From Sedimenticola sp. (GTDB taxonomy: Bacteria > Pseudomonadota > Gammaproteobacteria > Chromatiales > Chromatiaceae), in contig DRKS01000013.1 of NCBI GenBank assembly GCA_011051655.1, positions 21,811 through 85,810 on the forward strand: a stretch of DNA of 64,000 nucleotides, in the 5' to 3' direction. The number at the start of each line of letters is the position of its first letter. The first letter of the stretch is position 1. The position numbers and the translations under genes are program-made. This document shows, piece by piece, positions 1-64,000 of the stretch. The notes beneath the pieces are model-generated. The model ran no database searches. It had not been told where the DNA came from and saw nothing but the letters and a program-made list of their open reading frames with translations.

Positions 1-1
1 C

Positions 2-640
2 ATCCTCTCCTATATCATGTGCCGGGCCATGAACCGCAAGTTCCTGGCGGTTATCGCGGGCGGATTCGGCACGGCGGGCGGGACGGCGGCCGCGGGCGAC
101 GGCGAGCAGCAGGAGTACGCCCCCGCCACCTCCCCGGAGGAAGTGGCCGAGTTGCTGGACAGCTCCAAGCAGGTGATCATCGTGCCCGGTTACGGTATGG
201 CGGTGGCCCAGGCCCAGCACACCATCAACGAGATCACGCGCAAGCTGCGCGCCAAGGACATCAACGTGCGATTCGCCATCCATCCCGTAGCGGGGCGCAT
301 GCCGGGCCACATGAACGTCCTGCTGGCCGAGGCCAAGGTGCCCTATGACATCGTGCTGGAAATGGATGAGATCAACGAGGACTTCCCGGAGACGGATGCC
401 GTCCTGGTCATTGGCGCCAACGATATCGTCAACCCCAGCGCCCTGGACGACCCCAACAGCCCCATCGCCGGCATGCCGGTGCTGGAGGTCTGGAAGGCGG
501 GCACCGTGGTGGTCATGAAGCGTGGCAAGGGAACAGGCTACGCCGGCGTGGACAATCCCCTGTTTTTCAGGGACAACACCCGCATGCTGTACGGCGACGC
601 CAAGGCCAGCGCGGACGCCATCCTGTCCAACCTCGGCTGA
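2..640 (+). CDS. pntB: NAD(P) transhydrogenase subunit beta, C-terminal part (5' end outside window)
   Basis: The reading frame is open from base 2, so the gene starts upstream of the window; only about the last 212 residues are seen. The sequence begins with hydrophobic residues ([12 protein letters not shown], the end of the membrane domain). It continues into the NADP(H)-binding domain III, recognised by the [12 protein letters not shown] nucleotide-binding loop, the [15 protein letters not shown] segment, the [14 protein letters not shown] segment and the terminal [18 protein letters not shown] segment. PntB uses the proton-motive force to pass hydride from NADH to NADP+ at the inner membrane, supplying NADPH for biosynthesis. 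A strong terminator follows the stop codon. Identification is firm; only the N-terminal completeness is unknown. Confidence 0.95.
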
Positions 641-677
641 TCTGATGATCTACCCAATTTAAATTTGGGACAAAAAA

Positions 678-711
678 GGCCCTCCCCAGACCGGGGAGGG
701 TCTTTTTTTTT
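678..711. terminator. Bidirectional rho-independent terminator between pntB and the PagL-like gene
   Basis: An 8-bp stem CCCTCCCC/GGGGAGGG is followed by nine or more T on the plus strand and preceded by AAAAAA on the plus strand, which is a T-run on the minus strand. It therefore can end both convergent genes. Confidence 0.85.
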
Positions 712-712
712 G

Positions 713-1285
713 TTAAAACCGAAAGCCCAGGCGCAAGCCAAGCGTATCCATTCCCTCATTGGGGGAAGTCAGATAAGCGTTGGATACATGATCAAAGGCA
801 ACAGACAGGCGCACACTCTGGCTAAATGAATAACCAACCTCTATTGGAAACCTTACCAATACCCTTGAGCCCAACTCTTTTTTTCCTTCCTCTGATGTAT
901 CTATTTCACCGTCATGCACGGCCAATCCCGCACCCAGGTTCAAGAATATACCTGACTTAAAGTCATACTCCCAAAGGAGTCCGGCATAGACCTTATTAGT
1001 ATCCCCACTATCATTAACGCTGATGCCGATATTAGGGCGCACATATCCGGAAAGCAGATCAAAGCTCGCAGAACCGAAGATATACTCGGCGTTGTAATCT
1101 ATGCCACCTTCACGGCGGAAGCCACTCCATAAACCGTCTACATCGTGGGCCAATATTCCAAATCGCACCTCGGATTTCCGCGTCCTCCCTTGCCCATCCG
1201 CAGTAGTTTCAGCATGGGCATAAGAGGCTATGCCCAGGAATGCAATGAAGGCCATGGAGAGCAATCCATGGCTCCGGGTCGACAT
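713..1285 (-). CDS. PagL-like lipid A 3-O-deacylase / acyloxyacyl hydrolase family, outer membrane
   Basis: A 190-residue exported protein. I chose the ATG at 1285 because it begins a good signal peptide (MSTRSHG, a hydrophobic stretch, then AHA|ET); the frame is open further upstream but encodes nothing signal-like. The mature part has alternating beta-strand character ending in an aromatic residue (LRLGFRF), as expected for a small beta-barrel. The FDHVSNA motif near the C-terminus matches the His-x-Ser-Asn-Ala catalytic region of the PagL family, which removes a 3-hydroxyacyl chain from lipid A in the outer membrane. It stands alone, convergent with pntB. An unspecific small barrel is the alternative, but the HxSNA motif favours PagL. 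Confidence 0.75.
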   Translation of the reverse strand: MSTRSHGLLSMAFIAFLGIASYAHAETTADGQGRTRKSEVRFGILAHDVDGLWSGFRREGGIDYNAEYIFGSASFDLLSGYVRPNIGISVNDSGDTNKVYAGLLWEYDFKSGIFLNLGAGLAVHDGEIDTSEEGKKELGSRVLVRFPIEVGYSFSQSVRLSVAFDHVSNAYLTSPNEGMDTLGLRLGFRF

Positions 1286-1524
1286 CAGTTGCTTAGTGCC
1301 CCCACCTGTTGATGAGTACGCACGCTTTTTAGCGGGAAATATGGATCTATCGTTAAGAAGAAAAACCGAACCCACCATAGCGGCGCTGAAGCGCCCTTGA
1401 ATAAAAAGCATTATTAGTCTCCCTGTCACTGTCTGTGGATTCAGCCCCGATCCATTTTTAGAGCAACATTCATCATTGTCAACCGCATGACATACATCCA
1501 GTGGAACAGAGGGGCATTATTACT

Positions 1525-1560
1525 ACAAAAAGAAAAAGGCGCATCCAAAATGGATGCGCC
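1525..1560 (-). terminator. Rho-independent terminator of icd
   Basis: Perfect 9-bp stem GGCGCATCC/GGATGCGCC with a 5-nt loop. On the minus strand it is followed by a T-rich run (complement of AAAAAGAAAAA). It lies about 110 bp past the icd stop codon. Confidence 0.8.
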
Positions 1561-1620
1561 TCCCCTGTTGCAGTTTACGCCGTGGGAGAGAAACCCTGAA
1601 CCAACCAGGGTTCTCCTGCC

Positions 1621-4369
<2,749 letters not shown>

Positions 4370-7132
4370 TTAGCCTACATAGGTGACCTTGCTGGCCGGG
4401 GTGCGGGTGTCCATGTTGCGGCCGCGGTTGGTATGGTCGTCGATCTCCGCCGCGCTGCCGATCATGCGTCCGTACACGAACACGGTGAAGGCGGCCGCTT
4501 CAAGCTGCTGCTCGGTGACCTTGCCTTCGGCATAGGGCCGCCACAGCATCTTGAGCAGGATCACCGCAATCACGGCATCCACGTTGACGCAGTAGACGTT
4601 CTTGCTGACGCCCACCTTGCACAGGGCCTCCACCAGTTCGTGGTAGTACTCCAGGAAGATGTTGTAGGCCCCCTGCTTTTTGATCAGGTCCCGCACGAAC
4701 ACTTCCCGGGGGTCGAAATTGACATCCTTGCCCTTGAACACCGGATGGTTGATGCAGGGGATCTTGGCGTAGGACAGTTCACCCGCGGCCTTGGCCTTGG
4801 TCTTGTACTCCTTGTACTCCTTGGCGTACTTGAGGGCCATGCCGGCGAGATCCAGGCCGTGGTCGGGATCCCCCGGATCCTTGAGGCCGGAGTCCCTGAA
4901 CTGCTGCATCAGGAAGGCCATGGCCTCGAAGCCGTTGCCGCCGTGGGCGTAGCCGGTGTGGGAGAGGAAACCAAGATAGCATTTGTTGACCTGCACCCGC
5001 TCCGGCACCTCGGGACCGTCGGCGCTGACCGCGCCCTTGGCCCCCTGGGCGGAGATGGTGCCGGGGCCGTTGGTGGTCAGCAGGCCCAGCAGGATGGACA
5101 GGGCGAACAGCTCGCCCTCGTCCGCCTTCCTGCTCAGCAGCGCCAGGTGGGCCGTCTCGGTGAAGCCCCAGTCGTTCATCAGCTCCTGCTCGCTGACGCC
5201 GCAGAAGCTCCCTTCCTGCTGCTGATCGGCGGCGCCGGAAGAGCCTATCAGGGTGCTGAAGATGCGCAGGTGCCAGGGCATGTTCACCAGGGTGAACACG
5301 GAGACCCGCTTGTGCATCAGGGGCTTCCATACCAGGTGGCTGGCCGCCGCGGCCGGGATGGCATCCTCGGCGACGGCCTTGCCGGTGCGCTCGGCCAGGG
5401 CCTCGAGAAAGCGCAGGAAAACGGATTTGACGCCGCGGCTCTTCAGCGCCGCCAGCATGCCTTCGCTGCGGACCGTGGCGCTGTCCGCCAGCAGGGCGTC
5501 GGCGGCGGAGCCGGAAGCAGCCTCTTCCACCTGGGCGCCGATGTCGAAGTCCTCGTCGGCCGGATCGGACAGGCCGGACTGGCCGAACAGGTCTTTCAGG
5601 GCCTCGGCCGCAGCCTTGGCGCCGGCCACCTCGTTGGGACCGACAATCGCCAGCGCGGAGGCAAGCACGGTATTGGGGCTGTTACCCGCCGCGCGGGCCG
5701 CATCGGCCGCGGCTATGGTCATTTCCCCGGCCTGATTCACATAGGCGTTGAGGACCACGTTCACCAGGGCCCGGCCGTTCTCATCCGGATACTCACGGGC
5801 CAGCGCCAGCACCAGGTTCTCCTCGAAGCTGTGGGTCGAGGCATCCAGGACGCTCACGCCCTGGAGGCGGCTCACCTGGGTCTTCGGGTCCATCATGGAG
5901 GCGCCGGAGGCGTCCTTCATGGACTGGCGCGGGAAGACCACGCCCACCTGCTTGGCCAGGGCGGCGATCTGCTCATTGTAGGGCGGCATGGCCTCCACCA
6001 CCGGCAGATCCAGCTCCGGCGGCAGGCCGATATCCAGGTCGCTGGCGAACCAGGGCTTCAGGGAGAGATCGCCCCTGGGCTCGAAGTCGGGCTCAACGCC
6101 GTTGAGGGCCATGACCGCCGTCATGGCCGCCGGGATGTGAGCGATATTGGTCACCACCGCGCCCTTGGCGGTGCAGACCGGGTTTTCCGGGGTGTACAGG
6201 GCGTCCACCCCGAACTTCTCCATGAACCAGCGCTCCTTGGCCTCGGCATTGTCGCCGGAGCCGGCAATGGCCCCGGCATGGCCGCAGGCGCGGGTCAGCT
6301 TGGCCTTCCAGCGGCCCACCACGCAGGCCACCACGGGCTTTTTGAATACCACGTCCTGCTCGTAATAACCGCCGGGCTCGATGTACATCACCGCCCCCTT
6401 GCTGCGGTCATCGTTTTGGAAGGCGTGGGCGAATTCCGGGGCGGCGAAGTGGATGTAGACATCCTTGCCGGAGGAGATGGAAGCCGTGGTGCCCCAGCCC
6501 GCCGTCAGCAGATAGGTCGCGATGGTGGTGGTAAAGTTACCGGAATTGGAGAACAGGGCGATGGAGCCCGGCACCAGGGATTCCTCGGGGGCGTTGCCGC
6601 CCAGGGCGCCGCCGATGCGCACGTGATGGTGGGCGTCGGCGATGCCGAGGCAGTTGGCGCCAAAGGCGTCCACGCCCTGCTGCTGGCAATACTGGCGAAT
6701 GATGCGGGCATCCGACAGGGGCACCTTCTCGGTGAGGATGACCACCTTGTTGATGTCCGGGTTGACCCGCACCGCCTCGATGACCGAGTCCTTCACGCCG
6801 GAGGGCGGCACATAGACCACGGCCACGTTGAACTGGTGACCCGCCTCCAGCGCCTCGGCCACGTTGTTGTAAACGGGAATGTCGCCGATCTCGGTCTTCA
6901 TCACCGAGCCGGAACGGCCCGGCATGGTGCCGCAGACGATATTGCCGCCGGAATAGACATGGCTGACGGGGGTTACGGTGCGGCTCTCGCCGCCCAAAAT
7001 ATTCAATACGCACACCCGGTCTTCCTTGGTGGCGATCTGCTCCAGGGAATCGATTCCCACATAGTAATGCTCAAAAGCCGCTACGCCGCGCGGAATCCGG
7101 CTACGCTTTCCAGAACTGGTTATGGATGACAT
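4370..7132 (-). CDS. aclA: ATP citrate lyase, large subunit (type II; succinyl-CoA synthetase alpha-like plus citrate synthase-like)
   Basis: A 920-residue subunit, much longer than the roughly 600-residue AclA of Chlorobium. Residues about 30-400 are a CoA-binding/CoA-ligase module with the phosphohistidine loop CGHAGAIAGSGDNAEAKERW. A linker and a long alpha-helical region follow. The C-terminal part (about 600-920) is citrate synthase-like, with TTNGPGTISAQGAKG and SHTGYAHGGNGFEAM. The enzyme cleaves citrate with ATP and CoA to acetyl-CoA and oxaloacetate, the defining step of the reductive TCA cycle. It lies 44 bp after aclB, is read in the same direction and has its own GAGG site. The extra-long form matches what has been called type II ACL in gammaproteobacterial sulfur oxidisers such as the Riftia symbiont. 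I infer cytoplasmic, autotrophic function. Confidence 0.9.
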   Translation of the reverse strand: MSSITSSGKRSRIPRGVAAFEHYYVGIDSLEQIATKEDRVCVLNILGGESRTVTPVSHVYSGGNIVCGTMPGRSGSVMKTEIGDIPVYNNVAEALEAGHQFNVAVVYVPPSGVKDSVIEAVRVNPDINKVVILTEKVPLSDARIIRQYCQQQGVDAFGANCLGIADAHHHVRIGGALGGNAPEESLVPGSIALFSNSGNFTTTIATYLLTAGWGTTASISSGKDVYIHFAAPEFAHAFQNDDRSKGAVMYIEPGGYYEQDVVFKKPVVACVVGRWKAKLTRACGHAGAIAGSGDNAEAKERWFMEKFGVDALYTPENPVCTAKGAVVTNIAHIPAAMTAVMALNGVEPDFEPRGDLSLKPWFASDLDIGLPPELDLPVVEAMPPYNEQIAALAKQVGVVFPRQSMKDASGASMMDPKTQVSRLQGVSVLDASTHSFEENLVLALAREYPDENGRALVNVVLNAYVNQAGEMTIAAADAARAAGNSPNTVLASALAIVGPNEVAGAKAAAEALKDLFGQSGLSDPADEDFDIGAQVEEAASGSAADALLADSATVRSEGMLAALKSRGVKSVFLRFLEALAERTGKAVAEDAIPAAAASHLVWKPLMHKRVSVFTLVNMPWHLRIFSTLIGSSGAADQQQEGSFCGVSEQELMNDWGFTETAHLALLSRKADEGELFALSILLGLLTTNGPGTISAQGAKGAVSADGPEVPERVQVNKCYLGFLSHTGYAHGGNGFEAMAFLMQQFRDSGLKDPGDPDHGLDLAGMALKYAKEYKEYKTKAKAAGELSYAKIPCINHPVFKGKDVNFDPREVFVRDLIKKQGAYNIFLEYYHELVEALCKVGVSKNVYCVNVDAVIAVILLKMLWRPYAEGKVTEQQLEAAAFTVFVYGRMIGSAAEIDDHTNRGRNMDTRTPASKVTYVG

Positions 7133-7176
7133 GCTGAACCTCTATTCTTTGATTCTGTAACTGACCGTGACTTGTA

Positions 7177-8472
7177 TCAGGCTGCCGCTTCGGGCTTGTA
7201 GTCGATGCCCATCGCCTTGGCGATGGCCTCTCTGCCGCCCTTGTGCCGCATCCAGTCGTCGATGTCTTTGGCATAGTTCACCACGCCACTCATGGATGAA
7301 TCGAAGCCGAACATGCGGTAGGGGATTTTCAGGCCGTCCAGGGTGTCTTTGAGGTAGCCCATGCCGCGGATCAGGTTGGGTCCGCCACGGCCCACCACCA
7401 CGTAGAGGGGCTTGGGTCCGTTGGCGTTGAAATAATCACGCAGGGCGTCGCCCATGGCGCGGAAGGTCTCGAAGATGTCGGTGTTGTTGGCCTTGCCGCC
7501 GATGATGAACAGGACGTTGCTCTGCGCCAGCCAGTACTTATAGGTGATCCGGCTGATCTCGTACATCTTCTCGTAAGGCGGGTTGCCGCCGAAATCGGAG
7601 GAGATGATGCCGGCGTCGCCCAGCAGCTCGGTCACCAGGGCGTTGGCGCCGCCGCCGAAGGTCATGGCGGTGATGGTGCCCTGATCGTTGGTGACGAACA
7701 CGTCCGACTGGCCCTGGTAGGTCCGCAACTGGTTCACTTCGCGCTCGTAGTCGGTCAGCTCGGAGCTGTCCAGATCGGAAGGCAGGCGCAAACGCTTGTA
7801 GCTGGGATCATCCGTATCGAAAGAGCACTTGAAATCACAGGCCACCGGCACCAGGCGCCCTTTCTTGTTGGGCATCATGCGGATGGGATTCAGCTCCAGC
7901 ATGTTCATGCCGTAGTTGTGATACAGATCCCACAGCTTGGGCAGATTCTGCACCAGCGGGCTGATGATCTCGTTGGGGGCGCCCAGACGGCGCAGGGTGT
8001 TGGAGATGACGAAGCCCTTGAGGCCGGTCAGGGGATCGAACGGCACCGTGGCGATCTTGTCCGCCGGCAGCTCCTCGATGTCTACACCGCCGTGGTGGGT
8101 AATGGTGAGGGTCGGAGCCCGGTACTTGGTGCTGTCCGTGATGGAGACATAGATCTCGTATTCGGCCGGGATGGCGCTTTCAAAGGTGACGCCCTCCGCC
8201 TTGGCCTGGGTGGTGCCATGCATGTGCTTGGCAAAGTAGAGGCGCTCCTTTTCATTGATGGCGGTCTCCAGGTCCTTGGCGAAACCGATCAGGCCGGCCT
8301 TGCCCTTCTTGCCCACGCCGCCCTTGAACACAGGCTTTACCAGCACCATGCCCCACTTTTTGATCATCTCCCGGATCTCGTCCGTACTCGCCTCCGGCCC
8401 GAGAATCTCCGAGCGGGGAAAGTCCACGTAATCGAGGAGCTTGGAACCCCACAACATGCCTGTGATTTGCAT
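7177..8472 (-). CDS. aclB: ATP citrate lyase, small subunit (ATP-grasp, succinyl-CoA synthetase beta-like)
   Basis: A 431-residue protein. It has an N-terminal ATP-grasp domain (KWGMVLVKPVFKGGVGKKGKAGL, then the metal/ATP-binding NMLELNPIRMMP) and a C-terminal ligase-CoA domain (TMTFGGGANALVTELLG and VVVGRGGPNLIRGM). This subunit binds ATP and phosphorylates the catalytic histidine of AclA. Gene order aclB-aclA with 44 bp between them indicates cotranscription. The start is set by an AAGGAG site 7 nt upstream of the ATG. Upstream, between it and mdh, lies a long heptamer repeat tract, so the transcript may be regulated or processed there. Confidence 0.9.
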   Translation of the reverse strand: MQITGMLWGSKLLDYVDFPRSEILGPEASTDEIREMIKKWGMVLVKPVFKGGVGKKGKAGLIGFAKDLETAINEKERLYFAKHMHGTTQAKAEGVTFESAIPAEYEIYVSITDSTKYRAPTLTITHHGGVDIEELPADKIATVPFDPLTGLKGFVISNTLRRLGAPNEIISPLVQNLPKLWDLYHNYGMNMLELNPIRMMPNKKGRLVPVACDFKCSFDTDDPSYKRLRLPSDLDSSELTDYEREVNQLRTYQGQSDVFVTNDQGTITAMTFGGGANALVTELLGDAGIISSDFGGNPPYEKMYEISRITYKYWLAQSNVLFIIGGKANNTDIFETFRAMGDALRDYFNANGPKPLYVVVGRGGPNLIRGMGYLKDTLDGLKIPYRMFGFDSSMSGVVNYAKDIDDWMRHKGGREAIAKAMGIDYKPEAAA

Positions 8473-8524
8473 TTGTTGACTCCTTATAGATATATAAAGA
8501 TTTAAGCTTCAAGTATTGATTTGG

Positions 8525-8668
8525 CTGTTAGCTGTTAGCTGTTAGCTGTTAGCTGTTAGCTGTTAGCTGTTAGCTGTTAGCTGTTAGCTGTTAGCTGTTA
8601 GCTGTTAGCTGTTAGCTGAATGCTAATTGCTAATCGCTAACCGCTAATTGCTAATCGCTAACCGCTAT
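8525..8668. repeat. Two heptamer tandem repeat tracts between mdh and aclB
   Basis: Positions 8525-8615 are 13 perfect units of CTGTTAG. After a short junction, 8620-8668 is seven imperfect units of the form (T/C)GCTAA(T/C). Together they occupy most of the mdh-aclB gap. Two different unrelated 7-bp units side by side suggests that the 7-bp period, not a unique sequence, is what is kept or generated. Confidence 0.95.
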
Positions 8669-8671
8669 CAT

Positions 8672-9607
8672 CTAGAGCCCGGTTTCCTCGACGGTTGTCT
8701 TCACCGCCTCCAGGGTCTTGTCGAACATCGCCTGCTCCTCCGGCGTCAGTTCGAACTCGAGAATCTTCTCCAGGCCGCCGGCGCCGATGACGCAGGGCAC
8801 GCCCATAAAATAACCGTCGACGCCGTATTCGCCCTCGCACAGGCCGGCGGAGGAAATCACCCGCTTCTTGTCCTTCAGATAGGCCTCGACCATTTCGCAG
8901 CAGGATGCGGCCGGGCTGAAGTAGGCACTGCCATTGCCCAGCAGCTTGACCACTTCGGTGCCGGCCTCGCGGGTGCGGTCGGAGATGGCATCAATTTTCT
9001 CTTTGGGGAGCAGCGCCTCGAGGGGCACGCCGCCGACAGTGGCGGTACGGACCAGGGGGATCATGGTGGGGCCATGGCCACCCAGCACGATGGCGGATAC
9101 ATCTTCGGAGGACAACCCGGTCTCCATGGCCACGAAGGCCTTGAAGCGTCCGCTGTCCAGGGCGCCCGCCATGCCGATGACCCGCTCCTTCGGCAGGCCG
9201 GAGAGCTTGTAGAAGGCATAGACCATGGCGTCCAGGGGATTGGTGGTGAGGATCACGAAGGCGTTGGGGGCGTGTTCTTTCACCTTGTCCGCCACGTTTC
9301 GGATAATGCCCAGGTTGATTTCCAGGAGATCATCCCGGGTCATGCCGGGTTTTCTCGGCAGACCGGCGGTGATCACCACCACGTCGGCGCCCTCGATATC
9401 CGCATAATCCCCGGTGCCCGACAGGTTGACGTCATATCCGCCATGAGGCCGCAGCGCCATCATATCCAGGGCCTTGCCCTTCATGGGATCGGACAGTTCG
9501 GGACGATCCAGTATTACCACGTCACCCAACTCTTTCTGAGCGATAAGGAGCGCCAGGATACTTCCAATCTGGCCGCCCCCAATCAAAGCAATTTTTTTCC
9601 TGGACAT
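8672..9607 (-). CDS. mdh: Malate dehydrogenase (LDH-like family)
   Basis: A 311-residue NAD-dependent dehydrogenase of the LDH-like MDH group. The N-terminal Rossmann motif is IALIGGGQIG. The substrate loop holds PRKPGMTRDDLL (three arginine/lysine contacts), TTNPLDAMVY follows, and the catalytic aspartate and histidine lie in GALDSGRF and GGHGPTMIPL. It interconverts malate and oxaloacetate, the step next to ATP citrate lyase in the reductive direction. It is first in the mdh-aclB-aclA series, with an AAGGAG site upstream of the ATG. The two residual cysteines in SPAASCCEM are unremarkable. Confidence 0.95.
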   Translation of the reverse strand: MSRKKIALIGGGQIGSILALLIAQKELGDVVILDRPELSDPMKGKALDMMALRPHGGYDVNLSGTGDYADIEGADVVVITAGLPRKPGMTRDDLLEINLGIIRNVADKVKEHAPNAFVILTTNPLDAMVYAFYKLSGLPKERVIGMAGALDSGRFKAFVAMETGLSSEDVSAIVLGGHGPTMIPLVRTATVGGVPLEALLPKEKIDAISDRTREAGTEVVKLLGNGSAYFSPAASCCEMVEAYLKDKKRVISSAGLCEGEYGVDGYFMGVPCVIGAGGLEKILEFELTPEEQAMFDKTLEAVKTTVEETGL

Positions 9608-10284
9608 TTCGTCTACTCCTTACACCTAGTTATGAAGAGATTCACCCCAGGGCTTCACTGGCCCAGCGGGGCTGATCGCTTGTTCATTATGGATTTCTCG
9701 GGGAATGCAGAGAGATATTCGCGGTGGCCCTGGACAATAAGGGCGAAATATAAAGGAAGCGCCGGCTCCTGTGTATCCCCAATTTACGCCTAAACCAGTT
9801 TTACGGCCCTCATAACCCGCCTCAACAGTATAAAAATGGGGTGCGCCGCGGCGCCCAAAGCCGGCCGCCCCGGCGAAAATCGGCGTATCCTACCACAAGC
9901 CCGCATCGGGATGCCTGTAAAATTTACCTCGATTTGCATAAACGGCGGCCATCCTCCCGCCCCAGCGGCTGTCACCGGATGCGCCGCCATTTTCACTTCC
10001 GCACCACGGCGGGGCTTCTTTATAAATAAGAGGCTTTCAGACCGCACCAAAACCCCTGCCCAGGGGCCGGCCGCAACGACAACAATATTTGTCATTTCAT
10101 GCAGTTACGGCTGGCACAGCGAAGCGGGCACAAGAGCCTGGCCGTCATGGCCGCAAAGAAAATGCACAATAATCCAGCTCTGTCAATCTTGCACAAGGGT
10201 GCATCATGGGGTTGAATATGCCCCTCGCCGCCCGGAGGCAGCCCCATATTGGGCACTGATCCTAATTTACAAACGAGGTCGGGA
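9608..10284. other. Divergent intergenic region between mdh and hdrC
   Basis: About 680 bp between two divergent metabolic transcription units, so promoters of both must be here. I see no convincing promoter boxes, terminator or gene. Open frames at 9790-10095 (minus) and 9836-10291 (plus) lack ribosome sites and any recognisable protein character. Confidence 0.5.
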
Positions 10285-10677
10285 ATGCTGATCAACCCCG
10301 CTGCAAAAGACCTGAAAGCAATAAGAGAACTCGAGCTGGCCACCGGAGAGACCATCTCCGATTGCTACCAGTGCGGCAAATGCACCGCGGGCTGCCCGGC
10401 CTCCATGGACCCGCCGCCCAGCGTCCTGATCCAGCTTCTCAAGCTCGGCCAGTTCGAGATGGCGCGCAATGCCGAATCGATCTGGTCCTGCATGGCCTGC
10501 CTGACCTGTTCCGAACGCTGCCCCAAGAACGTCAGCCCGGCGGCCATCATCGAGGGACTCAAAAACCTGCACCTGCGAAACCAGGATCCCAGGGTCTGCC
10601 TTGAATCGATGAGCCGGAACTTCCTCGCCCACTCACCCCAGATGGCCGTTGTCAGCGGCTTTCGCAAATTCATATAA
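10285..10677 (+). CDS. hdrC: HdrC-like subunit, two [4Fe-4S] clusters
   Basis: A 130-residue iron-sulfur protein starting at the ATG at 10285, which has a GAGG site upstream; the frame is open earlier but without a site. Two ferredoxin-type motifs are visible: CYQCGKCTAGCPA near residue 31 and CMACLTCSERCPK near residue 71, followed by the NVSPAAIIEGLKN helix typical of HdrC. HdrC relays electrons between HdrA and the catalytic HdrB. It is the first gene of the hdr-frd-flx operon, 16 bp before hdrB. The protein is soluble, with no membrane segment. Confidence 0.9.
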   Translation: MLINPAAKDLKAIRELELATGETISDCYQCGKCTAGCPASMDPPPSVLIQLLKLGQFEMARNAESIWSCMACLTCSERCPKNVSPAAIIEGLKNLHLRNQDPRVCLESMSRNFLAHSPQMAVVSGFRKFI

Positions 10678-10693
10678 ACATTAAGGAATCCGG

Positions 10694-11605
10694 ATGTCAG
10701 AAAAGCCTGTTCGTATTCCCTACTATCCCGGCTGCACCCTGAAGACCAAGGCGCTGGGATTCGAGCGCTCCGCCATGGACTGCGCCGAGGTCATCGGCTT
10801 CGAAATGGACGAGCTGAAGGATTGGAACTGCTGCGGCGCCTCCTATCCGTTGACCAAGGACAACCTGATGGGTCTCACCGCCCCCACCAATATCCTGGTG
10901 GAGGCCGAGAAGCGCTGCCAGAAGGAAGAAGTGGATCCTAACCTGATCACCCTCTGCACCTTCTGTTACAACACCCTGAAGCGCACGGAATATGCGTTTC
11001 AGCAGGACGAGAGCAAACTCGAAACCATCAACGCCTTCCTCGACCGCAAATATGACGGATCCATACGGGTGGTCCATTACCTGGAGTACCTGCGCGACGT
11101 CATCGGCTTCGACAACGTGGCCAAGATGGTCAAGACCGATCTGAGCAAATACCGGGTGGCCCCCTACTACGGCTGCCTGCTGCTGAAGCCGAAAAAGGAG
11201 ATCGGGCTGGACGATCCCGAAGACCCGGTCATCCTGCACGATTTCCTCGACGCCCTGGGCTGCAAGGTGGTGGATTTTCCCGGCCAGGTGGACTGCTGCG
11301 GCTCCTACCTGGTGATGCGGGAGCCGGAGAAGGTATCGCAGCTCTCCTATGACATCCTTGCCGAGGCGGCGGAATATGGCGCCCAGGCCCTGGTCACCGC
11401 CTGCCCCCTGTGCCAGTCCAACCTGGACAAGAGCCAGAGCGACGAGACCCGGTTCAGCGGCCTCGACGGGGTGCCGGTGCTCTATTTCACCCAGCTTCTA
11501 GCCATCGCCTTTGGCCTGGACACAGAGAATCACCAGCTTGAAGACCATTTCATCGACCCGCGGCCCGTATTCGCCGCGGCCGGTGCGGATGGCGAAAGCG
11601 ACTAG
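10694..11605 (+). CDS. hdrB: HdrB-like subunit with two CCG cysteine-rich domains
   Basis: A 303-residue protein with two CCG repeats. The first is CTLKTKAL...NCCGASYP...CTFC, the second GCLLL...DCCGSYL...CPLC. In HdrB each repeat binds a noncubane [4Fe-4S] cluster that reduces a disulfide (heterodisulfide or an analogous thiol pair) by single-electron steps. In the NADH-dependent fumarate reductase of Hydrogenobacter a similar subunit is present, so the partner here could equally be the fumarate reductase encoded next door. The gene lies between hdrC and the Fe-S subunit, with an AAGGA site. No membrane segment. Confidence 0.9.
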   Translation: MSEKPVRIPYYPGCTLKTKALGFERSAMDCAEVIGFEMDELKDWNCCGASYPLTKDNLMGLTAPTNILVEAEKRCQKEEVDPNLITLCTFCYNTLKRTEYAFQQDESKLETINAFLDRKYDGSIRVVHYLEYLRDVIGFDNVAKMVKTDLSKYRVAPYYGCLLLKPKKEIGLDDPEDPVILHDFLDALGCKVVDFPGQVDCCGSYLVMREPEKVSQLSYDILAEAAEYGAQALVTACPLCQSNLDKSQSDETRFSGLDGVPVLYFTQLLAIAFGLDTENHQLEDHFIDPRPVFAAAGADGESD

Positions 11606-11630
11606 TTCGAGCTTGATCAGGAGTCAGTCC

Positions 11631-12419
11631 GTGACTAAATCTACACAAGACAACAAGCCAATCATGGTTGGCGACCGGACCATCCCGCCGCCGGATGCCC
11701 GCTTCATCACCATCAGCATCATGGGACAGCCCTACGAGGTGCCCGAGACCCTGACCATCCTCAAGGCGATGGAGTACGCCGGCTATCAGTTCAAGCGCGG
11801 CTGCGGCTGCCGCGGCGGCATCTGCGGCGCCTGCGGCACCTTCTACCGCATCGAGGGGGATCACACCCTGCGCACCGGCCTGGCCTGCCAGACCGTGGTG
11901 GAGCCCGGCATGATCCTGGCCCAGGTGCCGTTCTTCCCCTCCAACCGGGCGCCGGATCTGGATCTCGACACCAAGACGCCGGCAGACGAGCAGATCGCCA
12001 CCCTCTACCCCGAGATCTTCCGCTGTGTCGGCTGCGGCACCTGCACCCGCACCTGCCCCATGGACATCGACGTCATGGGCTACATCGCCTACTTCAAGCG
12101 CGGCGACATCAAGGGCGGGGCGGAAAAATCCTTCGACTGCATCATGTGCGGCCTGTGCGCCAGCCGCTGCCCGGCCAACATCTCCCAGTTCAACGTGGCC
12201 ATGACCGCCCGGCGCATCACCGGCGCCCGGCTGACCCCCAGATCCGAGGTCACCGCCGCCCGGGCGGAGCAGGTCCGCTCCGGCCGCTACGAGCCCATGC
12301 TGGCCGAGCTGTGCGAAATGAGCGCCGAGGATCTCAAAACCCTTTATGTAGAACGCGAGCGCGAACCCGACCTGGCCAAGCCAGGCGAGTGGATGCCCAA
12401 AGACCAGACCAAACTATAA
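11631..12419 (+). CDS. Fumarate reductase / thiol:fumarate reductase-type iron-sulfur subunit
   Basis: A 262-residue protein. I chose the GTG at 11631 because of the AGGAG site 8 nt upstream; the longer frame would overlap hdrB. The N-terminal part is a plant-type [2Fe-2S] domain (RGCGCRGGICGACGTFYRI, then LACQT). Two four-cysteine motifs follow, CVGCGTCTRTCPMDID and CIMCGLCASRCPANIS. This layout is that of SdhB/FrdB/TfrB. It should pass electrons to the flavoprotein encoded 12 bp downstream. Because no membrane anchor genes are present and Hdr genes flank it, a soluble fumarate reductase of the kind found with rTCA cycles is more likely than a respiratory succinate dehydrogenase. Confidence 0.8.
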   Translation: MTKSTQDNKPIMVGDRTIPPPDARFITISIMGQPYEVPETLTILKAMEYAGYQFKRGCGCRGGICGACGTFYRIEGDHTLRTGLACQTVVEPGMILAQVPFFPSNRAPDLDLDTKTPADEQIATLYPEIFRCVGCGTCTRTCPMDIDVMGYIAYFKRGDIKGGAEKSFDCIMCGLCASRCPANISQFNVAMTARRITGARLTPRSEVTAARAEQVRSGRYEPMLAELCEMSAEDLKTLYVEREREPDLAKPGEWMPKDQTKL

Positions 12420-12431
12420 GCCGAGGTAATC

Positions 12432-14102
12432 ATGTCCGAAGGTTACACTCCCGAAATGCTGGACCTGATCAAACGGGTCGAGGCCAGCCGCCCCCAGCGT
12501 CTCGCCGAATCCCGCGCCGGCAAGGCCTTTCCCGCCATGTCCATGGACCAGCGCGACGAAGTCCTGAACCAGTACCACCCCGACTACACCGATGAAGGGC
12601 GGCGCGCATTGGGAATCGGCCCGAACAAGGGCGAGGTCTACCCCGAAGAGCTCATCGACCTGCTGGAATCCCGCAGCATGCTGGAATCCGTCAAGGCGGA
12701 CCTCTCCAAACCCGACTACGAGACCGACGTGCTGGTCATCGGCGGCGGTGGCGGCGGCAGCTCCGCGGCCCTGACCGCGGCGGCCGAAGGCCTGAACGTC
12801 ATCCTGGCCACCAAGCTGCGCCACGGCGACTCCAACACCGTCATGGCGGAAGGCGGCATCCAGGGCGCCGACCAGGAGCCCGACTCACCCTATTTCCACT
12901 ACCTGGATGTCATCGGCGGCGGACACTTCACCAACGAGCGCTCACTGGTGGCCGCCCTGACCAACGATGCCCCGCTGATCATCGAGTGGCTGGAATCCCT
13001 CGGCATGATGTTCGACAAGCATCCCGACGGCCGCATGAAGACCCGCCACGGCGGCGGCACCAGCCGCAAGCGCATGCACTCCGCCGGCGACATGACCGGC
13101 GCCGAGATCATGCGGGTGCTGCGCGACGAGACCCGCAATCGCAAGGACAAGATCAGGATCCTGGAGTTCTCCCCCGCCATCGAGCTGCTGATGGACAAAG
13201 ACGGCCGCTGCGCCGGCGCCGTCCTCAACAACCTGGAGACCGGGGCCTATTACACCGTCAAGGCCAAGGCCACGGTGATCGCCACCGGCGGCACCGGCCG
13301 CCTGCACTACCGCGGCTTCGCCTGCACCAACCACTACGGCGCCACCGGCGACGGCCTGGTGATGGCCTACCGCGCCGGCGCCAGGCTGGGCTACATGGAT
13401 TCCGTGCAGTACCACCCCACCGGCACCGCCTATCCCGAGCAGAACGTGGGCCTGCTGGTGACCGAGAAGGTGCGCGGTCTCGGCGGCCAGTTGCTGAACA
13501 TCGACGGCGAGCAGTTCGTGTTCCCGCTGGAGCCCCGGGACGTGGAGTCCGCCGCCATCATCCGCGAGTGCGTCGGCCGGGGCAATGGCGTGAAAACGCC
13601 CACCGGCCGCCTCGGCGTCTGGCTGGACTCGCCGCTCATCGACGAGCTGCACGGCCCCGGCACGGTGCAGCGCGAGCTGCCCGCCAAGTACATCCAGTTC
13701 AAGCGCTTCGGCATCGACATTGCCAAGGTACCCATGCTGGTCTACCCCACCCTGCACTATCAGAACGGCGGCATCGCCATCAACGACCAGTCGGAGACCA
13801 CCGTCCCCGGCCTCTATGCGGCGGGCGAGACCACCGGCGGCGTGCACGGCCACAACCGCCTCATGGGCAACTCATTGCTGGACATCCTGGTATTCGGCCG
13901 CCGCGCCGGCAGCGCCGCCGCCAAGGCCATCGCCGCGGGCGCGGAACCCGGGCCGGGCACCCTGGAGCATCTGGTCCAGTACGGCAAGGAGCTCAGCGAC
14001 GCCGGCCTGGACCGCGGCGCCATCAGCCCCATGATCCTGCCCAACTATGCAACTGACGAAATCCGGCAGCGCCGCTGGGACGTTAAGTCTCCGACCGTTT
14101 AA
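12432..14102 (+). CDS. Fumarate reductase / succinate dehydrogenase-type flavoprotein subunit
   Basis: A 556-residue FAD protein. After about 95 residues of non-family N-terminal extension comes the dinucleotide fold VLVIGGGGGGSSAALTAA. It continues with the covalent-flavin-region HGDSNTVMAEGGIQGA, the substrate-site GATGDGLVMAYRAGA and VQYHPTG segments, and the C-terminal FAD contact GETTGGVHGHNRLMGNSLLD. It would reduce fumarate to succinate (or the reverse) in the cytoplasm. Placed between hdrCB and hdrA it probably receives electrons from the Hdr module. A related flavoprotein of the aspartate oxidase type is less likely because of the paired Fe-S subunit. Confidence 0.82.
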   Translation: MSEGYTPEMLDLIKRVEASRPQRLAESRAGKAFPAMSMDQRDEVLNQYHPDYTDEGRRALGIGPNKGEVYPEELIDLLESRSMLESVKADLSKPDYETDVLVIGGGGGGSSAALTAAAEGLNVILATKLRHGDSNTVMAEGGIQGADQEPDSPYFHYLDVIGGGHFTNERSLVAALTNDAPLIIEWLESLGMMFDKHPDGRMKTRHGGGTSRKRMHSAGDMTGAEIMRVLRDETRNRKDKIRILEFSPAIELLMDKDGRCAGAVLNNLETGAYYTVKAKATVIATGGTGRLHYRGFACTNHYGATGDGLVMAYRAGARLGYMDSVQYHPTGTAYPEQNVGLLVTEKVRGLGGQLLNIDGEQFVFPLEPRDVESAAIIRECVGRGNGVKTPTGRLGVWLDSPLIDELHGPGTVQRELPAKYIQFKRFGIDIAKVPMLVYPTLHYQNGGIAINDQSETTVPGLYAAGETTGGVHGHNRLMGNSLLDILVFGRRAGSAAAKAIAAGAEPGPGTLEHLVQYGKELSDAGLDRGAISPMILPNYATDEIRQRRWDVKSPTV

Positions 14103-14103
14103 C

Positions 14104-14138
14104 TTCGGTTTGCGGTTATCGGTTTACGGTTAACGGTT
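14104..14138. repeat. Degenerate heptamer tract, five units of NNCGGTT
   Basis: Five consecutive 7-bp units share CGGTT and vary at the first two bases. It starts right after the flavoprotein stop codon and precedes hdrA by about 100 bp. Confidence 0.75.
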
Positions 14139-14245
14139 TAAAAGCATGGCACGAACCAATATTTCAACTCCCTCCGGCGCCCCGCCAGGGGCGTATCGCG
14201 GAACAGAATTGGCTGACAGTTGCCAGCCGAAAAGGAGTCGTATTT

Positions 14246-16294
14246 ATGGCTAAAATCGGCGTCTTTGTCTGTCAGTGCGGCAACAACATCGCCCGCACCG
14301 TCGATACTGCCGCGGTGGCGAAGGACGCCAGCGAGCAGAACGGCGTGGTGCACGTGGAAGACTACAAATTCATGTGCTCCGCGCCGGGACAGGAAATGTT
14401 CAAGAAGGCGATCAAGGAAAAGGGCCTGGACGCCTGTATCGTCGCCGCCTGCAGCCCCAAGATGCACGAGGCCACCTTCCGCAAGGCGGCGGAGGCCGCC
14501 GGCCTGAACCCCTTCAAGGTGGAAATCGCCAACATCCGCGAACAGTGCTCCTGGGTGCACGACGACAAGGAAATCGGCACCGCCAAGTCAAAGGATCTGA
14601 CCCACATGATGATCGAGCGGATCAAGTTCAACCGTCCGCTGGAGCGCTACGTCATGCCCCTGACCAAGCGCACCCTGATCCTCGGCGGCGGCATCGCCGG
14701 CATCCAGGCCGCCCTGGACCTGGCCAACGCCGGCATCGAGGTCCACATCGTGGAGCGCGAGCCCTCCCTGGGGGGCAACATGGCGCGGCTGTCCGAGACC
14801 TTCCCCACCCTGGACTGCTCCCAGTGCATCATGACCCCGAAGATGGTGGAGGTGCTGGACCATCCCCTGATCACCGTCCACGCCTATGCCGAACTGCAAA
14901 AGCTAGAGGGCTTCATCGGCAACTTCCGCGCCACCATCCTGCAGAAGGCCAAGTTCGTCATCGACGACCTGTGCACCGGCTGCGGCGAGTGCTGGGAGAA
15001 GTGCCCCTTCTCGGTGGAGAGTGAGTTCGAGATGGGCCTGGTCAAGCGTCCGATCATTTACATCCCGTTTCCCCAGGCGGTACCGACAGTGCCGGTCATC
15101 GACAAGACCGAATGCCCCAAGATCCTCAAGGACAAGTGCGGCCTCTGCGCCCAGGTGTGCGGACCGGACTGCATCGACTTCACCCAGCAGGACGAGATCA
15201 AAGAGATCGAGTTCGGCGCCGTCATCGTGGCCACCGGCTTCCAGCTCATGCCCAACGTCTACCGCGAGTACGGCGGCTGGCGCCCGCCCCACATGACCCC
15301 CAAGAAGCTCACCAAGAAAGAGCGCGCGGCCCTGCCCCGCTCCGGCGCGGGACGCCTGGTGGATGTCATTAACGGCCTGGAGTTCGAGCGCCTGGCGTCG
15401 GCCTCCGGCCCCACCGGCGGCCAGATCCGCCGCCCCTCCGACGGCAAGATTCCGGAAACGGTGGTGTTCATCGCCTGCGTGGGCTCCCGTGACTGCAACA
15501 AGGGCGTGGAGTACTGCTCCAAGATCTGCTGCATGTACACCGCCAAGCACACCATGCTGTATCAGCACTCAGTGCACCACGGCAAGGCCTATGTCTTCTA
15601 CATGGACATCCGCGCCGGCGGCAAGGGCTACGAGGAATTCATCAACCGGGCCCAGAACGAAGGGGCCCAGTACATCCGCGGCCGGGTCTCCCGCCTGTCC
15701 AAGAAGGGCGACAAGATCCTGGTCAAGGGCGCCGACACCCTCACCGGACAGGCCGTGGACGTGGAGGCCGACATGGTGGTGCTGGCCACCGCCATGGTGC
15801 CCCAGGGGGACGCGGAAGAAACGGCCCAGATCCTCGGCATCGGCTACGACAAGCACGGCTTCTACTCCGAGCAGCACCCCAAGCTGATGCCCGTGGATTC
15901 TTCCACCGGCGGCATCTTCCTGGCGGGCACCTGCCAGGGCGTGAAGGACATCCCGGAAACGGTGGCCCAGGCCTCCGCGGCGGCCTCCAAGGTGCTGGCG
16001 CTGTTCTCCAAGGAGGAGTTGCAGCGGGACCCCGAAGTCGCCATCGTGGACCAGGAAAAGTGCATGAACTGCTGGGACTGCGTCACCGTCTGCCCCTACC
16101 TCGCCATCGACCGGGTGGAGCTGAAGGACCGCAACGGCAACTTCCGCAAGTGGGCGGCCCAGGTCAACCCGGGGCTGTGCCAGGGCTGCGGCCTGTGCAA
16201 CACCGCCTGCCGCTCCAAGAGCATCGAACTCCAGGGCTATACCAATGAACAGGTCTACGCCCAGATCACCGCCTTCGGTGGAGAATTTGTTTAA
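14246..16294 (+). CDS. hdrA: HdrA-like flavin electron-bifurcating subunit
   Basis: A 682-residue HdrA. It begins with the N-terminal cluster-binding CQCGNNIA region. The FAD domain has LILGGGIAGIQAALDLANAG near residue 148 and the ERE-PSLGGNMARLSETFPTLDCSQC segment. Inserted clusters follow: CTGCGECWEKCPF and KCGLCAQVCGPDC. At the C-terminus are two ferredoxin motifs, CMNCWDCVTVCPY and CQGCGLCNTACRS. In methanogens and sulfate reducers this subunit splits electron pairs between ferredoxin and a disulfide. Here the low-potential output would suit the ferredoxin-dependent carboxylases of an rTCA cycle (inference). An AAGGAG site precedes the ATG. Confidence 0.93.
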   Translation: MAKIGVFVCQCGNNIARTVDTAAVAKDASEQNGVVHVEDYKFMCSAPGQEMFKKAIKEKGLDACIVAACSPKMHEATFRKAAEAAGLNPFKVEIANIREQCSWVHDDKEIGTAKSKDLTHMMIERIKFNRPLERYVMPLTKRTLILGGGIAGIQAALDLANAGIEVHIVEREPSLGGNMARLSETFPTLDCSQCIMTPKMVEVLDHPLITVHAYAELQKLEGFIGNFRATILQKAKFVIDDLCTGCGECWEKCPFSVESEFEMGLVKRPIIYIPFPQAVPTVPVIDKTECPKILKDKCGLCAQVCGPDCIDFTQQDEIKEIEFGAVIVATGFQLMPNVYREYGGWRPPHMTPKKLTKKERAALPRSGAGRLVDVINGLEFERLASASGPTGGQIRRPSDGKIPETVVFIACVGSRDCNKGVEYCSKICCMYTAKHTMLYQHSVHHGKAYVFYMDIRAGGKGYEEFINRAQNEGAQYIRGRVSRLSKKGDKILVKGADTLTGQAVDVEADMVVLATAMVPQGDAEETAQILGIGYDKHGFYSEQHPKLMPVDSSTGGIFLAGTCQGVKDIPETVAQASAAASKVLALFSKEELQRDPEVAIVDQEKCMNCWDCVTVCPYLAIDRVELKDRNGNFRKWAAQVNPGLCQGCGLCNTACRSKSIELQGYTNEQVYAQITAFGGEFV

Positions 16295-16328
16295 GACAAG
16301 GTTTTCAGGATGCAGAAAACCCCTGTGG

Positions 16329-16383
16329 CAACTGATGACTGACAACTGCAACTGATGACTGACAACTGATAACTGACGACTGA
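16329..16383. repeat. Degenerate heptamer tract of the (C/T)AACTGA / NGACTGA type before mvhD
   Basis: Mostly 7-bp units such as CAACTGA, TGACTGA, TAACTGA and CGACTGA, with one 6-bp slip. It contains the exact TAACTGA heptamer known from Beggiatoa intergenic repeats. It ends 5 nt before the mvhD start, where no Shine-Dalgarno sequence is visible. Confidence 0.85.
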
Positions 16384-16388
16384 ACAGC

Positions 16389-16874
16389 ATGGGTAAGAAA
16401 ATCGAAAGACACGCCTTTGAGCCGAAGATCATGGCCTTCGTGTGCAAATGGTGCACCTATTCCGGGGCCGATCTCGCCGGCACCAGTCGCATGGACTATT
16501 CGCCCAACGTGCGCATGGTGCGCCTGCCCTGCTCCGGCCGCATCGATCCCCAGTTCATGATCAAGGCCTTCGAGCAAGGCGCGGACGGCGTGGTGGTCTC
16601 CGGCTGTCATCCCGGCGACTGCCACTATAACGAGGGCAACTACTACGCCCGCCGCCGCAACACCGCCTTTCGCGAGCTGATGGACTTCAACGGCATAGAC
16701 ATCGAGCGCATCGAGTTCTCCTGGATCTCCGCCGCCGAGGCCATCAAGTGGACCGAGGTGATCGACAATTTCACCGACAAGGTGCGGGAACTCGGGCCCC
16801 ACGCCCAATACAGCGACGACGTGGTGGACCCCTATGCCGAGTTTCTGGTGCAGAAAGATCGGGAGACGGCATGA
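16389..16874 (+). CDS. MvhD/FlxD-like [2Fe-2S] electron-transfer subunit
   Basis: A 161-residue protein with the MvhD family cysteine pattern: CKWCTYSGADL near the N-terminus, LPCSGRIDPQFM, and SGCHPGDCHYNEGNYYARRR. MvhD/FlxD docks an electron donor (hydrogenase or Flx flavoprotein) onto HdrA. As no hydrogenase genes are here and flavoprotein genes follow, the donor is probably the Flx-type NAD(P)H module. It overlaps the next gene by 4 nt (ATGA), so translation is coupled. No ribosome-binding site is visible; a heptamer tract abuts the start. Confidence 0.88.
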   Translation: MGKKIERHAFEPKIMAFVCKWCTYSGADLAGTSRMDYSPNVRMVRLPCSGRIDPQFMIKAFEQGADGVVVSGCHPGDCHYNEGNYYARRRNTAFRELMDFNGIDIERIEFSWISAAEAIKWTEVIDNFTDKVRELGPHAQYSDDVVDPYAEFLVQKDRETA

Positions 16875-17764
16875 TAGAGCAAATCCGCAACCAGGCCCGC
16901 CAACTGCTGGAGAATGGCGAGGTGGACGTGGTCATCGGCTACGCCGAAGGCAGCGACCCCACCCGCACGACGCCTGTCTTCGTGCGCAAGCCGGAGGACG
17001 TGGACCGGCTCATCTATGACGCGCGCTGCATCAACTCCCTGCCCCTCTATCTGAACAAGCGCCACGAATACACCAAGAAGGGCTGGAAAAAGACCGGCAT
17101 CATCGGCAAGGGCTGCGACATCCGCGCCATCACCCAGCTCATCGCCGAAAACCAGTTGAGACGGGACGAGGTCTACATCCTCGGCGTCCCCTGCGAGGGT
17201 GTGGTGTCCCATTTCGAGAAGTGGGACGGCAGCCTGCACGACGGCAACCGGGCCAGCAAGTGCACCGACTGCGACGTCATGATCCCGCTGGACACCGACT
17301 TCTTCCCCGGTGAAAAACCGGAGGTCGACCGTTCCGGCCCCTACAAGGTCACCTCCCCCAAGGTGGCCAACCTCATGGGCATGGAAAACGACCAGCGCTT
17401 CGCCTTCTGGCGGGACGATTTCGACCGCTGCTTCAAGTGCTACGCCTGCCGCGAGGTCTGCCCCCACTGCTCCTGCAACGTCTGCATCACGGATGAAACG
17501 ACACCGAGCTGGATCGATCCGGCCGCCCACAAGAAAGGCGTCTTCTCCTGGCACCTGACCCGGGCCATGCACCTGGTGGGCCGCTGCACCGGCTGCGGCG
17601 AATGCACCCGGGCCTGTCCCATGGACATCCAGGTGGACCTGTTCAACCAGCGCATGAAAGAGATCGTCCAGGAAAACTACGGATACAAATCGGGCTACTC
17701 CCTGGAGGAGAAGCATCCCTTGATCACCTACAAGGTCGACGATCGCGAGGACTTTATTAAATAA
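16871..17764 (+). CDS. Flx-type iron-sulfur subunit with FrhB-like N-terminus and two [4Fe-4S] motifs
   Basis: A 297-residue protein. The ATG at 16871 overlaps the mvhD stop and has GGGAGA upstream; the earlier open frame would overlap mvhD heavily. Residues about 1-125 resemble the FrhB/coenzyme F420 dehydrogenase beta fold (VDVVIGYAEGSDP, KGCDIRAITQLIAENQ, ILGVPCEGVV). The C-terminal half carries CFKCYACREVCPHCSC and CTGCGECTRACPMDI. It matches the iron-sulfur subunits of FlxABCD modules (FlxC- or FlxB-like), which carry NADH-derived electrons to HdrABC. I cannot say which of the two letters it deserves. Confidence 0.75.
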   Translation: MIEQIRNQARQLLENGEVDVVIGYAEGSDPTRTTPVFVRKPEDVDRLIYDARCINSLPLYLNKRHEYTKKGWKKTGIIGKGCDIRAITQLIAENQLRRDEVYILGVPCEGVVSHFEKWDGSLHDGNRASKCTDCDVMIPLDTDFFPGEKPEVDRSGPYKVTSPKVANLMGMENDQRFAFWRDDFDRCFKCYACREVCPHCSCNVCITDETTPSWIDPAAHKKGVFSWHLTRAMHLVGRCTGCGECTRACPMDIQVDLFNQRMKEIVQENYGYKSGYSLEEKHPLITYKVDDREDFIK

Positions 17765-17810
17765 GCTCCAGTTGTCACGGCGCAGGGGACAAAGGGCGGA
17801 GAGCCCCTCC

Positions 17811-17834
17811 CTGACAACTGACAACTGACAACTG
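17811..17834. repeat. Short heptamer tract, TGACAAC units
   Basis: About three and a half units of ACAACTG/TGACAAC in the 85-bp gap before the next subunit gene. The gap also lacks a recognisable ribosome-binding site for the following ATG. Confidence 0.7.
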
Positions 17835-17849
17835 CCCCTTTGATTATTT

Positions 17850-18929
17850 ATGAGAACAGCAACCATACAGAAAAGCGATCTTGGCAAGGCCATTGACCTT
17901 CTGGTGCAGGCCGACCTGCGGGTGATCGCCCCGCGCCTTCAGCCACGCCTGGAGGAGGATGGGCCGGACGCCATCGATGTGCTCACCCTGGTCGAAGTCA
18001 AATCCGGCGAGAACCATCAAGTTGGCGAAGGCCTGCTTCCCCTCAACGGGGTCAAGGAATTCCTGTTCGCCAAGCACGAACCCCTGTTCGCCTACGAGAA
18101 GCGGGGCAAAAAGATCGACATCATCCCGGTGCATCACGAGTATCCGCGCACCGTCATCGTCGGCGTGCGTCCCTGTGACGCCGCCTCCATCGCCTCCCTG
18201 AACGCGGTTTTCTCCGACGCCAACGCCGGTTTCGAGGACCCCTTCTTCACCAGGCGGCGGGAGCGCACCACCATCGTCACCTACTCCTGCACCGCCCCGG
18301 ACGCCAGTTGCTTCTGCACCTCCGTGGATCTGGCCCCCGACAGCTCCAGGGGATCGGACCTGCACTTTACCGAGATCGGCGGCGACCTCATTCACGTAGA
18401 GGTCCTGACCGAGGCGGGGGAAGCCATCGCCAACCTGCTGGAATCCCTGCTCGAAGGCGAAGGCGACCAGCAACAGCGTGAAAAGGCCGGCGCGGCGGTA
18501 AAGGAAAAACTCACCCGCATACGCGACGCCGCCCCCATCAAGGACTGGCTGGACAACCTCGACAACTTCGACGACGAGATGTGGGAGCGCCTGGGCGAAA
18601 AATGCATCGGCTGCGGCTCCTGCACCTTCCTGTGCCCGACCTGTCACTGCTTCGATATCGTGGACGAGAACAAAGGCTCCAAGGGCTACCGGGTCAAGTT
18701 CTGGGATTCCTGCCAGTTCGACCACTTCACCCTGCACGCCTCCGGTCACAACCCGCGGGACTGGCAATACAAGCGCTACCGCAACCGGTTCAACTGCAAG
18801 TTCAAGATCTACCCGGAGAAATTCGAGCAGCAGGGTTGCGTCGGCTGCGGGCGCTGCATCCGCGGCTGCCCGGTCAACCTGGACATCACCGAGTATATGG
18901 CGGAAGTGGCCGCCAAGGCGGCCGGTTGA
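17850..18929 (+). CDS. Flx-type iron-sulfur subunit, 4Fe-4S dicluster (AsrA/FlxB-like)
   Basis: A 359-residue soluble protein. The N-terminal two-thirds is the AsrA-like domain, recognised by VIVGVRPCDAASIASLNAVF, the block DPFFTRRRERTTIVTYSC and a cysteine-containing DASCFCTS loop. The C-terminal part has CIGCGSCTFLCPTCHCFDI and, after a GHNPRDWQYKRYRNRF segment, CVGCGRCIRGCPVNLDI. This family links flavoprotein NAD(P)H oxidation to the MvhD/Hdr chain. No Shine-Dalgarno sequence is visible before its ATG. It is read in line with the mvhD and flavoprotein genes. Confidence 0.78.
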   Translation: MRTATIQKSDLGKAIDLLVQADLRVIAPRLQPRLEEDGPDAIDVLTLVEVKSGENHQVGEGLLPLNGVKEFLFAKHEPLFAYEKRGKKIDIIPVHHEYPRTVIVGVRPCDAASIASLNAVFSDANAGFEDPFFTRRRERTTIVTYSCTAPDASCFCTSVDLAPDSSRGSDLHFTEIGGDLIHVEVLTEAGEAIANLLESLLEGEGDQQQREKAGAAVKEKLTRIRDAAPIKDWLDNLDNFDDEMWERLGEKCIGCGSCTFLCPTCHCFDIVDENKGSKGYRVKFWDSCQFDHFTLHASGHNPRDWQYKRYRNRFNCKFKIYPEKFEQQGCVGCGRCIRGCPVNLDITEYMAEVAAKAAG

Positions 18930-18974
18930 CAGTTGGCAGTTGACGGTTAAAAAACAGAGAGGTTGGAAAAAATC

Positions 18975-19331
18975 ATGAGCGCTTCATTTGGGGACTTGGA
19001 AGTCTGGAAGAGATCATGCCGACTGGCTGTCAAAGTCTACGAGGTATTGAGCGATTGCCGTGATTATTGATTGAGAGATCAGATGCTGCGGGCATCTATA
19101 TCGATCCCATCAAATATCGCAGAAGGCAGTGAAAGAAACAGTATCCCTGATTTTCAGAGGTTCTTGGCTATCGCAAAAGGCTCAGCTGCGGAGTTGAGAA
19201 CACAAGTATACATTGCACGAGAGGTTGACATTATTGCTAATAGTGACACGAAAGGCTTTATACAAGAGTTGAAATCCATCTCGAAGATGCTCCAGGCATT
19301 GCAGAAGTCGCTAAATAACTGTCAACTGTAA
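18975..19331 (+). pseudogene. Four-helix-bundle (23S rRNA IVS-type) protein, interrupted by an in-frame TGA
   Basis: Reading from the ATG at 18975 gives MSASFGDLEVWKRSC..., a normal start for this family. Codon 32 is TGA (19068-19070), and the same frame then continues LRDQMLRASISIPSNIAEGSERN to the end at 19331. Family members normally have Gly (GGA) here (DYGLRDQ), so a single G-to-T change explains the stop. The composition is AT-richer than the surrounding operon, consistent with an acquired hitchhiker gene. Its function is unknown even when intact. It splits the flx genes, and reinitiation at TTG 19071 could still give an 86-residue fragment. Confidence 0.75.
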
Positions 19332-19351
19332 ACTGTAAACTGTAAACCGAT
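19317..19351. repeat. Heptamer tract, AACTGT(A/C) units
   Basis: Four units of AACTGT(A/C) and a degenerate fifth overlap the stop of the four-helix-bundle gene and end 8 nt before the flavoprotein start. A related short stretch (GACAGTTGGCAGTTGACGGTTA) flanks the other side of that gene at 18927-18950. Confidence 0.8.
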
Positions 19352-19359
19352 ATATACCT

Positions 19360-20196
19360 ATGACCAATATTTATCAACCCCATCTAATGACCATTGCCAA
19401 GGTCATCCAGGAAGCACCGGGGATCAAGACCTTTCATCTGAAGTTCCAGGACGACAAGGTGCGGGAGAGCTTCAGCTTCAAGGCCGGCCAATTCGCGGAG
19501 TACTCCGCCTTCGGCGCCGGTGAAAGCACCTTCTGCATAGCCTCGTCCCCCACCCGCATGGATCATATCGAGTGCTGTTTCCGCCAGGTGGGCAAGGTCA
19601 CCACGGCCCTGGCCAATCTCACGGAAGGGGACACCATCGGCTTCCGCGGCCCCTATGGCAACGTGTTCCCCATCGAAGAGTGGGAGGGCAAGAACCTCAT
19701 CTTCATCGGCGGCGGCATCGCCCTGCCCCCGCTGCGCTCCGTCATCTGGAACGTGCTGGACCTGCGTGACAAATACAAGGACATCTCCATCGTCTATGGC
19801 GCCAAAACCGTGGAAGACCTGGTCTACAAGCGGGAGATCGCCCAGTGGGAGGAAAGGCCGGACGTCAACATGGTCAAGACGGTCGACCCCGGCGGCGAAA
19901 CCGACGACTGGGACGGTCACGTGGGTTTCGTGCCCCATGTCCTGGAAAACGACTTCGCCCCCAGCCCGGACAACACCGTCGCCATCGTCTGCGGCCCGCC
20001 CATCATGATCAAGTTCACCTTCGAGGCCCTGGAACGCCTGGGCTTCGAGCAGAGCCAGATGATCACCACCCTGGAGAACCGCATGAAGTGCGGCCTGGGC
20101 AAATGCGGCCGCTGCAATATCGGCTCCACCTACGTCTGCATCGACGGCCCCGTCTTCAGGGCCGAGGAGTTGGCGGCACTGCCGCAGGAGTTCTGA
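19360..20196 (+). CDS. FlxA-like FAD/NAD(P)-binding oxidoreductase with C-terminal [2Fe-2S] cluster
   Basis: A 278-residue member of the ferredoxin-NADP reductase/PyrK family. The FAD-binding barrel carries KAGQFAEYSAFG and CIASSPTR. The nucleotide domain has FIGGGIALPPLRSVIW, VYGAKTVEDLVY and the CGPPIMI signature. The end has a CX4CX2CX7C cluster motif, CGLGKCGRCNIGSTYVC. It would oxidise NAD(P)H and feed the Flx Fe-S subunits and HdrA, or work in reverse. It is the last gene of the operon and is followed by a strong terminator. The start has no obvious Shine-Dalgarno sequence. Confidence 0.85.
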   Translation: MTNIYQPHLMTIAKVIQEAPGIKTFHLKFQDDKVRESFSFKAGQFAEYSAFGAGESTFCIASSPTRMDHIECCFRQVGKVTTALANLTEGDTIGFRGPYGNVFPIEEWEGKNLIFIGGGIALPPLRSVIWNVLDLRDKYKDISIVYGAKTVEDLVYKREIAQWEERPDVNMVKTVDPGGETDDWDGHVGFVPHVLENDFAPSPDNTVAIVCGPPIMIKFTFEALERLGFEQSQMITTLENRMKCGLGKCGRCNIGSTYVCIDGPVFRAEELAALPQEF

Positions 20197-20210
20197 TTTC
20201 AGATCCCCGG

Positions 20211-20247
20211 GCGGTCCGGCTTGCAAAGAGCCGGACCGCCTTTTTTA
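20211..20247 (+). terminator. Rho-independent terminator of the hdr-flx operon
   Basis: Perfect 11-bp stem GCGGTCCGGCT/AGCCGGACCGC with a 7-nt loop, followed by CTTTTTTAT, 15 bp after the last operon stop codon. Confidence 0.92.
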
Positions 20248-20280
20248 TATCCGGCCGCGATTCGGCGTCACGGAAATTAT

Positions 20281-20751
20281 TCAGCGCAGGGTCTCAAACC
20301 GGAAAGGCGCCGCCAGAATACCTTTATCCGTACCGGCCAGCACCGTGGCCTCCCAGGTCATACGCTCCATTATGCACACGGACAACACCCCGGAACCGGC
20401 ATAACGGCCGGCAGACTGCCGTTCCAGGCGCGGCCGGTTGAATCCCATGTTCATACCGACGCCACGAAAATCCACCTCCACGGAGCGCACGTCCAGCCCT
20501 TGTGCCTGCACTTGCAGTTGCAGGGTTCTCAATCCCTCGATGGGGCGGGGAGAAATAGAAAAGACAAGCCGGCCGCCATCCGGAAACACGGCCTCACAGG
20601 GTTCTTTCTGAAGATCACAGGAGGCATCCAGCGGCGCAATCATTGCGATATCACCTGGCGTCTGGCGCCAGATCTGAAGGCCCGCAATGGCAATGACAGC
20701 AATCAACACCACGGTAGTGGCGGTCATCCATATTCTGTAGCTGATCTGCAT
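20281..20751 (-). CDS. Conserved hypothetical protein with N-terminal membrane anchor, paired with a copper chaperone
   Basis: A 156-residue protein started at the ATG at 20751, giving one N-terminal membrane segment (TATTVVLIAVIAIAGLQIW) and an extracytoplasmic domain. Two cysteines (SCDLQKEPCEA) and the FRGVGMNMGFNRPRL block are conserved in proteins that commonly sit beside Sco1 or PCu(A)C copper chaperones. I infer a role in copper delivery or cytochrome oxidase assembly, but the family has no firm function. It begins 5 bp after the upstream chaperone gene ends, so the two are cotranscribed. Confidence 0.6.
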   Translation of the reverse strand: MQISYRIWMTATTVVLIAVIAIAGLQIWRQTPGDIAMIAPLDASCDLQKEPCEAVFPDGGRLVFSISPRPIEGLRTLQLQVQAQGLDVRSVEVDFRGVGMNMGFNRPRLERQSAGRYAGSGVLSVCIMERMTWEATVLAGTDKGILAAPFRFETLR

Positions 20752-20755
20752 GGAA

Positions 20756-21208
20756 TCAGAAACGAAACCCTTCCCGGCGCACCACAAACTCGATCTCAAA
20801 CCTCGATCCGTCTGCAAAGGCCAGCGTTATGGGCGCCCGGTCTCCCTCTCTCAGCACCTTTTTTGGCTTTATCAGCATCAGATGATAACCACCCGGCTCG
20901 AACCGTAACGCCGCCCGCGGCGCTATCTCAACCTGCCCCTCATGCACCATTCGCGCCATACCGGTACCCTTGTCATATAGCGTACGGTGGATCTCAATGG
21001 ATTCGAATACCGTACTGGCGGCGCCGACCAGCATCCTGGGCTGATCCGTGCCGTTGTCAATAGCGAAATATCCCGCCTGAGCCACCGCATTGGGCGGCGC
21101 TTCCGATATCCAGGCATCACGCAGCGCCAGCTCTCCCTCGGAACAGCCCACAATCCCCCACGCCAGGAACAGGATGCACAGCAACCGGCAAACAGAAAAA
21201 ATGCTCAT
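20756..21208 (-). CDS. PCu(A)C-type periplasmic copper chaperone, lipoprotein
   Basis: A 150-residue protein with a lipoprotein signal (WGIVGC|SEGE). The mature domain carries the PCu(A)C copper pattern: a histidine in ESIEIHRT, methionines in GMARM, and the C-terminal GGYHLMLIKP. These His/Met residues bind Cu(I) for delivery to the CuA or CuB centres of cytochrome oxidase. It leads a two-gene minus-strand unit with the hypothetical protein above. The TonB-dependent copper-type receptor farther along the window may belong to the same metal economy (inference). Confidence 0.88.
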   Translation of the reverse strand: MSIFSVCRLLCILFLAWGIVGCSEGELALRDAWISEAPPNAVAQAGYFAIDNGTDQPRMLVGAASTVFESIEIHRTLYDKGTGMARMVHEGQVEIAPRAALRFEPGGYHLMLIKPKKVLREGDRAPITLAFADGSRFEIEFVVRREGFRF

Positions 21209-21283
21209 CTATGGAGTGAGTAGTATCAATCTCAGCGGGGAATCCAGTATAGGCAGTACCGGAACGGGCCGGAATGCGGCAAA

Positions 21284-21397
21284 ATGACGCATATTTACGG
21301 CTTGATCAACCAACCCCATTGTCACCTTCAAGACAAACCACAACGACCCTGCCTCTGCGGCAGCGGCAAGAAGTACAAGAAATGCTGTCTCAAATGA
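21284..21397 (+). CDS. SEC-C motif microprotein (zinc-binding)
   Basis: A 37-codon frame from the ATG at 21284 ends in PCLCGSGKKYKKCCLK, the SEC-C zinc-binding motif (CxCxSGKKYKKCC) found at the C-terminus of SecA and in many small proteins. It lies 24 bp before the WYL regulator on the same strand. The first part, rich in His and Gln, has no recognisable domain. It could be a genuine small zinc protein or the tail of a decayed larger gene; the good motif and clean stop favour a real gene product. Confidence 0.55.
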   Translation: MTHIYGLINQPHCHLQDKPQRPCLCGSGKKYKKCCLK

Positions 21398-21421
21398 AAC
21401 CTGCCCCACGGACAGCCCCCC

Positions 21422-22393
21422 ATGGACAAATTCGACCGGATCTACGACCTGCATAAAATCCTCTCCGCACGCCGCCGGCCGGTGTCTCTCACGGACCTGA
21501 CCGCCGAGCTGGAGTGCTCGGCGGCCACCGCCAAGCGCATCATCCGGCAGATGCGCGACTACCTCGGCGCCCCCATCACCTACGACCGGCAACTGAACGG
21601 CTACCACTACGACCACCAGGGAGAACATCCCTACGAACTCCCCGGCCTCTGGTTCAGCGCCTCCGAACTCTACGCCCTGCTCGCCTGCCACCAACTGTTG
21701 ATCCAGACAGATCCCGGACTGCTGGCCGAAGAACTCGGCCCGCTGGAACAGCGCTGTCAGAAAATACTCGAACACGAGCACCTGGGAGGTGGTCAACTGC
21801 TGCACCGGGTGCGCATCCTGGCCATGGGAAAACGCCAATCGGAACAGCGCAGCTTCCGGCAGGCCGCCACCGGCCTGCTGCAACGCAAACGCCTGCACAT
21901 CCGCTACCACGCCCGCACCAACAACCGCAGCAGCGAACGCACCATCTCACCCCAGCGGCTCACCCACTACCGCGACAACTGGTACCTCGACGCCTGGTGT
22001 CACGACAGAGACGCATTCCGCACCTTCACCCTGGACCGCATCGAACAGATCCGCCTGCTGGACCAACCCGCCCGCGACTGCACCGAACAGGAACTCGACA
22101 ATCACTTCGCCACCGCCTACGGCATCTTCGCCGGCCAGCCGGACAACACCGCCGTACTCCACTTCAGCGCCGAACGCGCCCGCTGGGTGGCCGAAGAAGA
22201 ATGGCACCCCCAACAGCAAGGCCGCTGGCTGGAAGACGGCCGCTACGAACTGCGCATCCCCTACGGCGACCCCCGCGAACTGGTGATGGACATCCTCAAA
22301 TACGGCCCCGACGTCGAAGTAACAGAACCGCCCGCGCTGCGCCAAACAATCATCGACCGCCTGACCGCCGCCCTCGGCCGCTACGGAAAATAA
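21422..22393 (+). CDS. WYL-domain transcriptional regulator (YafY/DeoR-HTH type)
   Basis: A 323-residue protein. Residues about 1-60 are a winged helix-turn-helix (RIYDLHKILSARRRPVSLTDL, then CSAATAKRIIRQMRDYL). The WYL domain follows, with RLTHYRDNWYLDAWCHDRDAFRTFTLDRI holding the W-Y-L signature. A C-terminal WCX segment ends the protein (ARWVAEEEWHPQQ...). WYL proteins sense nucleic-acid ligands and often control CRISPR or other defence loci. It sits 1.9 kb upstream of the cas3 operon on the same strand, so control of that region is possible but unproven. Confidence 0.88.
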   Translation: MDKFDRIYDLHKILSARRRPVSLTDLTAELECSAATAKRIIRQMRDYLGAPITYDRQLNGYHYDHQGEHPYELPGLWFSASELYALLACHQLLIQTDPGLLAEELGPLEQRCQKILEHEHLGGGQLLHRVRILAMGKRQSEQRSFRQAATGLLQRKRLHIRYHARTNNRSSERTISPQRLTHYRDNWYLDAWCHDRDAFRTFTLDRIEQIRLLDQPARDCTEQELDNHFATAYGIFAGQPDNTAVLHFSAERARWVAEEEWHPQQQGRWLEDGRYELRIPYGDPRELVMDILKYGPDVEVTEPPALRQTIIDRLTAALGRYGK

Positions 22394-22449
22394 TGCACCG
22401 CTTGAACAACCTCCGGCGACAAACCAGCCATCTCTTTTAACCTCCCCTG

Positions 22450-22487
22450 ACCTCCCCCTTCGTCAAAGGGGGATTGAGGGGGATTTA
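22450..22487. repeat. Palindromic intergenic repeat, copy 1 (CCTCCCCCTT...AAGGGGGATTGAGGGGG)
   Basis: Imperfect palindrome built on CTCCCCCTT and AAAGGGGGATTGAGGGGG; related copies are at 23017 and 23085. It lies after the WYL gene and may act as a hairpin terminator or REP-like element. Confidence 0.75.
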
Positions 22488-22568
22488 CTAAATTTTTTCC
22501 ACAGGCTCACGTTTTGAGCCACCGCCTGTGCTATCAATACCGTAAATAGAAAAAGCGGAGCCACCATC

Positions 22569-22976
22569 ATGCACAGACGAACCTTCATCCACACCCTGAT
22601 CAGCGGTCTCGGCATCCTCGGTTTCCAAGGCGCCATGCACCGGACAAACGGCATTTCACGGAAAATCCTGCTCCAGGAATCGCCCCTCGCCGGCTACCAG
22701 TACCACCGCGCCCCCGGCGTCTGGCCCTTCCTCCGGGAAGGGGAACAACTGCGCCTGATCAGAGAACCACACAACCGCCACGACCCCAACGCCATCGCCG
22801 TCTGGTTCAAAAACGACATGCTGGGTTACGTCCCCCGCCGGGAAAACAGAACCCTGGCCCAGGTGATGGACCGTGGAGAGAAACTGAAGGCCCGCATCAC
22901 TCGTCTGCTCGTGGAATCTGATCCGTGGCAGCGGCTACGGTTTGAGGTATTTCTCGATGGCCGGGCCATAACCTGA
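22569..22976 (+). CDS. Exported HIRAN-domain protein
   Basis: A 135-residue protein with a twin-Arg-like or ordinary N-terminal signal (MHRRTFIHTLISGLGILGF) and then a HIRAN domain: SPLAGYQYHRA, LREGEQLRLIREPHNRHDPNAIAVW, GYVPRRENRTLAQVMDRGE. HIRAN domains (first seen in HIP116/Rad5-type helicases) bind DNA ends or stalled forks. A free-standing, apparently exported HIRAN protein is common in proteobacteria but has no established role. It stands alone between palindromic repeats. Confidence 0.8.
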   Translation: MHRRTFIHTLISGLGILGFQGAMHRTNGISRKILLQESPLAGYQYHRAPGVWPFLREGEQLRLIREPHNRHDPNAIAVWFKNDMLGYVPRRENRTLAQVMDRGEKLKARITRLLVESDPWQRLRFEVFLDGRAIT

Positions 22977-23016
22977 TCAAAAATCATGTCCAAGCCATCT
23001 ACAAACAACAATACGT

Positions 23017-23054
23017 GACCTCCCCCTTTGCTAAAGGGGGATTGAGGGGGTGGG
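23017..23054. repeat. Palindromic intergenic repeat, copy 2
   Basis: Same palindrome as at 22450 (CCTCCCCCTTTG, then CTAAAGGGGG and ATTGAGGGGG), just after the HIRAN gene. Confidence 0.75.
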
Positions 23055-23084
23055 CTATATGCCATAAAACCTGACCGGCCATTG

Positions 23085-23120
23085 CCTCCCCCTTTGGCAA
23101 AGGGGAATTGAGGGGGATTT
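23085..23120. repeat. Palindromic intergenic repeat, copy 3
   Basis: Third copy of the CTCCCCCTTTG...CAAAGGGGAATTGAGGGGG palindrome, 30 bp from copy 2 and in the same orientation. Confidence 0.75.
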
Positions 23121-23451
23121 ATCGAGAGCCTCATCCCCCAGCAGCCAATTCGTACCAAGGGTGGACCTTTGATTATCAATAAGTTAGCGGACGAGAATGA
23201 AATAAGTCACACAAATGGTATGCGACAGTTCACTCCCATTTTGATATGAACGGCGTAAGATGGAGTTGTTTCGAAAACCACAAGAGCCCTGGTGCAGTGC
23301 AGTGCCTCAAGCAAACTTCCAGGTCATGGCAATTGGGGAAAAAACAACCGGCACCGCCTCATCTGGTGAAGCTGAGTTGTGCTACGAAAGCCGCAAGGGT
23401 GAGCATTCTTCTGGAGGTGGCCTGAGCCGCAGGAGGGATTGAAATGGTCGG
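23121..23451. other. Intergenic region without a recognisable gene, upstream of brnA
   Basis: About 330 bp of moderately AT-rich sequence. A 60-codon frame at 23260-23442 has no ribosome-binding site or family resemblance. The stretch 23370-23445 (GAAAGCCGCAAGGGTGAGC, later CCGCAGGAGGGATTGAAA) has structured, purine-rich character that could be a remnant of an RNA element, but I cannot assign it. Confidence 0.35.
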
Positions 23452-23748
23452 TTATCTATTTGGTCTTTTGTCCGGATCATGGGCCTTCATATACTCCCGC
23501 AACAGGGTATTGATCTCCGTCTGGTATCCCTTACCGCGCGCTTTGAACCACGTAAGAACATCCCTGTCGATACGCAACGTTACCTGCTGCTTCCCAGGCC
23601 AGGATTTCAGCCCTTTACGCACAATGCCCTTGGCAAACATCTCCGGCGTAACTTCCGGATTTTCTGACATATTGATCTCCTCATCCGTCAGGGCATCGAC
23701 CCTCTTCCAATCAGTTTGGGAGGTGGTTGAAGAAGCTTTCTTGCTCAT
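23452..23748 (-). CDS. brnA: BrnA-type antitoxin / DNA-binding protein
   Basis: A 98-residue protein from the ATG at 23748 (MSKKASSTTSQTDWKRVDALTDEEI...). It has the BrnA family layout: an N-terminal linker that wraps the toxin and a C-terminal ribbon-helix-helix part, KQQVTLRIDRDVLTWFKARGKGYQTEINTLLREYM. It neutralises BrnT and represses the operon. It overlaps the toxin gene by 38 bp, so the pair is translationally coupled, with the toxin first as is usual for BrnTA. Confidence 0.88.
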   Translation of the reverse strand: MSKKASSTTSQTDWKRVDALTDEEINMSENPEVTPEMFAKGIVRKGLKSWPGKQQVTLRIDRDVLTWFKARGKGYQTEINTLLREYMKAHDPDKRPNR

Positions 23749-23986
23749 GTTTGGTTGCCTTTCGTATCGAGATGATGCGGATGGTATCGACATCTTCGGT
23801 GTGTACCACCGAAACGACGCGACCCTCCAGAAAACCGAATGTAATGAAGCGCTGTTCGCCGTAATCAACCCGGCCATCTTCAAGAGAGAGTGTCACACCT
23901 TCGAAGACCTGCTTACATCCAACAAAGTCGATGCCATGTTTTTGGATGTTGGCGAGACGTTTGGCTTCATCCCATTCGAATCTCAT
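23711..23986 (-). CDS. brnT: BrnT family toxin (RelE-fold ribonuclease)
   Basis: A 91-residue protein beginning MRFEWDEAKRLANIQKHGIDF, the hallmark of BrnT, with the later EQRFITFGFLEGRVVSVVHT strand pair and IRIISIRKATKHEQ. BrnT is an RNA-cleaving toxin with a RelE-like fold. It is the first gene of the pair and is transcribed away from the cas3 promoter; the two share the 24000-24140 intergenic interval. A small palindrome at 24001 may be its operator. Confidence 0.9.
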   Translation of the reverse strand: MRFEWDEAKRLANIQKHGIDFVGCKQVFEGVTLSLEDGRVDYGEQRFITFGFLEGRVVSVVHTEDVDTIRIISIRKATKHEQESFFNHLPN

Positions 23987-24000
23987 GCAATTACCCTTGA

Positions 24001-24012
24001 TTGTAGTTACAA
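24001..24012. promoter_or_regulatory. Short palindrome upstream of brnT, candidate BrnA operator
   Basis: TTGTAGTTACAA, 5-bp arms around a 2-bp centre, 15 bp upstream of the brnT start. Placement suits autorepression by BrnA; the sequence itself is short enough to be chance. Confidence 0.35.
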
Positions 24013-24084
24013 AACGTCAATACGAAAAGCCTGGACTTTATTATCTAAATCTGAAGTGTAAGAGGAGGCGCGAAATAAATCAAC

Positions 24085-24123
24085 TTCATGTTAGTTTTAT
24101 TAGATTGACAAATTTCTTATTCA
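24085..24123 (+). promoter_or_regulatory. Protospacer-like site in the cas3 promoter matched by the upstream mini-CRISPR spacer
   Basis: TTC at 24085-24087 is followed by ATGTTAGTTTTATTAG (24088-24103). The pseudo-spacer of the adjacent mini-CRISPR starts ATGTTCGTTTTATTAG (24177-24192). Fifteen of the first sixteen bases agree; the only difference is position 6, a position not base-paired in type I crRNA-target duplexes. TTC sits where a type I PAM belongs and fits the TTN reported for a type I-G system in Geobacter. A 36-nt footprint from 24088 would cover the -35 box. I infer that Cascade binds here and represses transcription, the partial match being too short to trigger cleavage. Confidence 0.75.
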
Positions 24124-24134
24124 ATCGGTATCCT
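24105..24134 (+). promoter_or_regulatory. Promoter of the mini-CRISPR RNA and cas operon
   Basis: A perfect -35 box TTGACA (24105-24110), an 18-bp spacer and a -10 box TATCCT (24129-24134). The predicted start near 24141 is right at the 5' edge of the first pseudo-repeat, as expected if the promoter serves the mini-CRISPR and reads on into cas3. Confidence 0.65.
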
Positions 24135-24142
24135 TTAATGGT

Positions 24143-24248
24143 GGTTTCCGATGCTGGGCATCGGCCTCATTGAAGGATGTTCGTTTTATTAGTAAGGACA
24201 TGAAATTGAAAATATTCCGGGGCAGCAGGCCCCGGCCTCATTGCCAAT
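24143..24248 (+). ncRNA. CreR-like mini-CRISPR RNA: pseudo-repeat, 36-nt pseudo-spacer, pseudo-repeat
   Basis: Pseudo-repeat 1 (24143-24176) has stem CCGATGC/GCATCGG and tail CCTCATTGAAGG. Pseudo-repeat 2 (24213-24248) has stem CCGGGGC/GCCCCGG, a 5-nt loop and CCTCATTG. The main-array repeat has stem CCGTGGC/GCCACGG, a 5-nt loop and tail CCTCATTGAAGC. So the 7-bp stems changed on both sides while the tail was kept. The CCG-to-CCG distance is 70 bp, equal to one array unit, and the pseudo-spacer (24177-24212) is 36 nt, inside the array's spacer range. The RNA lies in the 5' leader of cas3. Family knowledge: Cas-regulating RNAs (CreR) and CreA antitoxins use this two-repeat layout to guide Cascade to cas or toxin promoters. 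Function here is inferred from the promoter match. Confidence 0.78.
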
Positions 24249-24272
24249 TAACGAGACAAACAGGACAGGAAG

Positions 24273-26673
24273 ATGGATAGCATTGGTCCGCAACAGAGTT
24301 ATCAACGCTTTTTTCAAATAGCCATGGGAGCGGAAAAGAAGCCCTTTCCATATCAGACCAAACTGGCAACAGAGACTTGGCCGGACCTGCTGGAGATTCC
24401 AACCGGACTTGGAAAGACCGCCGCAGTGATTTTGGCTTGGCTCTATAAACGAAAAAACAGAGACTCCGATACCCCCGGGCGCTTGATCTACTGCCTGCCG
24501 ATGCGCGTACTGGTAGAGCAGACTCAACGCAACGCCGAACAATGGATAAAAGCACTTGGACTGAGCAATGATGTCTCCGTGCATTTGCTGATGGGCGGAG
24601 AGGAGTGTCTCCGCAAGGCAGCCTGGGCTGATTCTCCGGAGCAGGCGTGCATCCTGATCGGCACCCAGGACATGCTGCTCTCCCGTGCCTTGATGCGAGG
24701 CTACGGCATGAGCCGGTATCAGTGGCCCATGCACTTCGGCCTGCTGCATAACGATGCGCTGTGGATCTATGACGAGATCCAGCTCATGGGGGCAGGGCTG
24801 CCCACCACAGCACAATTGGAGGCGTTCCGGAGGGAATTCCCACTGGGGGCGCGAAGCCGCAGCCTGTGGCTCTCGGCCACCCTTCACCCCGATTGGCTGG
24901 CGACAGTTGATCTCAAGCCCCATCTTGCTTCACTCCGCCATGACACGCTGGGAGATGAAGACAGGCAACATCCTGCCGTCCGGCAGCGTACCCAGGCCCG
25001 CAAGATTTTGAGCAAAGCCGACATCGCTCTGACCGGAGCCACCAAGGCGGACACGGCCTCTTACATCACGGCGTTGGCGGACCGGGTTCGCCAGACCCAT
25101 ATGGATAACAGCAACACCATCGTCATCCTGAACCGGGTCGAGCGGGCTCAGGCGGTTTATCAGGAGCTCGCCAAACAGATGCCGGAAGTGGAGCGCCTCC
25201 TTATCCATGCCCGCTTCCGCCCCGGCGAGCGCCGAGCCCAGGCGGAAAAACTTACGGAAGAACCGGGACCCCAGGGGAGGATCATCATCGCCACACAAGC
25301 CATCGAGGCGGGTGTTGATATCAGCTCGGCCATCCTCTTTACCGAACTGGCCCCCTGGTCCTCCCTGGTGCAGCGTTTCGGCCGCTGCAACCGCTATGGC
25401 GAACAGCCGGTGGCCCATATCCACTGGATCGATATTGCAACCGATGCTAAACCCGATACCGCGCTGCCCTACGATCCCGCCGTCCTGGATGCCAGCCGCG
25501 AACAGCTGCTGAACCTCGAAGAGGCTGGCCCGGCCTCATTACCAAAAGTGAGCGGTGAGCGCCCCCTGTCGCCGGTGATCCGTCGCAAGGATCTGCTGGA
25601 TCTCTTCAATACCGATCCCGACCTGTCGGGCTTTGATGTGGATATTTCCATGTACATCCGAGACCAGGGCCCGCCGCAGATCCAGGTCTTCTGGCGCGAC
25701 TTCGACGATCAACCCGGCGACCAGGAACCGCCACAGCGGGATGAACTCTGTCCCGCCTCCATGGGGCAGATTGAGGCCTACCTGAAACCCGACAAGCGCC
25801 GAGCCTGGCAGTGGGATGGTCTCTCCGACCAGTGGCGGCCGGTGCAAAAGGGCCAACTCCGGCCGGGCCAGATATTGCTGCTGCGCAATAGCGATGGCGG
25901 TTATGACGACAAGCTGGGGTTCGAGGCCGGAACCAAAACACCCGTGCCTCCCATCCCCCTTGAGAAGAGCGAAGCCAATGGCGCCTATAGCGGCGATCCC
26001 GACAGCCGCCAGACCAAAGCCATTCCGTTGGCCAGACATCTGACCAACGTACATCAGACCGCCCGGAAACTGACGAAAACCCTCGGCATCGAGTTGTTTG
26101 CCGATACCGTCTGCCAGGCCGCTCTGTGGCATGACGTGGGCAAGTCGCATTCGGAGTTCCAGAAAACCCTCTATGGACAGGAGCGGGAAGCCGCTGAACC
26201 CCTGCTGGCGAAATCGAGCAGAAAAGGGAAACACAAGCGCGAATATCTGCGCCACGAACTCGCCTCCATGCTGGCGTGGCTGGAGCACGGCGAGCGTGAC
26301 AAGTGGCACGACCTGATCGCCTACCTGATCCTCGCCCACCACGGCAAGGTCCGCACCAGTATCCGCGCCATGCCGGATGAAGAGCCACCGAAGGAGGATT
26401 GGATCAAGCAACACGATCTGAACAACCCCCTCTACGCCCGCGGCATCTGGGAAGGGGACAAACTGCCCGCCCTGGAGATCGCAGGTGTCCCGATCCCCGA
26501 AACCCGCCTGCGGCTCGATCTCATGCGCCTGGGCCAGAGCGAACAGGGCGCCTCATGGACCGCCAGGGTACAGCAACTTCTGCACCAGCATGGGCCTTTC
26601 CAGTTGGCTTGGCTGGAGACCCTGGTGCGGATCGCCGACTGGCGGGCCACCGCCGAGGAACAGGAGAAGGACG

Positions 26674-26681
<8 letters not shown>
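24273..26681 (+). CDS. cas3: CRISPR-associated helicase/nuclease Cas3, type I-G (helicase then C-terminal HD)
   Basis: An 802-residue protein with the domain order of type I-G (formerly I-U) Cas3: helicase first, HD nuclease last. Visible are Walker A IPTGLGKTA (residues 42-50), the Walker B DEIQ near residue 167, LSATL, QAIEAGVDI and QRFGRCNRYG. The HD motif LWHDVGK lies near residue 619, with later ELASMLAWLEHG and LAHHGKVR histidines. Recruited by Cascade, it unwinds and degrades target DNA. An AGGA site precedes the ATG, and the mini-CRISPR lies within its leader. It overlaps the next gene by 8 nt. Confidence 0.96.
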
Positions 26682-29797
<3,116 letters not shown>

Positions 29798-29800
29798 CCC

Positions 29801-31297
29801 ATGCTCACCATCGAACTGAAATTTGTGGCTGGGCGCTATCACGCCACCCCGTGGGGGCGCCACGTCAATGAAGCGGATGTGGCCTGGCCGCCGGATGCCT
29901 GGCGGGTCATCCGGGCCCTGATCGCCACTTGGCACCGCAAGCTGGACAAGGATCGCTATCCCGAAACCCTGCTCTCCAGCCTGGTGGAGCGCTTGGCTGA
30001 ATCCCTGCCCCGCTACCATCTGCCCGGCGCCGTGCATACCCACACCCGCCACTACATGCCGATTCGCTCAGGCAAGGCGGAAAAACCGATTCTGGTCTAC
30101 GACGCCTTCGCCAGGATCGCCGCCAGTGAGCCCATCATAATGGCTTGGCCCGACCTTTCCCTTGGTCGGGAAGAGCAGGCCCTGCTAGATGAATTGCTGA
30201 CCTGCATGGGCTACCTGGGACGAGCCGAGAGCTGGCTGGAGGCCAGGCGCCTGGAACAGTGGGAAGGTAAGTTCAACTGCGTGCCGGGCGACCAGGCACT
30301 GGATGCCGAGACCGGCGAACTGCGAGAGATCGTGCGTTGCCTGGCGCCGCTCTCAAACGCAGAGTATCGGGCCCTGCGCACCAACCAGTTAGCGGCGCAA
30401 GACCAAAGGGGGCAAACGAGGCTGGCCAAAACCCTCCCGGAATCCCTCCTGGATGCCCTGCGTCTGGAGACGGCCGACCTGCAAAAAGCTGGCTGGAGCC
30501 AGCCGCCAGCAGCACAGAGTATCTGCTATCTGCGGGAACTGAATAGCCTAAAGCCCCAATCATTCCCAAAAACCAAAGTAACAAGCTGCACCCATGATAC
30601 CGCCCGCTTCATGCTGATCGGAAAACCACTGCCCCGCATTGAAAATGCAGTAAAGGTCGGAGAGTGGATGCGGCTCGCAGTATTGAGCAAGGCCAAGGGC
30701 GTATTCGGCGAAAACGCCATCCCCGCCTGCCTCTCAGGCCATGGGCTACCCAAGGGCAACCGCCACCAACACGCCTTCTTCCTGCCCGAGGATGCCGACG
30801 ACGATGGCCATATCGACCATATCTGGGTCCATGTGCCGCAAGGGCTCAGCCATGACAGCCGGCGGGCACTGGGGCGCTTAACCCACCTGAAAGGACGGGA
30901 CGGCGGCGAGTGGCAGCTGGTTTTAGAAACCACCGCCCAACGCGAACAATTCGCCGATGCCGCCCCGGTGGGAACCGCCGGATGCTGGGTATCCACGACC
31001 CCCTATCTCCACCCCTGGCATCTCAAGAAAAAACTCACGGTAGAGGATCAGATCCGCCGTGAATGCCGCGCACGGGGCATACCCGAGCCGGAAACGATGG
31101 AGCAGCTTCCGGAAATCACCATCCATGGCAAATCAAGACGAGCGATCCATTTCCATCGTTTCCGCTCCAAACGCGGCCTAACTCAGCCCGACACCCACGG
31201 CAGTTTTTGGCGGCTCACCTTTGCCAAACCCGTTCAAGGGCCATTGGCCCTGGGATTTGGCTGCCACTTCGGCCTGGGCCTGTTCAAGCCCATCTGA
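29801..31297 (+). CDS. csb2: Csb2 / Cas5-Cas6 fusion of type I-G (GSU0054 family)
   Basis: A 498-residue protein. The N-terminal half is Cas5-like (ELKFVAGRYHATPWGRHVNEADVAWPPDAWRVIRALI). The C-terminal part is Cas6-like and ends in the glycine-rich loop GPLALGFGCHFGLGLF. Csb2 therefore both processes pre-crRNA and caps the crRNA 5' handle. It begins 4 bp after csb1. If it recognises the altered stems of the mini-CRISPR in the cas3 leader, it would also cut its own operon's mRNA (inference). Confidence 0.9.
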   Translation: MLTIELKFVAGRYHATPWGRHVNEADVAWPPDAWRVIRALIATWHRKLDKDRYPETLLSSLVERLAESLPRYHLPGAVHTHTRHYMPIRSGKAEKPILVYDAFARIAASEPIIMAWPDLSLGREEQALLDELLTCMGYLGRAESWLEARRLEQWEGKFNCVPGDQALDAETGELREIVRCLAPLSNAEYRALRTNQLAAQDQRGQTRLAKTLPESLLDALRLETADLQKAGWSQPPAAQSICYLRELNSLKPQSFPKTKVTSCTHDTARFMLIGKPLPRIENAVKVGEWMRLAVLSKAKGVFGENAIPACLSGHGLPKGNRHQHAFFLPEDADDDGHIDHIWVHVPQGLSHDSRRALGRLTHLKGRDGGEWQLVLETTAQREQFADAAPVGTAGCWVSTTPYLHPWHLKKKLTVEDQIRRECRARGIPEPETMEQLPEITIHGKSRRAIHFHRFRSKRGLTQPDTHGSFWRLTFAKPVQGPLALGFGCHFGLGLFKPI

Positions 31298-31308
31298 GGA
31301 CAGCTGTC

Positions 31309-32382
31309 ATGGATGAAACACAATTCCACCCCAATGACCGTGTCTTCCACCCCATCTTTGGCTATGGGACGGTGGTTGAGGTCGGGGAAGACAGTGAACA
31401 GCTTTCCGTCCATTTCGATGGCTATGCCACGAAGTGGCTGGCGCTTAAATACGCCTTTTTGCGGTTGGTGACGCCCGAAGAGGAGGCTTCGGAAACGGCC
31501 AGGGCCGTCTCCTGGCTCGATACCTTTGTATTCGAGGAAGAGGGCGATCATTACTTTGGCACCCGCTGGACCCCTTTTTTCGATGACGCCGAAGGTTTCT
31601 TTCAGCGGCTGCCGGAGATTCTGCCGAAGGCCATCCCACTACAAGGCTATGGCGACTTTTTTCCGCCTCCACACCAATATCCGCCCGATTGGTCTAAGGT
31701 GCGGTACCTTGCCTGGCCGGATGTTCACCAAGCTGTGTTGCTGGCAATCAAGGAGAATGAGGGCCGGGAATCTGAGCTGGTCTCGCTCTTTCCTCACTGC
31801 CGCAGCGGCATGGAACATACGGTGACCATCGAGCGCGTGCTGGTTTGGAAAGACAGTTGCGAGGCGCAGATCGATGGAGTCGTTGGCCCCGCCTGTATCA
31901 CCTTCTTCGACACCCTGTATGGCGTGAATCGTGGCTGGTACGAATCGGGGCGGGATCTTCAGTTCATTCTCACCGGCATCGCCTACGATGCCTGTAAGGC
32001 CCCGATTCAGGAGTTCGATATCCCCCCATCCGAAGTAGATGCATCCATACGAGAAAAAGCAAAACAGAACGGCATCGATCTCACCGAATTGCCGTCAAAG
32101 ATAGACACCCGCCACATGCAGATACTGCTCCCCATTCCGGATTGGGACAGGGATGACTACCAGTTCCACGGGCCGGTGAAATCGGTGAAGGAGACGGTGA
32201 TGCTGAATCAGCCGGGGTGGCTGATACGGACTGCTTTGGTGCGCGGGATGGAGGACGACAGGGAGTACGATTTCGATATCCTCATCACCCGCAAGGCGTG
32301 GGAAGGCGATGAGCCGCCCAGGGCCGGCGAAAATATCGAAGGGGCGATGTGGCTCCAGGGTTATCTCTGGTCGGCGAGGTAA
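31309..32382 (+). CDS. Unknown protein in the type I-G operon with N-terminal Tudor/SH3-like domain
   Basis: A 357-residue protein from the ATG at 31309, 11 bp after csb2, with a GAGGA site. Residues 1-60 (FHPNDRVFHPIFGYGTVVEVGEDSEQLSVHFDGYATKWLALKYAFLRLV) resemble the small Tudor-like domain at the C-terminus of UvrD/PcrA helicases. A middle region (about 65-200) with many acidic and aromatic residues and a C-terminal half are not recognised. It is not one of the standard type I-G genes. Spacing suggests cotranscription with the effector genes. Binding of a nucleic-acid machine is a guess from the first domain only; a general cargo gene is the alternative. Confidence 0.7.
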   Translation: MDETQFHPNDRVFHPIFGYGTVVEVGEDSEQLSVHFDGYATKWLALKYAFLRLVTPEEEASETARAVSWLDTFVFEEEGDHYFGTRWTPFFDDAEGFFQRLPEILPKAIPLQGYGDFFPPPHQYPPDWSKVRYLAWPDVHQAVLLAIKENEGRESELVSLFPHCRSGMEHTVTIERVLVWKDSCEAQIDGVVGPACITFFDTLYGVNRGWYESGRDLQFILTGIAYDACKAPIQEFDIPPSEVDASIREKAKQNGIDLTELPSKIDTRHMQILLPIPDWDRDDYQFHGPVKSVKETVMLNQPGWLIRTALVRGMEDDREYDFDILITRKAWEGDEPPRAGENIEGAMWLQGYLWSAR

Positions 32383-32396
32383 GGAGTATCGTGCCG

Positions 32397-32735
32397 CTAC
32401 ATCCCCATCACCGCCAACAAGCTCCTCTCCACCGCCGTCATCTCTTCGGGAGTCAAGCGCGTGATCGGCCCTTCGCCAAAACGGCTGCGGTCCAGGGCGC
32501 GGGGATGCTCCACCATGGCGTAGCAATCCTGGAGCAGGCGGTCACGGGCAGTAATTTGGATGCGCATGGGGGCGAAGGCTGGGCGGTATTGGGTGGTGAG
32601 TGGGATGGTGATGATGGTGGGTAGCTCAGTGGTGAGGAGCCGGTCCTCCTGCATGATGATGACCGGGCGTTGTTTGCCGATTTCAGCCCCTTTGTTGGGG
32701 TTGTGGTTGGCGATCCAGATCTCACCCCGGCGCAT
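32397..32735 (-). CDS. MazF/PemK family mRNA interferase toxin
   Basis: A 112-residue toxin with MRRGEIWIANHNPNKGAEIGKQRPVIIMQ at the start, the conserved MazF substrate-site strand, followed by TIPLTTQYRP and ITRLTPEEMTAVERSL. MazF toxins cut mRNA at specific sites. The ATG overlaps the antitoxin stop as TAATG, so translation is coupled. It sits antisense inside the cas gene series, 15 bp from the end of the unknown cas-operon gene. Confidence 0.92.
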   Translation of the reverse strand: MRRGEIWIANHNPNKGAEIGKQRPVIIMQEDRLLTTELPTIITIPLTTQYRPAFAPMRIQITARDRLLQDCYAMVEHPRALDRSRFGEGPITRLTPEEMTAVERSLLAVMGM

Positions 32736-33043
32736 TATTTCCACCACTTCTGGTTAGGGTCGATGCCTGCTGCGCGGTCTGATTCGATGATGGCATCAAG
32801 CCCTTCATCGATTGAGTCAAAGTCGTTGGCGATTTCGAGCGATTCGGCCACGGCGGCAGGGTTGGCGGCCAGTGCCTTGGCGGCGGCCGCCAATTGCGCC
32901 ATAAACCGCTCTTTCTCACGGCGAGCCAGATATTCGGCAATGGCCTCGCGAGCCACTTCGGAGCGAGGCTTGCCCTCGAGGTCGGACTCATGACTGAGCC
33001 GGGCTTCAAGCTCTTCAGGAAGTCTTATGCTGATAGCGGCCAT
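32735..33043 (-). CDS. Ribbon-helix-helix antitoxin of the MazF pair
   Basis: A 102-residue protein from the ATG at 33043. The first 45 residues (AISIRLPEELEARLSHESDLEGKPRSEVAREAIAEYL) are a CopG-type ribbon-helix-helix; the acidic C-terminus (DFDSIDEGLDAIIESDRAAG) is the expected toxin-binding tail. It represses its own promoter, which must lie in the 93-bp gap before cas4-cas1 and points away from it. Confidence 0.88.
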   Translation of the reverse strand: MAAISIRLPEELEARLSHESDLEGKPRSEVAREAIAEYLARREKERFMAQLAAAAKALAANPAAVAESLEIANDFDSIDEGLDAIIESDRAAGIDPNQKWWK

Positions 33044-33136
33044 ATTGAATTTCTCTTTGAATGACAATCTGTATTACAAAATATAGTTTCAGGTGGACTT
33101 GAATACAAGTCACCGGATTCACTAAGGAAACCACCC

Positions 33137-34849
33137 ATGGACCACGGCCCCCAACAAGAACTCCCCCTCTCCTTCCCGGAGTTCACCGGCGACATGCCGC
33201 TCATGCCGGCGCGGATGATCAACGAATATGTCTACTGCCCACGCCTTGCCTATCTGGAGTGGGTGCAGGGGGAGTGGGCAGATTCCGGGGATACCGTTCA
33301 CGGGCGCTGGGTGCACCGGCGGGTGGACAAGCCTGCGAAAGAGTTGCCGCCGCCGGAGAAAATCGAGCAAGAGGAGCGCTTCCACGCCCGCTCTATCACC
33401 CTCTCCTCCAACCGGCTCGGGCTGATCGCCAAGATGGATCTGGTGGAGGGCGACGGCGAAACCGTCACCCCGGTGGATTACAAACGCGGCAAGCGTCCCC
33501 ATGTGGCCAAGGGCGCCTATGATCCGGAGCGGGTGCAACTCTGCGTTCAGGGCATGCTGCTGGAAGAGCATGGTTACCGGTGCGAGGAGGGGGTGCTCTA
33601 TTTTGCCGGCTCCAGGGAGCGGGTCACGGTCCAATTCGACGAGGAACTGCGCAACAAAACCCTCTCCGCCATCAACGGCCTGCGGTTGTTCGCCGCGGGC
33701 GGCCATGCACCGTCACCGCTGGAGGAGAGCCCCAAGTGCCCGCGTTGCTCATTAGTGAGCATCTGTCTGCCAGACGAGGTCAACTTCTTCCGCCATGGCG
33801 GCGAGAATCCGCGCCCCCTCTCCGTCATGCGGGACGAGGCCCTGCCGCTGTACGTGCAGGCCCATCACGCCAAGGTGGCGAAGAAGGGCGAGGTGCTGGA
33901 GGTCTCGGTGGACGGCAAGCGAGTCACCCAGGTACGGCTGCTGGACGTCTCCCAACTGGTGTTGATGGGCAACGTCTACGTCACCTCGCCCTGCCTGCAG
34001 GAGTTGATGAAACGCGAGATCCCCATCACCTGGCACTCCTACGGTGGCTGGTTCTACGGTCACTCCGTCGGGGCGGGCCATAAAAACGTTGAACTGCGCA
34101 CCGCCCAATACCAGGGGAGTTTCGACGAGCAGGTCTGCCTGCGCATTGCTCGAAACCTGGTGCACGATAAGATCCTCAATTGCCGCACCCTGCTCCGGCG
34201 CAACTGGAAGGGGGATGAAAGCAACAAACCCCTCATGCAGGACCTGAAGCGTGATGCCACCTGCGCCCTGCGTGCCCAAAGCATTGCCGAACTGCTGGGT
34301 ATCGAGGGGGCCGCGGCCGCCCGTTACTTCGGCAACTTTGCCCGGATGATCAAGCGGGATCCCAACAGCGACGGCTTTGCATTCGATTTCACCCACCGCA
34401 ACCGCCGCCCCCCCGCCGATCCCGTCAACGCCCTGCTCTCCTATGCGTATAGCCTGCTGTCACGCACCTGGCATGTCACCCTTGCGGCGGTGGGGTTCGA
34501 TCCCTACCGCGGTTTCTACCACCAACCCCGTTATGGAAGGCCCGCATTGGCGCTGGATATGATGGAGCCCTTCAGGCCACTCATCGCCGACTCCAGCGTC
34601 ATCTCCGCCATCAACAACGGCGAGGTGCGGCCCAGCGATTTCATCAGTGCCGCCGGCAGCGTCAACCTTACCCCGGATGGGCGCAAACGCTTCATCGCCG
34701 CCTTGGAACGCCGGCTCACCCATGAGATCACCCACCCGGTATTCGGCTATAAGATAAGCTATCGCAGAGTGTTAGAGGTGCAGTCCCGACTTCTTGGCCG
34801 CTTCCTGACCGGCGAAATCAACCAATTCCCCAACTTCATCACAAGGTGA
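33137..34849 (+). CDS. cas4-cas1: Cas4-Cas1 fusion, type I-G adaptation protein
   Basis: A 570-residue fusion. The N-terminal Cas4 part has NEYVYCPRLAYLEW, DYKRGKRP and the Fe-S cysteines CPRCSLVSIC. From about residue 230 the Cas1 part follows, with SHSVGAGHKNVELR-like and NALLSYAYSLLS helices and the catalytic-region GFDPYRGFYHQPRYGRPALALDMMEPFRPLIAD. The Cas4 half selects PAM-bearing prespacers; Cas1 integrates them at the leader. This fusion is a hallmark of type I-G (formerly I-U). An AAGGAAA site precedes the ATG. It is separated from the effector genes by the toxin-antitoxin pair, so it probably has its own promoter at 33044-33136. Confidence 0.95.
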   Translation: MDHGPQQELPLSFPEFTGDMPLMPARMINEYVYCPRLAYLEWVQGEWADSGDTVHGRWVHRRVDKPAKELPPPEKIEQEERFHARSITLSSNRLGLIAKMDLVEGDGETVTPVDYKRGKRPHVAKGAYDPERVQLCVQGMLLEEHGYRCEEGVLYFAGSRERVTVQFDEELRNKTLSAINGLRLFAAGGHAPSPLEESPKCPRCSLVSICLPDEVNFFRHGGENPRPLSVMRDEALPLYVQAHHAKVAKKGEVLEVSVDGKRVTQVRLLDVSQLVLMGNVYVTSPCLQELMKREIPITWHSYGGWFYGHSVGAGHKNVELRTAQYQGSFDEQVCLRIARNLVHDKILNCRTLLRRNWKGDESNKPLMQDLKRDATCALRAQSIAELLGIEGAAAARYFGNFARMIKRDPNSDGFAFDFTHRNRRPPADPVNALLSYAYSLLSRTWHVTLAAVGFDPYRGFYHQPRYGRPALALDMMEPFRPLIADSSVISAINNGEVRPSDFISAAGSVNLTPDGRKRFIAALERRLTHEITHPVFGYKISYRRVLEVQSRLLGRFLTGEINQFPNFITR

Positions 34850-34853
34850 CGCC

Positions 34854-35144
34854 ATGGAAGAACATCTCTACATCGTCAGCTACGACATTCGCGACGCCAA
34901 GCGCTGGCGGGCCATCTTCAAACTCATGAAAGGTTATGGTGAATGGCTGCAACTCTCGGTATTCCAGTGCCGCATGAGCCGCAAGCGCCATGCCGAACTG
35001 CTGGCCACACTGGATGAAATCATCCTGCACGACCATGACCACGTCTTGATGCTAGACTTGGGCATGGCCGACAGCGTGACTCCACGCATTGTCAGTCTTG
35101 GGAAGAGTTTCGAACCGGTAGTGCGGGAGCCGGTCATCATATAG
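34854..35144 (+). CDS. cas2: CRISPR-associated endoribonuclease-fold protein Cas2
   Basis: A 96-residue Cas2 with YIVSYDIRDAKRWRAIFKLMKGYGEWLQLSVFQC at the N-terminus, the usual ferredoxin-like fold start with the conserved aspartate, and LDLGMADSVTPRI later. It bridges two Cas1 dimers in the integration complex. It starts 4 bp after cas4-cas1 with an AAGGTGA site, and the leader and array follow directly. Confidence 0.95.
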   Translation: MEEHLYIVSYDIRDAKRWRAIFKLMKGYGEWLQLSVFQCRMSRKRHAELLATLDEIILHDHDHVLMLDLGMADSVTPRIVSLGKSFEPVVREPVII

Positions 35145-35391
35145 CGACAAATAAGGCACGGCGCCGGTTCCCAGATAGCTTGAACTGCCTCCGCCAAACA
35201 AACGCGAGCGCTCCGGTAATGCGTAAAATCACAGGGAGCGCTCGCATCGCCATAGCTCTTTGAAAATACAGGAAATATAGAAAATGGCCAATAGCACAAT
35301 GCGAGGCCGAAAAGGTTTATTTTGCATTTACATCGCATGTGCTCGAAAATGCGCCCTTGAAGGGCATGGATTAAAGGGACATAGGAGGTCA
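35145..35391 (+). promoter_or_regulatory. CRISPR leader
   Basis: A 247-bp non-coding stretch between cas2 and the first repeat. Its last 130 bp are AT-rich (GCTCTTTGAAAATACAGG, GGTTTATTTTGCATTTACAT), as usual for leaders. At 35204-35214 and 35235-35245 is a perfect 11-bp inverted repeat GCGAGCGCTCC/GGAGCGCTCGC that could be the cas2 terminator or an IHF-like bend/anchor element. The leader position at the cas2 side and the variant repeat at the far end agree on array polarity. Confidence 0.8.
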
Positions 35392-38300
35392 GTTATCCGT
35401 GGCAAATAGCCACGGCCTCATTGAAGCTGGTGGAGGGGCAGCGACACTGGCTGGACTGCATGGAGTTATCCGTGGCAAATAGCCACGGCCTCATTGAAGC
35501 ACATGCACCAATCAAAGATAACCTGTCCTTTACCATGTTATCCGTGGCAAATAGCCACGGCCTCATTGAAGCAAGGGCTTGTGCGGTATCGGCTATTTCT
35601 GAAGACCCGTTATCCGTGGCAAATAGCCACGGCCTCATTGAAGCTTCTTTATTTTCCCGCTTTTAACTCCTTTATTGTGTTATCCGTGGCAAATAGCCAC
35701 GGCCTCATTGAAGCAATTGGTTGGTGATAGCTTTTTCAATGATCTCAGCTCGTTATCCGTGGCAAATAGCCACGGCCTCATTGAAGCCGCCCCTGGCGGG
35801 CCAGGTCGTCCAGCGCCTCTTCAAGTTATCCGTGGCAAATAGCCACGGCCTCATTGAAGCAAGACCTAGGTGCTTCTCACAATACGCCCTATCGTAGTTA
35901 TCCGTGGCAAATAGCCACGGCCTCATTGAAGCCCAGATTTGAGGCCACCACGCCCATGGCAATGGCAGTTATCCGTGGCAAATAGCCACGGCCTCATTGA
36001 AGCCTACCAATACATGGGAATAACTACCGGGTGAAAATCCGTTATCCGTGGCAAATAGCCACGGCCTCATTGAAGCCCCTGTATCTTTCTGAAAAGCGTA
36101 CATTTTACGGCCGTTATCCGTGGCAAATAGCCACGGCCTCATTGAAGCAACCTTTTTTTCATTCATCTGACAATGCCTTCAAAAAGTTATCCGTGGCAAA
36201 TAGCCACGGCCTCATTGAAGCATGCCTGGCCGCTTGCTGTGCATCCTGATGGACCTGTTATCCGTGGCAAATAGCCACGGCCTCATTGAAGCCCAGTAAC
36301 CGCTTGCTGAGGTCCGTCGGCGAGCCAGGTTATCCGTGGCAAATAGCCACGGCCTCATTGAAGCTCGAAAGACAGACGAGGGCCTCGCCTGTGTCATAGT
36401 CAGTTATCCGTGGCAAATAGCCACGGCCTCATTGAAGCCCGGAAGCCTTGCACCGCATAAACAGGCGCTTTTCGTTATCCGTGGCAAATAGCCACGGCCT
36501 CATTGAAGCGGCGGACAAGCCGTTTTCCGCTCTGGTGCTTGATGGGTTATCCGTGGCAAATAGCCACGGCCTCATTGAAGCGTGATTCGATAGGTCTCCC
36601 AAAGCTCGATATGCCGGGTTATCCGTGGCAAATAGCCACGGCCTCATTGAAGCGTCTTAATCGAGGAGGGGAACTTTTCCACCAGGTGGGGTTATCCGTG
36701 GCAAATAGCCACGGCCTCATTGAAGCTATGACTACGTCCGCACTCTCTCCGGCAGCCTTCTGGGTTATCCGTGGCAAATAGCCACGGCCTCATTGAAGCA
36801 TTCGGGCGGAAACATCTTACCTTTCCGTCTTACCCGTTATCCGTGGCAAATAGCCACGGCCTCATTGAAGCTGTTACGTATCCGCTGATTAGTACCGTCG
36901 AATAAAAAGTTATCCGTGGCAAATAGCCACGGCCTCATTGAAGCCCCCGGGTTTCCTGCCGCTTGGTAATCGGAATAATAGGTTATCCGTGGCAAATAGC
37001 CACGGCCTCATTGAAGCTCGGGGAGACTAGTTTAAATGGCTTATCGTGTACAGGTTATCCGTGGCAAATAGCCACGGCCTCATTGAAGCAGACGGCGTAA
37101 TGGCGGGAGTGTCGTTAGTCTGCAGTTATCCGTGGCAAATAGCCACGGCCTCATTGAAGCGCATCGTGATGCGTACGACGAAGATATTTAACGCGAAGTT
37201 ATCCGTGGCAAATAGCCACGGCCTCATTGAAGCGGAAAAAGCAACTCCCGGGTACAATCCCATAAAAGACGTTATCCGTGGCAAATAGCCACGGCCTCAT
37301 TGAAGCATTTCTTTGGGGGATGCGCAGCAGAAAGATGCCGGTTGTTATCCGTGGCAAATAGCCACGGCCTCATTGAAGCTCTGTTGGTAGCCGTTAATGG
37401 AACAAAAGTGATACCGGTTATCCGTGGCAAATAGCCACGGCCTCATTGAAGCGATGGTGATCATAGCTGTGAGTTCGAGACGTTGTATGTTATCCGTGGC
37501 AAATAGCCACGGCCTCATTGAAGCTGACCATGTTCAAGAATCTCTTTGATCCAGTCGCCGATGTTATCCGTGGCAAATAGCCACGGCCTCATTGAAGCAT
37601 ATAGGCGGTTGTTCTTTATAGCTTTTTGTTCTAGTTATCCGTGGCAAATAGCCACGGCCTCATTGAAGCCCTAATTTGCAGGCCATTCATTCCACAGAAG
37701 GGCGGGTTATCCGTGGCAAATAGCCACGGCCTCATTGAAGCGACGAAGCAGGAACGCAACTGCAATCAGGATCGGACGTTATCCGTGGCAAATAGCCACG
37801 GCCTCATTGAAGCAACAGATACGGAGAAGAGTCTGCCGGCAGGGTCGTGGGGTTATCCGTGGCAAATAGCCACGGCCTCATTGAAGCTTGTATATACTGA
37901 TAATCGAGGGCACAAAACTTGCGTTATCCGTGGCAAATAGCCACGGCCTCATTGAAGCAGGCCAGCGAGCTGATACCGCCGCCAAGCGACCTCAGTTATC
38001 CGTGGCAAATAGCCACGGCCTCATTGAAGCGGCGAGCAGTGCTGGCCCGCTTTCGTCAATGAGCGCAAGTTATCCGTGGCAAATAGCCACGGCCTCATTG
38101 AAGCCGGATGCCGCATTTCAGCGCTGCGGCCAGGGCCACTGTTATCCGTGGCAAATAGCCACGGCCTCATTGAAGCAGCTCAGTTTCACGTTCCTTTCTT
38201 ATCTTTTCTAAGTTATCCGTGGCAAATAGCCACGGCCTCATTGAAGCTAAGGTTTTTTCTTCTTTGAGGACAGGCACCACACCCGTTATCCGTGGCAAAT

Positions 38301-39616
38301 AGCCACGGCCTCATTGAAGCTAATTCCTTAAGGGTATACCTAGTACTTTTAACACTGTTATCCGTGGCAAATAGCCACGGCCTCATTGAAGCTATAACAA
38401 ATCCATGCAGCCTTTTATGCAGATTCATGGTTATCCGTGGCAAATAGCCACGGCCTCATTGAAGCTACAATAAGGTTGTAAATAAAAACCCTATCCTCTT
38501 TCGTTATCCGTGGCAAATAGCCACGGCCTCATTGAAGCATTAGTGTTCTTTCACTGCATTTTTGCCCCATCCTAAGTTATCCGTGGCAAATAGCCACGGC
38601 CTCATTGAAGCGATATTGTGGAAGAGATAAATAATGATTTATTAGAGTTATCCGTGGCAAATAGCCACGGCCTCATTGAAGCTTCCCCGACCTTATCCTG
38701 GGATGCGTTCTCAAGCGGTTATCCGTGGCAAATAGCCACGGCCTCATTGAAGCACGCCTGCGCTTTTTCGCCGCCCTGCGCATCTTTGGTTATCCGTGGC
38801 AAATAGCCACGGCCTCATTGAAGCTCCTTGGCCGCCTTTTTCCAGTCCTCCAGACTCACGTTATCCGTGGCAAATAGCCACGGCCTCATTGAAGCGTCTA
38901 CGTTTCCGCCAAAAGCGAGGCGGGCTTTTCCGGTTATCCGTGGCAAATAGCCACGGCCTCATTGAAGCCCGTCCTATTTCCAGCAAACCCAGTTGACACA
39001 AATGGTTATCCGTGGCAAATAGCCACGGCCTCATTGAAGCTTGGCATGTCGTTGTCCTTAATAGGGGGTTGCGTGAAGTTATCCGTGGCAAATAGCCACG
39101 GCCTCATTGAAGCATTACAGGAGTTAAAAAACCAAATGGAGCGTACCTGGTTATCCGTGGCAAATAGCCACGGCCTCATTGAAGCTGCGGAATCATCGGA
39201 TACTGTTGTTCGGCCACGGCGTTATCCGTGGCAAATAGCCACGGCCTCATTGAAGCGACAAGGTTGGGCCGGCCGGGGCGCCAGATTGCCCGGTTATCCG
39301 TGGCAAATAGCCACGGCCTCATTGAAGCTTCCTGGTGGATGAGTTGATTGCGCACTTGCATGGCGTTATCCGTGGCAAATAGCCACGGCCTCATTGAAGC
39401 ACCAGGATGTATTCATCATCCAGCGTGCCGCCGCTGTTATCCGTGGCAAATAGCCACGGCCTCATTGAAGCCTCTCCCCACCGGCGGCTGTAGCCCAGTC
39501 GCTCCAGGTTATCCGTGGCAAATAGCCACGGCCTCATTGAAGGGGACACCAAATCCTGATCCCGAAAGAACTCGTTAAAAGTTATCCGTGGCAAATAGCC
39601 ACGGCCTCATTGAAGC
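35392..39616 (+). CRISPR. Type I-G CRISPR array, 59 repeats of 36 bp and 58 spacers
   Basis: I counted 59 repeat starts between 35392 and 39581, spaced 70-74 bp, so spacers are 34-38 bp. The repeat reads GTTAT, then stem CCGTGGC, loop AAATA, stem GCCACGG, then tail CCTCATTGAAGC. Repeats looked identical on reading except repeat 58 (39508-39543), whose last base is G instead of C. No duplicated spacer was noticed by eye. The tail is the crRNA 5' handle. The near-perfect uniformity and large size point to an array that is, or recently was, actively acquiring spacers. Confidence 0.98.
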
Positions 39617-39653
39617 ATAACTGGAGGAATTTACAGTGCAGCATTTATCAGCA

Positions 39654-39682
39654 GCCTCCCCCGCATACGCGGGGATCGACCG
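39654..39682 (+). repeat. Decayed type I-E CRISPR repeat, first relic
   Basis: A 29-bp unit with CCCCGC-AT-ACGCGGGGATCGACCG, matching the usual type I-E form (a CCCCGC...GCGGGG stem, then GAT and ACCG). It is 37 bp beyond the last type I-G repeat. Confidence 0.7.
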
Positions 39683-39968
39683 CTGGCAAATCGAGGGCCG
39701 GGATACACCCGCCGTTGCCGTATTCGAAACCGACCGCGCCGGCTGGGTGGGTGTCACCACCCACAAGCCCGACGAGGCGGCGGACCTGGAGCGGCAGAGC
39801 CGCAAAGGGGAAAGGGTGTGGGGAAGAGAGTGAGGCATGACGGCCTGCCCGTCATCCCCCATCCCGCGTCTCGTCTGTGGGTGGCAGGCACCGTCGGACG
39901 CGTAGACCTTATATAGTATAGCCATGGCCGGCATATCCATAAAGATCGACTACGACAACCGCCAGATC

Positions 39969-40109
39969 GCCTTCCCCGCATGCGCGGGGATCGACTCAGA
40001 GCATGCCACCAACTCACGCGTCAGCGAGTATTCCCCACACCCGTGGGAATGAACCGACAAGAAGACTGGCGACGTCCTCGATCTGCTCGTGTTCCCCACA
40101 TGTAAACCG
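39969..40109 (+). CRISPR. Decayed type I-E CRISPR array remnant, three degenerate repeats
   Basis: Repeat-like units start at 39969 (TTCCCCGCATGCGCGGGGAT core), 40028 (GTATTCCCCACACCCGTGGG, then AATGAACCG) and 40089 (GTGTTCCCCACATG joined to TAAACCG, as if the right stem arm had been deleted). Start-to-start distances are 59 and 61 bp, the I-E period of 29 + 32. Each unit is diverged, so the array is dead. No type I-E cas gene is in the window. Confidence 0.75.
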
Positions 40110-40121
40110 GCATGCAAAAAT

Positions 40122-40154
40122 GACCCACCCCGTAGGGTGGGTGCGGATTGAAAC
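40122..40154 (+). repeat. Orphan type I-C/III-like CRISPR repeat
   Basis: A single 33-bp unit with stem CCCACCC/GGGTGGG around CGTA and the tail GTGCGGATTGAAAC. The ATTGAAAC end and stem position fit type I-C or III repeats. No second copy is nearby. Confidence 0.55.
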
Positions 40155-40206
40155 ATAAAAGCTGCGGTCTGATGCTGGTTCGGAAAGTTTAGCCTGACCA
40201 CTTGTC

Positions 40207-40243
40207 ATTCCCAGAACGGGGCCTATAACTCCCAAAATGGGAA
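40207..40243. promoter_or_regulatory. Two palindromic TCCCA...TGGGA-type sites before the truncated regulator
   Basis: TTCCCAGAACGGGG and CTCCCAAAATGGGAA lie back to back, the second only 4 bp before the ATG at 40248. Their spacing suits an operator for the adjacent winged-helix protein. Confidence 0.45.
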
Positions 40244-40247
40244 TATT

Positions 40248-40484
40248 ATGGCGAAACGGGCAGTGACTAAAACAACATCCTTGGGCGATACGCTTTTTAC
40301 CAAGACCCAGCAGCAAGTGCTTGGGCTTCTCTTCGGGCAACCGGACCGGAGTTTTTATGCCAACGAGATTGTCAGGCATGCCGGGATGGGCATCGGCACG
40401 GTGCAGGGTGAGCTGGCCCGCTTGTCCGGGGCTGGGTTGCTGATAGTTAGCCGCCAAGGGGAACCAGAGATCGATAGGGTCTGA
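40248..40484 (+). pseudogene. Truncated winged-helix regulator (ArsR-like, MNT-associated type)
   Basis: A 78-residue frame. Residues 15-70 (LFTKTQQQVLGLLFGQPDRSFYANEIVRHAGMGIGTVQGELARLSGAGLLIVSRQG) are a winged helix of the kind normally joined to a minimal nucleotidyltransferase domain in proteins of about 190 residues. Here the frame ends shortly after the helix, and the following sequence has no matching continuation. I take it as a remnant, although an isolated DNA-binding domain with its own operator could still act as an autorepressor. Confidence 0.55.
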
Positions 40485-40538
40485 CTCGATTGATCTCTTG
40501 TGAAATGCTGCAAAGCGGATAGGGCAACCGGCTCTACC

Positions 40539-40841
40539 TCATCCTTCGGTGATGTCGTCATTGCTCCAATCTTCTCTGTGGTGCCAAATGCGCAGGATCA
40601 GCACAGACTGACGCAACGGGGTATAGCGTACGATATAGCTGCCCGGCACCAGATCCCTGAGCTGATCGGGATCGGGTGCGTGACTAACCGGGTGACCCAG
40701 TCGGGGTTGTCGAGATAGCTGTTTAATACCCGCGACCAACCGCCTGGCGATCTTGTCGGCTGCCAGCGGATTGTGTTCGGCTATGAACTCCCGCAGCCGT
40801 GCCATATCATCGATGGCTACATCCGTGTATTCGATCTTCAT
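40539..40841 (-). CDS. ParE/RelE family toxin
   Basis: A 100-residue toxin: MKIEYTDVAIDDMARLREFIAEHNPLAADKIARRLVAGIKQL, then GHPV, LRDLVPGSYIVRYTPLRQSVLILRIWHHRED, the standard ParE/RelE fold with its terminal strand and histidines. ParE toxins poison gyrase; RelE toxins cut mRNA; sequence alone does not decide between them. It overlaps the antitoxin gene by 4 nt (ATGA). Confidence 0.9.
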   Translation of the reverse strand: MKIEYTDVAIDDMARLREFIAEHNPLAADKIARRLVAGIKQLSRQPRLGHPVSHAPDPDQLRDLVPGSYIVRYTPLRQSVLILRIWHHREDWSNDDITEG

Positions 40842-41104
40842 GGCTTCGGCGGCGGCAGCTCATCATCTTTACCCCAGCTCTCCAGCCAGGCATGCACTGC
40901 TTCACTATCAACCACCTTGCCTTGCCGCGCCGACTCCAGAGCCTCCAAGGTCTCCTGCCAGCGCTGCTGTTCCAGGGCATCACGTTGCAGAAACTCCCTG
41001 ACCGCCTGATTGACTAGCCAGTTCTTACTGCGGTGGCGTCTTTCGGCGGCCGTTTTCAAGGGCTCTTCAAGGTCTGGTTGCAGGCGGATGCTGGTTACGG
41101 ACAT
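40838..41104 (-). CDS. Ribbon-helix-helix antitoxin of the ParE-type pair
   Basis: An 88-residue protein with an N-terminal CopG-type domain (TSIRLQPDLEEPLKTAAERRHRSKNWLVNQAVREFL) and a Trp/acidic C-terminal tail (AVHAWLESWGKDDELPPPKP) expected to cover the toxin. First gene of the pair, in the standard antitoxin-toxin order. Confidence 0.88.
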   Translation of the reverse strand: MSVTSIRLQPDLEEPLKTAAERRHRSKNWLVNQAVREFLQRDALEQQRWQETLEALESARQGKVVDSEAVHAWLESWGKDDELPPPKP

Positions 41105-41320
41105 GGTTTCTCTCCTGGCTGACTACAGTGTAATACATTGTAGTCCATTTTATGGAAAACCCCACTGCTTCATCCGATAAGCCGTTGTAGCGTTACTCCT
41201 CCCGGAAGGTCTGCTTCAGCCCCATCGACCTGATAGTCGTCAAAACAACGGGGCGCATCAACCCCCTCTTTTCGTTTTACGGTGATCCGATCAAATAGAT
41301 CATGGGCGGGCGCTTTGCTA

Positions 41321-41469
41321 ACCCGCATTTCTCACCAGGCGGACTTAATTCATTGAGAAAGTTACAAAATTCACATACTTAGCCTCATAAACTGATGGTG
41401 GTTAATTTGTACTCTGTCCTGTTTGATTTTTGGAACAGAAGAATGGAATCCTGGTGAGATATGCGGGCT
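41321..41469. mobile_element. MITE-like element with 19-20 bp terminal inverted repeats
   Basis: Left end ACCCGCATTTCTCACCAGG and right end CCTGGTGAGATATGCGGGCT are inverted repeats differing at one or two positions. GCTA flanks both sides (41317-41320 and 41470-41473), a plausible 4-bp target duplication. The 149-bp interior is AT-rich with no gene. The 41105-41320 stretch before it also holds no gene that I can see. Confidence 0.6.
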
Positions 41470-41618
41470 GCTATCCCTGCATTCCCTGACAATAATGACA
41501 ATATATCAACATTAAAGATCACTAGTTGACACGCGGGCATTTTCAAAGGAGAATTCATTTGCATTTTTCAATCATTTTTCTGATCACTATTTATTAATCT
41601 TTATGAGGAGCCATCATT

Positions 41619-41891
41619 ATGAAAAAGCCTGTTCACACCATCTTAATTACGACTGCTCTAATATCGGCTGCCGCCAATGCAAGCGAGTCAGCCGAGAAAG
41701 ATGCTGTTTTTCACAATGAGCCGTCTTATGCTTGCAGGGTAATGCTGGAGCGCGGTTCGGAGATGTTCTGCCAAAAAGAGAAGGTTTTGGCTTTTCTCCA
41801 AAAAAAGAATCGCAAACTGGCGGCCATGGAGAGCGGGACGAAGGCGGCTGCCTCCCGAGAGGCGGCATCGCCTGCAACTTCGAAATTGTGA
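41619..41891 (+). CDS. Small exported protein of unknown function
   Basis: A 90-residue protein with a clear signal peptide (MKKPVHTILITTALISAAANA|SES). The short mature part has two cysteines (YACRVMLERGSEMFCQ), a lysine-rich helix (QKEKVLAFLQKKNRKLA) and an Ala-rich tail. A GAGGAG site precedes the ATG. The following gene encodes a PEP-CTERM protein in the same direction. No family recognised. Confidence 0.6.
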   Translation: MKKPVHTILITTALISAAANASESAEKDAVFHNEPSYACRVMLERGSEMFCQKEKVLAFLQKKNRKLAAMESGTKAAASREAASPATSKL

Positions 41892-42203
41892 GCGCCAGGT
41901 GATAATGGCACAAGGATGTGCCGTTTGGCGCCTTACCCACATTATGCGGGCGGGACACCCGCGCTCCTGACCATATAAACTGATTACATTGTGAAGCTGT
42001 TCAGTTGAGCAGCTTATGCTCCCCTCCCCCCTCAATCCCATCGCCATGAAGAAACGGATCTCCATGCTGTTTACGAAATGATCCGCTGAATGTGCTTTTG
42101 GGTGTGACCATATGTCGCATTGTCTGAGGTCAGACTCTCGATATAGCATGCCCCACAAGGAGTTTTTGCTTTAACACTTGACAACCTTATGGGGTATGGC
42201 GCC
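41892..42203. other. Intergenic region with stem-loops before the PEP-CTERM gene
   Basis: No gene seen. At 41892-41931 is a nested hairpin (GCGCCA/TGGCGC outside, GGCACA/TGTGCC inside) right after the preceding stop, a likely transcript end. At 41946-41964 is a GCGGG/CCCGC hairpin. A TTGACA at 42178 lies only 26 bp before the next start, too close to be its own promoter with a normal leader. Confidence 0.5.
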
Positions 42204-42872
42204 ATGTCTGTTACAAAGAAAAAAAACCGCGGGTTTACGAAGGCTGCTCTCACCAGCGCTATCCTGTGCGCTACCACCTGGTCCGGGGGGGCGGCGGCTG
42301 CATCAGCCGGTTTCGATGGTAAGGATATCACTTCGAGTTTTGTGTACGGAACGATTCCTCTCGATACCGTGACCGTCACGGCCAGTGATGCCGTAAACCC
42401 GGATGTCGACGATCTCTACAGCATAAGCGGGGACCGGATATGGGATGTCGACTACGCGGGCAATACCATTACGATGACATACGACAGCATCAATGATGGG
42501 CACGAGTATATGTATGGCTCCAGCGAACATTTTGGCTTTCATTTTGAGGATACCGCCAATAATCTCCCGGATATCCTGGGTATAACCGTGGATACCACCT
42601 TCGCGCCCCATATGTTCATGCCCGGACTGGTTTCGTTCGATGCCAACAATATCTGGGTGGATCTTGCCGGTTCCATGTGCCACGCAATGGCGATGGGGAG
42701 CATGCCGTCATGCATGAACGGGGCCAGCCCGACGGGGTGGAACAATCAGATAGGCCTGTCTGTGGACTTTGGGGGACATCACGCGCCACCGGTGCCGCTG
42801 CCGGCGGCCGCCTGGCTCATGCTGTCGGGAATGGGCGTGCTTGGTTTTATGCGGCGCCGGCGCACTGCCTGA
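42204..42872 (+). CDS. PEP-CTERM sorting domain protein, His/Met-rich
   Basis: A 222-residue secreted protein. I chose the ATG at 42204 (MSVTKKKNRGFTKAALTSAILCATTW...AAAA signal); an ATG 15 bp upstream is also possible. The end is a standard PEP-CTERM signal: VPLPAAAWLMLSGMGVLGFMRRRRTA, a VPLPAA motif, membrane helix and Arg cluster, recognised by exosortase. The domain between is rich in His and Met (GHEYMYGSSEHFGFHFED, APHMFMPG, CHAMAMGSMPSCMNG). Next to a copper-type receptor, this suggests copper binding at the cell surface (inference). No exosortase gene is in the window. Confidence 0.8.
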   Translation: MSVTKKKNRGFTKAALTSAILCATTWSGGAAAASAGFDGKDITSSFVYGTIPLDTVTVTASDAVNPDVDDLYSISGDRIWDVDYAGNTITMTYDSINDGHEYMYGSSEHFGFHFEDTANNLPDILGITVDTTFAPHMFMPGLVSFDANNIWVDLAGSMCHAMAMGSMPSCMNGASPTGWNNQIGLSVDFGGHHAPPVPLPAAAWLMLSGMGVLGFMRRRRTA

Positions 42873-42950
42873 TCGCCTGGGTACTATATAAATGCCCAGC
42901 AGCCTGGAGCGGGCAGAGCCCGCCCCAGGCTTTTCCCGTTTCCAACCTCA

Positions 42951-45068
42951 ATGAGCAGTAAACGCATTTGCAACGTTTTGCCGTCTGTGGGGACAAATGC
43001 TTCAGGAGCAATGGGAACTCCGCTCATTGTGCTGCTGTTTTGGATGCTCGCATTTCACGGCGGGGCGCAAGCCGCAAAGCATGAGCAGAGCGCCACGGAA
43101 CAGGCCCCGGAGAACCTCGACACCATTACGGTCTATGGCGAATCCATGGATCTGTCCTTCGAATACAAGCTGGACCTCGGGGGGCAGAACGCCCCCAGCG
43201 GTGATGGGGCCGACCTGCTGGGCACTATCCCCGGCTTTTCTCTGACGCGCCAGGGCGGCGCCGCCAGCGATCCGGTGTTTCGCGGTTTGAGCGGCACCCG
43301 CCTCAATACCCTCATAGACGGCGTGCCCTATGCCGGCGCCTGCAACCACCGCATGGATCCGGCCACCACCTATGTCAATCCCGGTGAAATGGATGACATC
43401 ACCCTGTTGCGGGGGCCGCAGTCGGTGCGCTACGGGGGCTCCATATCCGGCGCGGTCAATTTTGAACGCAAACCGATGTTCTTCACCCAACCGGGCGCGC
43501 GCTTCTTTGCCAGCGTATCGGGGGGCAGCTTCGGCAAACTGGACCGGTCACTGGATGCGGCGGCCGGTTTCAGCGCCGGCTATTTCCGCATAAGCGGCGG
43601 CCAATCCGAGAGCGATGACTACGAAGATGGCGATGGAGAGGATGTCTTCAGCCGGTATGACCGCTGGAATGCCCGTTTCGCCCTGGGGCTGACGCCGGAC
43701 GCCGATACCCTGTTTGAGATCAGCACCGAACGCAGTGACGCGGAGATGGCCAACGCCACCGTCCACATGGACGCCACCAAGCTGGACCGCCATGCCTTCA
43801 GTATCCTGTTTGAAAAGTACAACCTCAGTCCCTGGTTGAAAAAGGCGAAGGTGCGGTTCAATCGAATCTCGGTGGATCACGAGATGGATGATTTTTCCCT
43901 CCGCCCCACCAAGGAGCTGACCGTCCCATTCGATACAAGGCAGTTTATTGTCATGGGGCAGGGCTGGGAGGAAAAATCCGCCCATGGTTCATTGATCATG
44001 GAGGCCACGCCGGATGTGAAGATCGAGGCCGGAATGGACTACCGCCACAGCGACTATGACGCCCGCGCCCTTACCGGCGTCGACCTGCTGCTGCCGGGGC
44101 CGGTCCTCATCGAGGAATCCAGGGATATCGACAAGGTGCCGAGAAACGACATCCTCTGGTTCAGGAATCTCGGCCAATATGCCGAACTGACCTACAGCGC
44201 CAGCGCCCGCACGAAATGGATCGCCGGACTGCGCTATGACCGCCTGGTCACCAGCACCGGCACCATGCACGCGGCCGGGGAGGTGAGCACGGTGGTCCTG
44301 AGCGGCGCCAACAAGCGCCGGACCCAGCACCTGCGATCCGGTTTTCTCCGGCTTGAACACAGCTTTCCCAAGGCCCCTCTGCGCATGGCTGCGGGCATCG
44401 GCCACGCCCAGCGGGGGGCGGATTACTGGGAGGTGTACAGCCTCGACGGCTTTGATTTGAGCCGGGAGCGGAATACGGAACTCGATGTGATGTTCCAGTA
44501 CCAGGGCGACCGCCTCAGTGCGGAGCTGTCCTTTTTTTACAGCAAAATCGACGACTTCATCCTTGCATACAACGGCGTGGCGGCCTCGAATGTGGAGGCG
44601 GTGCGCATGGGCGGTGAAATGGCCCTCTCCTACCAGTTGAGCCGGGAGTGGACCCTGACCGCGGACATTGCCCATGTGTACGCAAAGAACATCACCCAGG
44701 ACGTGCCCCTGGCCCAGACCCCTCCCCTCACGGGACGCCTGGGGCTGACCTATTCGAGCGGCCCTTATTCATTCGGCCTGACCGGTCGTTTCGTCCATCA
44801 CCAAAACCGCATCCATCCCGACTACGGCAACACCCTGGCGGTGGACAACGACGAGCCGACGCCGGGCTATGCCGTCTACTCCATGGAGGGCTCGTACAAG
44901 CCCAACCCGCACCTGGATCTCGCCTTCGGCATGGACAACATTTTCGACCGCACCTATTACGAGCATCTCAACCGCAGCGGCTCGCCGGTGACCGGTTTCG
45001 TGGTGGACGGAAAGATCAACGAGCCGGGACGTAGCCTGTGGGCGCGGTTGAATGTGAGCCTGGACTGA
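42951..45068 (+). CDS. TonB-dependent outer-membrane receptor, copper-type (OprC/NosA-like)
   Basis: A 705-residue receptor with signal peptide, TonB box and plug (ENLDTITVYGESM, LLGTIPGFSLTRQGGAASDPVFRGLSGTRLNTLIDGVP) and a C-terminal barrel ending in an aromatic-leucine strand (LWARLNVSLD). The plug has AGACNHRMDPATTYVNPGEMDDITLLRGPQSVRYGG; the Cys-x-His-x-Met cluster at this place is characteristic of the OprC/NosA copper receptors. It would import copper using the TonB2 system encoded directly downstream. The preceding His/Met-rich PEP-CTERM gene supports a metal role. Confidence 0.85.
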   Translation: MSSKRICNVLPSVGTNASGAMGTPLIVLLFWMLAFHGGAQAAKHEQSATEQAPENLDTITVYGESMDLSFEYKLDLGGQNAPSGDGADLLGTIPGFSLTRQGGAASDPVFRGLSGTRLNTLIDGVPYAGACNHRMDPATTYVNPGEMDDITLLRGPQSVRYGGSISGAVNFERKPMFFTQPGARFFASVSGGSFGKLDRSLDAAAGFSAGYFRISGGQSESDDYEDGDGEDVFSRYDRWNARFALGLTPDADTLFEISTERSDAEMANATVHMDATKLDRHAFSILFEKYNLSPWLKKAKVRFNRISVDHEMDDFSLRPTKELTVPFDTRQFIVMGQGWEEKSAHGSLIMEATPDVKIEAGMDYRHSDYDARALTGVDLLLPGPVLIEESRDIDKVPRNDILWFRNLGQYAELTYSASARTKWIAGLRYDRLVTSTGTMHAAGEVSTVVLSGANKRRTQHLRSGFLRLEHSFPKAPLRMAAGIGHAQRGADYWEVYSLDGFDLSRERNTELDVMFQYQGDRLSAELSFFYSKIDDFILAYNGVAASNVEAVRMGGEMALSYQLSREWTLTADIAHVYAKNITQDVPLAQTPPLTGRLGLTYSSGPYSFGLTGRFVHHQNRIHPDYGNTLAVDNDEPTPGYAVYSMEGSYKPNPHLDLAFGMDNIFDRTYYEHLNRSGSPVTGFVVDGKINEPGRSLWARLNVSLD

Positions 45069-45093
45069 TGCCCGTCCAAAAAGCAAGTGCGCG

Positions 45094-45939
45094 ATGAAAA
45101 AACCGCCATTTCTGACCGGACAACAAACTGACAGACTTCGAGGCCCCATCTTGCCTTACCGACATAACAAAACCACCGGCCTGCTCCCGCTTCTCGGCCT
45201 GTTCATCCTGCTCGGCGCCGGCATGGTGAAGGCGGCGGATGAGCTGGGGCTGTCCATGGAGCTGAGTATTTCCAATAACCGGGAGGAGCAGAAGTTACAG
45301 ACAAGAATCGAACGCCTGGACGACAAGGCCAGGAAAATGCTTGAGGAGTACCAGAGCGCGAGCCGGGAGCTGGAATCCCTCCGGACCTACAACGACCAGG
45401 TCGAGCGGCTGGTGCGCTCCCAGGAAGAGGAAAAGGCCTCGCTGCACGAACAGATGACGGACATCGAGCTCACCCAGCGCGAAATCGTGCCCCTGATGCT
45501 GCGCATGATCGAGCAGTTGGATTTGTTCATCCAACGGGACATCCCCTTCCTGCCGGATGAGCGAACCGCCCGCGTTGCGCAACTGAGGGCCCTGATGGAC
45601 CGGGCCGATGTGAGCGTGGCGGAGAAATACCGCCGCGTGCTGGAGGCCTACCAGATAGAGATGGAATACGGGCGGGTACTGGAGGCGTACCGCGCGGAGC
45701 AGACCACGGGGAACGGCCGCCGTCTGGTCGATTTCCTGCGGGTCGGCCGGGTGGGGCTCTATTACCTGACCCTGGATGGAGGCCAGGCGGGCTATTGGGA
45801 CCCGGAGAAAAAGGGCTGGAGCGAACTCCCCGCAAGGTACAGGCCGGCGGTGCGCAGGGGGTTGCGCATGGCCCGCAAGCAGGCCGCCCCCGATCTGTTG
45901 CGCCTGCCGGTCCCGGCGCCGGAGCACGGGAATGATTAG
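45094..45939 (+). CDS. DUF3450 periplasmic coiled-coil protein of the TonB2 operon
   Basis: A 281-residue protein. From the ATG at 45094 the signal would be unusually long (about 48 residues); a TTG start near 45151 would give a normal one (TTGLLPLLGLFILLGAGMVKA). The mature part is a long coiled coil (KLQTRIERLDDKARKMLEEYQSASRELESL...), then RLVDFLRVGRVGLYYLTLDGGQAGYWDPEKKGW, the DUF3450 signature. DUF3450 proteins regularly precede TtpC/ExbB-ExbD-TonB genes. The end overlaps the next gene by 8 nt. Confidence 0.85.
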   Translation: MKKPPFLTGQQTDRLRGPILPYRHNKTTGLLPLLGLFILLGAGMVKAADELGLSMELSISNNREEQKLQTRIERLDDKARKMLEEYQSASRELESLRTYNDQVERLVRSQEEEKASLHEQMTDIELTQREIVPLMLRMIEQLDLFIQRDIPFLPDERTARVAQLRALMDRADVSVAEKYRRVLEAYQIEMEYGRVLEAYRAEQTTGNGRRLVDFLRVGRVGLYYLTLDGGQAGYWDPEKKGWSELPARYRPAVRRGLRMARKQAAPDLLRLPVPAPEHGND

Positions 45940-47284
45940 GCTGCGGACTTTCCTGATCGGAGGGATATTGCTCTGTCCCGGAGCCCTGGCCGCCGGGGAG
46001 CAGATCGACTTCAGTGAGCTGGTCGAACAGGTACAGGGCCTGCACAAACGGGAAGCGGCGGTCCGGGAGCGGCGCGCGGCGGAGTTTCTGGCGAGGAAAG
46101 ACAGGCAGCAGCGTCTGCTGAAGGATATACGCAAGCGGCTCGCGGCGGAAAAGGCGCGCGCTGAGTCTCTCAAGCGGCGATTCAGCGGCAACGAAGAGGA
46201 AATCCGCAAACTGACCCAGGCGCTCCAGGGCAAGGTGGGCAACCTGGGTGAGCTGTTCGGCACCGTGCGGCAAGTGGCGGGGGACTTTCGGGCCCACGCC
46301 AGGGAGTCGCTGGTTTCAGCCCAGTACCCGCAACGGTCGGCATGGCTGGACCGGCTGGCCCGCAGCAGCAGACTGCCGGACGTCAATGAACTGGAGAAGT
46401 TCTGGCTGTTGCTGCAACAGGAGATCCAGGAGTCGGGGCGGGTTTTTTCCTTTCCCTTCGAGGTGGTCGGGGCGGATGGCATTTCCCGGCAGCGCCGGGT
46501 CACCCGCATCGGCCTGTTCACGGCGGTTTCCGGCGGCCGCTACCTGCAATTCCAGCCGGAATCGGGAAAGCTGGTGGAACTGTCCCGGCAACCCCCGGAT
46601 GCAGACCAGGACACGGCAGCGGCCCTGGAACGGGCCGCAGGCGGGATGACCGAGGCCGTCATCGACCCCAGCCGGGGCTCCCTGCTGGGCCTGCTGGTAC
46701 AGACGCCGACCCTGATGGAACGCATACGCCAGGGGGGGCTGATCGGCTACATCATCCTGGCCCTGGGGGCCCTGGGCCTGGCGATCGTGCTGTTTCGTCT
46801 GGCCTGGCTGGGCCTGGTCGGCCTGCGCGTGCGGGCCCAGATCAAAAGCCCGGAAACGCCCAGGGAAAACAACCCCCTGGGGCGGGTCCTGGCGGTGGCG
46901 GCCGCCAATCCGGACGAGGCCCTGGACGAGCTCGAAATGCAACTGGACGAGGCCATTGTGCGCGAGATGCCGGGGCTGACCCGCGGCCAGGCGCTGATCA
47001 AACTGCTGGCCGGGGTGGCGCCGCTGCTGGGGCTGCTGGGGACGGTCACCGGCATGATCCTCACCTTCCAGTCCATCAGCCTGTTCGGGACGGGGGACCC
47101 CAGGCTGATGGCGGACGGCATCTCCCAGGCCCTGATCACCACCGTGCTCGGCCTGGTCGTCGCCGTGCCGCTGCTCTTCATGCACACCCTGATCAGCACC
47201 CGCAGCAAGGCCCTGGTGCAGATCCTGGATGAGCAGACAGCCGGGCTGCTGGTGACCCTCCGCCAGAGCAGGCCGGGCCGATGA
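45932..47284 (+). CDS. TtpC-like MotA/TolQ/ExbB family proton channel protein with periplasmic extension
   Basis: A 450-residue protein from the ATG at 45932 (MIRLRTFLIGGILLCPGALAAG signal); an earlier frame lies within the preceding gene. Residues about 25-260 form a periplasmic coiled-coil domain. Membrane helices follow (GGLIGYIILALGALGLAIVLF) and the ExbB core LIKLLAGVAPLLGLLGTVTGMILTFQSISLFGTGDPRLMADGISQALITTVLGLVVAVPLLFMH. This is the TtpC arrangement of the Vibrio TonB2 system, in which TtpC and a second ExbB both supply TonB. Overlaps the next gene by 4 nt. Confidence 0.88.
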   Translation: MIRLRTFLIGGILLCPGALAAGEQIDFSELVEQVQGLHKREAAVRERRAAEFLARKDRQQRLLKDIRKRLAAEKARAESLKRRFSGNEEEIRKLTQALQGKVGNLGELFGTVRQVAGDFRAHARESLVSAQYPQRSAWLDRLARSSRLPDVNELEKFWLLLQQEIQESGRVFSFPFEVVGADGISRQRRVTRIGLFTAVSGGRYLQFQPESGKLVELSRQPPDADQDTAAALERAAGGMTEAVIDPSRGSLLGLLVQTPTLMERIRQGGLIGYIILALGALGLAIVLFRLAWLGLVGLRVRAQIKSPETPRENNPLGRVLAVAAANPDEALDELEMQLDEAIVREMPGLTRGQALIKLLAGVAPLLGLLGTVTGMILTFQSISLFGTGDPRLMADGISQALITTVLGLVVAVPLLFMHTLISTRSKALVQILDEQTAGLLVTLRQSRPGR

Positions 47285-47814
47285 GCTCTATCCACGAAAC
47301 CATCCAGGCCATCCGCTCGTTCATGGACGCGGGCGGCGGGGTGCTGTGGGCGATAGGGGGAGTGAGCTGCCTGCTCTGGTTTCTCGTGAGCGAACGCTTC
47401 TGGTTTCTGTGGGGCGCCTTCCCGAACCATACGGCCGGCATGATCGCCTCCTGGCGGCAACGCAGGGACCGCACCTCTGCGGACGCCCACCGGCTGCGGC
47501 GCATGCTGCTGTGCGAGGCGGATCTGTTGCTGCGGCGCAACCTGGGCCTGATCAGGACCCTGGTGGCCATCTGCCCCATGCTGGGTCTGCTCGGCACCGT
47601 GACCGGCATGATCCAGGTATTCGACGTCATGGCGGTGCTGGGGACCGGGAACGCGCGGGCCATGGCCTCCGGCATTTCCCGGGCCACCATACCCACCATG
47701 GCGGGCATGGTGGTGGCGCTGCCCGGCCTCTATTTTTCGGCGCTGCTGGAAACCCGGACCAGGCGTGCCCTGGGGCGGCTGTCCGATGAATTGAGCCTCA
47801 GGGGGACGGCATGA
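47281..47814 (+). CDS. exbB: ExbB2-like proton channel subunit
   Basis: A 177-residue inner-membrane protein with three helices: GGVLWAIGGVSCLLWFLVSERFWF at the start, then LVAICPMLGLLGTVTGMIQVFDVMAVLGTGNARAMASGISRATIPTMAGMVVALPGLYF, the ExbB/TolQ core. It forms the proton-conducting pentamer with ExbD. Both ends overlap neighbours by 4 nt, so the operon is tightly coupled. Confidence 0.92.
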   Translation: MSSIHETIQAIRSFMDAGGGVLWAIGGVSCLLWFLVSERFWFLWGAFPNHTAGMIASWRQRRDRTSADAHRLRRMLLCEADLLLRRNLGLIRTLVAICPMLGLLGTVTGMIQVFDVMAVLGTGNARAMASGISRATIPTMAGMVVALPGLYFSALLETRTRRALGRLSDELSLRGTA

Positions 47815-48218
47815 AGCGGCATGTGGAAACAGCCCATGAAGAGGCGGATATCAACCTGACGCCCATGCTGGATATCGTCTTCATCATGTTGATCTTTTTT
47901 GTGGTGACCACCTCCTTTGTCAGGGAATCCGGGATAGAGGTCGACCGGCCCCAGGCCCAGACTGCAAAACCCAGGGAGAGCAGCAACATCCTGATCGCCA
48001 TAAATGCGGGGGGCGAAATCTGGATCGACAGGCATTCGGTGGACATACGCGCCGTGCGGGCCGCCATCGAGCGCCTGCGCGCCCAAAACCCGGAGGGCGC
48101 CGTGATCATCCAGGGAGACCGCAGCGCCCAGATCGGCCTGCTGGTGAAAGTGATGGACCAGGTGCGCCTGGCGGGGGTGACCAATGTCGCCATCGCCACG
48201 GAGCCCGCCTCGCCATGA
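47811..48218 (+). CDS. exbD: ExbD-like TonB energy-transduction subunit
   Basis: A 135-residue protein with the ExbD/TolR signature DINLTPMLDIVFIMLIFFVVTTSFV, containing the proton-carrying aspartate at the membrane helix, followed by a periplasmic domain (AINAGGEIWIDRHSVDIRAVRAAIERL). Overlaps exbB and tonB by 4 nt each. Confidence 0.95.
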   Translation: MKRHVETAHEEADINLTPMLDIVFIMLIFFVVTTSFVRESGIEVDRPQAQTAKPRESSNILIAINAGGEIWIDRHSVDIRAVRAAIERLRAQNPEGAVIIQGDRSAQIGLLVKVMDQVRLAGVTNVAIATEPASP

Positions 48219-48859
48219 TCCTGCGCCAGCTGGTGGCGCTGCCGGCGGGGATCGCCATTACGCTGCTCCTGGTCTGGCTGATGCAGACCCTGGTGACCCA
48301 TGATCTGCCGGAAACGGGACCCAAGGCCGCCCTGCCGGTGGTGGAGTTCACCCGGATCAAGCGCCAAGAGAATGAAGTCAGGCTCAAGCAGCGATTGCCC
48401 GAGGAGTTGGCCGAAGCGGAGAGGCCGCCCCCGGCGCCGGAGCTCAATCTCTCGCGCCAGGAGATCAAACTCGAGGCCCCGGCAATGGACTTCCAGGCCC
48501 AACCCATCGATGTGCCCTTCAAGCTCGATGGCGGGCCCTATCTCGGGCCGGTGGCGCGCGCGTCCGTCGACCGTGATTTCATGCCGGTTTCCAGGACGCC
48601 GCCAAGGTACCCCTACCGCGCGGCCCAGCGGGGAATCGAAGGCTGGGTGAAGCTGTCCTTCCGCATCACCGAGACCGGCGCCGTCCAGGATGCCGTCGTA
48701 CTGGAATCACAGCCCTCCGGGGTATTCGATCAGGCCGCCGTTCAGGCCATCTATAAATGGAAGTTCAAACCCCGCATCCAGGACGGCAGGCCAGTTTCCG
48801 TGAAGGCGGTTCAAGTATTGGATTTCAGGCTCAACCAGAGACGCGGTCCGGCATCATGA
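48215..48859 (+). CDS. tonB: TonB2-type energy transducer
   Basis: A 214-residue TonB with an N-terminal membrane anchor (LVALPAGIAITLLLVWLMQTLV), a short Pro-containing periplasmic linker, and the C-terminal domain TPPRYPYRAAQRGIEGWVKLSFRITETGAVQDAVVLESQPSGVFDQAAVQAIYKWKFKPRI. The linker is short, as in TonB2. It energises the receptor encoded upstream. It overlaps the TPR gene by 4 nt. Confidence 0.93.
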   Translation: MILRQLVALPAGIAITLLLVWLMQTLVTHDLPETGPKAALPVVEFTRIKRQENEVRLKQRLPEELAEAERPPPAPELNLSRQEIKLEAPAMDFQAQPIDVPFKLDGGPYLGPVARASVDRDFMPVSRTPPRYPYRAAQRGIEGWVKLSFRITETGAVQDAVVLESQPSGVFDQAAVQAIYKWKFKPRIQDGRPVSVKAVQVLDFRLNQRRGPAS

Positions 48860-50079
48860 CGGCACGTCATGCCATCCACCGGTTGGCTACCGCCTGCCTG
48901 ATCCTTGCGGCCGGCCTGGCGGAACCTGTCCAGGCTGAACAAACGCCCTCCTACACCCTGTCACAACAAACCTATGACCGGCTGAGCGGGATCCAACAGC
49001 TCATGGATGAGTCGCGCAACCGGGAAGCAATCACCCTGCTGAAGGAACTGCTGTCCGGACTGGAGGGGAAGAATTATGAAAAGGCCATCGCCGCCCAGAC
49101 ACTGGGATACGCCTATGCCGGCGTCGGCGACTACCCCGGCGCCATCACCTGGTTCGAGCTGAGCCTGGCGCAACAGGCCCTGCCCCCCGAACAGCAACAG
49201 AATCTACGCTATGACCTGGCCCAGCTCTATATGTCGGTCGATGCCTACGAAAAGGCCATTGCCGCCATGGATGCCTGGCTGGAACAGGCCGATGTCAAGG
49301 AGCCGGCGGCCTATGTGCTGCAGGCCAGCGCCTACCTCCGGCTGGAACGTTATGCCGAGGCCATACCGGTATTGGAGCGGGCGATAGCGCTGAGCGCCGC
49401 CCCCAAGGAGCAGTGGTACCAGTCATTGCTGGGCGCCCATTATGAGCTGGACCGACTTGGAGACTGCGTTCCCCTGTTGGAGCGGATGATCCGGCTGTTT
49501 CCACACAAGGCGGCCTATTGGCGTCAACTGGCCGGCATCCACCTGGCCTTGAAGCATTACAAGAAGGGGCTGGCCACCCTGGAACTGGCCTACAATCGTG
49601 GCCTGTTGACGCAGGAGAAGGACCTGGGCCGACTGGTGCAGCTCTACCTTTTCCTGGACATCCCCTACAAGGCCGGAGCATTACTGCAGAAAGAGATCGA
49701 GCGCGGCCGCATCGACGGCACTGAAAAGACCCTGGGATTACTGGCCACCGCCTGGATCCGCGCCCGGGAACTGGACAAGGCCATTGCAACCCTGAAGAGG
49801 GCCGCAAGGATTTCCAATAAGTACAGCCTCTCCCTGCAACTGGCCCGGCTGTTGGCGGAGACCAGCCAGTGGCGGGAATCAATGCATATTTTGCAAGGGC
49901 TGGTGGCACGAAAAGGACATCATAAGGAAAAAGGCAAGGCGTTGATGCTGCTTGGGATGGTCCAGTATGAACTCAGGGACTGGGAGCAGGCGAGGAAGTC
50001 TTTTGCCCTGGCCCTGAAGCACACTGGTGTAGAGAAGACGGCCCGGCAGTGGCTGGCCCATCTGGATTCCCTGCGTTGA
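48856..50079 (+). CDS. Exported TPR-repeat protein of the TonB2 operon
   Basis: A 407-residue protein from the ATG at 48856 (ATGA overlap with tonB) with a signal peptide (TACLILAAGLAEPVQA). The rest is TPR helices: for instance AAQTLGYAYAGVGDYPGAITWFELSLAQQ, AAYVLQASAYLRLERYAEAIPVLERAIAL, ALMLLGMVQYELRDWEQARKSFALALKH. TPR proteins close many TonB2 operons and are thought to scaffold the complex in the periplasm. Confidence 0.9.
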   Translation: MTARHAIHRLATACLILAAGLAEPVQAEQTPSYTLSQQTYDRLSGIQQLMDESRNREAITLLKELLSGLEGKNYEKAIAAQTLGYAYAGVGDYPGAITWFELSLAQQALPPEQQQNLRYDLAQLYMSVDAYEKAIAAMDAWLEQADVKEPAAYVLQASAYLRLERYAEAIPVLERAIALSAAPKEQWYQSLLGAHYELDRLGDCVPLLERMIRLFPHKAAYWRQLAGIHLALKHYKKGLATLELAYNRGLLTQEKDLGRLVQLYLFLDIPYKAGALLQKEIERGRIDGTEKTLGLLATAWIRARELDKAIATLKRAARISNKYSLSLQLARLLAETSQWRESMHILQGLVARKGHHKEKGKALMLLGMVQYELRDWEQARKSFALALKHTGVEKTARQWLAHLDSLR

Positions 50080-50159
50080 ATGGAGCATGGGCGTCTCAGC
50101 CACGCTCCCGACCGTTGGAAAGAGGGTAAAATGCAGTCTCTTGCCGCATAACCGGCCAA

Positions 50160-50176
50160 TGCGCGACATTTTGTCG
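50160..50176. promoter_or_regulatory. Palindrome fitting the RegA/PrrA DNA site, upstream of regBA
   Basis: TGCGACATTTTGTCGCA: perfect 7-bp arms with a 3-bp centre, agreeing with the published YGCGRCR...GNCGC form of the RegA/PrrA site. It lies 64-91 bp upstream of the likely regB start, so it suggests autoregulation and argues against the longest open start of regB. Confidence 0.55.
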
Positions 50177-50239
50177 CAGGGGGCCAACCAGTACCGGATA
50201 AGCGTTTATTATGCATATCATTTTTGTAGTACTGAGAAA

Positions 50240-51547
50240 GTGACCCGCTTCAAAGCCATCACATCCATGTCGCCCACCGGGAGCCTCAAGGCCCTGTTCT
50301 GGCTGCGCACCTTTACCATCCTGGGTCAGATCACGGTCATCTCCCTGGCGGTGTGGAAGCTGTCGATGGATCTGCGGCTCACGCCCATGCTGCTCACCAT
50401 CGCTGGCCTGAGCATCTGGAACCTGGCGGCATACTGGCGCCTGGGACAGCCCTGGGCGGTGACCCACATGGAGGTATTCCTGAACCTGGCCATCGACGCC
50501 ACCGCCCTCACCTTCCTGCTGTACTGGTCCGGGGGCGCTACCAATCCTTTCGTCTCCCTCTACCTGATACCCATAGCCATCGCGGCCGCGGCCCTGCCCG
50601 CGCGCTATGTCTGGGTCATTTCCCTGATGTGCATCGGATACTATTCATTCCTGATGCTCTATTACACTCCCCTGCCCCCCATTCATGAGGATTTCGGCGG
50701 GGACTTCAACGCCCACATCTTCGGCATGTGGGTGAATTTCATGCTGAGCGCCGCCCTGATGGCCATCTTCGTCGCCGGCATCTCAAGCGCCGTGCGCCAG
50801 CGGGACAGATCCCTGGCGAAGGCGCGGGAAGAGGCCCTGGGCAATGAGAAAATCGTGGCCATGGGGACCCTGGCCGCCGGCGTGGCCCACGAAATCAGCA
50901 CCCCCCTGTCCACCATGACCATGGTGGTGGACGAACTCCTGGACCAGCCGGAGCAAAGTGAATCCATACGCCCGGACCTGATCCTGATCAAGAAGCAGAT
51001 CGACATTTGCAAGGAGAGGATCAAGGACCTGCTCGACAGCGCCGGCCATAGCCGCAGCGAAGGGGGGCGCGCCATGCCGTTACGGGACTTCTTCGACAAG
51101 CTGTTCGACCAGTGGCAGGTGGTCCGCCCGGAGATCGAGTTCGAGGTGACCTATCTTGAGCCCTTCCGGAACCCCGCCATTCTGGCGGAACAGACCATTG
51201 CCCAATCCATCACCAATCTGCTGAACAATGCCGCGGACGCCACCGTGGAAAACGGCCGCAAACATATCGGCATCACCCTGTCCAATGCAAGCCGGGAGCT
51301 GGTGGTCAGGATCGACGACGAAGGCAGGGGCATAACCCCGGAGCAGGCCGGGCAGGCAGGCCGGGTTCCGTTCAGCACCAAGGAGTCGGGTTTTGGCATC
51401 GGGCTGGTGCTTTCCAACGCCAGCCTGGGGCGCTTCGGCGGACAGGTCCTGCTCAAGAACCGCTCTGAAGGAGGAACCCGCACCGAAGTCAAACTACCTT
51501 TGCACGAGTTGATTATTACCGAAGGCAATACCGATGCAGGCCAGTGA
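50240..51547 (+). CDS. regB: RegB/PrrB family redox-sensing histidine kinase
   Basis: About 435 residues from GTG 50240; ATG 50267 is an alternative and neither has a good ribosome site. Six hydrophobic helices carry the RegB quinone motif GGATNPF (SGGATNPFVSLYL). The dimerisation/H-box is AAGVAHEISTPLSTM, with the phospho-accepting His, followed by IDICKERIKDLL with the redox-active cysteine at the place known from RegB. The ATPase domain has TNLLNNAADA, DEGRGI and ESGFGIGLVLSNA. It senses the quinone pool/redox state in the inner membrane and phosphorylates RegA, encoded with a 14-bp overlap. Confidence 0.9.
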   Translation: MTRFKAITSMSPTGSLKALFWLRTFTILGQITVISLAVWKLSMDLRLTPMLLTIAGLSIWNLAAYWRLGQPWAVTHMEVFLNLAIDATALTFLLYWSGGATNPFVSLYLIPIAIAAAALPARYVWVISLMCIGYYSFLMLYYTPLPPIHEDFGGDFNAHIFGMWVNFMLSAALMAIFVAGISSAVRQRDRSLAKAREEALGNEKIVAMGTLAAGVAHEISTPLSTMTMVVDELLDQPEQSESIRPDLILIKKQIDICKERIKDLLDSAGHSRSEGGRAMPLRDFFDKLFDQWQVVRPEIEFEVTYLEPFRNPAILAEQTIAQSITNLLNNAADATVENGRKHIGITLSNASRELVVRIDDEGRGITPEQAGQAGRVPFSTKESGFGIGLVLSNASLGRFGGQVLLKNRSEGGTRTEVKLPLHELIITEGNTDAGQ

Positions 51548-52070
51548 TCGTTTCCTCATTGTCGATGACGACGTTACCTTTTGCTCCGTGCTCGAACAGG
51601 CGCTGACCCGGCGCGGCTACTCCGTGGCCACCGCGCACGACGCGGACCAGGCGCTGAAGACGGCGGAGGAATTCCAACCCACCCATGCGGTGATCGACCT
51701 CAAGCTGGAAGGGAGTTCCGGCCTTCACCTGATCAAACCCTTTCTCGCCCTGAACGGGGACATGAAGGCCATTGTGCTGACCGGCTACGGCAGCATCCCC
51801 ACGGCGGTGCAGGCCATAAAGGAGGGCGCCGTCAACTACCTGGCGAAACCGGCGGATGTGGAAAGCATTCTCGCCGCCTTCGACAAGGCGGACAACAGCC
51901 AGCCGGTGGATACCGACGCCATGGCCATGTCCCTGAAGCGGCTGGAGTGGGAGCACATTCAGCGGGCCCTGAATGAGACCGGCGGCAACATCTCCGCCAC
52001 CGCGAGAAAGCTCGGCATGCACCGCCGCACCCTGCAGCGCAAACTCCAGAAGCGGCCGGTGAAACAATAA
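51534..52070 (+). CDS. regA: RegA/PrrA/ActR family response regulator
   Basis: A 178-residue regulator. The receiver domain has acidic pocket residues in LIVDDDVTF, the phospho-acceptor Asp in HAVIDLKLEGSSG, the KAIVLTGYGS block and the lysine in NYLAKPAD. The C-terminal Fis-type HTH is WEHIQRALNETGGNISATARKLGMHRRTLQRKLQKR, nearly invariant in the RegA group. The poly-proline hinge seen in Rhodobacter RegA is absent here. It controls respiration, carbon fixation and related genes globally. Confidence 0.94.
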   Translation: MQASDRFLIVDDDVTFCSVLEQALTRRGYSVATAHDADQALKTAEEFQPTHAVIDLKLEGSSGLHLIKPFLALNGDMKAIVLTGYGSIPTAVQAIKEGAVNYLAKPADVESILAAFDKADNSQPVDTDAMAMSLKRLEWEHIQRALNETGGNISATARKLGMHRRTLQRKLQKRPVKQ

Positions 52071-52108
52071 ACCCGGTCGGGCGCCAGCGGCATCCGTGGC
52101 GCGGACGC

Positions 52109-52132
52109 TACAGTGGGAGCGGCTTCAGCCGC
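52109..52132. repeat. REP-like palindrome (GTGGGAGCGGC...GCCGCGA)
   Basis: GTGGGAGCGGCTTCAGCCGCGA after regA has the same core as the long inverted repeat at 56351. Confidence 0.6.
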
Positions 52133-52166
52133 GAAGAAAGCAGCACCGTTTCCGAATGATCGCTGC

Positions 52167-52721
52167 CTACCTTTGTTCAAGAATCCGCCGGACCATCGGC
52201 TCCAATGAAGTCAGCCCCGCATTGCGGCCGATGCGCAACGCCTCTTCCATGGGCTTGCCTTCGATGACCGCGGCGTTATACGCAAACAGAGCGCCAGCGC
52301 GATTCCCGCTGGCGCAATGAATCATCACCGGGTAGTTGGACTTGTCCCCGAGCACCTTCATCAGGGCCCTGGTGTTTTCCATGTTCACTCCCGCGGCCCC
52401 GGCCACCGGGATGGCGATATAGTTCATCCCCAGCTCCTTCGCCTTGGCGGCCTCGTCCCAGGCGCCTCTCTCTCCCGGTGTGCGGAGATTGACAATGGTT
52501 TTATAACCGGCCGCCTTGGCCTGTTCGACCTGCGCCACGGACGGCTGTCCGCCGGTCAGGATGCCGGGCGACGGCATGCGTGCATTGGGGATATCGATAA
52601 GGGCGGCCCGGGTTTGATCCGCCGCTGCCTCCGTGGCGACAAGGAGAACCGCTATCCCGCCCACCCATAAGGCAAGGGCCAGCATGCCGGTGGTAAATGT
52701 GGTCTTCACTGTTTTCATCAT
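52167..52721 (-). CDS. Exported DUF442 / beta-lactamase-hydrolase-like dual-specificity phosphatase-fold protein
   Basis: A 184-residue protein from the ATG at 52721, chosen for the GGAGGAGATC ribosome site. A signal peptide (TTFTTGMLALALWVGGIAVLLVATEAAA) is followed by the phosphatase fold: ILTGGQPSVAQVEQAKAAGYKTIVNLRTPGERGAWDE and the active-site loop MIHCASGNRAG with the CX5R cysteine and arginine. Such DUF442 proteins occur with sulfur metabolism genes. Location in the periplasm and substrate are unknown. Gene order suggests a unit with the haem protein upstream. Confidence 0.82.
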   Translation of the reverse strand: MMKTVKTTFTTGMLALALWVGGIAVLLVATEAAADQTRAALIDIPNARMPSPGILTGGQPSVAQVEQAKAAGYKTIVNLRTPGERGAWDEAAKAKELGMNYIAIPVAGAAGVNMENTRALMKVLGDKSNYPVMIHCASGNRAGALFAYNAAVIEGKPMEEALRIGRNAGLTSLEPMVRRILEQR

Positions 52722-52743
52722 GATCTCCTCCAGGCACTCAATT

Positions 52744-53313
52744 TCACATGGGCTGGGTGATGGTGAAGGCGCCGCGGATATCCCCCGCCCGGAAGCCCCG
52801 CGCCTGGTCCTGCGGATAGAGCCTGTCCAGGATCTTCGCCACTTCGGGCCGGATCTTTGCGCCATGGCAGGCCAGGCAGGGCTTCTCCGCCGTGGGGATG
52901 GCCTTCATATAACGGAAAACCTGCCTGCCGTCCTGGCTGACGAGCTCGTAATGCTCCATCAGCTTCGGATCTTCTCCCGCCGCCTTGCGGGCCTCAAACT
53001 CTTCCAGCACGCTCCTTTCCCAGGCGTCCGGGGCATTGGCGGGATTACGCAGCTTCAGGCTGGTGCGCCCAATCTTCCAGCCATGCTTTTTGGACTGGGC
53101 CATGGCGATCGCCGGGGCGCTGACATTGCAGACCTCGATGGCCTTTACGGGGCCGCCCTCCTTCAACGCGGCCTTGAGCTGCCCCTTCAGCGCGCCCATG
53201 AATTCCTTGACGACAGCGCGGCTTTCGGCGGCACGCTGATCGAGATCCCCCGCATCCGCCAGGGCGGCGGGAACACAGTAGAACATGGCAGTCAGCAGCA
53301 GTACTCTCTTCAT
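52744..53313 (-). CDS. Tll0287-like (DUF3365) periplasmic c-type haem protein
   Basis: A 189-residue protein with signal peptide (MKRVLLLTAMFYCVPAALA|DAG). The body is the Tll0287-like/DUF3365 domain: VKEFMGALKGQLKAALKEGGPVKAIEVCNVSAPAIA, KIGRTSLKLRNPANAPDAWE, and a single c-haem site CLACHG near residue 145, then DLRGAF-like DIRGAFTI at the end. Such domains are thought to be redox or gas sensors or electron carriers. It lies 22 bp upstream of the phosphatase gene. Confidence 0.85.
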   Translation of the reverse strand: MKRVLLLTAMFYCVPAALADAGDLDQRAAESRAVVKEFMGALKGQLKAALKEGGPVKAIEVCNVSAPAIAMAQSKKHGWKIGRTSLKLRNPANAPDAWERSVLEEFEARKAAGEDPKLMEHYELVSQDGRQVFRYMKAIPTAEKPCLACHGAKIRPEVAKILDRLYPQDQARGFRAGDIRGAFTITQPM

Positions 53314-53431
53314 GGTTCTTCCCTCGTGAGCTCATGACGGAAAGTCTGATTGATCCAGGAGGATCAATCAGACACAGCCAGGAAAAAATTGCGGCTATCC
53401 CTTTGGAAACGCTGGACTGACCAGGGTTCCC

Positions 53432-53626
53432 CTATGTTTTGCACTTCTTGCCCGTGCAAATCCCGAGGCTGGTATAGGCGGGACACCAGCCGATGACGGC
53501 GGTGACCACGGGGATGGCGCCGATGGCTCCCCACAGATTCTGGGTGATGATACCCCACCCGATCAGTCCCATTCCAATGGCAAAACGCAATATGCGGTCG
53601 AGACCGCCAACATTCTCTTTAATCAT
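53432..53626 (-). CDS. DUF2892 small inner-membrane protein (YgaP-type)
   Basis: A 64-residue protein from the ATG at 53626 (MIKENVGGLDRILRFAIGMGLIGWGII), with two membrane helices and the ending GWCPAYTSLGICTGKKCKT. The last cysteines match the DUF2892 family, which is fused to rhodanese in YgaP and is linked to sulfide/persulfide handling. A second DUF2892 gene lies 46 bp upstream. Confidence 0.85.
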   Translation of the reverse strand: MIKENVGGLDRILRFAIGMGLIGWGIITQNLWGAIGAIPVVTAVIGWCPAYTSLGICTGKKCKT

Positions 53627-53671
53627 GGCTAACCTCCCAAGGTTTTTCACTTACCAGTTGAATCCACGGCA

Positions 53672-53875
53672 TCATTCAAACGCCGGGCCGGGCTTTTTAC
53701 CCAGCTTCTTCAGCAAAATGGCCAAGGGGCAAAACCGCGTAAAGGCGGATTGCAGCATATTGGCCCCGACGAAGGCCGCAAGCCATAACCAGTTGGGCGA
53801 GTGTAAATGGGAAAGGACCAGGCTGGTCAGAATGGCTGTTCCGGCAAACGCCAGTACGATGCGTTCTATACTCAT
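53672..53875 (-). CDS. DUF2892 small inner-membrane protein, second copy
   Basis: A 67-residue protein (MSIERIVLAFAGTAILTSLVLSHLHSPNWLWLAAFVGANMLQSAFTRFCPL) with two helices and a single family cysteine (FCPL). It leads the two-gene unit with the other DUF2892 gene and is divergent from the LolA-like gene. A perfect inverted repeat lies 43 bp upstream of its start. Confidence 0.85.
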   Translation of the reverse strand: MSIERIVLAFAGTAILTSLVLSHLHSPNWLWLAAFVGANMLQSAFTRFCPLAILLKKLGKKPGPAFE

Positions 53876-53917
53876 TTCAATGCTCCCGCATAAACGGCGT
53901 ATTACAACAATTGATTA

Positions 53918-53941
53918 ATATATTAGCATAGTCTAATATAT
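53918..53941. promoter_or_regulatory. Perfect inverted repeat in the divergent promoter region, candidate BigR/ArsR-type operator
   Basis: ATATATTAG and CTAATATAT, exact 9-bp arms separated by CATAGT. AT-rich palindromes of this kind are bound by BigR/YgaV-type ArsR regulators that control DUF2892/YgaP genes. The regulator itself is not in the immediate neighbourhood. Confidence 0.6.
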
Positions 53942-53979
53942 CTTCAAGAAGCATTTCTGAAAAGATTGGAGGAACAGCT

Positions 53980-54801
53980 ATGAGCAGTCGGCGCCCGCCT
54001 GGATTTTTATTGGCCCTTTTGACATTGACCCTCTCCTTCCCCGCCAGCGCCGCACCGACGGTGGACGAGATCGTTCACCACGCCAACCTGACCGCCTATT
54101 ACCAGGGACAGGATGGCCGCGCCCAGGTCAAAATGACCATCACCGACAGCCAGGGCCGCATACGCAAGCGGCGGCTGACCATATTGCGGCTGGATGAATC
54201 CGGGAGCGATGCGTTGGAAAACCACGCCTATCTGGGCGGACAAAAATTTTATGTCTATTTCCACCGGCCGGCCGATGTCAACAAGATGGCCTTTCTGGTG
54301 TGGAAACACCTGGACCGGGACGACGACCGCTGGCTCTATCTGCCGGCCCTGGATCTGGTAAAGCGCATCGCCGCCACGGACAAGCGCACCAGCTTCGTGG
54401 GCTCCGACTTTTTTTATGAGGATGTCTCAGGCCGCAGTCTGGATGAGGACAACCATGAACTGGTGGAGACCACCAAGAATTATTATGTGATAAAAAACAC
54501 CCCCAAGGATCCCGCCGCCGTGGAGTTCGCCTATTACAAGATGTTTATCCATAAAACCAGCTTCATCCCGGTGCAGGTGGAGTATTATGACAAGGCCGGA
54601 ACCAAATACCGCGTGGCCAGGGCCCTGGAGGTAAAAACCATCCAGGGCTTCCCCACCGTCACCAAGGCCAGGATGGAAAACCTGAGAACGGGCAGTGCAA
54701 CCGTAATGGCGTACACCAAGGTTGAATACAATATTGGACTGGATGACGCCTTGTTTACCGAGCGCTTTTTGCGCAAGGCGCCGAGAAAGCTGCTGCGATA
54801 G
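53980..54801 (+). CDS. LolA-like outer membrane lipoprotein-sorting family protein
   Basis: A 273-residue periplasmic protein with a signal peptide (LLALLTLTLSFPASA|APT). The family pattern is visible: TVDEIVHHANLTAYYQGQDGRAQVKMTITDSQGR, the HRPADVNKMAFLVWKH strand, DDRWLYLPALDLVKRIAATDKRTSFVGSDFFYEDVSGR and the FPTVTKARMENL end. These LolA-fold proteins are regularly coupled to a porin-like protein and an RND transporter for export of lipids. The porin follows 98 bp downstream. A GGAGGA site precedes the ATG. Confidence 0.87.
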   Translation: MSSRRPPGFLLALLTLTLSFPASAAPTVDEIVHHANLTAYYQGQDGRAQVKMTITDSQGRIRKRRLTILRLDESGSDALENHAYLGGQKFYVYFHRPADVNKMAFLVWKHLDRDDDRWLYLPALDLVKRIAATDKRTSFVGSDFFYEDVSGRSLDEDNHELVETTKNYYVIKNTPKDPAAVEFAYYKMFIHKTSFIPVQVEYYDKAGTKYRVARALEVKTIQGFPTVTKARMENLRTGSATVMAYTKVEYNIGLDDALFTERFLRKAPRKLLR

Positions 54802-54812
54802 TGGGTTTAGGG

Positions 54813-54882
54813 GTTGTCAGTTGTCAGTTGTCAGTTGTCAGTTGTCAGTTGTCAGTTGTCAGTTGTCAGTTGTCAGTTGTCA
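54813..54882. repeat. Heptamer tandem repeat, 10 x GTTGTCA
   Basis: Ten perfect 7-bp units between the LolA-like gene and the porin gene, ending 17 bp before the porin start. Confidence 0.95.
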
Positions 54883-54899
54883 GGAGATTATTCTAGATA

Positions 54900-56342
54900 A
54901 TGGATAGTGGAAAACAATCCGCAGCCTGCAGGAAGCTCCATGCGGGCCGCGGATTTCTGCTGATGCTCCTGCTGAGCATCAGCGCTTATGGGGAGGAACC
55001 GGCATTGCCCATGGGGCTGGGGGGGGAGGAGCCGTCCCTGCCAAGCGGCCTGGGGCTGGGCGACGCGGAACCGGACCTTCCCCCGGGCCTGGATGGCGGC
55101 GCGATGGATGCTCTCGAAGAAAGTGAGGTACAGGCATCTTCACTGGAGATCAGCGGCTTTCTGGACCTGCGTGTGGGTGAATGGCTCGATTCACACTCCT
55201 ACCTGGAAAACCGGCCGCTGAACGAAGCGCGCCTTCAGATCAAAATGGACAAGGCATTCCCGGCGGCCACGATCAGACTGACCGGCGATTTTATCTATGA
55301 CGATGTCGCCCATGACCGGGGCATCGAGCCGGAAAACGGCCAGGGCTGGCTCGATCTGCGTGAAGCCAGTATCGCCTTCTCCCCCATCGATTTCATGGAC
55401 GTAAAACTGGGCCGCCAGATCCTCACCTGGGGAACCGGCGATCTCATTTTCATCAACGATCTGTTTCCCAAGGACTGGCACGCCTTCCTGATGGGCCGGG
55501 ATGTCGAGTATCTCAAGGCGCCTTCCGACGCCGTCAAGGTCTCCCTGTTCAACCCCATCGTCAATCTGAATCTCATTTATACGCCCCGCTTCGACGCCGA
55601 CCGGTACATCGATGGGTCGAGGGTCTCCTATTACAACGCAACCCTTGGGCGCATCGGCGGAACGGACGCCATTACCAAAGTAAAGCAACCGAACCAATGG
55701 TTCCACGATGACGAACTGGCGTTGCGCCTTTACCGCAACCTCGGCGCCTACGAACTGGCCCTGTATGGATACCGGGGCTTCTGGAAAAGCCCCGGCGGCA
55801 ACGACCCCGTCAGCGGCCGTGCCATCTTCCCCGACTTGGACGTATACGGCGCCAGCATACGCGGGCCCCTGGCCGGCGGCATCGCCAATGCCGAGTGGGG
55901 TTATTATGATTCCAGGGACGACCGCAATGGAAAGGATCCCATGATCAACAACAGCGAACAGCGCCTCCTGCTGGGATTCGAACGTGAACTCGCCACCGAC
56001 CTGACCCTTGGCCTGCAGTATTACCTCAAGCGCATGGAGGACTACGGCGCCTACCGGCGGACGCTTCCCGCCGGCACGGATCCGGCCCACCGGAGCCGCC
56101 AGGAGCTTACGCTGAGATTGACCTGGCTGACCATGAACCAGAACCTCATCTGGTCCCTGTTCACCTTCTATTCACCGTCGGACGATGACGGCTATCTCCG
56201 CCCCAAGGTCCATTACAAGTATGACGATCACCTTTCCCTCGAACTCGGAGGCAATATATTCTGGGGAGACAAGCCGCAGACCTTTCTCGGCCAGTTCCAG
56301 AACAACGACAACGTCTATTTTGCAATGCGCTACGGCTTTTGA
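54900..56342 (+). CDS. Outer-membrane beta-barrel protein with N-terminal E-P-x-L-P-x-G-L repeats
   Basis: A 480-residue protein with a signal region (GFLLMLLLSISAYG). It continues into a low-complexity linker with three near-copies of EPxLPxGL (EEPALPMGLGG, EEPSLPSGLGLG, AEPDLPPGLDGG). From about residue 80 it is a barrel: ISGFLDLRVGEW, RLTGDFIYDDVAHDRG, VKLGRQILTWGTGDLIFINDLFPKDW, and the end QNNDNVYFAMRYGF. It resembles the DUF1302/alginate-export-like porins paired with LolA-like proteins. The Pro-Leu repeats may lie in the periplasm as a tether. GGAG lies 14 nt before the ATG, a rather long spacing. Confidence 0.78.
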   Translation: MDSGKQSAACRKLHAGRGFLLMLLLSISAYGEEPALPMGLGGEEPSLPSGLGLGDAEPDLPPGLDGGAMDALEESEVQASSLEISGFLDLRVGEWLDSHSYLENRPLNEARLQIKMDKAFPAATIRLTGDFIYDDVAHDRGIEPENGQGWLDLREASIAFSPIDFMDVKLGRQILTWGTGDLIFINDLFPKDWHAFLMGRDVEYLKAPSDAVKVSLFNPIVNLNLIYTPRFDADRYIDGSRVSYYNATLGRIGGTDAITKVKQPNQWFHDDELALRLYRNLGAYELALYGYRGFWKSPGGNDPVSGRAIFPDLDVYGASIRGPLAGGIANAEWGYYDSRDDRNGKDPMINNSEQRLLLGFERELATDLTLGLQYYLKRMEDYGAYRRTLPAGTDPAHRSRQELTLRLTWLTMNQNLIWSLFTFYSPSDDDGYLRPKVHYKYDDHLSLELGGNIFWGDKPQTFLGQFQNNDNVYFAMRYGF

Positions 56343-56350
56343 CGCCACCC

Positions 56351-56446
56351 GGTAGGAGCGGCGCCCCGCCGCGAAGCAGGCTCGACATATCTTCAGGATT
56401 TGGGGGTGTCCGCGAGCCCCAATCGCGGCGGGGCGCCGCTCCTACC
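56351..56446. repeat. REP-like element: perfect 24-bp inverted repeat
   Basis: Arms 56351-56374 and 56423-56446 are exactly inverted (GGTAGGAGCGGCGCC... at the left end), separated by 48 bp. The core GTAGGAGCGGC...GCCGCGA also occurs at 52111. It sits in the gap after the porin gene. Confidence 0.8.
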
Positions 56447-56468
56447 GTATCTCCAGACCGGAATCCGC

Positions 56469-56502
56469 AAAAAAAACCCCCGCCATGCGGCGGGGGTTTT
56501 TC
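56469..56502. terminator. Bidirectional terminator between the porin and cold-shock genes
   Basis: Stem CCCCCGCC/GGCGGGGG, loop ATGC, with eight A on the left and five T on the right, so it ends both the minus-strand csp gene and the plus-strand porin transcript. Confidence 0.88.
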
Positions 56503-56523
56503 GGGGTCCAGGACCGCCCGGGT

Positions 56524-56727
56524 CTATTGCGGGACCACATTGGCCGCGCTGAGACCCTTGGGGCCGTTCTCGACGTCGAACGTCACCTGCTGCCCCTCGG
56601 CCAGGGATTTGAAACCGCCGCCCTGTATAGCGGAATGATGAACGAATACGTCATCACTGCCATCGGTGGGGGCGATAAAACCGAAGCCCTTGCTGTCGTT
56701 GAACCACTTTACTGTACCTGTAGCCAT
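56524..56727 (-). CDS. Cold shock protein, CspA family
   Basis: A 67-residue single-domain cold shock protein with both RNA-binding motifs, KGFGFI and VFVHHSAI. It is of normal length. Such proteins melt mRNA secondary structure and are controlled through a long 5' leader; the 56728-56950 gap upstream (minus-strand leader side) is long enough for this, but I cannot see the thermosensor structure. Confidence 0.95.
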
Positions 56728-56950
56728 TCTGGTTACCTCATATATTAGGGATGAACAATGTATTGATGTGCAGATTATTACTTAGAAATCACGGGAGGGT
56801 CTGCTGTATACACTGCGAGGAACTGCCGGAACCACTACAAGAAAAAACTGCACTGCGGGCTACCATATACCATATTCAACTATAAATACACATTTATTCA
56901 CTTTTATTGTTGTAAGATGGCCCGAGCGCACAACGAAACAACCCGGTACG

Positions 56951-58924
56951 ATGCCTGAGCAACTCCCGACCATTGAGGTGATCCAGGGGCCTTCCGCCGC
57001 CGCAGGGCCCGGACTGAAGTCCGGGCGCAGATCACGGCGCCTCCTGGTCTTCCTGGCCATGTTCGTCCTGTGCGCCGCCGCCGGGCTGTTTTACACCTAT
57101 TCCCGGCCGGCGGTCTACCGCGCCACGGCCGCCCTGCTCACGGTCGCCATGCCTGCGGTGGACCAGCCTGGGGCCGCGGCGGATATCCAGCACGTCAGCA
57201 TCCAGCGCCAGCTTTTGCTGGGCCAGCCCCTGCTGCAGGAGGTGCTGGAGAGACTGGAGGCCGGGGACGACGCCGGGCCCGTCAACAGCGTCGCCCGGCT
57301 TCAGGGGATGCTGTCCGTCGATCCCCTCGCCGACACCAATATCGTCAAATTGAGCGCGGAAGGGCCGGTTCCCGAGCTGCTGCCCAGGGTGGTGAACACC
57401 TGGGTGAACGTCTATCTCGAAATGCGCGCCCGCAAGATCAAGGAGGCCACGGGGGCGACGACCGAGGCCCTGCAGGAGCAATATCAGGCCCTGGCCGCCA
57501 AGCTCGAGGCCAAGCGCGCCGAGCTGGACAGATTCCGCCGGGAAAACAACATCCTCAGCATGGGACGCGACGAAAACCAGGTCATTGCCCGGCTGAAGGG
57601 CCTGACCACCGCGCTCAATACCGCCAGTGAAGAGGAGGTAAGAGCCAGGGCGGAACTGGACGCCATTCGCAAGGCCATCGCCAAGGGCAAACCCGTGGTG
57701 CCCAAGGAGGAGCAAAGCAGCCTGGCCGCGCTGGAAGCCAGCGCCCAGGCCCTGCGGGAAAAGCTCATTGCCCTGAGGCGCCGCTATACCGACGAATTTA
57801 TCTCCGTCGACCCCAACCTCAAGATCGTTCCCAAGCAATTGAAGGAGGTCCAGAAAGAGATCGCGGCAAAGGTCGAATACGGCCGCAAAATCGTGCTGGC
57901 CGAGGCGGAGCAAAAGCTGGCGACCGCCCGGCAATCGGTAAAAGAGCTGCAGACCCAGCTAAAAGACCACAAGAGCAAGGCCACCCGGTTTACCGCCCGT
58001 TTCGCGGAACACGAGGCGCTGCAGGAGGATCTGGCCAGCCTGGAAGAACTCTACCGCACCACCGAGGAGCGCCTGGTGGCCATCGAGGTGGAAAACCGCC
58101 AGAAATTCCCCCAGGTAAACGTGCTGGAATACGCCCAGCTCCCCGTCACCCCGGTGCGGCCCCAGTACCTGCGCGACGCCGCCATCGCCCTGGCCGCGTC
58201 CCTGCTGACGGCCCTGTTCGCCGTCTGGCTGGTGGAGTTTCTCTTGCGCCGGGAGGAAAGGCCAGAAGGCCGGACCCTGGCGGGGGTGCGCATCTACACC
58301 CAACAGCAGCCGGCCATATCCCACCCGTCCGCGCCCCCCGTCGCCATCGCCGAAAAGGCCAGGCCCGCGCTGCAGCAACTGGCGGACACCGAACTGGATG
58401 CCGGGGAAATCCGGCAGGTATTCAAACAGGCGGATCGAACCGGCAAGCGGCTGATCGCCCTGCTGATGAGCGGCCTGTCACCGGAGGAGGCCACCAGGGT
58501 GGATGCGGATTGTTTCGACTTTGCAACCGGCCGGCTTCGGGTGCCAGGCGGCCAGGCGCGCACCATTGCGCTGGCGCCAACGGTCCTGGAGCTGTTTTGC
58601 GAAACCGCCTCTTCCGGGCAAGAACCGGCCCCGGACCCGCTCACCCCGGATGACCTGGCGGCCATCCTCACCCTGGCCGCGGTGGACGCCGGGCTCCCCG
58701 ACCCCGAACGGGTGAACGCGGCGGCCCTGCAACACAGCTATCTCGCCTATCTGGTGCGCCAGGGGGTCAGGCTCTCGGAAATACCCGGGATCGCGGGCGA
58801 CATTCCCGCCACCCGGTTGGCCTCCTATGCGCAATTGTCCCCCCCGGGGCCGGGAAAAGCCCTGGATGAAATCGAGCTCGCCTACCCCCTCACCGAGCCG
58901 GACCCCCGGCAAGCGGCGACATAG
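56951..58924 (+). CDS. Wzz/GumC chain-length protein fused to a degenerate tyrosine-recombinase-like domain
   Basis: A 657-residue protein. Residues about 28-50 are a first membrane helix (LLVFLAMFVLCAAAGLFYTYSRP), then a Wzz domain and long coiled coils. A second helix follows near residue 415 (RDAAIALAASLLTALFAVWLVEFLL). This is the GumC/Wzz fold that sets polysaccharide chain length. Beyond it, about residues 480-645 read like the catalytic fold of a tyrosine recombinase (ELDAGEIRQVFKQADRTGKRLIALLMSGLSPEEATRV, NAAALQHSYLAYLVRQGVRLSEIPGIAGDIPATRLASYAQLSPPG). The HxxR/H residues are mostly missing, so recombination is unlikely. No glycan genes surround it. Confidence 0.75.
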   Translation: MPEQLPTIEVIQGPSAAAGPGLKSGRRSRRLLVFLAMFVLCAAAGLFYTYSRPAVYRATAALLTVAMPAVDQPGAAADIQHVSIQRQLLLGQPLLQEVLERLEAGDDAGPVNSVARLQGMLSVDPLADTNIVKLSAEGPVPELLPRVVNTWVNVYLEMRARKIKEATGATTEALQEQYQALAAKLEAKRAELDRFRRENNILSMGRDENQVIARLKGLTTALNTASEEEVRARAELDAIRKAIAKGKPVVPKEEQSSLAALEASAQALREKLIALRRRYTDEFISVDPNLKIVPKQLKEVQKEIAAKVEYGRKIVLAEAEQKLATARQSVKELQTQLKDHKSKATRFTARFAEHEALQEDLASLEELYRTTEERLVAIEVENRQKFPQVNVLEYAQLPVTPVRPQYLRDAAIALAASLLTALFAVWLVEFLLRREERPEGRTLAGVRIYTQQQPAISHPSAPPVAIAEKARPALQQLADTELDAGEIRQVFKQADRTGKRLIALLMSGLSPEEATRVDADCFDFATGRLRVPGGQARTIALAPTVLELFCETASSGQEPAPDPLTPDDLAAILTLAAVDAGLPDPERVNAAALQHSYLAYLVRQGVRLSEIPGIAGDIPATRLASYAQLSPPGPGKALDEIELAYPLTEPDPRQAAT

Positions 58925-58960
58925 ATCCTGTTGCGGCGGCAATGAACTCAAGAGGCAAGC

Positions 58961-59467
58961 ATGATGGATATAGCATTATCACGCATCACCGACCAATCCA
59001 TTCAGCTCGAACTCAATACGGCGCAGCTTTATTTCCTGTTCCATAGAGTCTTCCCCGAGCATAAGGCCTTCTGGTGGGCGCTGCACATCGAGGAGAACAA
59101 CCACGCCGCCCTGATCCGCTCCGCCAGGGAACACTTCGTGCCGACCGGCCGGTTTCCCACCGACCTGCTGTCATCCCGGCTGCGGGAGCTGGAAGAAACC
59201 AATGCCAATATCCTCGCGCTCACCGGGAAATACCAGCGCACGCCCCCCACGGAAGAGGATGCCTTCAACGCCGCCCTGGGGCTGGAAGCATCCATAGGGG
59301 AGATTCATTTCCAGCAATTCATGGACAAAGAGGAGGGCTCCTCTTTGCATAAGATATTTCAACGTCTGAACCGGGACGACAAGAACCACGCCTCGAGGAT
59401 CCGCGCCTACATGGACAGGCACGGCATCCCGGTCAGGGAGGACGGCCTCTCTTCAGGCCCCGGCTGA
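58961..59467 (+). CDS. Ferritin-like (rubrerythrin family) diiron protein
   Basis: A 168-residue four-helix protein. Diiron ligand candidates are E17 (QLELNTAQ), E45-x-x-H48 (EENNH), E109/E114 (GLEASIGEIH) and D140-x-x-H143 (DDKNH). An Asp in place of the usual Glu in the last helix is unusual. No rubredoxin domain. Role uncertain: iron storage or oxidative stress. The end overlaps the uup end by 15 bp, tail to tail. Confidence 0.65.
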   Translation: MMDIALSRITDQSIQLELNTAQLYFLFHRVFPEHKAFWWALHIEENNHAALIRSAREHFVPTGRFPTDLLSSRLRELEETNANILALTGKYQRTPPTEEDAFNAALGLEASIGEIHFQQFMDKEEGSSLHKIFQRLNRDDKNHASRIRAYMDRHGIPVREDGLSSGPG

Positions 59468-61342
59468 CCCCTCCAGCTCCTCCCAGCGCGCATAGGCGGC
59501 ATCGAGCCGCGCTTCCACTTCGGCCAACCGCCTGTTGGCCGCGGCGACCTTTTCGTGATCGCCTTTGTAGAACGAGGGGTCGGCCATTTCGGCCTGAATG
59601 GCCTCCAGCTCGGCGTCCAGCGCTTCGATCAGCCCGGGCAGGCCCTCCAGTTCCCGCTGGTCCTTGTAGCTGAGCTTTTTGGACGGCGCCTTCGGTTTGG
59701 GCCGGGCGGCCTCTTTTTTCTCCGGCTTCGGCCTTGCCGGCGTGTGGGACCGGCGTTGGCGCAGCCAGTCGTCATAGCCGCCCACGTATTCGTTCACCCG
59801 GCCGCCGGTCTCGAACACCAGGGTGCTGGTGACGACATTGTTGAGGAAGGCGCGGTCATGGCTGACCAGCAACAGGGTGCCTGCATAGTCCAGCAGCAGC
59901 TCTTCCAGCAGTTCCAGGGTCTCGGCGTCCAGGTCGTTGGTGGGCTCGTCCATCACCAGCACGTTGCAGGGCCGGGTGAAGAGCCTGGCCAGCAGCAGCC
60001 GGTTGCGCTCCCCGCCGGACAGGGCGCGGACCGGGGTGCGCGCCCGTTCGGGGGTGAACAGGAAATCCTGGAGATAGCCGATGATATGCCTGGACCGGCC
60101 GTTGACCATGACCTGGTCGCTGCCGCCGCCCACGTTGTCCTGGACGGACTTGTCCTCGTCCAGGGCGGCGCGGAGCTGGTCGAAGTAGGCCACCTCCAGC
60201 CTGGCCCCCAGCTTGATGCGGCCGGCGTCCGGTTGCAGCCGGCCCAGCAGCAGGCCGAGCAGGGTGGTCTTGCCACAGCCGTTGGGACCGATGATCCCGA
60301 TCTTGTCGCCACGCAGGATGCTGGTGGAAAAGTCCCGGATCACGGGCCTGTCCTCCCAGGCGTAGCTCACCCCCTCCGCCTCCACCACCAGCCTGCCGGA
60401 ACGCTCCCCGTCCTGGAGTTCCATCTTCACCCTGCCGGTGCGCTCCCGCCGCCGGCCGCGCTCCTCCCGCATGGCCTTGAGGGCCCGCACCCGGCCCTCG
60501 TTGCGGGTGCGCCGGGCCTTGATGCCCTGGCGTATCCACTGCTCCTCCTGGGCCAGTTTCTTGTCGAAGCGGGCGTTCTCCAGGGCCTGCGCGTTCAGCG
60601 CCTCTTCCTTGCGGCGCAGGAAGTTGTCGAAGTCCCCCGGCCAGTCGCTGAGCCGCCCCCGGTCCAGCTCGATGATGCGGGTGGCCAGCCGGCGCAGGAA
60701 CATGCGGTCGTGGGTGATGAACAACAGGCTGCCGCCATAGCCGAGCATGAATTCCTCCAGCCATTCGATGGCGGCGATATCCAGGTGGTTGGTGGGCTCG
60801 TCCAGCAACAGCAGATCCGGCTCCAACACCAGGGCGCGGGCCAGCAGCACCCGCCGCTTGAGACCCCCGGAGAGGGCGGCGAACTCCACATCCGCATCCA
60901 GGCCGAGGCGGGAGACGACCGACTCCACCCGCTGTTCCGTCCGCCAGCCGCCGGCCGCCTCCAGCTCATGCTGCACGCGCGACAGCCGCTCCAGCAAGCG
61001 GTCGCCGCCCTCCACACCCAGGCGGGCGCTGAGGCGGTGATATTCCCGGACCAGCTCCCCCACCTCGCCCAGGCCGGCGGACACCACATCGAACACGGAA
61101 CCCGTGATGTCCCGGGGGACCTCCTGGCCGAGGCGCACGATACGCGCCCCTTTCTCCACCACCATCTCGCCGTCGTCCGGCCGGAGTTCGCCGGCGATGA
61201 GCTTCATCAGGGTGGACTTGCCCGCGCCGTTGCGCCCGAGCAGGCAGATACGCTCGCCCCGGTCGATGCTCAGGTTGACGTTGTCCAGCAGCAGGGGGCC
61301 GCCGAAGCTCAGCTGGAGGTTATGCAGGGTGACCAGAGGCAT
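59453..61342 (-). CDS. uup: ABC-F ATPase Uup
   Basis: A 629-residue ABC-F protein with two ATPase cassettes and no membrane domain: Walker A GRNGAGKST and GPNGCGKTT, signatures ALSGGLKRR and ALSGGERNR, and Walker B LLLLDEPTNHLD and LVMDEPTNDLD. The C-terminal coiled coil (LPGLIEALDAELEAIQAEMADPSFYKGDHEKVAAANRRL) is the Uup DNA-binding extension. It acts on ribosomes and influences transposon excision and DNA repair. Confidence 0.94.
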   Translation of the reverse strand: MPLVTLHNLQLSFGGPLLLDNVNLSIDRGERICLLGRNGAGKSTLMKLIAGELRPDDGEMVVEKGARIVRLGQEVPRDITGSVFDVVSAGLGEVGELVREYHRLSARLGVEGGDRLLERLSRVQHELEAAGGWRTEQRVESVVSRLGLDADVEFAALSGGLKRRVLLARALVLEPDLLLLDEPTNHLDIAAIEWLEEFMLGYGGSLLFITHDRMFLRRLATRIIELDRGRLSDWPGDFDNFLRRKEEALNAQALENARFDKKLAQEEQWIRQGIKARRTRNEGRVRALKAMREERGRRRERTGRVKMELQDGERSGRLVVEAEGVSYAWEDRPVIRDFSTSILRGDKIGIIGPNGCGKTTLLGLLLGRLQPDAGRIKLGARLEVAYFDQLRAALDEDKSVQDNVGGGSDQVMVNGRSRHIIGYLQDFLFTPERARTPVRALSGGERNRLLLARLFTRPCNVLVMDEPTNDLDAETLELLEELLLDYAGTLLLVSHDRAFLNNVVTSTLVFETGGRVNEYVGGYDDWLRQRRSHTPARPKPEKKEAARPKPKAPSKKLSYKDQRELEGLPGLIEALDAELEAIQAEMADPSFYKGDHEKVAAANRRLAEVEARLDAAYARWEELEGSAGA

Positions 61343-61412
61343 GGTTCAGGGTAATGAGCAGCGCGGGCAAAAGCCTGCACTCCCTTTCATGGCGGCTATT
61401 GAAGAATGGCCA

Positions 61413-62639
61413 TCAGGCCGCCCCATAATGGGAGTGAACGTAGCGTTCGATGATTTTCTGGAATTTTCCGGCGATGTTGTCGCCCCTGAGGGTCGCGGTC
61501 TTCTCCCCGTCCTCGTACACCGGGGCGGCCGGGCTTTCGCCGCTGCCGGGCAGGCTGATGCCGATGTTGGCGTGGCGGCTCTCGCCGGGACCGTTGACCA
61601 CGCAGCCCATCACCGCCACCGACATGTTCTCCACGCCGGGGAATTCCCTGCGCCAGACCGGCATGCGCTGTTGCAGGTAGAGCTGGATGTCCTTGGCCAA
61701 TTGCTGGAAATCCATGCTGCTGGTGCGGCCGCAGCCGGGGCAGGCCACCACCATGGGGGTGAAGCTCCGCAGCTCCAGGGCCTGCACGATCTCCTGGGCC
61801 ACCACCACCTCCTCCGTGCGCGACGCGCCGGGCTCGGGGGTCAGGGAGACCCGGATGGTGTCGCCGATGCCCTGCTGCAACAGCACCGCCAGGGCGGCGG
61901 TGGAGGCGACGATGCCCCGGCTGCCCATGCCGGCCTCGGTCAGCCCCAGATGCAGGGCGTAGTCACAACGGGCCGCCAGCTCCCGGTAGACGGCGATCAG
62001 GTCCTGCACCCCGCTCATCTTGCACGAGAGCACGATGCGGTCCCGCCCCAGTCCCAGCTCTTGCGCCCGCCGGGCGTTCTCCAGGGCGGAGACCACCATG
62101 ATCTCGCGGGTGATCTCTTCCGTATCCCTGGGCCTGGGGGCGCGGGCGTTCTCATCCATCATGCGCTGCACCAGCTCCTGGTCCATGCTGCCCCAGTTGA
62201 CGCCGATGCGCACCGGCCTGTCATGGCGGCAGGCGGTCTCGATCATGCTGGCGAACTGGCTGTCGCGCCTGGCGCCCCGGCCCACGTTGCCGGGGTTGAT
62301 GCGGTACTTGGCCAGGGCCTGGGCGCACTCCGGATACTTGCCCAGCAGCCGGTGACCGTTGAAGTGGAAATCGCCGATCAGCGGGACATTGCAGCCACGC
62401 TTGTCCAGGGTCTCCCGGATGGCCGGGACCGCCCGGGCGGCCTCCTCCGTGTTGACGGTGATGCGCACCAGCTCCGAACCCGCCTGGGCCAGCTCCGCCA
62501 CCTGCAAGGCCGTGGCGCCGACATCGGCGGTATCCGTATTGGTCATGGACTGGATCACCACCGGCGCGCCGCCGCCGATGATGACGGGACCCACCGGCAC
62601 CGCCCGGGTGGGGTGTCGTTTCGGGAGTAGATCTGACAT
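61413..62639 (-). CDS. ispG: 4-hydroxy-3-methylbut-2-en-1-yl diphosphate synthase (flavodoxin)
   Basis: A 408-residue IspG/GcpE. The start carries [73 protein letters not shown] and the Fe-S region [15 protein letters not shown] with [28 protein letters not shown] follow. The three cysteines bind the [4Fe-4S] cluster of the penultimate MEP-pathway step. It lies 70 bp upstream of uup on the same strand. Confidence 0.96.
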
Positions 62640-62727
62640 GGGAAACCTGGCTGCCTGGGACTTTCAAACGGGGCCCCATCATAGCCCAAAGCGCCCCCCG
62701 GTTGGTATTACAGCAAGGTTACAGGCA

Positions 62728-63999
62728 TCAGGGAAAGCGGTACACCTCGACCCTTTCGATGCTGCGCAAGGGCACATGCACCGACATCTTGCCGCCATAG
62801 AGGCGCTGCTCGATATTCAGGTCGGGGCCGTCTATCGAAACCAGTATCCCCTTTCGAACCACACCGGTCCGGTTTGTATAGACCCGCACGTCCCTGCCGA
62901 TGTGCTCCCCCAGGTCTGCCACCGCCGTGGGCAGGAAACGGGCTTTTGGCCTTGCCTTTTTCGCAGAGGCGCCGGCGGACACCGTCTTGTCCGCCACCGG
63001 CAACCGGCGGAACAGGCCCGGGGCGGAGGGAGAACCCGGGGGCCGCTCCGGCATCTTGAAACTGAGATCGGTGACCGCCTGCCCGTTCACCTGCACGAAG
63101 GGATCCAGCAGGGCGATGGCGTCCTCGGGCTTGTAGAAGGCCAGGCTGGCGAAATCACCGGAGGCCGGCGGGCGGATGCTGATGTACACCTCGCCGGGGG
63201 CCTTGAGATAGCGCTTCATGGCCTCGCGAATGCCCTCCCCCGGGATGAAGCCCAGCGCCTCGGCCAGCCGCTGTTCATCCCCGTCGAACAGGGAGTCGAT
63301 ATAGGCCTCCGGCGTTTGCCCCCGTTTTTTCGCGCAATGCCCCACCGCCCTGGCCGCGAAATCCGGATCGAGCCAATAGCGCAGGGCGAGCTTCTTGAAC
63401 TCCGGCGGGGCGCCCGCCATCACCGCCCCCGGCCGGGGCATGCCGGTAAAGGCCATCTCCAGCTCCATGGATTCGAGGTCCCGGAAGTCGAACTCCAGGT
63501 TGACCCGGGACTGGTCCTCCAACTCATCGAACCGGTAGCCCATGGACATATCGACCGTCAGGGCGTCCAGCCCCAGCGCCTGGAGCAGTTGGGGGGGAAC
63601 CCCGCCGCCGATGCCGCAACCGTCCCGGGCGGCGCCGGCCGCCCGCGCGGAACTCAGCATGACCCCGGAGTACTTGGCGGCAATCCCCCCGTCCAGCGGC
63701 AGGCGGAACCCTGTCAGGGTAAAAGCGAGGTTTTTCGGCAGATCATTCTGCTTGAAGCCCGAAACGAGCTGCAGCAGGAACAAAGGACCGTCGCCGCGCA
63801 CCTCGACAACGTCCACCGTCACGGCATCCGGCATGCCCTGGGGCAGCGCCCGGACAGCCTCCACCCTGACGCTGCCGTCGAGGCCCGAGCTGATGCCGCC
63901 GTAGCTGATATCGGCGAAGGGGGCGGCCATGGCGATCATCCTGTCCAGCCCGGCGGAGACCCGGTAATAGACATAGCCCTTGACGCCGCCATAAAGCGC
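62728..63999 (-). CDS. Unknown protein, 5' end outside window
   Basis: The frame is open through the right window end, so the N-terminus is missing; at least 423 residues are present. The visible part starts with ALYGGVKGYVYYRVSAGLDRM and continues with repeated beta-strand blocks (DGSVRVEAVRALPQGMPDAVTVDVVEVRGDG, LTVDMSMGYRFDELEDQSRVNLEFDFRDLESMELEMAFTGM). It ends with a small SH3/RNA-binding-like tail: RDVRVYTNRTGVVRKGILVSIDGPDLNIEQRLYGGKMSVHVPLRSIERVEVYRFP. No firm family. It may be an envelope protein with a long signal or membrane anchor before the window end. Confidence 0.6.
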   Translation of the reverse strand, partial: ALYGGVKGYVYYRVSAGLDRMIAMAAPFADISYGGISSGLDGSVRVEAVRALPQGMPDAVTVDVVEVRGDGPLFLLQLVSGFKQNDLPKNLAFTLTGFRLPLDGGIAAKYSGVMLSSARAAGAARDGCGIGGGVPPQLLQALGLDALTVDMSMGYRFDELEDQSRVNLEFDFRDLESMELEMAFTGMPRPGAVMAGAPPEFKKLALRYWLDPDFAARAVGHCAKKRGQTPEAYIDSLFDGDEQRLAEALGFIPGEGIREAMKRYLKAPGEVYISIRPPASGDFASLAFYKPEDAIALLDPFVQVNGQAVTDLSFKMPERPPGSPSAPGLFRRLPVADKTVSAGASAKKARPKARFLPTAVADLGEHIGRDVRVYTNRTGVVRKGILVSIDGPDLNIEQRLYGGKMSVHVPLRSIERVEVYRFP

Positions 64000-64000
64000 C

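Follow-up and report, generated by a model that had tools for sequence, protein, structure and literature searches.

Overall, the window analysed here, a stretch of 64,000 nucleotides from Sedimenticola sp., carries at 24141-24247 a worn mini-CRISPR that we regard, at a probability of roughly 85%, as a CreR-type guide source, predicted to repress the promoter of its own cas operon without cutting it. The match between its spacer and the promoter, the PAM beside the target, the overlap of the target with the -35 box and the co-change of guide and target in related loci lend support to the CreR-like interpretation proposed in an initial annotation of this DNA. Two observations would extend that interpretation. 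The transcript predicted for the targeted promoter includes the guide itself, and in several relatives such guide and target pairs stand over toxin genes instead of immediately ahead of cas3.

The window encodes a type I-G system, as indicated by family profiles for Cas3g, Cas8g, Cas7g, Csb2, Cas4g/Cas1g and Cas2, and the reading frames are open over their full length. On the plus strand, the first operon gene is cas3g (24273..26681; TIGR02621, 816.9 bits), followed by cas8g/csx17 (26485..28824; TIGR04113), whose real start is probably ~26683, where the family match begins. Next come cas7g/csb1 (28841..29797; TIGR02570) and csb2 (29801..31297; TIGR02165), a Cas5-Cas6 fusion that constitutes the repeat-cleaving subunit. 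The cas4g/cas1g fusion (33137..34849; NF049935), cas2 (34854..35144; PF09827) and the main CRISPR array of 59 repeat copies (35392..39620, end approximate; repeat GTTATCCGTGGCAAATAGCCACGGCCTCATTGAAGC) follow on the same strand. Between csb2 and cas4/1 there is a stretch of 1.8 kb without a recognised gene (31298-33136), and an ORF at 31063-32382 overlaps csb2, its sole match being a short UvrD C-terminal stretch. On the minus strand, a BrnT toxin gene (23711-23986; PF04365) and a BrnA antitoxin gene (23452-23748; PF14384) are divergent from the cas operon, and the intergenic region between them and the operon is the one that holds the target of the guide.

Upstream of cas3, two pseudo-repeats resembling CRISPR-DR16 flank a spacer of 35 nt, all on the plus strand. 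The first pseudo-repeat (R1, 24141..24176) comprises a hairpin and the 5′ handle ATTGAAGG at 24169-24176. The spacer, or guide segment (24177..24211), begins with ATGTTCGTTTTATTAG. The second pseudo-repeat (R2, 24212..24247) retains a 7-bp hairpin, its 5′ handle is decayed (ATTGCCAA), and it ends 25 nt before the ATG of cas3. Both hairpins contain the I-G repeat tail GGCCTCATTG. Against RF01330, an Rfam CRISPR repeat family, R1 scored 25.2 bits (E 1.3e-3) and R2 28.8 bits (E 9.7e-5), both below the gathering score of 35 bits. R1 and R2 are unlike each other and unlike the repeat of the 59-copy array. An ordinary type I-G array, a second array and an array remnant were ruled out, since the repeats differ and their decay is uneven. 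The locus has the composition of a CreR gene, namely, two repeat-like units around a spacer-like segment, beside the cas genes and outside the main array. On the minus strand, the R2 hairpin (24217-24235) resembles an intrinsic terminator.

The initial annotation placed the guide at 24177 and its target at 24088, behind a TTC, and both the coordinates and the sequences are as it gave them. The spacer segment ATGTTCGTTTTATTAG and the target segment ATGTTAGTTTTATTAG agree at 15/16 positions, and the single mismatch falls exactly at position 6, as had been claimed. The target protospacer occupies 24088..24122 on the plus strand (matched part 24088-24103), and the TTC at 24085..24087, directly 5′ of it, conforms to the TTN PAM described for type I-G (PMC9638904). 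Past position 16 the agreement drops to background level, which bears out the annotation's remark that the match is lost there. As is typical of CreR, the 5′ part of the spacer is thus partly complementary to the predicted cas promoter and adjoins the PAM of the subtype. When the 500 nt upstream were shuffled under a Markov model, the score of the window with a TTN PAM was reached in 0/3000 shuffles. In the genome (3.1 Mb, 96% complete), TTN followed by ATGTTNGTTTT occurs once, and a genome-wide search with 19 nt and two mismatches allowed returned only one other match, the spacer itself, which is preceded by AGG rather than TTN and is therefore not its own target. As a control, the pattern read backwards gave one match in the search for TTN and seed and four matches in the 19-nt search. 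Therefore, uniqueness in the genome is modest evidence alone, and the weight rests on the position in the cas promoter and on the relatives.

The 35-nt footprint of the target covers the -35 box TTGACA (24105..24110, plus strand) of the predicted promoter, in agreement with the annotation; 5/1000 shuffles gave a promoter-like pair as good. The -10 box TATCCT (24129..24134, plus strand) follows after a gap of 18 nt, and 10/12 bases conform to the consensus. The pair at 24105-24134 is the sole promoter-like site on either strand of 23900-24300, a stretch whose shuffles average 0.8 sites, and none was found on its minus strand. The predicted +1 at ~24141 coincides with the first base of R1, which reproduces the start assigned earlier to the edge of the first pseudo-repeat; this prediction would leave no room ahead of the guide, which bears on a possible small toxic RNA like CreT. 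With transcription starting there, the guide would share one transcript with cas3. RNA folding of the leader from R1 to cas3 revealed nothing unusual (z -0.86).

According to biochemical work on type I-G, in which a Cascade of this subtype was reconstituted in vitro, the first repeat supplies the mature guide with an 8-nt handle and the second with a hairpin, the Csb2 cut lying 4 nt beyond the hairpin (PMC9638904). If Csb2 cuts each hairpin of the window at this site, the mature guide RNA would span 24169..24239 on the plus strand. The same activity suggests another role for the hairpins. Since hairpins of this kind are bound and cut by Csb2 (PMC9638904) and both R1 and R2 lie within the predicted cas leader, they might be mere landing sites through which Csb2 regulates its own mRNA post-transcriptionally, by binding or cutting the leader, the spacer match being irrelevant. 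We consider this very unlikely, because it leaves unexplained both the loss of the R2 handle and the TTN-flanked seed matches, with mismatches at positions 6 and 12, that recur in 11 loci. Csb2 may well act on the leader hairpins in addition to the guide circuit.

Further type I-G loci were collected by searching for cas3g with TIGR02621, and every tally given below counts the genome of the window. The family-level search covered 210 genomes, 33 of which were positive at E up to 1e-100, and its order-level repeat returned an identical tally and identical places. The class-level search covered 369 genomes (21 positive at 1e-60), and the phylum-level search covered 398 (7 positive at 1e-140). 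With all separate places listed included, 69 loci were obtained (36 + 23 + 7, two named loci and the window); at least 700 nt of upstream sequence was available for 65 of them, and L140 lies under the TIGR02621 cut-off.

Paired pseudo-repeats are present upstream of the operon in 12 of these 69 loci, from 12 genomes and 9 genera (the window, L098, L101, L104, L105, L107, L108, L110, L114, L121, L131 and L138). They were not found in the other 57, three of which have less than 700 nt upstream, and the mini-array is patchy among I-G loci. The spacers measure 33-37 nt. Eleven of the 12 mini-array loci have a target with a TTN PAM on the same strand, at a distance of 69 to 420 nt upstream; the search of other I-G loci for paired diverged repeats before cas3, which the initial annotation had suggested, thus yielded further cases. 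The annotation had also named the observation that would speak against it, that is, related loci in which the hairpins are kept and the match is lost. Eleven loci keep their target, and L138 is a locus of the contrary kind, with paired repeats and flanks without a target, its best site being preceded by GGC. The only genome-wide seed match of L138 besides its own spacer reads as coding sequence and was taken as chance. L097 has a lone hairpin resembling the second repeat, and the 408 nt from the contig start to cas3 contain neither a partner nor a target for it. A second scan of the 69 loci, in which the handle and an exact 10/10 seed were demanded and the second repeat was not, recovered 7/11 pairs, being too strict for L098, L101, L108 and L110. 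It detected no new pair in the 69 loci, and its other matches lay in arrays or were scattered in coding stretches.

All 12 guides differ, and each target follows its own guide. The best site of each locus was chosen by score alone, with no PAM asked for and with positions 6 and 12 ignored, and TTN precedes this site in 11/12 loci (GGC in L138). A score of at least 13/15 was reached by 8/12 self-pairs and by none of the 132 cross-pairings between loci, the maximum of which was 12, attained once. In 36 comparisons with the opposite strand or the downstream side, no best site scored above 11. The bare scores of L107, L114, L104 and L138 (10-11) fall inside the cross-pair range; the first three are set apart from L138 by a TTN PAM and by matches at all of positions 1-5 and 7-11. 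When shuffles were made for each locus with the PAM required, the observed score was reached in 0/3000 for eight loci, and the individually weaker matches were those of L104 (3/3000), L107 (21/3000) and L114 (7/3000). A chance match was rejected on the basis of the shuffles and the cross-pairing, and chance is very unlikely since ten related loci pair different guides with different targets. Hence, as in CreR, guide and target have changed together so that the match persists in 11/12 loci, L138 being the exception.

The distribution of mismatches within these 11 pairs is also uneven. Positions 1-5 and 7-11 are matched in 106/110 cases, whereas position 6 is matched in 4/11 (Fisher p 1.5e-6 versus the rest of 1-11) and position 12 in 3/11 (p 0.019 versus 13-16). 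Agreement amounts to 36/55 at positions 13-17 and to 43/187, the background level, at positions 18-34. Because positions 6 and 12 were ignored in scoring, they were free to match, and matches at both are about as frequent as expected by chance. Every sixth crRNA base is flipped out in the I-G complex (PMC9638904), and the mismatches at 6 and 12 are those that a 5+1 base-flipping effector predicts. The mismatch at position 6, which the annotation had linked to the flipped-out base of type I crRNA-target duplexes, recurs in relatives. Target position 6 is an A in 9/11 loci, and the guide base differs in 7 of those 9; perhaps this reflects just the A-richness of promoters.

A mini-array of this kind might also be a relic, the decaying end of an array whose spacer was taken from the cell's own promoter and is now idle. 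The degenerate repeats, a match that spans just half of the spacer and the patchy distribution would all suit a relic. However, free decay would lose matches evenly, whereas in these unrelated sequences the seed and the PAM have been retained and the mismatches are concentrated at positions 6 and 12 and past 17, and we regard such a relic as extremely unlikely. In the 12 mini-arrays, the 7-base handle core ATTGAAG is altered at 3/84 positions in R1 compared with 31/84 in R2, and the predicted folding energies are -10.2 to -18.4 kcal/mol for the R2 hairpins and -1.3 to -16.3 kcal/mol for those of R1, several R1 stems being nearly gone. The scan for mini-arrays demanded at most one change in the ATTGAAG of R1 and an R2 stem of at least 5, so the retention of the R1 handle and the R2 hairpin is partly built in; no scan criterion selected for the decay seen in the R2 handle and in several R1 stems. 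The pattern is one that would preserve one guide, not two repeats.

In 7/11 loci, the -35 box of the best promoter-like pair lies at +15 to +21 of the target. For these seven, 2 to 166 of 1000 shuffles were as good (5 for the window, and 54-166 for four of the seven), and the promoter calls in L105, L107, L110 and L121 were no better than shuffles.

Toxin genes accompany several of the relatives. In L104 and L114, a DUF6364 gene and a PIN-domain gene enclose the target and the mini-array (-2005 to -1045 and -1995 to -1109, respectively, relative to the start of the cas3 match), the PIN gene of L104 being assigned by its similarity to that of L114. L103 shares flanks with L104 that are 96% and 93% identical, and it is without the target, the guide and the PIN gene, which form one block of ~703 nt. 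The arrangement in L104 and L114 looks like RNA-guided control of a type II toxin. The order in L107 is parD, target, parE, mini-array and cas3 (-991 to -190). L106, which is near L107 in cas3, has no toxin pair and no mini-array upstream and shares with L107 only the last ~150 nt before cas3, from which we infer that cas3 there may have its own promoter. In L098, the order is DUF6364, target, mini-array, PIN remnant and cas3. Two loci that lack a mini-array likewise have toxin genes ahead of cas3, namely, ParE/ParD-like genes in L132 (-659 to -1166) and a PIN gene in L021 (-590 to -261), and I-G operon leaders seem to attract toxin-antitoxin genes.

These neighbours raise the question of a CreA-type function, in which the mini-array would be an RNA antitoxin, the target promoter would drive a toxin in a CreTA- or CrePA-like manner, and the repression of cas3 would be incidental. 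Such a function would account for the targets between antitoxin-like and toxin genes in L114 and L104 (DUF6364/PIN), L107 (ParD/ParE) and L098 (DUF6364 with a PIN remnant), for the joint absence from L103 of all that the ~703-nt block of L104 holds, and for the divergent BrnT/BrnA pair of the window. For the window, however, we find it improbable. Nothing lies between the predicted start and R1, only 25 nt separate R2 from cas3, and brnT starts ~100 bp away on the other strand, which has no promoter-like site in 23900-24300; moreover, as in L132 and L021, toxin genes precede cas3 where no mini-array exists. Judged by layout, the target promoter would drive a protein toxin in L104, L107 and L114 and would not do so in the window. 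There, the ORF reading revealed no gene between the target and cas3, and the mini-array is uncoupled from a toxin gene, as expected of CreR, with the divergent brnTA nearby. Therefore, CreR-type self-repression of cas is the best reading for the window. The same device appears to control cas in some loci and possibly controls toxins in others, and the layout of the window places it in the cas group.

Short ORFs were also observed near other targets. On the minus strand of L101 (-658 to -747) and L105 (-459 to -542), ORFs with a single membrane span, 48% identical over 27 aa, start 40-62 nt from the target and read away from it, and L108, L110 and L121 have short hydrophobic ORFs of similar look. 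No Pfam family was found at cut-off for the three of these ORFs that were scanned; a toxin or a small membrane protein is possible. Between the mini-array and cas3 of L101 (-256 to -176), a hydrophobic ORF of 26 codons with an AGGAGG-like ribosome site was noticed by eye.

The Cas3 tree does not support a single ancestry of the mini-arrays. It comprised 65 of the 69 loci (L143, L145, L146 and L147 were left out and scanned separately, without a mini-array being found), and the mini-array label requires 11 changes on it, compared with a mean of 11.3 for shuffled labels (253/500 shuffles were as low). Close neighbours differ in the presence of a mini-array (L103/L104 and L106/L107), and L098 and L101, from one genus, have unrelated guides in different places. 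This scatter, together with the differing neighbours and the unrelated guides, indicates repeated birth or loss. We tentatively speculate, with considerable doubt, that the half-decayed mini-CRISPR of type I-G might be a recurrent, swappable module located in the transcript of the promoter that it targets, that it arose repeatedly beside toxin-antitoxin genes and replaced the antitoxin control of PIN or ParE in some lineages, and that in the window the cas operon is its sole target. In this view, every guide would be cut from the leader of a cas or toxin-cas mRNA, and guide and effector, the two components of the repressor, would both originate from the promoter that they shut.

For the window, we propose the following putative circuit. 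The promoter at 24105-24134 would start an RNA at ~24141, and the layout suggests that R1, the spacer, R2, cas3, cas8, cas7 and csb2 are transcribed as a single RNA, given the 25 nt between R2 and the cas3 ATG and the absence of any other promoter-like site in 23900-24300. Csb2 would cut 3′ of each hairpin, as in the biochemistry of type I-G, releasing a guide of ~71 nt and a trimmed cas mRNA. Together with Cas7, Cas8 and Csb2, the guide would bind 24088-24122 through the ~16-nt seed match adjoining TTC, and the bound Cascade would keep RNA polymerase off the -35 box. Since full pairing is absent, Cas3 would not be licensed. The guide would turn the cas genes down once the defence complex suffices, and repression would lift once array crRNAs occupy Cascade or Cascade is inactivated.

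Such a mechanism is known in kind, given the precedents of CreR and CreA. In type II systems, tracr-L makes Cas9 act as a repressor, with a single protein and with RNAs unlike those of the window. Shmakov et al. 2023 (NAR) reportedly described CRISPR-derived regulatory mini-arrays in which two repeat-like units enclose a spacer with partial complementarity to promoters of cas or cargo genes, an architecture that resembles that of the window. With scaRNA, a CRISPR effector also becomes its own or a host repressor, but this is a type II system with a single protein and different RNAs (PMC9458426). CreR, from Liu et al. 2023 (Cell Host Microbe), is a crRNA-like RNA that regulates cas (PMC12737573, PMC12948488), and guides of this kind are said to occur widely in type I and V-A (PMC12737573). 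Like the window, CreR, as presented in these sources, has a pseudo-repeat guide near cas, a partial match to the cas promoter and predicted repression by Cascade without cutting; the window differs in being type I-G and in carrying its guide downstream of the target, within the leader of the very operon that it would repress.

CreTA, with its guide CreA, is described from haloarchaeal I-B and Acinetobacter I-F systems (PMC9458426, PMC10097628), and repeat degeneration is treated in one of these reports (PMC9458426). In the Acinetobacter I-F CreA, 17/20 bases pair, skipping 6, 11 and 18, the first repeat is diverged and the second conserved, and the target lies downstream of the toxin promoter; the authors report no canonical seed (PMC10097628). 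The window resembles CreA in the diverged first and conserved second repeat and in a short match with mismatches at or near every sixth position. However, CreA represses the toxic RNA CreT, whereas cas3 stands directly behind the guide of the window and the target lies on the -35 box, and in contrast to the Acinetobacter guide, the I-G loci show a strong match at 1-5 and 7-11. CrePA resembles L104, L107 and L114 in that guide and target stand over protein toxin genes. The CreP toxin is said to have typically a KilA-N domain and to act on FtsZ (PMC12737573), unlike the PIN or ParE toxins of the I-G relatives, and the window has no CrePA layout. Among the literature matches listed, none concerned CreR in type I-G, although either of the 2023 studies (Liu et al., Shmakov et al.) may include this subtype. 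Judging by the sources cited here, the novel elements are the occurrence in type I-G, the location of the guide within the leader of its target operon and the toxin-linked relatives, and we do not claim a first description.

Type I-G has been described as the least well understood type I subtype (PMC9638904), and it gains here a predicted self-limiting circuit that is open to testing, with the guide, the target, the PAM and the predicted start all named. Additionally, the co-changing pairs amount to natural mutagenesis, according to which a regulatory, non-cutting guide keeps positions 1-5 and 7-11, does not keep 6 or 12 and keeps little past 17. The toxin-linked relatives bear on a point that a 2025 review treats as unsettled, namely, whether guides also control toxins in further CRISPR types and control further kinds of toxin (PMC12737573). 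If the mini-CRISPR were indeed a recurrent module, it would serve in some lineages as a guard that holds ordinary type II toxins in check by means of a guide RNA.
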